Notes under the pieces: generated by a model | What the model saw: the letters and a program-made list of their open reading frames with translations, nothing else | Database searches by the model: none | Told to the model about the DNA's origin: nothing | DNA from: Streptomyces thinghirensis | GTDB lineage: Bacteria; Actinomycetota; Actinomycetia; Streptomycetales; Streptomycetaceae | Direction: 5' to 3' | Assembly (NCBI GenBank): GCA_021502835.1 | Contig: JAKFGP010000010.1 | Span: forward strand, 1 to 40,000 | DNA length: 40,000 nt | Shown: positions 1 to 40,000 of the stretch, in pieces | How the letters are laid out: each line of letters begins with the position of its first letter | How positions within the stretch are numbered: position 1 is the first letter of the stretch | Translations under genes and position numbers: made by a program

Positions 1-30
1 CCCGTTCGCGGTGATGGCCGGAGTGGTCAT
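1..30 (-). CDS. Possible start of next leftward gene (partial)
   Basis: An ATG at 30-28 is preceded by a good ribosome binding site (GAGGAG, about 7 nt upstream) and opens MTTPAITANG before the window ends. In Streptomyces a DUF4097 gene is often followed by a drug-resistance type ABC transporter ATPase whose N-terminus looks like this. The ABC assignment is an inference from ten residues and context. The ATG overlaps a TGA (ATGA), which would fit translational coupling to the upstream gene. Confidence 0.35.
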   Translation of the reverse strand, partial: MTTPAITANG

Positions 31-709
31 GATGGGTGCTCCTCGGAGGCTGCGGGCGACGATGTCGCCGTAGGAGGTGGTCGCGTGGATGGTCAGGTCC
101 GCGGCGGCGCCGTCGGTGTTCCTGAGCGAGTTGTGAATCTGGCCGTAGCCGGTGCCGGCGTCCAGGGAGGTGGAGACCCGTGGGCGGCGCCGACCGACAC
201 CTCAGCGTCCTCGGTGCGCAGCACGACCGTGCCGCGCGCGGCCTCGGCGATCCGGATGTCGCCCTTGGCGGTCCTGATCTCCGCGGGCCGTCCAGGCGGC
301 CGACCGAGACGTCACCGGCGAGGGTGGTGAGCCGGGCACTCGCGGCCTCGTCGAGCTTGACCGAGCCGTGCGAGCTCTCGAAGGCGACGTCGCCGAGCCG
401 TCCGACGCCCCGGAATTCGGCGCTGGCCGCCTTCGCCTCGACCCGGGAGTCGGCGGGCAGCCGGATGGTCACCTCGATGGAGCCGGAGCTGCCGAGGATC
501 CGGTTGTCCGCCGAAGCCTCGACCCGCAGGACGCCGTCGCCGTATTCGACCCTGGTCTGCTCCGCCGCCTTCACGTCGCGGCCGTTCGAGGCGTTCGCGG
601 GCAGTACCTCGACGGTGGTGTCGGCCCGGTCGGCGGCGATGAACCGGATGCGTCCGGCGGGGATGTCCAGGACGGTGGCGATCGGGGTGGGAGTGTCGAA
701 CGTCTGCAT
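27..709 (-). CDS. DUF4097 family beta-strand repeat protein
   Basis: About 225 residues, starting at ATG 709 (MQTFDTPTPIATVLDIPAG) behind AGGAGAG. The body is a run of short beta-strand repeats rich in Gly, Asp, Ala and Val, for example GSIEVTIRLPADSRVEAKAA and LTTLAGDVSVGRL, typical of DUF4097 proteins. These are predicted beta-solenoid folds of unknown biochemical role, often next to regulators and exporters. Two single-base deletions break the frame near 286 and 178. The 3' end is uncertain: the visible frame runs into the next ATG with no stop, and the overlapping TGA at 29-27 is the probable stop if one more indel is present. It diverges from the regulator at 934 and shares the repeat-rich promoter region, so it is probably that regulator's target. 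Confidence 0.82.
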
Positions 710-754
710 CGTGCTCTCCTTCGTCGCGCTGCTTTCTGACGTTCGAAACGCTAC

Positions 755-880
755 GTTGCATTCACGTATCTATCAACAACTCCGTTGCATCGAATCTCTA
801 TCACCGCAGGTAGCATCTAGTTATTTGTTGCAATGGCTTTCCCTGTTAACGCAACGACGGGCTCGTTCTCGTTGCAATGG
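755..880. promoter_or_regulatory. Cluster of GTTGCA-type motifs (putative operators)
   Basis: This AT-richer divergent region holds GTTGCA at 755-760, GTTGCAT at 784-790, GTTGCAATGG at 827-836 and again at 871-880, plus an inverted GCAAC at 851-855. One copy overlaps the candidate -35 box of the rightward regulator gene. Repeated motifs between a regulator and a divergent gene suggest autoregulatory operators; binding by the adjacent protein is inferred. Confidence 0.5.
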
Positions 881-901
881 ATTGAAAGCGAACGCTATAG
901 T
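872..901 (+). promoter_or_regulatory. Candidate promoter of the HTH regulator gene
   Basis: TTGCAA at 872-877 and TATAGT at 896-901 are separated by 18 bp, a reasonable vegetative sigma-factor promoter. The -35 box lies inside a GTTGCAATGG motif, so protein bound there would block transcription. The start codon is about 33 bp downstream. Confidence 0.5.
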
Positions 902-933
902 GGTGACACCACGGCAGTACGAAGGAGGCAGCG

Positions 934-1703
934 GTGCCCGGAGGCAGGCTCACTCAGCAGGAACGTCAGCGGATCGCACTCGGGCTGGCCGACGGCCTCG
1001 CCTACGCGGAGATCGCCAGACGCCTCGACCGCCCGACCTCGACGATCACGCGCGAGGTGATGCGCACCGGCGGCCCCACCGCCTACCGTGCCGACCTCGC
1101 CCACCGCGCCACCGAACACCGAGCCCACCGGCGCCGGCAGGCCGCCCCCAGGGCCCGAAGGCGCCGCCGCAGGCCCACGGGCGGGACGCCGACGCCGTGC
1201 GGGAGTACGAGGAGGTGTTCACCACCGTCCTCATGGCCTCGGGCATGCCCAAGATGATGGCCCGGGTCATGGCCTGTCTCACCCTCACCGACTCCGGCAG
1301 CCTCACCGCGTCCGAACTCGTCCAGCGCCTCCAGGTGAGCCCGGCGTCCGTCTCCAAGGCGATCGCGTTCCTCGACGAGCAGGCCTTCGTCCGCCGGGAA
1401 CGCGACGAACGCCGCCGCGAGCGCCTACGTCGTCGACGACGACATCTGGTACCAGTCGACGGTGGCCAGCGCCCGGTCCATCGCCCAGGTCGTCGAGACC
1501 GCACGGCAGGGCGTAGGCGTCCTCGGCTCCGGCACCCCGGCCGGTGCCCGCCTGGAGAACGTCGCCCGCTTCCTCGACTTCGTCAGCGAGAGCACCGCCC
1601 GCGCCGCCGAGCAGGCCCGCGAGGTCCTCCACACGAAAGCCAGGACGACCGGGCCCGCGGCGCCGGACGCGGAACGACGCGACAGGGAGCCAGGACAGCG
1701 TGA
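934..1703 (+). CDS. Two-HTH transcriptional regulator (IS30-type HTH plus MarR/GbsR-like domain)
   Basis: Starts at GTG 934 behind AAGGAGG (922-928): MPGGRLTQQERQ. Residues about 1-45 (QRIALGLADGLAYAEIARRL then RPTSTITREV) form an HTH_38/IS30-transposase-type helix-turn-helix. After a basic linker, a second winged HTH of MarR/GbsR type follows: LTDSGSLTASELVQRLQVSP then ASVSKAIAFLDEQAFVRRER and a wing RDERRRERYVVDDDIWYQS. The C-terminal helical part (RLENVARFLDFVSESTARAA) is probably for dimerisation. Indels occur near 1150-1165 and 1415-1430, and one near the 3' end is needed to reach TGA 1701-1703, so that end is approximate. Two DNA-binding domains in one protein fit the multiple half-sites upstream. 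It probably represses itself and the divergent DUF4097 gene. No transposase catalytic domain is present. Confidence 0.8.
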
Positions 1704-1743
1704 TCAGGCGCCGCGTCGACTCCCCGCCGCGCCCTCCGGCGTC

Positions 1744-2645
1744 CTACAGCCAGCTCGCGAACTCCAGCAGCAGTTCCGCGTCCTGCTCCTGGCCCACCCG
1801 GCGGGCCCGTACGCCCGACTCGACAGCGCGGAACAGCGTCCAGCCGCGCAGCCGTTCCTGGTCGACCTCCAGCGACTCCGCGAGCCGCTTGACCCGCCGC
1901 CGGGTCGTCGAGGCGCCCGAAGGCTGGGCGATGAGGTCCTCCACCCGGTCCTGCACCAACCGTGCGAGGTCGAAGGCGCTCTCGCCGACCACCGGGTCCG
2001 GGCCCACGGCGAGCCAGGGCATCCGGTCCCCGGCGAGCACCTTGCTCTGCCGGAACGTGCCGTGCAGAAGCCGCGCCCTCGGGCGGCGCGGCCAGCAGTT
2101 CCTCGCGGGCCGCGAGCGCCGCGTCGACCAGCGGCGCCACCTCGGGGCCGGCCACCCGCGCCCGCCCGCATGGCCTCGGCCTGCCGCCCGGTCCGCTCGG
2201 CCACGGTCTCGAAAGGGTGACCGGCGGGCGGCTCGACCCACAGCCGCCGCAGCGTCCCCGGCGGCCTCCAGCAACGCCTCTGCCTCCGGCAGCGACCGCA
2301 CCGAAACGTCCGGATGCAGCCGCTCCAGCAGCAGTACGCCCTCCGCGTCTCCGCTTCGAGCAGCTGTACGGCGCCCAGCCCGCCCCAGTGGGCGAGCGCG
2401 GCCCGCCTGCTCTCCGGGCGCGCCCGGCGCGGGGCCAGCTCAGCACCGCCGGCGTCCCGCCGGCCGTCCGCACCAGGACCACCAGATCGCTGCGCCCGCC
2501 GGGCACCTGCACCCGCTCGGCGGTCAATTCCTGCGCAGCGCCACGGTCTGCTCCGCCGTTTCGGGCAGCTTCAACCAGTCGTCACCGTCCGGTGCCGTCT
2601 CACCGAGCGCTCCTGACCAGGAGCGCCGCGCGGTTCGAAAGCCAT
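1744..2645 (-). CDS. Aminoglycoside phosphotransferase-like protein, catalytic Asp replaced
   Basis: About 300 residues from ATG 2645 (MAFEPRGAP, behind GGAAGGAA) to TAG 1746-1744 (LLLEFASWL). The N-lobe reads WLKLPETAEQTVALRR and ERVQVPGGRSDLVVLVRTAG; the C-lobe has RSLPEAEALLEAAG, a Brenner-like segment LHGTFRQSKVLAGDRMPWLA and GPDPVVGESAFDLARLVQDR. This is the layout of APH(6)/hydroxyurea-type phosphotransferases. The expected HGD catalytic Asp is Thr (HGT, around 2050-2060), in a stretch where the frame is intact, and the metal-binding DPK-like motif is GPDP. Activity is therefore doubtful. Indels lie near 2620, 2530, 2440, 2330 and 2200. The start is 38 bp after the stop of the DUF4439 gene, so it may be the last gene of a small operon. 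Its substrate is unknown. Confidence 0.75.
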
Positions 2646-2683
2646 GCGCGAGCTGTTCCTTCCCGTACGGGCAGCCGTACGTG

Positions 2684-3211
2684 TTACGCGGTCGGTGTCC
2701 CCGAAGCCGAAGCCGAAGCCGTAGCCGTAGCCGAAGCCGTAGCCGGGTCCGAGGCCGCATCCGGGGCCGACGGGCCGCCGGCCCGCTCGGCGAGCCCAGG
2801 GAAGGCTACGCTCCCGCCGCGCCAGCGCACCGCCTGACTGACGCCTCCCGCAGCGCCTCCCTGCCGCCGCTGCCCGGCGTGTTCGCCCTCCGCCGCCCGC
2901 ACCAGGTCCGAATAGACACCGGCCACGCGTTCCTCCAGCCTCGGCCGCCAGTCGCACCGCCGCCGCCGAGTCCGGCACCTCGAAGGGCAGCGCGTACCCG
3001 GCCGCAGCGGCGACCGGCTTGCCGCCGAGGTCGCGCACCCTGCGGGCCAGCGCGTCCCGCCGCGCCCGGTGGGCGTCGTAGGCCGTCCGCGCCTCGGTAC
3101 GCCGTTCCTCGCCGACCCGGCCGCCGACGATCCCGTAGCCGTACACGGCCGCTGCTCCGCCGCCAGCGCCGCCTGGACGGCGTCCAGTTCCCGGTTCTCC
3201 GCCCCGCTCAC
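2684..3211 (-). CDS. Ferritin-like DUF4439 domain protein
   Basis: GTG 3211 (MSGAENRELDAVQAALAAEQ) to TAA 2686-2684. The conserved core is AAVYGYGIVGGRVGEERRTE, RTAYDAHRARRDALARRVRD, AAGYALPFEVPDSAAAVRLA and LEERVAGVYSDLVRAAEGE, matching the four-helix DUF4439 ferritin-like domain. Its function is unknown; a metal-binding or oxidative-stress role is only suggested by the fold. Start and end share one frame, with paired indels near 3150 and 2990 that leave and re-enter it. The C-terminus is an Ala/Ser/Thr dipeptide tail encoded by a hexanucleotide repeat. Its start overlaps the stop of the upstream gene as GTGA, so the two are probably translationally coupled. Confidence 0.78.
   Translation of the reverse strand: MSGAENRELDAVQAALAAEQRPCTATGSSAAGSARNGVPRRGRPTTPTGRGGTRWPAGCATSAASRSPLRPGTRCPSRCRTRRRRCDWRPRLEERVAGVYSDLVRAAEGEHAGQRRQGGAAGGVSQAVRWRGGSVAFPGLAERAGGPSAPDAASDPATASATATASASASGTPTA
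2698..2755. repeat. Imperfect hexanucleotide tandem repeat (ccgaag/ccgtag)
   Basis: Roughly nine tandem six-base units of the type CCGAAG or CCGTAG. In the chosen minus frame they encode an alternating (Ala-Ser/Thr) tail for the DUF4439 protein. The other frames would give Gly-Tyr/Phe or Arg-Leu dipeptides, so the tail depends on the frame being right here. Confidence 0.7.
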
Positions 3212-3758
3212 CCGTCACCCTCCGTCAGCAGATACACGTGCGCGGATCCGGCCGCCGCCACCGAGGCTGAGCAGCCGGGCGAGCCGCCCGGCACCTCCAG
3301 CAGCGCCCCGGCCCGCCGGTCGGCCAGCTCCCGCTCGGCGGCGGCGAGCAGGGCCAGGGCGTCCTTCTCGGCCGCCGGTACGGCGGCGGAGGCGTCCTCC
3401 GGCCCGGCGGCCCGCGCGGAGACCGAGGGCGACGCCTTCGGGGAGGCCGCACGCACGGCACCGAACGCCTCCGCGTGCCGCACCACCTCCGCGCGCAGCG
3501 GTCCTAGCCGCTCCGCCAGCCCCGGATGTGCGGTGATCACCGCTGCGTACCGCCCGGCCAGTTCCTCGCTGTCCCGGGCCGCACGCGCGCGTGCCCGGTC
3601 GGCGGCCGACGGACTGCGCCTCCGTGCCGCCGTCGCCCGGCCCGCCGGAACAGCCGACGAACAGGCGGCCCCGGCGCCGAGGCGAGCAGGGTCCTTCTGC
3701 GCGGCCCCGAGGGCAGGCGTGGCGATGCGGGCGGGCGCGGCGATGAGGAAAACGACAC
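3208..3758 (-). CDS. Putative lipoprotein, ferritin-like relative
   Basis: Ends at TGA 3210-3208, overlapping the next start (GTGA). The mature part is Ala-rich and helical: SEELAGRYAAVITAHPGLAE, RLGPLRAEVVRHAEAFGAVR and LALLAAAERELADRRAGALL, closing with AHVYLLTEGDG. The N-terminal region is broken by an indel near 3660: one frame gives RRTLLAS and the other GAGAACSS, which together look like a twin-Arg or Sec signal with a lipobox Cys. I chose GTG 3758 (MSFSSSPRPP, with GAGGAC upstream) over TTG 3798 because it keeps a signal-like N-terminus. The coupling suggests that an exported and a cytoplasmic helical-bundle protein act together. Function unknown. Confidence 0.65.
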
Positions 3759-3885
3759 GGCAGACGTCCTCGACAGGCTCGTACGGAAGCGACGGCAAAG
3801 CGACGGGCGAGCGGCGGGAACCCGCGGTGCGGCCTGCCCGTGATCACGGTACCCGGGCCCTGGCCGGGCACCACCATTGGCGCCG

Positions 3886-3928
3886 CCGGTCCCGGGTGGA
3901 CGGCAACACCCCCGGGACCGGATACTCT
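3886..3928 (+). promoter_or_regulatory. Hairpin and candidate -10 upstream of rimP
   Basis: A perfect 11-bp inverted repeat, CCGGTCCCGGG at 3886-3896 and CCCGGGACCGG at 3911-3921, is followed at once by TACTCT (3923-3928), a plausible -10 box for the rimP-nusA-infB operon. The hairpin may end upstream transcription or bind a regulator. No clear -35 is seen. The leader would be about 55 nt. Confidence 0.4.
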
Positions 3929-3984
3929 CTGACCAGACACGCGATCCATCTCACAACAGCACACGCGGCCGAGGAGTCACCCGG

Positions 3985-4511
3985 ATGAGCACCACCGCAG
4001 AGCGAGAGGCTGCGAGAGCTGCTGGAGCCGCTCGTCGCCTCCCAGGGCCTGGACCTCGAAGAGATCGCGGTGGACTCGGTCGGCCGCAAGCGTGTGCTGC
4101 GTGTCGTCGTCGACTCCGACACCGGTGCGGACCTGGACCGGATCGCCGATGTGAGCCGCGCTCTCGGCGAAGCTCGACGAGAGCGACGCGATGGGCGAGG
4201 CCGAGTACACCCTCGAGGTCGGCACTCCGGGCGCGGAGCGTTCCTCACCGAGCACCGCCACTATGTGTGCGCCACGGACCGCCTGGTGCGGTTCCAGCTC
4301 CACGAGGGCGGCGAACTGGTCGCACGCATTCCTCGGCGTGGACGACGACGGACTCGACCTCGAGTGCCCGGAGTGAAGGGCCGCAAGGCCACCACCCGCG
4401 AGACTCGCCTTCGCCGACATCGACAAGGCCCGCGTCCAGGTGGAGTTCAACCGCAAGGACGACAGCGGCGACAAGAACGACAAGAACACGACGGAAGAGG
4501 AGGAGGCGTAG
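3985..4511 (+). CDS. rimP: Ribosome maturation factor RimP
   Basis: RimP assists assembly of the 30S subunit. It starts at ATG 3985 behind GAGGAG (3971-3976) and ends at TAG 4509-4511, about 175 residues. Conserved segments are RLRELLEPLVASQGLDLEEI, AVDSVGRKRVLRVVVDSDTG, ADLDRIADVSRAL, GEAEYTLEVGTPGAER, RLVRFQLHEGGELVARI and a charged tail ending TTEEEEA. At least six indels (near 3997, 4163, 4229, 4250, 4326 and 4400) scatter it across three frames, but every expected block is present in order. It is the first gene of the conserved rimP-nusA-ylxR-infB cluster, and the nusA start lies 2 nt after its stop. Confidence 0.92.
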
Positions 4512-4513
4512 CC

Positions 4514-5550
4514 GTGGACATCGACATGAGCGCCCTGCGGGGCTTGGTACGGGAGAAGGAGATCTCCTTCGACCTGCTGGTCCAAGCGATCGAGTCGGCC
4601 CTCCCCATCGCCTACCACCGCACCGAGGGAAGCCGCCGACACGCGCGCGTGGAGCTCAACCGGGACACCGGGCATGTGACCGTGTGGGCGAAGGAGGACC
4701 CTGACGACCTCGAAGAGGGCCAGGCGGCCCGGGAGTTCGACGACACCCCGTCCGACTTCGGCCGTATCGCCGCCAGCACCGCGAAGCAGGTCATCTGCAG
4801 CGGCTGCGCGACGCCGAGGACGACGCGACGCTCGGTGAGTACGCCGGCCGTGAGGGCGACATCGTCCACCGGCGTGGTCCAGCAGGGCCGCGACCCGAAG
4901 AACGTGCTCGTCGACATCGGCAAGCTGGAGGCCATCCTGCCGGTGCAGGAGCAGGTGCCGGGCGAGACCTACCCGCACGGCATGCGGCTGCGCTCGTACG
5001 TCGTCCGGGTGGCCAAGGGCGTGCGCGGCCCCTCCGTGACGCTGTCCCGCACGCACCCCAACCTGGTGAAGAAGCTCTTCGCCCTGGAGGTGCCGGAGAT
5101 CGCCGACGGGTCCGTCGAGATCTCGGCGATCGCCCGCGAGGCCGGCCACCGCACCAAGATCGCCGTACGCTCCACCCGCTCGGGCCTGAACGCCAAGGGC
5201 GCCTGCATCGGCCCCATGGGCGGCCGGGTGCGCAACGTCATGGGCGAGCTGAACGGCGAGAAGATCGACATCGTCGACTGGTCGGACGACCCGGCCGGAG
5301 ATGGTGGCGAAACGCGCTCTCCCCGGCCCGTGTTCCAAGGTTGAGGTCGTGGACCTGGCGGCCCGCTCCGCACGCGTGATCGTGCCCGACTACCAGCTGT
5401 CGCTGGCGATCGGCAAGGAGGGCCAGGAACGCCCGCCTCGCGGCCCGGCTGACCGGCTGGCGGATCGACATCAGGCCGGACACCGAGCAGCCGTCCGAGC
5501 ATTCGTCCGAGCAGTCGTCCGACCGTCCGTCGACGGGGCGCGGGGAATAG
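4514..5550 (+). CDS. nusA: Transcription termination/antitermination factor NusA
   Basis: NusA binds RNA polymerase and nascent RNA to control pausing, termination and antitermination. GTG 4514 (MDIDMSALRGLVREKEISF) follows a GGAGGAGG inside the rimP end. The N-terminal domain (residues 1-110) leads to the S1 domain (GDIV-TGVVQQGRDPKNVLVD), then KH1 (VSVTLSRTHP-like region, KLFALEVPEIADGSVEISAI) and KH2 (IVPDYQLSLAIGKEGQNARL reconstructed). It ends with a short Ser/Glu tail at TAG 5548-5550. About 340 residues, the usual actinobacterial size without C-terminal acidic repeats. Indels: a lost base near 4793 compensated near 4868, several at 5295-5340, and one near 5430. Confidence 0.95.
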
Positions 5551-5652
5551 ATCCAAGCCGCACGGCGCTGAGATCACGACAGTCTTGCGTGCGGTATGTG
5601 TTCGATTCTTGCCCCAAAGGGGTGAGGTCGGTCCGGGGAGGTAGACTTAGCT

Positions 5653-5942
5653 GTGTCCGGCCGGACACGTACCCGAGCATGCCCCGAGGCACCCGCGTGG
5701 GGTGCCGGAGCGAGCGGTCAAGAGCGAGCTGCTGCGCACCGTGGCGGTCGAGGGTGATTGCACCCCGATCCACGCGGTACGCTGCCCGGCCGGGGTGCCT
5801 ATGTGCACCCCGCACCGGTCTGTGTCGACCAGGCAGTGCGCCGCAAGGCGTTCCGCGGCGCTCCGCGTTCCCGGGGCCGCTCGACGTAAAGGCGTTGCGC
5901 CGCTACGTCGAGCAGGCACAGGGTTGCCGACAGCAGCTGTAG
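5653..5942 (+). CDS. ylxR: YlxR family (DUF448) RNA-binding protein
   Basis: A small basic protein, nearly always between nusA and infB, with an RNA-binding fold. GTG 5653 (VSGRTRTRACPE) begins a Cys-rich motif reconstructed as CPERTCVGCRER. It continues ERAVKSELLRTVAVEGD, an Arg/Gly loop with a YVHPAPVCVDQAVRRKAF-like segment, and LDVKALRRYVEQAQGCRQQL before TAG 5940-5942. About 95 residues, with several indels (near 5685, 5700, 5765, 5800 and 5860). A GGGAGG at 5636-5641 is the probable ribosome binding site. The 100 bp before it contain only a weak CCCC-aaa-GGGG hairpin. Confidence 0.85.
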
Positions 5943-6020
5943 GCAACGTGCCAAGGAAGACGAGCCGTACGGAACCCCGTGCGGCCTGGTACCTCGCGAA
6001 GTGAAAGCAGGTCGAGATTG

Positions 6021-6053
6021 CGATGAGCACTCGATGAGTACGCGATGAGTACG
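6021..6053 (+). repeat. Three tandem 11-bp repeats upstream of infB
   Basis: CGATGAGCACT (6021-6031) is followed directly by CGATGAGTACG twice (6032-6042 and 6043-6053). The 11-bp period puts each copy on about the same face of the helix. Each also contains an ATGAGT that could pose as a start codon, but no ribosome binding site or open frame supports a peptide. The role is unknown: a protein site or a leader RNA element. Confidence 0.7.
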
Positions 6054-6069
6054 CCCATGAACTAGCGAC

Positions 6070-6090
6070 GGTCCGGACGCAACCCGGACC
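6070..6090 (+). promoter_or_regulatory. Leader hairpin just before the infB ribosome binding site
   Basis: GGTCCGG (6070-6076) pairs perfectly with CCGGACC (6084-6090) around a 7-nt loop, four bases before GAGGAG. A second GGTCCGG at 6111-6117, just after the GTG start, could pair with the same right arm. A translational switch is possible but inferred. Confidence 0.5.
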
Positions 6091-6103
6091 TCAGAGGAGC
6101 GAA

Positions 6104-9178
<3,075 letters not shown>

Positions 9179-9273
9179 CAGCCCCGACTTCCGAGACGGT
9201 GCGGTCCGGGGCCGGTCGGCGGAGCACAATATCCGTCGATCGGCCCCGGGCGTTCGTTGTACGGTTCCGATGT

Positions 9274-9295
9274 CCCCGCCACATGGATGGCGGGG
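9274..9295 (+). terminator. Hairpin between infB and DUF503
   Basis: CCCCGCCA (9274-9281) and TGGCGGGG (9288-9295) form a perfect 8-bp stem with a 6-nt loop and no T tract. It may be a partial terminator or processing site within the operon. Confidence 0.5.
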
Positions 9296-9333
9296 CCATC
9301 GATCCCGAGCCGGCGGGTGAACCGGTTGCACAC

Positions 9334-9627
9334 ATGTATACGGGGACGCTGTCCTTCGACCTCCTCCTCGGCGACGCACATTCGCTGAAGGAGAAGCGCT
9401 CCGTCGTCCGCCCGATCGTTGCTGAGCTCCAGCGGAGTACGCGGTGAGCGCGGCCGAGGTGGAGCACATGGATTTGCACCGGCGGGCGGTCGTCGGCCTC
9501 GCCCTGGTGTCCGGTGACGCGGGGCACCTGTCCGACGTACTCCTCGACCGGTGCGAGCGACTGTGGCAGGCCGCCCCAGGTGGAGCTGCTGTCCGTCAGA
9601 CGGCGCTTCCACGGCGACGACGACTGA
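9334..9627 (+). CDS. DUF503 (YlxP-like) family protein
   Basis: A small conserved protein usually found between infB and rbfA; its function is not established, though ribosome-linked roles are suspected from context. ATG 9334 gives [20 protein letters not shown] then [20 protein letters not shown] (one lost base near 9433), [40 protein letters not shown] and [15 protein letters not shown], ending TGA 9625-9627. Further indels lie near 9540 and 9568. About 97 residues. The ribosome binding site is weak (GGGTGA), so translation may depend on the operon transcript. Confidence 0.88.
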
Positions 9628-9693
9628 CCAGAGAACGCGCAGAAGCATGCGCAGACGAAGCGCAGACGAAGAAAGAGAACGGGAGACGGACCA

Positions 9694-10161
9694 GTGGCCC
9701 GACCAACGCGCGGGCGAAAGGCTGGCGGACCTCATCCGAGGTGGTGGTGGCCCAGAAGCTGCAGCGCGGGATTCAAGGACCCGCGGCTCGGCTCGCACGT
9801 ACTATCACGGACACCCGGGTCATGGGTGACCTGCGGGAGGCGACCGTCTTCTACACGGTGTACGGGGACGAGGAGCGCGCGGCCGCGAGCGCCGGCCTGA
9901 GAGCGCCGCGGCATCCTGCGCTCCGAGGTCGGCTAGGCGGCGGGCGTGAAGTTCACGCCACCCTGACCTTCGTCTGGACGCCCTCCCGGAACACCGCCCG
10001 GAACATCGAGGACCTCCTCGACAAGGCGCGGCAGTCCGACGAGAAGGTGCGCAGGCGATCGGAGCGCCGCGCGTACGCCGGTGAGGCGGATGGCCGTACC
10101 GTAAGCCGGACGAGGCCGAGGACGACGCCGGGCCGACGAGACGGACGACACCAAGCAATGA
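9694..10161 (+). CDS. rbfA: 30S ribosome-binding factor RbfA
   Basis: RbfA binds the 16S rRNA 5' domain during late 30S maturation. GTG 9694 follows GGGAG (9681-9685). Reconstructed segments are MADNARAKRLADLIREVVAQ, KLQRGIKDPRLGSHVTITDT, RVMGDLREATVFYTVYGDEE, FTPTLTFVLDALPDTARNIE and DLLDKARQSDEKV, the single KH-like RbfA fold, followed by an acidic tail (DEAEDDAGADETDDTK). The stop TGA 10159-10161 overlaps the truB ATG (ATGA). About 155 residues, with indels near 9698, 9719, 9742, 9771, 9890, 9935 and 10055. Confidence 0.92.
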
Positions 10162-11075
10162 CCGGATGCCACCCCACGCCCGACGGCCTTGTCATCGTCG
10201 ACAAGCCGTCGGGCTTCACTTCGCACGACGTCGTCGCCAAGATGCGGCATCGCCCGCACCCGGCGCGTCGGGCACGCCGGCACGCTCGACCCGATGGCGA
10301 CGGGCGTCCTGGTCCTCGGTGTGGAGCGGGCGACCAAGCCTCGGGCACCTCGCCCTCACCGAGAAGGAGGTCGAGCACGATCAGGCCTGGGCAGACGCAC
10401 ACCTGACCGACGACGCCGAGGGCAGATCACGGGGTCGCAGGACGCTCGAAGGTCACCCGGGACGCCGTCGACGCCGCCGTCGCCAAGCTGGCCCGGCCGT
10501 ACCATGCAGGTGCCGTCCAAGGTCAGCGCCATCAAGATCAAGGGCGTGCGGCCTCGGCTGTGGGCGCCGAGGGCGAGGAGTTCGAGATCCCCGCCCGCCC
10601 CGTCACCGTCTCCTCCTTCGCGGTGGATGACGTCCGGGACGCCGTCGCCGAGGACGGCACCCCGGTACTGACTCCGGTGGTCTCGGTGGTTTGCTCCTCC
10701 GGCACCTATATCCGCGCCCTCGCCCGCGACTCTGGGCGCCGACCTGGGCCGCGGGGGGCCACCTCACGGCCCTGCGCCGCACCCGTGTCGGCCCGTACAA
10801 GCTGGGGGGGGGGGGTGGCCAAGACGCTGGACCAGCCCAGCAGGGGACCTCACCGTCATGCCGATCGCGGACGCGGCCACCGCCGCCTCCCCGCGCTGGA
10901 CGTGGACGCCAAGCGCGCAGGCGCGGTTGCTCACCAACGGTGTGTACGCCTTGGAGATGCCCGACTTCTACCGGGCGCCGGTGCCGTCGCCGTCTTCGAT
11001 CCCGAGGGCTGCCGCCTTCGCGCTCGTGGAGGAGCACAAGGGCAAGGCGAAGAGCCTGGCCATATTTCCGGCTGA
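10158..11075 (+). CDS. truB: tRNA pseudouridine(55) synthase TruB
   Basis: TruB makes pseudouridine-55 in the T-psi-C loop of tRNAs. ATG 10158 overlaps the rbfA stop. It reads DGLVIVDKPSGFTSHDVVAK, then the catalytic motif VGHAGTLDPMATGVLVLGVE with the nucleophile Asp at 10288-10290, MQVPSKVSAIKIKGVR, VVSVVCSSGTYIRALARDLG and the C-terminal PUA-like region (LLTNGV-LEMP, FALVEEHKGKAKSLA), ending TGA 11073-11075. About 300 residues, the normal length. Indels are frequent. A run of 12 G at 10804-10815 replaces the sequence expected for KLDAAKTLDQ. It is the last gene of the translation operon, followed by a strong terminator. Confidence 0.94.
10804..10815 (+). repeat. Run of 12 G inside truB
   Basis: A 12-base homopolymer lies where TruB homologues encode Leu-Asp-Ala-Ala-Lys. 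It is best explained as a collapsed or miscalled stretch in the assembly. Confidence 0.8.
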
Positions 11076-11099
11076 GCCGACCCTGCGTCGGGGCTCCGC

Positions 11100-11144
11100 C
11101 CGTGGAGCGGCGATCACGGGGACTTCATCGTCGCCGCTCCACGG
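11100..11144 (+). terminator. Strong terminator after truB
   Basis: CCGTGGAGCGGCGA (11100-11113) and TCGCCGCTCCACGG (11131-11144) form a perfect 14-bp stem with a 17-nt loop. It starts 24 bp after the truB stop and has no T tract, which is common in Streptomyces. Confidence 0.8.
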
Positions 11145-11186
11145 CCCCCTCGGTTCCCCCACCACATAGGGTGTGTATCCAACCCT

Positions 11187-11240
11187 CCCTTCCTGTTCAC
11201 CCGTCCGGGCAGGCGCTCGGAGTGAACCGGGGAGGAAGGG
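11187..11240 (+). promoter_or_regulatory. Interrupted inverted repeat before the pseudoprotease gene
   Basis: CCCTTCC-T-GTTCAC (11187-11200) can pair with GTGAAC (11222-11227) and GGAAGGG (11234-11240), with an asymmetric internal loop. It is either a second terminator arm or a leader structure. Nothing else is recognised between it and the start at 11324. Confidence 0.4.
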
Positions 11241-11323
11241 GGCGCGTTCGCCACGGGATCTGTCCCATTGATCACGCGCCTACCGTCGAACACAGCACGG
11301 GTGTACGGCGTAGAGGTTCGACG

Positions 11324-14300
11324 ATGGCGTCGCGGAACCGGTCCCGGGAGGCGGCGGGCGGCGGGCAGGACTGCGGTCCCCGGACGGCTCCCGGAGGCGC
11401 GCGGCGGCCGCCTGCCCTGCCGACCGAAGCGCCACGGATCGCGCCCGATGACGCGCTGATCCGGGTCCATGACCTCGCCGGCCGCCCCCGAGGCACCGGT
11501 TTCCTCGCCGACCACCACGGCACGCTGATCACCAGCCACGAAGCGGTCGACGGTTCGTCCTGACTGGAAGGAGCGGCGCCGGGGACCGCCGCCGCCGTGG
11601 CCGCCGCCGACGTGATCTCGCCGCCTGCCCTCGGCCTGGCCTCGTACGCACCGAGGGCCTCGGCGCCGAGCCGCTGCCCGTCGCGGCGCGCGGCAGGTCG
11701 AGGCCGCACGTACGTCCGGACGGCCGCCGGCGGCTGGCGCGCGAGGCCTGGTCCTCGGCGCCACCGACGTCACCTACGCGGCCACCGACCGCTTCCACCT
11801 CCTCGGCGACGCCCTTAGCTGGCGCTCGGCACATCGGGGCGGGACGCGCTGCGGCTGGGCGGCGGCGCGGCCGGCGGACCGGTCCTCGACATCGCGACCG
11901 GCGCGGTCGTCGGCGTCCCCGGCACCGCCCTGGAGTTCCGGACACAGCGACGTCCGGCTTCGCCGTGCCGTTGCTCCCCGTCCCCGGCCCCCTCGCCGAC
12001 CTGCTCGCCGAGAATCGCGGGCGACGGTCCCGGCCTACGGCGCCGACCTCAATCTGGCGGGCGTACTCCGCACTCACGGCGACCTCGGTGGGGCAGGACG
12101 GCCCGCCGGGGGCGGCGGGAGGAGGTGGGCGCGGGGTGAGGGTGGGCGTCGGTGAGGGTGGGTCGCGGATCCGGCTCCGTGTCCGGGTCCAGCTCCGGGT
12201 CCGTCCCGGCTTCGGGTCCGGGTCCGGGTCCGGTCCGGGTCTAGCTTCGGGTCCAGCTCCGGCTCCGGCTTCGTGTCCGGGTCCGGGTCCGGGTCCAGCT
12301 CCGGCCCAGCTTCGTGTCCGTGTCCGTGTCCGTGTCCGGGGTCCGTCCAGCTCCGGGTTCCGGGTTTCGGGTCCGGGTCCGGGTCCAGCTCCGGCTCAGG
12401 TTTCCCGGGTCCGGCTCCCGGTTCCGGCGCCGGCTGATCCGGGTGTCGTGGGGCGGGGTGGGGCCGTGGCACAGGCTGCCCCGCGGATCCGGTCGAACGC
12501 GCGGCTGTGGCACGGGAGTTCGCCGACTTTGCCGTGAGTCGCGCCAGCGTGCTCGGCCTGGTCGGCGCACCCGGCAGCGGCCGTACGACGGAGCTGGCGG
12601 CCCCCGCCCTGCCGCGCCCTGCGCGGAACCGGCGCCCACCTGTGGCTGCGCGGCGCCGATCTTGCGGGACGACGACATGTCGCTGGCGAGACGCAGGACG
12701 CTGGCCTGGGCCGCCCGCATCATCGCCGCCCGGACTCGCTCCTCGCTCCGCCGGCCTCGGCGACATCACCCCGACCGCCTCGCCCACCTCGCCTGCGCGC
12801 CGCCGGCGCCCCTTTGCTGCTCGACGGCCCCGAGGAGATGCCGCCGGTCCTGGCCCACCGCTCCCCGAGTGGACGGAGGGCACGGTGACGTGGCTGCGGG
12901 ACACGGGGTCGCGGCTCGTGGTGCATGCCGGGCGGAGTACTGGGAGCGGGGCGGAGTTCCCGCGACGCTGTTGTACGGGGCGGTGGCGGGGGCGCCGGCG
13001 TCCGGATCGGTTGCCGGCGTGTGCCGCGGCCGCCCGGCTCGGCTGCGGGGAGTGGCCGTCCGGGCAGGTCGTGGGCGTGCCGTCGCCTCGGGTGATCGCT
13101 GCCCGAGAGCCGTGGCCCGGGTCGGCGGGCGGTGGCGGGCGCCTCGGGGCGGGCGGTGGAGTGCCGCTGTCCGAGCGGCCTGTGGAGAGTCGTCTGCCGT
13201 GCCGGTCAGCGGTGCGTCGTTGCCGGCGTCGGGCGGTGAGGCGCCTCGCTCGGGACGCCCTCGAAGCGGCGCTGGAGGAGTCGACGGCAGGGCTGGCGGC
13301 AGAGCGCCCACGTCGAAGGCCGTTTATCGCGAACTGAACCGCCGTTCGGAGCGGTTGTCGGCACAGCGCCGAGGCAGACGGCGCCGACTGCCGACAGGAC
13401 GACCGCGGGCAGGACGAACTCAGGCAGGACGCCTCCCGATGGCACAGCGGCTCGCCCGGTTCGGTCCTAGTACGCCGAGCCCCGGTCCGAAGCCCCGGCG
13501 CAGGGATCCCGCTCCTGCGTCCGTCTCGGCGATCTGGGCGACACGAGGCCTGGGAGGCGCGCACGCTACCGCCTACCGGAGGGCGCTCTCGCGGACCCGG
13601 ACGGCCGGCACCCTCACCCCTCCGCCTGCTCGCGGAGGTGTACGACGCCTCCTGCTCCCCGCCACCCGCCCGCGTCGAGCGGCACGCGGCCTTCGCGGCT
13701 CACCGCACCTGACGTGCCTGCGCGTCGCCAACGCCTGGCCGCGGCGAACGGCCTGCACGGTACCGCCGTACGACGACCTGCGCAAAGGTCTCCGGACAGG
13801 TCCACGAGGCCGCCCGGCGTAGTCTCGGCCTGGCCAGGGCGAGCTGGACCGGAGTCGTTCGAGGCGCTGTTCTCAGTTCGCCCGCTCCGGCTCGGCGGCG
13901 GCACCGGCTGGGCAACGGCCGTACTCGGCGAGGGCCTTCGTACCCGCGGGCAGCGGCTACCGGGCTTTCGCCCACGAGGAGGTCGCCGCATCGATCCAGG
14001 GCACGCACCTCGACCTGGACGAGGCTCCCTGCGCGCCTCGTCCACCACCGCGGCACCCCGCACGCCCCCCACACCCACACCCTCCCGTGCCGCGCCACCG
14101 CATCGCCCGTGGTCGAGGCCCTGCTGGGTTCCCTCGCCCGCCAGTACGGCATCCCCCAACCTGCGCTGACTCGAAGAGCTGGTGCACGTGCACTGGACGC
14201 CGACCCGCACCCTGGTGGGCCGCCCGGCTGCTCGCCGAGGTGCTGACGCGGCGTGCCCGACGCCACGCCGTACACGGAGGTGCTGCGGCTGCTCGCCGAC

Positions 14301-15650
14301 GGCATCGTGGAGCGGAGCGGCGAAGGGCGCGGCCGCGCCGGGGAGTTCGGCCCCCTTCTGGACGGCCGCGCGATCGCCGGAGGCCACGCGCCTGGACCTG
14401 CTGCGCCGCCTGTCTCGCCGGATTGCCCCGGCACGAGCCGGGCCCCCGCTGTTCGACACCGTCGCCGGACGGCTCGCCGCCGATCCGACGGCCGTGCAAC
14501 CGCTCCTCGTCCGCTGGTTCGACGACGAACGGCCGCTGCCCGCGACCCCGCACGCCACCGTCGCGACGGCCGCACAGGCGCTGCTGCACACTCACCGCAC
14601 CGCGCCCGGGCGGCCTGGACGGCTCACCGAGGACTCGTCGAGGCGCACCCTGGCGGGGTCGACGAACTGCTCGCTGTCCTGGCCGAGGAGGGCTGTCCCC
14701 TCGCCTGCCGCGCCGTCGACAGGGCGCGCGACGAGCGGCCCGCCCGGCGGACGGCGGCGGTGACCCATGGCCTGCGCACCGCAACCGCACCCACGCACCG
14801 GTGCCGACCGCACCCTGCTCCGCCACGCCGCCTGGTCCTGCTCGCCTACCCCGCCGACAGCGCCTGCGCGGCGGCGCGCTCGCCTGCTCGCTGTCCAGGA
14901 CCCGCAGCCGGGACCGTCACCGCGGGCGCTGAGCCACCCCGCGGCGGGCGACCCGTACCTCCCGCCGAGCGCGGTGGCCGCCGCCCTGCCGACCCATCCG
15001 GTACCTGTCCTCGACGCCTTCCGGGCCAGGCTGCGCGGGCCGCACGCCGGAGAGGCGCTGCGGCGGCTCGCCGACGCCACCACCCCCGCGCTCGCCCGCC
15101 GGGTGGCCGCACTACCTGGGGAGGCTGTGGTGGAACGCCCGAGACCGCCGGGCACGTGGCCGCGTACGTCGACCGGCGCCTCGACCGGGACCCCGCGGCC
15201 GCGCCGTACTCCACCCCTGGTCACCGGCCTGCTCGACGACGGTCCCTAACCGTGCGCGCCGCGCTCGCCGGTGTCCTCGCCGGCGACGGCCCTCCAGGCG
15301 ACGGCGCCCCCGGCCGCGCCCGCCCCGCCGCGAGTTGCGCGAGCACCTCCTGGCCCACGAGCAGGACCCCGCCGTCCTTGACGCGCTGCTGCACGCGGTC
15401 GCCTTCGGTGCGGTGGCGACACCTCGCCCGCCCTCGTCCACCGCACCGGTCCTCCTTTCCTCGTCCGGCACCCCGGACGGCGCCACCCGCTTCGGGATCA
15501 AGGCCTGGTCGACCTGGCCCGCCACCTCCCGGGTTCGCCACCCGGGTCACCGGCTGGCTGGCCGACGAGCTCCCAGGATCTGGGCGGCGCTGGTGGGCCC
15601 CAGCGCACGCCCACGATCGAGCAACCTGGCGGGCGCCCGTCCCGGCGTGA
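11324..15650 (+). CDS. Large protein: degenerate trypsin-like domain, P-loop NTPase, long C-terminal repeats
   Basis: ATG 11324 (MASRNRSREAAGGG, AGAGG 7 nt upstream) to TGA 15648-15650, about 1,440 residues. Residues about 50-230 look like a trypsin-like protease (GTGFLADHHGTLITSHEAVD; GLALVRTEGLG; GGAAGGPVLDIATGAVVGV), but the triad positions read Glu (or shifted His), Gly and Ala. A repeat-encoded linker follows (12160-12440). The P-loop is GAPGSGRTTEL (12564-12596), with Arg for the usual Lys; the Walker B-like LLLDGPEEMPPVLAH is near 12815-12860, and a sensor-like LVV-CRAEYWE is near 12907. A winged-helix-like YRAFAHEEVA (near 13960-13990) leads into Ala/Leu/Arg-rich helical repeats (LLADGIVE, LLAADPTAVQPLLVRWFDDE, PALARRVAAL). 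The layout resembles STAND/NACHT NTPases with an N-terminal effector. Frames are badly broken throughout. Function unknown; it lies between truB and ribF. Confidence 0.7.
12160..12440 (+). repeat. Imperfect hexanucleotide repeat (gtccgg-type) within the large gene
   Basis: About 280 bp of near-tandem GTCCGG, GTCCAG and CTCCGG units. Depending on frame it encodes Gly-Ser, Pro-Gly/Ala or Val-Arg dipeptides; the protein context favours a flexible Gly/Ser/Pro linker between protease-like and NTPase domains. Copy number is probably unstable and may be misassembled. Confidence 0.75.
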
Positions 15651-15778
15651 GCCGGATCCGGCGCACCGGGGGCGTGCACCCTGGTCACAAAGGATGCCGA
15701 TGCGGGCGGAGCGGACGGCACGGCACCCTTAGACCCGCGGTAAGAGGCACCACGGAAACCACCAAGGAGCAGACAATA

Positions 15779-16774
15779 GTGCAGCGCTGGCGTGGCTTGG
15801 AGGACATCCCCCGAGGACTGGGGACGCAGCGTCGTCACCATCGGCTCCTACGCCGGACGCGTCCACCGTGGCACCAGCTGATCATCAAGCACGCGGTGGA
15901 CCGCGCCCGTGAACTGGGCGTCCCTGCCGTCGTCGTCACCCTTCGACCTGCACCCCAGCGAGGTCGTCCGCCCCGCAGCCACCTGCCGCTGCTCGCCCCG
16001 CACCACCGCCGCGCCGAACTGATGGCGGAACTGGGCGGACGCAGTTGATCCTCCCCTTCACCAAGGAGTTCTCAGCGTCCGCTGCCGACTTCGTGGTCAA
16101 GGTCCTGGTCGACCGGTTGCGCGCCAAGGCGGTCGTCGTAGGCCCCACCCTCCGCTTCGGCCACAAGGCCGGCGTGGGAACGTCGAGTTCCTCATCGAGC
16201 AGGGCACGGTCTACGACTTCGGTGAGCAGTCGAGGTCGTCGACCGTATGTGACCGGTGACGCGGGCGCGGCGAACCCCTTCCCGACCCTGACCTGCCGCC
16301 TGGTCGCCGAGGGCGACGTCGCCGGCGCCGCGGAGATCCTGGGCCGCCCGCACCGCGTCGAGGAGTCGTCGTCCGGGGCGCCCAGCGCGGCCGTGATGGG
16401 CTTCCACGGCAACGTCGAGATCTCCCTGCTGTTCGCCATCCCGGCCGACGGCGTCTACGCCGGCTGGCTGCACGCCCAGGGCGAGGCGATGCCGGCCGCG
16501 ATCTCCGTCGGCACCAACCTGCAGTTCGAGGGCACCGAGCGCACGGCGGAGGCGGCCATCGACCGCGTCGGCCTCGACCTGTACGGCCTGCACGTCGTTG
16601 TGGACTCGGCCTTCGCACGGGGCCAGGCGAAGTTCGAGACGCTGGAGGCGCTGCTCGTCCAGATGGGCGACGACGTCGACAAGCGCCGAGATCATCGCGG
16701 CGGACGACACCCGGCAACCGGACGGCCACGCCGACACCGTCGGCGGGTATACCGTCGCCGCCACCCCGCGGTAG
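15779..16774 (+). CDS. ribF: Bifunctional riboflavin kinase/FAD synthetase
   Basis: RibF converts riboflavin to FMN, then FAD. GTG 15779 follows AAGGAG (15764-15769): MQRWRGLEDIPEDWGRSVV. The N-terminal nucleotidyltransferase half shows TIGSYDGVHRGHQLIIKHAV (reconstructed; indels at 15860-15875), HPSEVVRP-like, PLLAPHHRRAELMAELG and FTKEFSA. The C-terminal riboflavin kinase half shows RLVAEGDVAGAAEILGRPHR, IPADGVYAGWLHAQGEAMPA, AISVGTNLQFEGTERT and VGLDLYGLHV, and ends GYTVAATPR before TAG 16772-16774. About 330 residues. In the kinase half, the stretch at 16370-16440 fits the family poorly (the ELGFPTAN region reads AVMGFHGNVE), so indels are likely there. It faces the ABC genes convergently; no strong hairpin is seen in the 166 bp between them. 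Confidence 0.9.
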
Positions 16775-16940
16775 TGTTACTGCCCTGCCCGGATGGGTCG
16801 TTTCTGCTGCGTGCAGCGCGCCCCGCCGGACGCCGTTCGCCCGGCCGTCCAGTGGGTAGCGCGTCCCCCGACGGACAGGCCGCCCGGGTCAGCCCGGCCG
16901 TACCGCGGCCGTGTTCCCTGCCCCGGCCGCCGACCGCCTG

Positions 16941-17937
16941 TCAGGCCCAGTGGTAGGCGACCTGCGCCGTGTCGCCGCCGGTCAGGATCTCCAGGTCCCG
17001 ATGGCGGCACGCGTCGGCGACCCCGGCGCGTTCCGGCTCGCCACCGGCCAGGATCTGGCGACGTGGAGTGGCAGCCGCGGACATGCGACGGGTCGGAGGT
17101 TCACCGGAGAGCACGACCGCGCCGGGCGCCTCCGCAGGACGGACAGCAGGGCCTTGGCGTACGGATGCCGGGGCGCCGCTCAGCACCTTGCTCCACCGCA
17201 CCTGTCTCGACGATCCGGCCCAGGTACATCACCGCGACCCGTCCGCGATGTTCCAGGCCAGCCCCAGGATCGTGGGTCACCACCAGCGCGGACAGGCCCA
17301 GCTCGGCATGCGCAGCCGGCAGCAGCAGGGCGAGGATCTCGCGCACCGGACGCAGCCGAGAGGAGGCCACCGGTTCGTCGGCGACGAGGAGTTCCGGTTC
17401 CAGGACCAGGGCGCCCGCGATGACGATCTTCCCGCTGGCGCTGGCCGCCGGACAGCTCGTGCGGGTAACGGCGGAAGAAGCGTCCCGGCGCTTGTGCCCG
17501 GCACGGGACAGCGCCTCGGCGACCGCCGTCCGCTCCTCGTTCCCCGCGTGACTGTGGATGTGCAGGGCCCTCGGCGACGATGTCGTACACCGTGTGCCGC
17601 GGGTTCAGTGAGCCGCTCGGGTCCTGGAGGACCAGTTGGGCCCCCTGCGGTACGCCTTCAGCGCGCGGCCGGAGCGGGCGAGGCGCCGTCGAAGGTGACG
17701 CGGCCGGCGGTCGGCGGGACCAGCCGAGCAGGCAGCGGGCGAGTGTGGTCTTCCCGCAGCCCGACTCGCCGACCAGCGCGACGATCTCGCCCCGCCCGAT
17801 GTCGAGATCGACCCCGTCCACGGCCGGGCGGCGGGCGCCGCCGCCGACCGGGGAAGGCGACCTCCAATCCCCTGAACGCTCAACAGCGAAGGTGCGGTGC
17901 CCGTCGTCGGGGTGCTCGTCGTCGGAGTGCTCGTCAT
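16941..17937 (-). CDS. Oligopeptide-type ABC transporter ATP-binding protein (DppF/OppF-like)
   Basis: ATG 17937 (MTSTPTTSTPTTGTAPSLLS; GAGGAG 9 nt upstream) to TGA 16943-16941, about 330 residues. Walker A is GESGCGKTT in LVGESGCGKTTLARCLLG, the ABC signature is ELSGGQRQR, and Walker B is PELLVADEPVAS. VVTHD and RVAVMYLGRIVETG follow. A C-terminal oligopeptide/dipeptide domain with a Cys-rich end (DACRHRDLEI) matches the DppF/OppF subfamily. Indels lie near 17850, 17690, 17570, 17400 and 17060. It is the last gene of a leftward five-gene operon, 13 bp after the preceding stop. It energises peptide or related solute uptake with its partner ATPase. Confidence 0.88.
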
Positions 17938-17950
17938 GGGGTGCTGCTCC

Positions 17951-18963
<1,013 letters not shown>

Positions 18964-18967
<4 letters not shown>

Positions 18968-19943
18968 CGCGACACCCCCAGCCTGGGATTGAGAACGGCC
19001 CTCCACCGCGCGCGCCCGCACAGGGTGAACGCCAGCGCCACCAGTGCGATCCCGACGCCCGGCGGCACCAGGTACCACCAGTCGCCCGAGCTCACGGACC
19101 CCGCCTCCCGCGCGTCCTGCAGCAGCCCGCCCCAGGAGACGACCGCCGGGTCCCCGAGCCCGAGGAAGGCCAGGGTGGCCTCGGCCAGGATCGCGGAGGA
19201 GATGATCAGGGTCGTCTGGGCGAGGACCAGCGGCATGACGTTGGGCAGCACGTGCCGGGACATGATGTGCCAGTGCCCGCCCCCGAGCGCCTTCGCGCGT
19301 TCGATGTACGGCCGCGACTCCACCGCCAGCGTCTGGGCCCGGACCAGACGTGCCGTGGTGGGCCAGGTGGTCACGCCGATGGCCAGCACGATCGTGCCGA
19401 GTGAACGGGACAGGACCGTCGCCAGCACGATGGCGAGCACCAGCGTCGGCATCACCAGGAACCAGTCCGTGATCCGCATCATCACCGTGGCGTACCAGCC
19501 GCGGAAGTGTCAGCCGTGATCCCGATGAGCGCCCCGATCGTCACCGACAGCGCGGCCGCGAGCAGCCCGACGAGCAGCGAGACGCGCGAGCCCCAGATCA
19601 GCAGACCCAGCAGATCCCGCCCGAACTGGTCGGTGCCCAGGAGGAACCGGCCGCTCGGGCTCTCCAGCGGCTGCCCGGGCGCGTTGGTCACGCTCTCCAC
19701 GTCCGAGCCGACGGTGAGCGGTGCGGAGAGCGCGACAAGCACGAACAGCGACAATGCCGCCAGCCCGAACACACCCGCGCGGTGCCTGCGGTACTCCCTC
19801 CAGAAGCGCGCGACGGTGGCCCGGCGCCGCCGCCGGGCGAGAGCACGCGGACCGGGTGCCGCGCCTTTCGCCGGGGACTCGGGGCTCTCGGTGCCTTCGG
19901 CACCTGTGGCGCTCTCGCTGCCTTCGGTGGTCTCGGCGGTCAT
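18964..19943 (-). CDS. ABC transporter permease (DppC/OppC-like)
   Basis: ATG 19943 overlaps the upstream permease stop (ATGA); TGA 18966-18964. The long N-terminus (MTAETTEGSESATGAEGTES) is cytoplasmic. A first membrane segment (FGLAALSLFVLVALSAPLTV) and the conserved FLLGTDQFGRDLLGLLIWG follow. Then come LLVGLLAAALSVTIGALIGI, the EAA-type loop region YIERAKALGGGHWHIMSRHV, LPNVMPLVLAQTTLIISSAI and a final segment near LVPPGVGIALVALAFTLCG. A single indel near 19500 sits in the ITAGYFRGWYATVMM-like stretch. About 325 residues, typical of DppC with its periplasmic-side loop. Confidence 0.9.
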
Positions 19944-20900
19944 CGGCCCACTCTCGGATCGAACAGTGGATACAGCAGGTCGGCCAGTGTGTTCATGAGG
20001 ATCACCGGCGGCAGCGAAGACGAAGAACAGCCCTGCACCAACGGAAGATCGGGCACACTGAGCGCCTGGTAGAACAGCCCGCCGAGCCCTGGCCACGAGA
20101 AGACCGTCTCGACGAGGATGACGCCTGCCACCGTCCGCCCCAGGTTGACGAAGACCAGCGTGACCGTCGGCAGCAGCGCACGTTGGGCACCGCGTGCCGG
20201 CGCCGTACGAGATCGTCCCTGAGCCCCTTGGCCCGCGCCGTCGTCGAGGTAGTCGCCGCCCATTTCGTCCAGCAGCGCCGACCGGGTGACCAGCAGCGTC
20301 TGCCCGTACTCCACGGCGACCAGAGTCACCACCGGGAGTACGAGGTGGTGGGGCGACGTCGACGACGTGGGCGAAGCCCTCCTCCCTGCCTGACTCCATG
20401 CCCCCGGTCGGGGAACAGACCCGGGATCGGGTCCACGCCGACCGACAGGACGATGATGAGCAGCAGCCCCAGCCAGAAGGACGGGATGGGTAGAGCGTCA
20501 GTGCCAGACCGGTGTGGAGACGGTCGCCGAGCCCGCCGTTCCGCCATGCCGAGCGGGTGCCGAGGAAGACGCCCAGCGCGGTGTAGAGCACGAACGCCGT
20601 GCCGGTGAGCAGCAGGGGTGTTCGGCAGCGCCTCGATGATCTTGTCGACGACCGGCGCGCGGAACTGGTACGACGTGCCCAGGTCCCCGGTGAGTGCCTT
20701 GCCGCAGTAGTCCGTGAACTGCTGCCACAGCGGCAGGTCGAGCCCGAACTCCCGCCGGTAGACGGCGATCTGCTCGGCCGAGACCGGGCGGCGGCCGGTC
20801 ATGAACTTCACCGGATCGCCGGGGATCATCCTGAAAAGGAAGAAGCTGGTGACGAGGACGGCGAGCAGGAGACGGCCGCCCCGGCCAGCTTGCCCGTCAC
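19940..20900 (-). CDS. ABC transporter permease (DppB/OppB-like)
   Basis: Inner-membrane channel subunit, about 320 residues, ending TGA 19942-19940. Characteristic pieces are LLAVLVTSFFLFRMIPGDPV, KFMTGRRPVSAEQIAVYRRE, FGLDLPLWQQFTDYCGKALT, GDLGTSYQFRAPVVDKI, IPSFWLGLLLIIVLSVGV, VVTLVAVEYGQTLLVTRSAL, the EAA loop region DYLTTARAKGL-like, and VFVNLGRTVAGVILVETVFS with WPGLGGLFYQALSVPDLPLV. The start is uncertain: GTG 20900 (VTGKLAGAA) is the first in-frame candidate, and an indel around 20880-20890 hides the true N-terminus. Other indels lie near 20620, 20500, 20400, 20350, 20240 and 20025. Confidence 0.88.
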
Positions 20901-20927
20901 GTACAGCGGATACGCGCCGACGGAGAG

Positions 20928-20971
20928 CCGCGGGCGCGGAGCGAGCAGGGAAGGCCGCCCCGCGCCCGCGG
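20928..20971 (-). promoter_or_regulatory. Intra-operon hairpin between binding protein and permease genes
   Basis: CCGCGGGCGCGG (20928-20939) and CCGCGCCCGCGG (20960-20971) form a perfect 12-bp stem with a 20-nt loop, in the 122-bp gap after the binding-protein gene. Such hairpins often stabilise the upstream mRNA or attenuate read-through, giving more binding protein than permease. Confidence 0.6.
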
Positions 20972-21022
20972 ACCCCGGCCCGTTCGCCGCACCGGCCTCC
21001 CGCGGTCGTCGGCCTGCTCACG

Positions 21023-22856
21023 CTACTCACGGTCGTCCGCCGTCGCCCGGCGGCGGACCAGGAAAGGCACCCCGAGCCCGACGAGGACGACGGCGCCGCG
21101 GCGGTCCCGATCACGGTACCGGTCGACGACGAACCGCCGGAGGAGTCACCGAGTCCGAGGACCGCCGACCACCAGCTCCAATAGCCGTCCTGTCCGTAGA
21201 TGTTGCCCGCCGCGGAGGGCATGGTCGTGATCGACTCGATCTGGTCCGTGCGGTAGGCCTCGACCGCGTTCGGGTAGAGACCATGACGTTCATGTACCCC
21301 AAGTCGCTACAGCCGCGACTGCATCTGCTTGACGATGTCCGCCCGCTTGGCGGGGGTCGTACTCGGCCAGCTGCCGGGCGTACAGCTCGTCGTACGTCTT
21401 GTCGCAGATGAGTTGTCCGTGGCGCCCGTGTCCTTCGGCGTGGCCGGGAGCGCGTCACAGGTGTGGATGGAGAGCACGAAGTCCGGGTCGGGGTTGACGG
21501 ACCAGCCGTCGAAGGCCAGGTCGTACTCGCCGGCCAGCCACGGGTCGGTCACATTGTCCAGGCAGTTGAGGGTGATCGAGATGCCCAGCTCGCCCCCACC
21601 TCCTCCAGGTACTTGCCGACCGCCTTGTCGTTCGGGTCGGTGGCGTGGCACAGGACGCGGTAGTTCAGCGGCTTGCCGTCCTTGCCCAGACGCTTGCCGT
21701 CGGCGTTCGTCCGGTAACCCGCGTCGTCGAGCAGCCGGGCCGCTTCGGCGGGGCGTATGCCAGCTTCTGGTCGGCCGACGGCTCGAAGAAGTACTGCGGG
21801 AAGCGCGGCGGGATGTAGCCCTCGCCCTCGACCGCGTGCCCCTGGAACACCTTGTCGACGATCGCCTTGCGGTCCACCGCCATGAACAGCGCGTGCCGCA
21901 CCCGCTGGTCCAGCAGGGAGGGGTGGCCGTCCCGAACTTCGTGCCGTCCTTCGCCCGTGCGCCCGGGTTGGTGGCGAGGGCGTAGAAGCGGCGGCCGGGC
22001 GCGTCGTTGACGTGGATGCTCTACTCGTCCTCCAGCGAGGCGGACTGGGCGGGCGTGAGCGACGGCGAGCCGGACACGAACGACACCTCGCCCTCCGCGG
22101 CGCGGCCGCGGCGTCCTGATCCTTGTAGTAGCGGAAGACCAGCTCGTCGAACTCGGGCGCCCCGCCAGAGTCCTTGTTGGCCTTCAGCCGTACATAGCTG
22201 TCCGGTTTTGTAGTCCGTGAGGACGAACGGGCCGTTCCCGACGACCGGGAAGTCCTTGTCGTTGTTGAACTTCGAAGGTCGTCGACCTTCTCCCAGACGT
22301 GTCTGGGCACGATCGGGACGTCGAGCGCGGTCATGGTGGCCTGCGGCTGCTTCAGCCGGATCACCAGCTGGGTCGGGCTGGGCGCGGTGACCTCCGCGAA
22401 GTTGGTGACGAAGCTGCCGTTGGCGGTGGCGGCTCCGTCGTCGGTCATCATCTTGTTGAACGTCCACGCCGCGTCCTCGGCGGTGGCCTGCTGCCCGTCC
22501 GACCACTCGGGTCGGAGCGGATCGTGTACGTCAGGTCAGCTTGTCCGGCGACGACTTCCACTTGGTGGCCAGACCCGGGACGACGTGGTTGTCCTCGGGG
22601 TCGTAGTTGGTCAGGTACTCGTACGTCAACCGGTGGATGCTCGTGCTGAGCAGCCGTACCGCCAGGAAGGGACTGAGTGAGTCGACGCTCTGCGCCACGG
22701 CGACGGTGAGCACCTTGTCGTCCTCGGCGGCCGAGGCCGACGGGGCGGCGGTCCCCGATGCGAGGAGGGCGCGGTGGCGCCACGGCGACGAGCAGCCGGA
22801 TCCTCCGCGGGCGAGGTGCCGGTACGTCCACTGCCGTGCTGATCGTGTGTGCTCAT
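21023..22856 (-). CDS. ABC transporter substrate-binding protein, family 5, with C-terminal membrane anchor
   Basis: About 600 residues to TAG 21025-21023. The signal peptide is reconstructed as RRIRLLVAVA then ALLASGTAAPSASAAEDDK with an AxA cleavage site and no lipobox Cys. The body has VLTVAVAQSVDSLSPFLAVR, YEYLTNYDPEDNHVVPGLAT, TWTYTIR, FPVVGNGPFVLTDYK-like, RVRHALFMAVDRKAIVDKVF, EYDLAFDGWSVNPDPDFVLS and YDLGYMNVMVYPNAVEAYRT, the SBP_bac_5 pattern for peptides and similar solutes. The C-terminus GTVIGTAAAVVLVGLGVPFL plus Arg residues is a membrane anchor. The start is either ATG 22856 (weak AGGT site; needs an indel to join the signal) or GTG 22831, in frame with RIRLLVAVA but lacking a ribosome site. 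Many indels. Confidence 0.88.
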
Positions 22857-23165
22857 GACTACCTGACCTCGCGTCATCGCACGCGCGGGATGCCGTGGGC
22901 CCCCGCGTGAGGCGAGCTTGAACGGATGTGAACAGGCTGGAGCGATCCGTGAATGGCTTCGAGCGGGCTTGTCCGGGTGGCACAAGCGGAATGAAGTGTG
23001 TGTCTACCAGCGGCAGTCTGCGCGCGTCAACGGTGCGTCCAAACCCCATGTGGCCTGCGGAAACTACGAGTTGGTGAAGCATTCACTCCCATTGGCACAG
23101 ACCACTGGCGCCTCCCTGGTGAGAGCCTGACGGCCGAGCCCCACCCGTTCTGCCTGCAAACGTGC
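22857..23165. other. Intergenic region upstream of the ABC operon
   Basis: Apart from the leftward promoter at 23001-23030, this 309-bp stretch shows no convincing gene. The implied leader of the ABC operon is about 140 nt and contains no riboswitch that I recognise. Confidence 0.6.
23001..23030 (-). promoter_or_regulatory. Promoter of the ABC transporter operon
   Basis: On the minus strand, TTGACG (23030-23025) and TAGACA (23006-23001) are separated by 18 bp. This is close to the Streptomyces housekeeping consensus TTGAC-N18-TAGRRT, and it is correctly oriented toward the binding-protein gene. Confidence 0.7.
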
Positions 23166-23201
23166 GAAGGCCCGCGCCGTCCGGGGACGACGCGGGCCTT
23201 C
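23166..23201 (-). terminator. Terminator of the EspI-like ATPase gene
   Basis: GAAGGCCCGCG (23166-23176) and CGCGGGCCTTC (23191-23201) make a perfect 11-bp stem with a 14-nt loop, starting 15 bp after the TAG stop of the minus-strand gene. Confidence 0.75.
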
Positions 23202-23215
23202 AAGCGGTGGTGGAC

Positions 23216-26200
23216 CTACTGCTGCGGCGGGGGAGGCGTCTGCCCCGGCTGCGGATATCCGTAACCGGGCTGCGGGTACGGCTGCTGCCCCGGCTGCTGC
23301 GGGTACGGCTGCCCGGGCTGCTGCGGGTAGGGCTGCCCCCGGCTGGTGCTGTGCGGGCTGCCCGGGCTGTCCGGGCTGTTCCGGCTGGGCGTACTGGCCC
23401 GGCTGTGCGGGCGCACCGGGCTGTCCCTGTACGGGCTGTTGCCCGGGCATGGGCTGCTGTCCGGGCGCGGGCTGCTGTCCGGGCATGGGCTGACCCGGCA
23501 GCGGCGGTGCGGCCACCGGCGGCGGGTTGCCGTTGGACGTCCACAGGCCGTGCGACTGCTGGTGGCGGACGAAGTCCTCGGCGACCATCGCCGAGAGGTT
23601 GAAATACGCCTCCCGCACCTTCGGCCGCATCATGTCGAGGTCGACCTCGGCACCGGCGGCCAGGTGCTCGTCGAACGGCACCACGACCACGCCCCGGCAC
23701 CGGGTCTGGAAGTGGCCGACGATGTCGTCGACCTTGATCATCTTGCCGGTCTCGCGGACCCCCGGAGATGACGGTGATGGACCGGGAGACGAGATCCGCG
23801 TCCCGTGCGCGGACAGCCAGTCCAACGTCGTACTGGCGCTGCTCGCACCGTCCACGGACGGCGTCGAGATGATGATCAGCTGGTCGGCGAGGTCGAGCAC
23901 TCCGCGCATGGCGCTGTAGAGGAGACCCGTGCCCGAGTCGGTCAGGATGATCGGGTACTGCTTGCCCAGCACGTCGATCGCGCGCCGGTAGTCCTCGTCG
24001 TTGAAGGTCGTGGACACGGCCGGGTCGACGTCGTTGGCGATGATCTCCAGCCCGGACGAGGCCTGGGAGGTGAACCGCCTGATGTCCATGTACGAGTTGA
24101 GGTACGGGATCGCCTGGACGAGGTCACGGATGGTGGCCCCGGTCTCCCGGCGCACCCGGCGGCCGAGCGTACCGGCGTCCGGGTTGGCGTCGATCGCGAG
24201 GATCTTGTCCTGCCGCTCGGTGGCGAGCGTGGAGCCGAGGGCGGTGGTGGTGGTCGTCTTGCCGACGCCGCCCTTGAGGCTGATGACGGCGATGCGGTAG
24301 CAGGAGAGCACGGGCGTGCGGATCAGCTCCAGCTTCCGCTGCCGCTCGGCCTCCTCCTTCTTCCCGCCCAGCTTGAACCGCGAACCGCCGGCCGCCGGGC
24401 GGCTGCTCTTCGCCTTCTGCTTCTTGTTGTTGAGCAGCCGGTCGGACGACAGCTCCACGGCGGCCGTGTAACCGAGCGGTGCGGCACCCGGGTTGGTGGG
24501 CTGACGCTGGTCGTGCTGCATGGGCTGCGGCCAGGCGGCACCGAGACGGGGGTCGACGGGGTGCTGCTGCTGAGGCGCCTGGGCCTGGACCTGCTGAGGT
24601 TGCTGGGACTGGTCCGGCTGACCGGGCTGACCCGGCTGCATCGGCTGGGGTGCGGGGGGCGCGGCCTGGTACGGCTGCTGGGCAGACGGGACCGGCGGAG
24701 CCTGGGGCGCGTGTCCCGGCTGAGGAACCTGCCCCGGCTGAGGGGCCATCGGCTGGGCCTGCGGATCCTGCGGGGCGAAGCCCTGCTGGGCGGCCGGCGG
24801 CGCGGTCGGCGGAGTCTGAGCCCCACCCTGCGGCTGCCCCTGCTGGGGTACACCGGGCTGCGGCTGCGGCTGCGGCTCCGGCGACTGCCCGTGCGGGGCG
24901 GGCGCCTGCGGGAAGCCGTAACCACCGGGCTGCGCCGGAGGGTAGGGCTGCTGAGCCGGCGCACCGGGCTGAGGGAACCCATAACCGGCGGCACTGGGCG
25001 CGGGAGCGCCGCCAGGCTGCTGGACCGGGGGCTGCTGGGCTGCCGGAGGCGTGGCGCCCGGCTGCGGGAAGCCGTAGCCGGCCTGCGGAGCGGGCTGGGG
25101 AGCGGGCTGCGCGGGCACCTGGTTCGGCGGCATCGGCGCGGCGGTCGGCTGCCGGTTCCACGCGGCGGGCGCGGGCTGCGGAGCCTGCGGCTGGAACGGA
25201 GGCTGCTGGGCCGGTACGCCCGGCTGCTCCGGAGCGGCGGGGGCCGGCTGCGGCTCTGCGGGCCACTGGTGCGCCGGGGCGGGCGCGACGGGAGGGTACG
25301 ACGGAGGCAGGGGCGGCACTCCGCCCTGCGCCACGGGCGGTGCGTCGGCCGGCACGGCGTCCTCCGGCGCGCTGTCGGCGGGAGCGTCGGCCGGGACGGC
25401 GTCCATGGGCTCCCGCAACAGGCGCCACGGGCTCCGCCGAGGGCTGGGCGTCCCGAGGATGGGGCACCGCGTCCTCGGGCGCGTCCTCGGCCGGAGTGCT
25501 GTCCTCGGGGGCGGGCTCGGCCACCGGAGCGGCGGGAGCGAGCGGGGCGACCGACACGGGCTCGTCGTCCTGAGCCGGACCGGCGAGGCGGGACTCGTCC
25601 ACGTCGTCGGCCAGGTCGGACACGTCGACCGAGGGCGTACGGACCTCGTCCGTCTCCTCGTCCCGCTCACCGTCGTCGGCGAGTTCGGGACCGCCGCCCG
25701 CGACTGCGAAACCGTCGCCGCTCTCGGGCTCCACGGCGTCGTCCGCCACGGCGGAGAACTCGTCCGGCGCGTCCTCACTGGTCTCGTCGATCTCGCCGGT
25801 CTCGTCGGAAACGGTCACCGCGTCCACGGCGGTGACTTCCGGCTCGTCGACCGCAGGCTCCGGACGCTCGTCCTGCCCGGTGTCGTCCGCCGCGGCACGC
25901 TCGGCGATCTCCCGCTGCAGGGCGACGGCGGAGAAGCGCATGGTGGCGCCGCTCTCCAGGTCACCGTTGTCCGGCTCCGGCTCCGGCTCCGCCGCGGGCG
26001 CGGGCTCTGCCTTCGGCTCCTCGGCCGGCGGGGGAGCGGGCGCCTGAAGCTGGAACCCGCCGGCCGGAAACGCCGGTACGGCCGTGGGAGAAGCAGGGTC
26101 CGCGGCAGGCGCCGGGGTCGGGCACGGCCTCCGGCTCGGCCCGCACCTGCGGTTCAACCTCGACCTCGGGCTCGGGCGCGGGTTCCGGCCGCGCTTGCGG

Positions 26201-26728
26201 CTGCTGCGGCTCGAACCCGCTCCCGACCGGCAGCCCTGGGCACCCCGGTCGGCCCCCGGTCGGCGGCGCGGGCGGAGTGAAGGGGCGCCCCCCGGACCCG
26301 GCGGCGGTGGCGGCGTGAACGCGGCCCCCGGAGCAGGCGGCGGAGGCGGAGTGAAAGGCGCCCCCGGGGCCGGGGCCGGAATGGAGGAGGAGCCGTTGGA
26401 CGGAGCCGCGTGCGGCGGCGGAGTCGGCCCGGGCAGTGGCGGAACCGGCCCACGAGGAGCAGGCGAAGCAGGCGGAGTGGACGGAGCGGAGGAATGAGAG
26501 GCCCCGGCGCCCGAGCCCGCCCCTTGCCCCTGGCCCTGGTTCTGGCCCTGCCCCTGATTCTGAGCCTGACCCTGCCCCGAATCGCTCGACGCGTTCTGCG
26601 TGTACCAGGCGGGCGGAGCGTAGTCGATGGTGAACTCGCCCGTCGTCTCGATTGCGGACTCCGCGTCGGGTTGGTCATCGCCGGGTGTAGCCCAGCCCCC
26701 CGCGGATCCCGTCCCGATCGCTGCTCAC
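23216..26728 (-). CDS. Pro/Gln-rich protein with C-terminal MinD/ParA-like ATPase (EspI-like)
   Basis: GTG 26728 ([20 protein letters not shown] after an extra G near 26700; AGGAGG 5 nt upstream) to TAG 23218-23216, about 1,170 residues. Residues 1-250 are Pro/Gly/Gln-rich. Next is an acidic Asp/Glu/Val region (residues 260-430), then Pro/Gln-rich repeats with recurring GYGFPQPG and YGFPQ (430-780). From about 800 there is a MinD/ParA domain: [20 protein letters not shown] (deviant Walker A at 24277-24250), [40 protein letters not shown] and [30 protein letters not shown] tail closes it. This architecture matches mycobacterial EspI, a type VII secretion accessory ATPase, and an ATPase near the Streptomyces esx genes. 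Indels lie near 26270, 26120, 25430, 23830, 23765 and 23345. No other esx gene is in the window. Confidence 0.82.
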
Positions 26729-27163
26729 AGTTCCTCCTGGTGTGGTCGAGCACCCTCATGCCGTGCTGGGGCGACCGTTTTTGTCGTCCGACGTTGTCCG
26801 AGTGAAACGAGGTCGTCCGATCGTCGGCCCTCCCCGTACGACGCCGACGCCCGGTCCACGGGTTCTGGCGTCGCGCCGGGACCCAGCCTAATCACCACAC
26901 GCCCCACCCCGGCAGCCCCGTCCTCACCTCAGCGTCTGCCCATTGCGTCACAGCCTGCCCTGAAGTGCCGTACCTCGTTTCCGAATCCGTGCATGCGCGA
27001 CGCCACATCCATGAACAAGTCGGACAGAACCTCACCGGAAACGCGGCCGGAGCCGACGGTGCCGAACCCGTCCGTGCCAACGGATGATCAAGACCCGGCA
27101 TAGTAGGAGCGCTTGCCGTCATCCCATCGCGGGAACCCCCAGGACCAGAAAGAGGACCCACGC
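26729..27163. other. Divergent intergenic region (435 bp)
   Basis: Separates the leftward EspI-like gene from the rightward PQQ-like gene. It contains the GTYGTCCG direct repeats, and CATAGTAGG near 27097 is a possible -10 region for the rightward gene. No small gene with a ribosome binding site and plausible codon usage was found. Confidence 0.5.
26783..26819. promoter_or_regulatory. Three GTYGTCCG direct repeats (putative operator)
   Basis: GTCGTCCG (26783-26790), GTTGTCCG (26793-26800) and GTCGTCCG (26812-26819) are 10 and 19 bp apart, about one and two helical turns. They lie 55-90 bp upstream of the EspI-like start. A regulator binding one face of the helix is a reasonable inference; its identity is unknown. 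Confidence 0.45.
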
Positions 27164-28704
27164 GTGAGCTTCGGCCCGCCCCCTCGATGACCCAGCCCGC
27201 GCCGACCGAGCCGACCAGCGAGCGGAAACGCGGGCGGAAGGTCCTGACGGCACTGCTCGCGGTCGTCGTCGCCGCGGCGCTGGGCACCGGCGGTTGGCTG
27301 CTGTGGGGCGGCGGGGGCGAGAACGGCGCACAGTCGGACAAACCGCAGGCCGCGGACGGGCAGGGCCCTCTCGACGTCCGCGAGACGGTCGAGAAGCAAC
27401 CCCCGGGCACCGTGGGCGAGATGGCCTTCCGGTTCTCCGTGGACGACATGGCCCCCGGCGAACACGTCGAGATGCCGGGCATGTGGGCCACGGACCGCAT
27501 CCTCGCCAAGGGGATCAACAAGACCCTTGTCGGCATGCGCATCGGTACCGACATCGCGCCCGGCGAGGAGGAGTGGCGGCTCGGACTCGACGGCCCGATC
27601 TGCGGCTACACACGTCATGTGACGGGCGACCACCGCACCGCCGTGCTCTTCAGGGCGAACGACCGGGAAGAGGACGCCTTCTGCAACCAGGTCGCCTTCG
27701 TCGACCTCGACGACGGCCGACTCGTCTGGGAGGACCGCTTCTCCTATTCGGTGGCCGGTCCCGGCCCGGGCTTCGCGACGGGCAGCAGCTCCCAGGACCG
27801 GCCCAGCGTGACGCTGACGCACGACACGGTCGCCGTCACCTGGGGCGGTGGCACCGTCGGATACGACATGGAGGAGGGGAGAGCCGGTGGGCCACGAAGG
27901 CCACCGCTCCCCTGCCAGGACATGGGAGCGGCAGGCGGCCGCGCGCTGCTGATCCGTCAAATGTGCTGGAGCACCGACGAGAGCGTGCCGGACACGTCCT
28001 GGCAGCACGTCACCTACAAGGTGCGCAGGTCGACCCGGCCACGGGCCGTACCCAGTGGACGTACTCCGCCGCCAAGGGCATCCGTGACCTCAGCGTGCCC
28101 TCCACCGACCCGGCCGTCCTCGCCGTCGCCGGCGGCGACACCGAGATCACCGACCTGCTGTCCCTCGACGACAAGGGCCGCAACCGCGCCACGATCAGTC
28201 TCCGCAACGGCGCGTACGTCGCCGACTGCGCCTACACCGACTACCTCGTCATCGACGACTGCCCGACCATCGCCGTCGGCGCGGGCCAGGTCTTCATCCG
28301 CAGCAAGGACCAGATGGAGAAGCAGATCTCCAACTGGATCATCGGCTTCGACCTGGCGACGGGGAACACGACGAAGAAGTTCGACTCGGGGGCGGGCTCC
28401 TGCTCCAGCCGCTGCGCATGAGCGGCGACCAGCTCCTCGCCCTGCGCCTGAGCGACGACCACATCGCGCCGAACACGCTGGTCGCCCTGGATCCCGCGAC
28501 GGACGAGGAGATCCCGTACCTCTACTTCGGGCTGCCGGCCGAGGGCGAGCCGCTGACGCTCTCGAACGAGAACGACATCGTCGTCCAGGACGGAAGGATC
28601 TTCTTCGGCGCCAAGTCCGCGAACGGCCCGTCCGGGGGACAAGAAGAAGCAGTGGACCTACCTGGTCCTGGGGATCGGAAGCAGCGCGGCGGGGGAAGCC
28701 CTGA
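27164..28704 (+). CDS. Membrane-anchored PQQ/WD-type beta-propeller protein
   Basis: GTG 27164 follows AGAGGAC: MSFGPPPSMTQPAPTEPTSE, with one lost C near 27180. Basic residues precede a single membrane segment (VLTALLAVVVAAALGTGGWL). The large extracytoplasmic part carries repeated blade-like motifs: VAFVDLDDGRLVWEDRFSYS, VTLTHDTVAVTWGGGTVGYD, VDPATGRTQWTYSAAKGIRD, NWIIGFDLATGNTTKKFDSG and NTLVALDPATDEEIPYLYFG. These resemble the PQQ-binding-like propeller repeats of BamB-type proteins and are probably structural. It ends reconstructed as KKKQWTYLVLGIGSSAAGKP at TGA 28702-28704. Indels lie near 28025, 28400 and 28635. About 510 residues. Related proteins with this N-terminus occur near Streptomyces type VII loci, so a link to the EspI-like neighbour is possible. 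Confidence 0.8.
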
Positions 28705-28775
28705 CGGTCCCGTCCGCCCTTCCCCGCCCCCGGCCGGTCCCTTCCGCGCCCCCCGGGTGCCTTCCCCGCCCCGGG

Positions 28776-29073
28776 TCACTCCGCCCGGGCGACCCCGTCC
28801 TCGGGCGCCGGCTCCAGGTCGAACTCCCCGTCCCGCGCACCGAGCACGAACGCCCGCCACTCCGCCTCCGTGTACCGCAGCACGGTGTCCGGGTCGAGTG
28901 ACGACCGCATCGCCACGGCGCCCTCGGGGAGGTAGGCGATCTCGACCCGTTCCTCGTGCTCCTCGGTGCCGGGCGCGCTGTGCCACTCGACGCCGGAGAT
29001 GTCGAGGGAGTAGGAGCTCGTCCCGCTCCCGTTCCTTGCGCGCCTTGAGTTCCCGGTCCTCGGCATCGACCAT
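28776..29073 (-). CDS. DUF397 domain protein
   Basis: ATG 29073 (MVDAEDRELKARKERERDEL; AGGAAGGA about 10 nt upstream) to TGA 28778-28776, about 98 residues. The body YSLDISGVEWHSAPGTEEHE, ERVEIAYLPEGAVAMRSSLD, PDTVLRYTEAEWRAFVLGAR and DGEFDLEPAP has the W...L.YT..EW.AF..G..DGEFD pattern of DUF397, a small actinobacterial family often paired with XRE-type regulators. No such regulator is adjacent here. One extra base near 29015 breaks the frame. Function unknown. Confidence 0.85.
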
Positions 29074-29420
29074 GGTGGCTCGGTCCTTCCTGCACTGCGG
29101 GCGGTCTGTGCGGTCACCCTACTGGCCGTCGTTCTCCCTGCTCAGCGGTTTGTGGGTGTCCGTGACCGCACGGGTGACGGCCCGGTCACCGAGCCCGCGG
29201 GAAGGGGCCCCGGCCCTGCCGGAAAGGCCCGCCGGGCCTGCGGGAAGGGACGTCCGCCCAGGCTGGTACGCTGTGTGACGGCCGTATGTGTACGCGCCCC
29301 CGGAGCTCAGAGCCCTGGAGGACGCGCCCAGCGGATCCCCGCCTTCCGAGTCACGGAAGATCCCCCGAGACGTAGACCGGGGGGCACTCGGTTGGCACTC
29401 TCAGACCAAGAGGAGTACGC
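29074..29420. other. rpsO upstream and leader region (347 bp)
   Basis: Non-coding between the DUF397 start and rpsO. It holds a palindrome AGGCCCG-C-CGGGCCT (29225-29239), TACGCT at 29267-29272 as a weak -10 candidate, and a leader hairpin CTTCCG-agtca-CGGAAG (29343-29359). Leader structures that bind S15 are known in several bacteria; whether this one does is not shown. Confidence 0.45.
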
Positions 29421-29708
29421 GTGTCGCTCGACGCCGCAGTGAAGAAGCAGATCATCACCGAGTTCGGTACCAAGGAGGGCGACACCGGCTCCCCCGAGGT
29501 CCAGGTCGCTCTGCTGTCCCGTCGGATCTCCGACCTGACCGAGCACCTCAAGACCCACAAGCACGACCACCACTCCCGTCGTGGTCTGCTGATCCTGGTC
29601 GGCCAGCGCCGCCGGCTGCTGCAGTACCTCGCCAAGAAGGACATCCAGCGCTTCCGTGCGCTGGTCGAGCGCCTCGGCATCCGCCGCGGTGCGGCGGGCG
29701 CCAAGTAA
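29421..29708 (+). CDS. rpsO: 30S ribosomal protein S15
   Basis: A complete uninterrupted frame of 95 residues from GTG 29421 (AAGAGGAG at 29408-29415) to TAA 29706-29708. [60 protein letters not shown] and [20 protein letters not shown] are the canonical S15 sequence, including the DTGSPEVQ and [11 protein letters not shown] motifs that contact 16S rRNA. S15 is a primary binder of the central domain. It is followed by pnp, the usual rpsO-pnp pairing. Confidence 0.98.
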
Positions 29709-29717
29709 GACGCCGTG

Positions 29718-29755
29718 AAGGGAGCGGTTCCCATCGTTCGGGGGCCGCTCCCTTT
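29718..29755 (+). terminator. Terminator after rpsO
   Basis: AAGGGAGCGG (29718-29727) pairs with CCGCTCCCTT (29745-29754), a 10-bp stem with a 17-nt loop followed by T. In Streptomyces partial read-through from rpsO into pnp is known, so it may be leaky. Confidence 0.8.
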
Positions 29756-29786
29756 GCTGTACGTGCGCTCTGTCGCCGCCGCTTTG

Positions 29787-29792
29787 TAGTGT
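29787..29792 (+). promoter_or_regulatory. Candidate pnp -10 box
   Basis: TAGTGT within TTTGTAGTGTGGTAG, 30 bp after the rpsO terminator. A separate pnp promoter in this gap is known in S. coelicolor. No clear -35 is visible here. Confidence 0.35.
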
Positions 29793-29864
29793 GGTAGCAG
29801 AAGACAGGACGCACGACGCAAGACGCACGACGTACACGACGTACGACACGACGAACGAGAACGA

Positions 29865-29969
29865 GGAGAAGCGCGCCCAGCCGCCGCCGGTCCTCGGTAG
29901 TGGCCCCCGGGGGCAGAACCCCGGGTGCTTCGATCGAAGACCGGCCCGCACTGCACGGAGCGCTTCTCC
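29865..29969 (+). promoter_or_regulatory. Long interrupted hairpin in the rpsO-pnp gap (probable RNase III site)
   Basis: The outer stem is GGAGAAGCGC (29865-29874) with GCGCTTCTCC (29960-29969); the inner stem is GCCGGTC (29886-29892) with GACCGGC (29939-29945); a palindromic GCCCCCGGGGGC lies in the apical part. In S. coelicolor, RNase III cuts a hairpin in this same gap, coupling pnp expression to its own processing. The position and shape here match that role by inference. Confidence 0.6.
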
Positions 29970-30027
29970 GCCACCGTCCCCCGCCACACGGGCGAGGAGG
30001 GACGAAAGACGACAAGTAACGGAGAAA

Positions 30028-32267
30028 ATGCTAGTGGAGAACGAGACCCACTACGCCGAGGCCGTCATCGACAACGGCGTATTCGGCACCCGCACCATCC
30101 GCTTCGAGACCGGCCGGCTGGCCAGGCAGGCCGCCGGTTCGGCCGTGGCGTACCTGGACGACGACACCATGGTGCTGTCGGCCACCAGCGCGTCCAAGAA
30201 CCCCAAGGACCAGCTCGACTTCTTCCCCCTCACGGTGGACGTCGAGGAGCGGATGTACGCCGCCGGCAAGATCCCCCGGCAGCTTCTTCCGCCGCGAGGG
30301 CCGGCCGTCCGAGGACGCCGTCCTCACCTGCCGCCTGATCGACCGGCCGCTGCGCCGTCCTTCAAGAAGGGCCTGCGCAACGAGATCCAGGTCGTCGCCA
30401 CGATCATGGCCCTCAACCCCGACCACCTGTACGACGTCGTGGCGATCAACGCCGCCTCCGCGTCCACGCAGCTGGCCGGCCTGCCCTTCTCCGGTCCGAT
30501 CGGCGGCGTCCGCGTCGCGCTGATCCGCTGGCCAGTGGGTGGCCTTCCCGACGCACACCGAGCTCGAGGACGCCGTCTTCGACATGGTCGTCGCGGGCCG
30601 CGCCCTGGAGGACGGCGACGTCGCGATCATGATGGTCGAGGCCGAGGCCACCGAGAAGACCATCAAGCTGGTCGAGGGCGGCGCCGAGGCGCCCACCGAG
30701 GAGGTCGTCGCCGCCGGTCTGGACGCCGCGAAGCCCTTCATCAAGGTGCTGTGCCGCGCCCAGGCCGACCTCGCCGCGAAGGCCGCGAAGCCGACCGGCG
30801 AGTTCCCGATCTTCCTGGACTACCAGGACGACGTCCTCGAGGCGCTCACCGGTGCCGTCAAGCCCGAGCTGACGCAGGCGCTCACCATCGCCGGCAAGCA
30901 GGAGCGCGAGGCCGAGCTGGACCGCGTCAAGGCGCTCGCCGCCGAGAAGCTCCTGCCGGAGTTCGAGGGCCGCGAGAAGGAGATCTCCGCCGCGTACCGC
31001 TCGCTGACCAAGTCCCTGGTCCGTGAGCGCGTCATCGAGGAGAAGAAGCGCATCGACGGCCGCGGTGTCACCGACATCCGCACCCTGGCCGCCGAGGTCG
31101 AGGCCATCCCGCGCGTGCATGGTTCCGCGCTGTTCGAGCGTGGCGAGACCCAGATCCTGGGCGTCACCACCCTCAACATGCTCCGCATGGAGCAGCAGCT
31201 GGACACCCTCTCCCCGGTGACCCGCAAGCGCTACATGCACAACTACAACTTCCCGCCGTACTCCGTCGGCGAGACCGGCCGCGTCGGCTCCCGAAGCGCC
31301 GCGAGATCGGCCATGGCGCGCCTCGCCGAGCGCGCCATCGTGCCGGTGCTGCCGACGCGCGAGGAGTTCCCGTACGCGATCCGTCAGGTATCCGAGGCCC
31401 TCGGCTCCAACGGCTCGACGTCCATGGGCTCGGTCTGCGCCTCCACCATGTCGCTGCTGAACGCCGGTGTGCCGCTGAAGGCCCCCGTCGCCGGTATCGC
31501 CATGGGCCTGATCTCCCAGGAGATCAACGGCGAGACGCACTACGTCGCCCTCACCGACATCCTCGGTGCGGAGGACGCCTTCGGCGACATGGACTTCAAG
31601 GTCGCCGGCACCAAGGAGTTCGTCACCGCCCTCCGCTGGACACCAAGCTGGACGGCATCCCCGCCTCCGTCCTGGCCGCCGCCCTCAAGCAGGCCCGTGA
31701 CGCCCGCCTCCACATCCTCGACGTGATGATGGAAGCGATCGACACGCCGGACGAGATGTCCCCGAACGCCCCGCGGATCATCACGGTCAAGATCCCCGTG
31801 GACAAGATCGGTGAGGTCATCGGCCCCAAGGGCAAGATGATCAACCAGATCCAGGAGGACACGGGCGCCGACATCACGATCGAGGACGACGGCACCATCT
31901 ACATCGGTGCCGCCCAGGGCTCGCAGGCCGAGGCCGCCCGCGCCACGATCAACGGCATCGCCAACCCGACCATGCCCGAGGTCGGCGAGCGCTACCTGGG
32001 CACCGTCGTGAAGACGACGACCTTCGGCGCGTTCGTCTCCCTGCTGCCCGGCAAGGACGGTCTGCTGCACATCTCGCAGATCCGCAAGCTGGCCGGCGGC
32101 AAGCGTGGAGAACGTCGAGGACGTCCTCGGTGTGGGCCAGAAGGTCCAGGTCGAGATCGCCGAGATCGACTCCCGCGGCAAGCTCTCCCTGATCCCCGTG
32201 ATCGAAGGCGAAGAGGGCGACGACGCTGCGTCCACCGCCCGCGGAGAAGGACGACGCCGACCAGTGA
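30028..32267 (+). CDS. pnp: Polynucleotide phosphorylase (PNPase)
   Basis: A 3'-5' phosphorolytic exonuclease and RNA tailing enzyme. ATG 30028 follows [27 protein letters not shown]. The first RNase PH core has [20 protein letters not shown] and [24 protein letters not shown]; the central helical domain has [20 protein letters not shown]. The second core has [60 protein letters not shown] and [20 protein letters not shown]. The KH domain has [20 protein letters not shown] and the S1 domain [20 protein letters not shown]. It ends [12 protein letters not shown] at TGA 32265-32267, about 740 residues. Indels lie near 30285, 30340, 30530, 31295, 31635, 32103 and 32240. The stop overlaps the next gene start (GTGA). 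Confidence 0.96.
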
Positions 32268-33644
32268 CGTCCCGAGGCTCCAAGGCGACGGCCCGCACCT
32301 CCTCGGAGGCGCGGGCCGTCGCCCGTACCACAAACCCTGATCAAGGGCGAGCACGGCATCGGCACGGTCCGCAAGACCACCCTCCCGGGCGGCCTGCGCA
32401 TCGTCACCGAGACCCTCCCCTCGGTCCGCTCGGCGACCTTCGGCATCTGGGCGCACGTCGGCTCCCGCGACGAGACCCCGGCCCTGAACGGCGCCACCCA
32501 CTACCTGGAGCACCTGCTCTTCAAGGGCACCGGCAAGCGCAGCGCCCTGGACATCTCCTCCGCCATCGACGCCGTCGGCGGCGAGATGAACGCGTTCACG
32601 GCGAAGGAGTACACGTGCTACTACGCACGCGTGCTCGACACCGACCTGCCGCTCGCCATCGACGTGGTCTGCGACATGCTGACCGGCTCGCTCATCCGCG
32701 AGGACGACGTGGACGTCGAGCGCGGCGCGATCCTCGAAGAGATCGCGATGACCGAGGACGACGCCGGCGACTGCGTGCACGACCTGTTCGCGCACACCAT
32801 GTTCGGCGACAACGCGCTGGGCCGCCCCGTCCTCGGCACCGTCGACACGGTCAACGCCCTCACCGCCGACCGCATCCGCCGCTTCTACAAGAAGCACTAC
32901 GACCCGACCCATCTGGTCGTCGCCGCGGCCGGCAACGTCGACCACAACAAGGTCGTACGCCAGGTCCGCGCCGCCTTCGAGAAGGCCGGCGCCTTCCGGG
33001 AGCCGGTGGCCGCCCCCATCGCCCCGCGCGACGGGCGGCGCACGATCCGTGCCGCGGGCCGGGTGGAGCTGATCGGACGCAAGACCGAACAGGCGCACGT
33101 CATCCTCGGCATGCCGGGCCTGGCCCGCACCGACGAACGCCGCTGGGCGATGGGCGTCCTCAACACCGCCCTCGGCGGCGGCATGTCCTCCCGCCTCTTC
33201 CAGGAGGTCCGCGAGAAACGCGGCCTCGCCTACAGCGTGTACTCGTACACCTCCGGCTTCGCCGACTGCGGCCTCTTCGGCGTCTACGCGGGCTGCCGGC
33301 CCTCTCAGGTGCACGACGTGCTGAAGATCTGCCGCGACGAACTCGACCACGTCGCCGAGCACGGCCTCACCGACGACGAGATCGGCCGCGCCGTCGGCCA
33401 GCTCCAGGGCTCCACGGTCCTCGGCCTGGAGGACACCGGCGCGCTGATGAACCGTATCGGCAAGAGCGAACTGTGCTGGGGCGAGCAGATGTCCGTCGAC
33501 GACATGCTGGCCCGGATAGCCTCGGTCACGCCGGACGACGTCCGCGCCGTCGCCCGCGAAGTCCTGGGACGACGGCCCTCGCTGTCGGTCATCGGCCCGC
33601 TGAAGGACAAGCAGGCGTCCCGGCTGCACGACGCCGTCGCCTGA
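32264..33644 (+). CDS. M16 family zinc metallopeptidase (processing-peptidase-like)
   Basis: GTG 32264 overlaps the pnp stop by 4 bp. One extra A near 32330 is the only frame break, leaving about 459 residues. The inverted zinc motif HYLEH lies in [20 protein letters not shown] (near 32498-32512), and the distal glutamate in [20 protein letters not shown]. The C-terminal half has [20 protein letters not shown] followed by [14 protein letters not shown], the M16B signature that shapes the substrate pocket. It ends [13 protein letters not shown] at TGA 33642-33644. Bacterial M16B peptidases next to pnp and dapB are common in actinobacteria; the substrate is unknown. No signal peptide is present, so it is probably cytoplasmic. 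Confidence 0.94.
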
Positions 33645-33679
33645 CACTCCCGGTCTCTCGGTAAGGAAGCGAACACAAC

Positions 33680-34463
<784 letters not shown>

Positions 34464-34471
34464 TGACCCAC

Positions 34472-34927
34472 ATGCGCGCGAAACTCACCTACGTCATCAC
34501 GGCCGCCGTCCTGGTCTTCTACTTCGCCCTGGTCGGCAGCCGCGGTGTGCTGCTCATCGGCACCGGCACCGTCCTCACCGTGACCTTCGGCGTCGCGGTG
34601 CTGATCCTGCCGGTGATCGGCCTGTGGTTCCTCTGGAAGAACACCCAGTTCGTCCGCAAGGCCAACCAGCTCGCCGCGGAGCTCGACGCCGAGGGCGGAC
34701 TGCCCGTCGACGAGCTGAAGCGCACCCCGAGCGGCCGCGTCGACCGGGACTCGGCCGACGAGGTCTTCGCCCTGCGCAAGGCCGAGACGGAGGACGCCCC
34801 CGGCGACTGGCGCAGCTGGTTCCGCCTCGCCGTCGCCTACCACGACGCCCGCGACACCCCGCGCGCCCGCAAGGCGATGCAGCGGGCGATCGCCCTGCAC
34901 GACGGCAAGCACGTCGAGGCGGCCTGA
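34472..34927 (+). CDS. Small membrane protein with C-terminal TPR-like helices
   Basis: Intact frame, about 151 residues from ATG 34472 (MRAKLTYVITAAVLVFYFAL); TTG 34463 is a weaker alternative. Two membrane segments, YVITAAVLVFYFALVG and VLTVTFGVAVLILPVIGLWF, are followed by a cytoplasmic part (KNTQFVRKANQLAAELDAEG) and a helix pair, WRSWFRLAVAYHDARDTPRA and RKAMQRAIALHDG, that resembles a tetratricopeptide repeat. It sits 37 bp after dapB, probably in the same transcript. Conserved in this position in Streptomyces; function unknown. Confidence 0.85.
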   Translation: MRAKLTYVITAAVLVFYFALVGSRGVLLIGTGTVLTVTFGVAVLILPVIGLWFLWKNTQFVRKANQLAAELDAEGGLPVDELKRTPSGRVDRDSADEVFALRKAETEDAPGDWRSWFRLAVAYHDARDTPRARKAMQRAIALHDGKHVEAA

Positions 34928-34929
34928 CC

Positions 34930-34984
34930 AGACCGAAAAGCCGGGGGCCCGGACCGCAGCTGCGGTCCGCCGCGCCCTGGTCTG
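34930..34984. terminator. Bidirectional terminator between convergent genes
   Basis: The perfect palindrome CGGACCGCAG/CTGCGGTCCG (34950-34969) is flanked by CAGACC (34930-34935) and GGTCTG (34979-34984), which extend the structure. It lies between the rightward membrane protein gene and the leftward PH-domain gene. Confidence 0.75.
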
Positions 34985-35008
34985 TCGCCTGTCGCCTGTC
35001 GTCGGAGC

Positions 35009-35563
35009 TCAGCCTCGCCGGTACTCGGCGGCCCACGCCTCCACGGCGTCGGCAGCCCGGTCGAAGGCGTCCTCCCGCCCGAGGAAGTCGGCGTTGTGCG
35101 TGGTCAGCAGCGGAGGCGAGGTCTCCGCGGACCGGCCCTGCCGGACGAGGAGCAGCGCCTGCCCCTGCACCGTGCGCGGCACCCCGAGCCAGCGCACCGG
35201 CTGCTGCACCGTGCGCACGCTGGAGACCTGCTGCCAGGCCACCGTGCGCGTGCTGAAGAAGCTCACGTGACGCACTCCGCGCGCGCTCACCCACGCGCCC
35301 ATGCGCAGCAGCCGCAGGGCGCAGGCGATCGCGACCACCGCGATGCCGAAGACCACACCGGCGGAGGACAGCGAGTCCGTCGCCGCGATGATGATCGCCG
35401 CGAACAGCACGAACGAGGCGAGCAGCAGCATCAGCGCCGCCACCCCCACGCGCCACGGCCCCGGCCGGTAGGGCCGGCGCCAGAGGTCGCGGTCGTCGTA
35501 CGGCAGCGCGACGTCGTCGTCGGCGTCGAAGGCGCGGTCGGCCGTCAGGAAGGGCAGGGGCAC
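35009..35563 (-). CDS. PH-domain (bPH6-like) membrane protein
   Basis: Intact frame, 184 residues from GTG 35563 (MPLPFLTADRAFDADDDVAL; GAGGA upstream). An acidic N-terminus (LPYDDRDLWRRPYRPGPWRV) precedes two membrane segments, GVAALMLLLASFVLFAAIII and AGVVFGIAVVAIACALRLLR. Then comes the bacterial PH core GAWVSARGVRHVSFFSTRTV, AWQQVSSVRTVQQPVRWLG and GQALLLVRQGR. The end is AFDRAADAVEAWAAEYRRG at TGA 35011-35009. Such proteins are widespread in actinobacteria and probably act at the membrane; their role is unknown. Confidence 0.85.
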   Translation of the reverse strand: MPLPFLTADRAFDADDDVALPYDDRDLWRRPYRPGPWRVGVAALMLLLASFVLFAAIIIAATDSLSSAGVVFGIAVVAIACALRLLRMGAWVSARGVRHVSFFSTRTVAWQQVSSVRTVQQPVRWLGVPRTVQGQALLLVRQGRSAETSPPLLTTHNADFLGREDAFDRAADAVEAWAAEYRRG

Positions 35564-35677
35564 GGCTGGTCCTCACTCGTTCCATGGCATGTGCTGTGCC
35601 CGGTGAGGCTACCGACCTGTGTCTCCGGTCACCACCCTCGGGGTCCGGATGGAGTCAGGACCGGTCCGTCGACGCGC

Positions 35678-35916
35678 TCAGCGCCGGTCGGACGCCTGTG
35701 ACGGCTGTTTGTGCGGCGAGGGCTGGTCGGCGGACAGAGCGGGCATCCCGATCACCAGGGAGCCCACGATTCCGGCGACGACGGTGAGTCCGAGCAACCA
35801 GCGCCCGGCCAACTGGCCGAAGGACGCCCGCTCGCGCGGCGGGGTGTGACATTGCTGCGGAACCTGTCGGCTTCGGCGACGAAGGCGAACGGCACGGGTT
35901 CACGCCGGCGGATCAT
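35678..35916 (-). CDS. Small single-pass membrane protein
   Basis: About 79 residues from ATG 35916 (AAGGGAG about 11 nt upstream) to TGA 35680-35678. Reconstructed as MIRRREPVPFAFVAEADRFR, SNVTP, then after one lost base near 35842 RERASFGQLAGRWLLGLTVV, AGIVGSLVIGMPALSADQPS and PHKQPSQASDRR. One hydrophobic segment, WLLGLTVVAGIVGSLVIGMP, is followed by a short polar extracytoplasmic tail. Codon use is typical of the genome. It lies upstream of the PH-domain gene on the same strand and diverges from thyX. Function unknown. Confidence 0.7.
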
Positions 35917-36061
35917 GGAGGCTGCGTCTCCCTTCAGGGGATGAATGTTTCGCTGTTACTCATACAGACGAACGAACAGCCCCTCGGGTGCCCTCTTTCA
36001 CCGATTTCATCGCGGCACCGCACCGAACGCCCCATTCGGCGGGCCGATGGCCGACGAGCCG

Positions 36062-36067
36062 TAGAGT
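36062..36067 (+). promoter_or_regulatory. Candidate thyX -10 box
   Basis: TAGAGT, 38 bp before the GTG start; a purine-rich site GGGAAGG lies between. No good -35 at standard spacing is seen. Confidence 0.4.
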
Positions 36068-36105
36068 GGCCTCGCCAAGCGACAAGATGGGAAGGCCCTG
36101 CACCC

Positions 36106-36846
36106 GTGACCGACACCCCCGCCGACGATTTCAAGATCGACCTCCGCAGCGACGTCACCGTCGAACTGGTCAAGAGCAGCGCGACCGACTCGGACGTGCT
36201 GTTCGCCGCCCGTGTCTCGACCGTCGGGGAGCAGTCCCTGGACGAGCTGAAGAAGGACCCGGAGCGTTCGAAGGGCCTGATCAACTACCTGATGCGGGAC
36301 CGGCACGGCAGCCCGTTCGAGCACAACTCGATGACCTTCTTCATCAGCGCCCCGATCTTCGTCTTCCGCGAGTTCATGCGGCACCGCGTCGGCTGGTCGT
36401 ACAACGAGGAATCGGGCCGCTACCGGGAGCTCCAGCCGGTCTTCTACGTGCCGGGACAGGACCGCAAGCTGGTCCAGCAGGGCCGCCCGGGCAAGTACGT
36501 CTTCGTCGAGGGCACCACCGAGCAGCACGAGCTGGTCAGCCGGTCGATGGAGGACTCCTACCGCCAGGCCTACCGCACGTACCAGGAGATGCTCGCCGCC
36601 GGCGTCGCCCGCGAGGTGGCCCGCGCGGTACTCCCCGTCGGCCTGTACTCGTCGATGTACGCCACCTGCAACGCGCGCTCGATGATGCACTTCCTCGGCC
36701 TGCGCACCCAGCACGAGCTGGCCAAGGTCCCCTCCTTCCCGCAGCGGGAGATCGAGATGGTCGGCGAGAAGATGGAAGCGGAGTGGGCGCGGCTCATGCC
36801 GCTCACCCACGCCGCCTTCAACGCCAACGGTCGCGTGGCGCCGTAA
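36106..36846 (+). CDS. thyX: Flavin-dependent thymidylate synthase
   Basis: Makes dTMP from dUMP with FAD and methylene-tetrahydrofolate. Intact frame, 246 residues from GTG 36106 (MTDTPADDFKIDLRSDVTVE; GGGAAGG upstream). The ThyX signature RHRVGWSYNEESGRY (RHRx-S-NExSxR class) is near 36378-36422. It is preceded by LMRDRHGSPFEHNSMTFFIS and followed by EVARAVLPVGLYSSMYATCN and ARSMMHFLGLRTQHELAKVP, which supply flavin and nucleotide contacts. The stop is at 36844-36846. It sits 212 bp upstream of dapA, the usual Streptomyces arrangement. Confidence 0.98.
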   Translation: MTDTPADDFKIDLRSDVTVELVKSSATDSDVLFAARVSTVGEQSLDELKKDPERSKGLINYLMRDRHGSPFEHNSMTFFISAPIFVFREFMRHRVGWSYNEESGRYRELQPVFYVPGQDRKLVQQGRPGKYVFVEGTTEQHELVSRSMEDSYRQAYRTYQEMLAAGVAREVARAVLPVGLYSSMYATCNARSMMHFLGLRTQHELAKVPSFPQREIEMVGEKMEAEWARLMPLTHAAFNANGRVAP

Positions 36847-36905
36847 CGCGCCCTCGGCGCCCGATCGGGCACAGATGTACGCATCAGCCGTGCGAAGTGT
36901 CCGTA

Positions 36906-36935
36906 TTGCGGCGTTTGGAGAAGTTCATCTAGCCT
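36906..36935 (+). promoter_or_regulatory. Candidate upstream dapA promoter
   Basis: TTGCGG (36906-36911) and TAGCCT (36930-36935) with an 18-bp spacer. A strong hairpin stands between it and dapA, so transcripts from here might be attenuated. Confidence 0.35.
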
Positions 36936-36946
36936 GATCAGCGGGA

Positions 36947-36984
36947 CCCGGCACTGCTTGAACCCCCGAGCAGGCAGTGCCGGG
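36947..36984 (+). terminator. Hairpin between thyX and dapA
   Basis: CCCGGCACTGC (36947-36957) and GCAGTGCCGGG (36974-36984), a perfect 11-bp stem with a 16-nt loop, 100 bp after the thyX stop. It is either the thyX terminator or an attenuator for the promoter just upstream. Confidence 0.7.
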
Positions 36985-37043
36985 CTCCACTTCCGTTCCG
37001 ACCTGCCGCCTCCCCCGAGGGCAGACCCCGCCCTGAGCAACGA

Positions 37044-37959
<916 letters not shown>

Positions 37960-38069
37960 CAACAGACTTCGCACGACCGCACCACCGCGCGACCGGACTT
38001 CACAACTGAATACGCGGGCCACCGGTGCCCGCACCCCACTACGACAACTGCTTCTGCACGAACGTCACG

Positions 38070-38099
38070 CGCGCCACGTGCCCACCGGTACGTGGCGCG
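38070..38099 (+). promoter_or_regulatory. Hairpin directly upstream of the RNase J ribosome binding site
   Basis: CGCGCCACGT (38070-38079) and ACGTGGCGCG (38090-38099), a perfect 10-bp stem with a 10-nt loop, lie 7 bp before GAGGAGGAAG. They could terminate dapA transcripts or be a cleavage or translation-control site for rnj. The rest of the 161-bp dapA-rnj gap shows nothing recognisable. Confidence 0.6.
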
Positions 38100-38120
38100 T
38101 GTGGTTGAGGAGGAAGTCTT

Positions 38121-39808
38121 TTGAGTCATCCGCATCCTGAACTGGGCCGTCCCCCTGTGCTCCCCAAGGGCGGCCTTCGGGTCACGCCCCTCGGCGGCCT
38201 CGGCGAGATCGGCCGCAACATGACGGTCTTCGAGTACGGCGGCCGTCTACTGATCGTTGACTGCGGGGTGCTCTTCCCGGAGGAGGAGCAGCCCGGAATC
38301 GACCTGATCCTGCCGGACTTCTCGTCCATCCGGGACCGCCTCGACGACATCGAGGGCATCGTCCTCACCCATGGCCACGAGGACCACATCGGCGGTGTCC
38401 CCTTCCTCCTCCGGGAGAAGCCGGACATCCCGCTGATCGGTTCCAAGCTGACCCTCGCGCTCATCGAGGCCAAGCTCCAGGAACACCGGATCCGCCCGTA
38501 CACCCTCGAGGTGGCGGAGGGGCACCGCGAGCGCATCGGCCCCTTCGACTGCGAGTTCGTCGCGGTCAACCACTCCATCCCGGACGCGTTGGCCGTCGCC
38601 ATCCGCACCCCCGCGGGCATGGCGGTCCACACCGGCGACTTCAAGATGGACCAGCTCCCGCTGGACGGCCGCCTCACGGACCTGCACGCCTTCGCGCGCC
38701 TGAGCGAGGAGGGCATCGACCTCCTCCTCTCGGACTCGACGAACGCCGAGGTCCCCGGGTTCGTCCCGCCCGAGAAGGACATCTCCAACGTCCTGCGCCA
38801 GGTCTTCGCCGGTGCCCGCAAGCGGATCATCGTGGCGAGCTTCGCCAGCCACGTCCACCGCATCCAGCAGATCCTGGACGCGGCGCACGAGTACGGCCGC
38901 CGGGTCGCCTTCGTCGGCCGTTCCATGGTCCGCAACATGGGCATCGCCCGGGACCTCGGCTACCTCAAGGTCCCGCCGGGTCTCGTCGTGGACGTCAAGA
39001 CGCTCGACGACCTGCCGGACAGCGAAGTGGTCCTGGTCTGCACGGGCTCCCAGGGCGAACCGATGGCCGCCCTGTCCCGCATGGCCAACCGCGACCACCA
39101 GATCCGCATCGTCAACGGCGACACGGTGATCCTGGCCTCGTCCCTCATCCCGGGCAACGAGAACGCGGTGTACCGCGTGATCAACGGCCTGACCCGCTGG
39201 GGCGCGAACGTCGTCCACAAGGGCAACGCCAAGGTTCACGTCTCGGGCCACGCCTCGGCCGGCGAGCTGCTGTACTTCTACAACATCTGCCGGCCCAGAA
39301 ACCTGATGCCGGTCCACGGCGAATGGCGCCACCTGCGTGCCAACGCCGAACTGGGCCGCCCTGACCGGCGTCCCGCACGACCGCATCGTCATCGCCGAGG
39401 ACGGCGTCGTCGTCGACCTCGTCGAGGGCAAGGCCAAGATCTCCGGCAAGGTCCAGGCGGGATACGTCTACGTCGACGGCCTCTCGGTCGGTGACGTGGG
39501 CGAGCCGGCCCTCAAGGACCGCAAGATCCTCGGCGACGAGGGCATCATCTCGGTCTTCGTGGTCATCGACTCGTCCACCGGCAAGATCACCGGCGGCCCG
39601 CATGTCCAGGCCCGGGGCTCGGGAATCGAGGACTCGGCGTTCGCCGCGGTGCTCCCCAAGGTCACCGAGGTCCTGGAACGCTCGGCTCAGGACGGGGTCA
39701 GTCGAACCCCACCAGCTTCAGCAGCTGGTGCGCAGGACCCTCGGCAAGTGGGTCTCGGACACGTACCGACGCCGGCCGATGATCCTCCCTGTGGTCGTGG
39801 AGGTCTGA
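38121..39808 (+). CDS. rnj: Ribonuclease J
   Basis: A metallo-beta-lactamase/beta-CASP RNase with endo- and 5'-3' exonuclease activity, central to mRNA decay and rRNA maturation. TTG 38121 follows GAGGAGGAAG: MSHPHPELGRPPVLPKGGLR. The metal motif HGHEDH is in IVLTHGHEDHIGGVPFLL (near 38365-38400). VAVNHSIPDALAVAIRTPAG and MAVHTGDFKMDQLPLDG give further ligands. The beta-CASP region has SDSTNAEVPGF, VASFASHVHRIQQILDAA, VCTGSQGEPMAALSRMANRD and VHVSGHASAGELLYFYNICR with PRNLMPVHGEWRHL. The C-terminal domain ends LGKWVSDTYRRRPMILPVVV at TGA 39806-39808. Two single-base insertions (near 39355 and 39703) leave 561 residues, the expected length. Confidence 0.97.
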
Positions 39809-39842
39809 CGGCCCGTCGGATCTCCGACAGCGCCAACCTGGA

Positions 39843-39876
39843 GCGGGGCGCCTCGATTTGCATCGGGGCGCCCCGC
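39843..39876 (+). terminator. Terminator after RNase J
   Basis: GCGGGGCGCC (39843-39852) and GGCGCCCCGC (39867-39876), a perfect 10-bp stem with a 14-nt loop, 34 bp after the rnj stop. Confidence 0.8.
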
Positions 39877-39929
39877 CCATACGTTTACATCTCCGCTCGG
39901 ACGGACACCCGATCACTTCGTGGATCGGA

Positions 39930-40000
39930 GCCGGCCCAGGAGGGCGGGAAATCCGACTCAGAATCTCTGATAAAGTCGGAACCGCCGGAAAGGGAAACGC
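39930..40000 (+). promoter_or_regulatory. Probable start of an rRNA operon promoter region
   Basis: The purine-rich stretch ends with TGATAAAGTCGGAACCGCCG, where TAAAGT (39971-39976) is a -10-like box. The TGATARAGTCGGA theme and GGAAAGGGAAACGC are typical of the multi-promoter leader before Streptomyces 16S rRNA genes. The call rests on recognition of this style; the rRNA itself is beyond the window. Confidence 0.5.

Follow-up and report, generated by a model that had tools for sequence, protein, structure and literature searches.

A pseudoprotease joined to an NLR-like NTPase with an arginine P-loop between truB and ribF in Streptomycetaceae

The window analysed here is a 40,000-nucleotide stretch of Streptomyces thinghirensis DNA, in which one long gene occupies positions 11324–15650 of the plus strand. 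It is flanked on the same strand by truB, encoding tRNA pseudouridine synthase B (10158–11072), and by ribF, encoding riboflavin kinase/FAD synthetase (15736–16719; FAD_syn E 7e-6, just under the cut-off). Stops and frame switches leave the gene with no single open frame in the translations of the window, and its domains were therefore mapped onto the intact 1406-residue frame (locus L021) found in the same place and with the same motifs in the nearest genome, G001, which has 47% of sampled words in common with the window. The two genes are identical at 0.91 of 4055 aligned bases. Gap runs not divisible by three numbered 78 over those 4055 bases, 17 over 892 in truB and 16 over 970 in ribF; because both neighbours are broken at about equal density, the broken frame is a matter of sequencing error, not decay. 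Nor is the gene a product of chance, given that 2527 of the 7985 candidate database proteins scored matched an orthologue at E ≤ 1e-3. Beyond the 3' end of ribF, an open reading frame on the minus strand (17180–17821) contains GESGCGKTT and looks like a candidate ABC transporter ATPase.

From its N-terminus, the protein comprises a pseudoprotease head, a linker, a NACHT-type NTPase, a winged-helix/HD region, and a HEAT-like solenoid. The linker between head and NTPase (12103–12485) is of low complexity and carries a GGGTCC-type tandem array (12160–12433; period 6, about 44 copies, 70% matches); across 27 loci it spans 10–59 residues. A second, more variable linker (12980–13515) ranges from 9 to 205 residues in the same loci. 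The helical repeats reported at first pass are borne out as a HEAT/ARM-like alpha solenoid that closes the chain (14082–15622; median 541 residues, range 489–670 in 27 loci). In five relatives (L025, L026, L028, L029 and L030) the gene ends in a conserved MPM...HGSLRPA tail, which is absent from the clade of the window.

The gene sits in a housekeeping neighbourhood, as had been proposed: truB and ribF motifs flank it in 28 of 30 loci, and among the best 80 of 531 named relatives the truB motif lies beside the gene in 79 and that of ribF in all 80. Matches were found in 262 of 297 Streptomycetaceae genomes (about 88%), spread over 11 of 17 genera; at least two of these (G353 and G361) are weak local hits only, in genomes where truB adjoins ribF. 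The remaining 35 family genomes have no match, so the gene is dispensable. A class-wide sample yielded matches in 27 of 296 genomes: 25 come from the 28 listed genomes of the same genus, and the other two are weak local hits outside it. When 17 of the 35 unmatched family genomes were inspected together with G353 and G361, truB motifs lay less than 1.5 kb from ribF in 18 of the 19, too close to accommodate the gene; outside the family, a similarly close junction was seen in two of the four genomes checked. Taken together, this distribution and these junctions indicate that the gene was probably gained within Streptomycetaceae at the truB-ribF junction, and then lost at times or never acquired in some genera. 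Since most sampled members of the family keep it, the protein is probably a resident regulator rather than a transient phage-defence gene.

Rates of change along the chain were compared over 351 pairs drawn from 27 loci, three of the original 30 having been dropped where the search patterns failed to pick up the gene or one of its neighbours. Mean pairwise identity was 0.74 for truB and 0.81 for ribF; within the gene it was 0.59 for the head, 0.60 for the NTPase, 0.63 for the winged-helix domain (WHD), 0.56 for the solenoid, and 0.46 and 0.41 for the two linkers. All folded domains (56–63%) thus evolve faster than truB (74%) and ribF (81%), and among them the solenoid falls slightly below the others (56% against 59–63%); no hypervariable sensor part appeared at the resolution of domains in these 27 loci. 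By a simple count in seven pairs of relatives, dN/dS lay between 0.16 and 0.42 over all domains.

Both the fast evolution relative to truB and ribF and the variability of the solenoid also suit a role in conflict. The protein might be an anti-phage immune receptor of the bNACHT or Avs kind that has since been made a permanent part of the core genome, its dead head recruiting or acting as decoy for a phage or host protease. The NLR-type architecture and predicted fold favour this idea, as do the inactive trypsin domains described at effector positions in bacterial conflict systems (PMC7159879) and the proposal that bNACHT25 guards a host process (PMC12169576). Against it stand the single locus, shared by about 88% of the sampled family, the narrow spread of domain identities, and the lack of any plasmid match for the one orthologue searched. 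No PADLOC model is convincing either: the best PADLOC-DB match among 10 proteins was OloA (E 0.0039, 14.5 bits). The earlier suggestion of an Avs-type defence protein or decoy is weakened accordingly, and we regard an immune receptor as unlikely, while still deserving serious attention.

The motifs assigned at first pass to the P-loop module all lie where they were read. The NACHT-type nucleotide-binding domain (NBD; 12486–12979) has a Walker A motif with arginine in place of lysine (GAPGSGRTT, 12564–12590), a Walker B motif (LLLLDGPEEM, 12811–12840) and a sensor-1-like CRAEYWE stretch (12918–12947). It is followed by an HD1/winged-helix/HD2 region (13516–14081) with a GxP-like HPL motif (13606–13631) and a WHD FxH motif (13961–13993). 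The proposed STAND/NACHT layout is upheld by matches to NLR structures over the NBD-HD1-WHD-HD2 module; these rest on VIA-align over the module, not on Foldseek over the whole chain, for which the listed NLR rows have low TM-scores (0.19–0.40). Among the proteins scanned, the Pfam NACHT family (PF05729) stayed below its cut-off of 26.7 bits, the best score being 25.2 for P0120, a protein that the database's own listing credits with PF05729. On contig C40 of G001, three strong NACHT matches cluster at 473696–480171 (including L239 and L254), a possible defence cluster; the two examined have lysine P-loops.

Conservation was read in 102 rows, representing 101 loci (G001 appears twice), with duplicates removed and frames spanning the head and reaching at least model position 600. 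Arginine replaces the lysine of GxxGxGK[ST] in every relative read and shows no change on a quick tree built from 101 rows. Some long branches come together in this tree, so that all change counts taken from it are approximate. The P-loop Thr/Ser, the Walker B Asp and both Glu are present in 102 of 102 rows, the GxP-like Pro in 101, and the WHD His in 90 (missing in 12). The sensor-1-like Arg varies more, being present in 79 of 102 rows and changing approximately nine times on the tree. In eleven loci of genus g131 (L101, L106–L108, L110, L113–L115, L117, L118 and L120) CRPE has become CGEE, CGDE or CGDQ at this position, and the P-loop Arg stays. The description of the module as a degenerate switch thus fits poorly: among the core motifs only the P-loop lysine is altered, to an invariant arginine, whereas Walker B, the GxP-like Pro and, in most rows, the WHD His are retained. 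The same conservation bears on the idea of a pure scaffold, in which NTPase and protease are both dead and partners are merely held together. The loss of the P-loop lysine in every relative read would suit such a protein, as would the substitution of all three triad columns in most of them, but a dead nucleotide site should drift, as the protease head does at Asp and Ser, and this one does not. A pure scaffold is accordingly doubtful.

The head (11447–12102) was placed in the HtrA/S1C type by Trypsin_2, by alignment of its profile with the PDB, and by its predicted fold, an HtrA-type chymotrypsin-like double barrel. Trypsin_2 scored above the Pfam cut-off in four of nine relatives scanned and below it in four, and was not listed for L021; a profile built from 26 heads retrieved HtrA-type proteases from the PDB (HhoA, E 8e-9). 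The protease motifs quoted in the first-pass annotation are likewise in place: TSHEAVDG (11531–11554) with Glu at the catalytic-His column (11540–11542), ALGLALVR (11627–11649) with Gly at the Asp column, and GGAAGGPVLD (11861–11890) with Ala at the Ser column (11870–11872). In five PDB profile alignments, three of them to HhoA constructs, TsHeavdg runs ungapped over TNAHVVDG-type stretches, which puts the fixed His one place early and Glu on the catalytic His.

This arrangement was followed in the 102 rows and in 241 proteins, made up of the 120 top matches to each of two queries and the protein of G001. A His at the catalytic column occurs in none of either set, in agreement with the pseudoprotease assignment: the column holds Glu in 241 of 241 proteins, always as a His-Glu pair, and E, Q, R or D in the rows (83, 17, 1 and 1). 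At the displaced position the rows have H 99, G 1, L 1 and R 1. The Asp column reads G 174, D 59, A 4 and N 4 in the proteins and G 73, D 23, N 4 and A 2 in the rows; the Ser column reads A 154, S 45 and T 42 in the proteins and A 49, S 21, V 13, I 7, T 5, P 5, R 1 and C 1 in the rows. A second His, in DRFH, is present in 240 of 241 proteins but in only 86 of the rows. The claim that all three triad residues are replaced therefore holds for the window and less strictly for its relatives, some of which keep Asp and Ser, with His one residue early in nearly all. Orthologues with an intact His-Asp-Ser, which the first-pass annotation had named as contrary evidence, are approached in name only: displaced His, Asp and Ser coexist in five of 102 rows and three of 241 proteins, including the Wenjunlia orthologue P0122 (the same protein as L099). 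In L048 even the displaced His is gone (VVGGDALDG) and the P-loop Arg is kept, and in the g131 loci listed above the Ser region is reduced to PAG[AS]P.

Fewest-change counts on the quick tree, approximate as noted, were 3 for the displaced His, 5 for the next residue, 15 for Asp and 21 for Ser. We infer that the canonical His was lost first, and Asp and Ser later. With dN/dS of 0.16–0.37 in the seven pairs (simple count), the head is held by purifying selection and kept for something, without a normal triad. Could it still cut in at least some lineages, its displaced His reaching the catalytic position? The near-universal presence of that His, and its company of Asp and Ser in a few relatives, would allow the thought, but the gapless profile alignments with identical T-to-VDG spacing, a predicted model in which a strand ends at residue 38 and a helix begins at His39, and the many Asp and Ser changes while the His persists make it very improbable. 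Most named rows in the two 120-row lists are annotated as 'serine protease' or 'trypsin-like peptidase', and these annotations are misleading. Finally, that the gene is a decaying pseudogene, or lost its catalytic residues through sequencing error, is suggested by the broken frame of the window and refuted by intact relatives, with identical residues in the nearest genome, a dN/dS below 0.43 in every domain of seven pairs, and indels about equally dense in truB and ribF, leaving the notion a negligible probability.

The closest kinds of protein are the animal NLRs (NLRC4, NLRP3, NOD2) and bacterial bNACHT proteins, from which this gene differs in its P-loop Arg, HtrA-type pseudoprotease head, HEAT-like solenoid, and Pfam NACHT score below cut-off. 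MamO, a pseudoprotease of magnetotactic bacteria, retains H116 and D149, has Thr for Ser, and binds metal (PMC4794232); here a STAND NTPase is joined to the head. The iSTAND/VMAP ternary systems resemble the present protein in fusing a trypsin-like domain to a STAND-type NTPase and in having inactive trypsin domains in regulatory positions, but are reported to be all but missing from actinobacteria and are defined by adjoining MoxR and vWA genes (PMC7159879), in whose place truB and ribF are the direct neighbours here, by motif, in the same 28 of 30 loci. LypABC, a CARD-NLR-like system of Caulobacter (PMC13236601), likewise combines NLR-like immune parts with trypsin-like domains, and its co-option to a host-linked process has been proposed; it consists of three genes, requires its peptidase Ser, has a Lys P-loop in LypB and is patchily distributed, whereas the present gene is single, family-wide and has an Arg P-loop. 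In the literature searched, we found no account of an HtrA pseudoprotease and an Arg-P-loop NACHT joined in a family-wide core locus.

We tentatively favour, at somewhat less than even confidence, an NLR-like switch protein that is specific to Streptomycetaceae and vertically inherited, with a pseudoprotease head and an Arg P-loop, serving as a non-cutting adaptor for an endogenous signal. The constancy of the locus, and the fairly uniform pace at which the chain evolves from end to end, suggest that the signal is endogenous. The proposed order of events is as follows: the solenoid would keep the nucleotide-bound protein in a closed state until it encounters a partner or a stress signal; the module would then open, stay open, because the Arg P-loop is expected to bind nucleotide but hydrolyse poorly, and oligomerise; oligomerisation would then gather the heads into a peptide- or protein-binding adaptor rather than a cutter. 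It is also possible, and put forward with greater reserve, that this is a resident core-genome NLR that has been domesticated and now serves normal physiology, regulating or scaffolding an endogenous process, its switch permanently retuned by the fixed Lys-to-Arg change and its head turned into a non-cutting binder by loss of the canonical His and subsequent drift of Asp and Ser.

The individual parts of the protein are of known kinds. Bacterial NLR-like proteins are known mostly as patchy phage defences; here, most of the sampled members of a multicellular bacterial family carry one at a single locus. Its two altered catalytic centres have gone different ways, the protease columns drifting while the P-loop Arg is unchanged in all relatives read, and this opposite behaviour makes feasible a direct test of whether a STAND switch can be retuned for housekeeping work.
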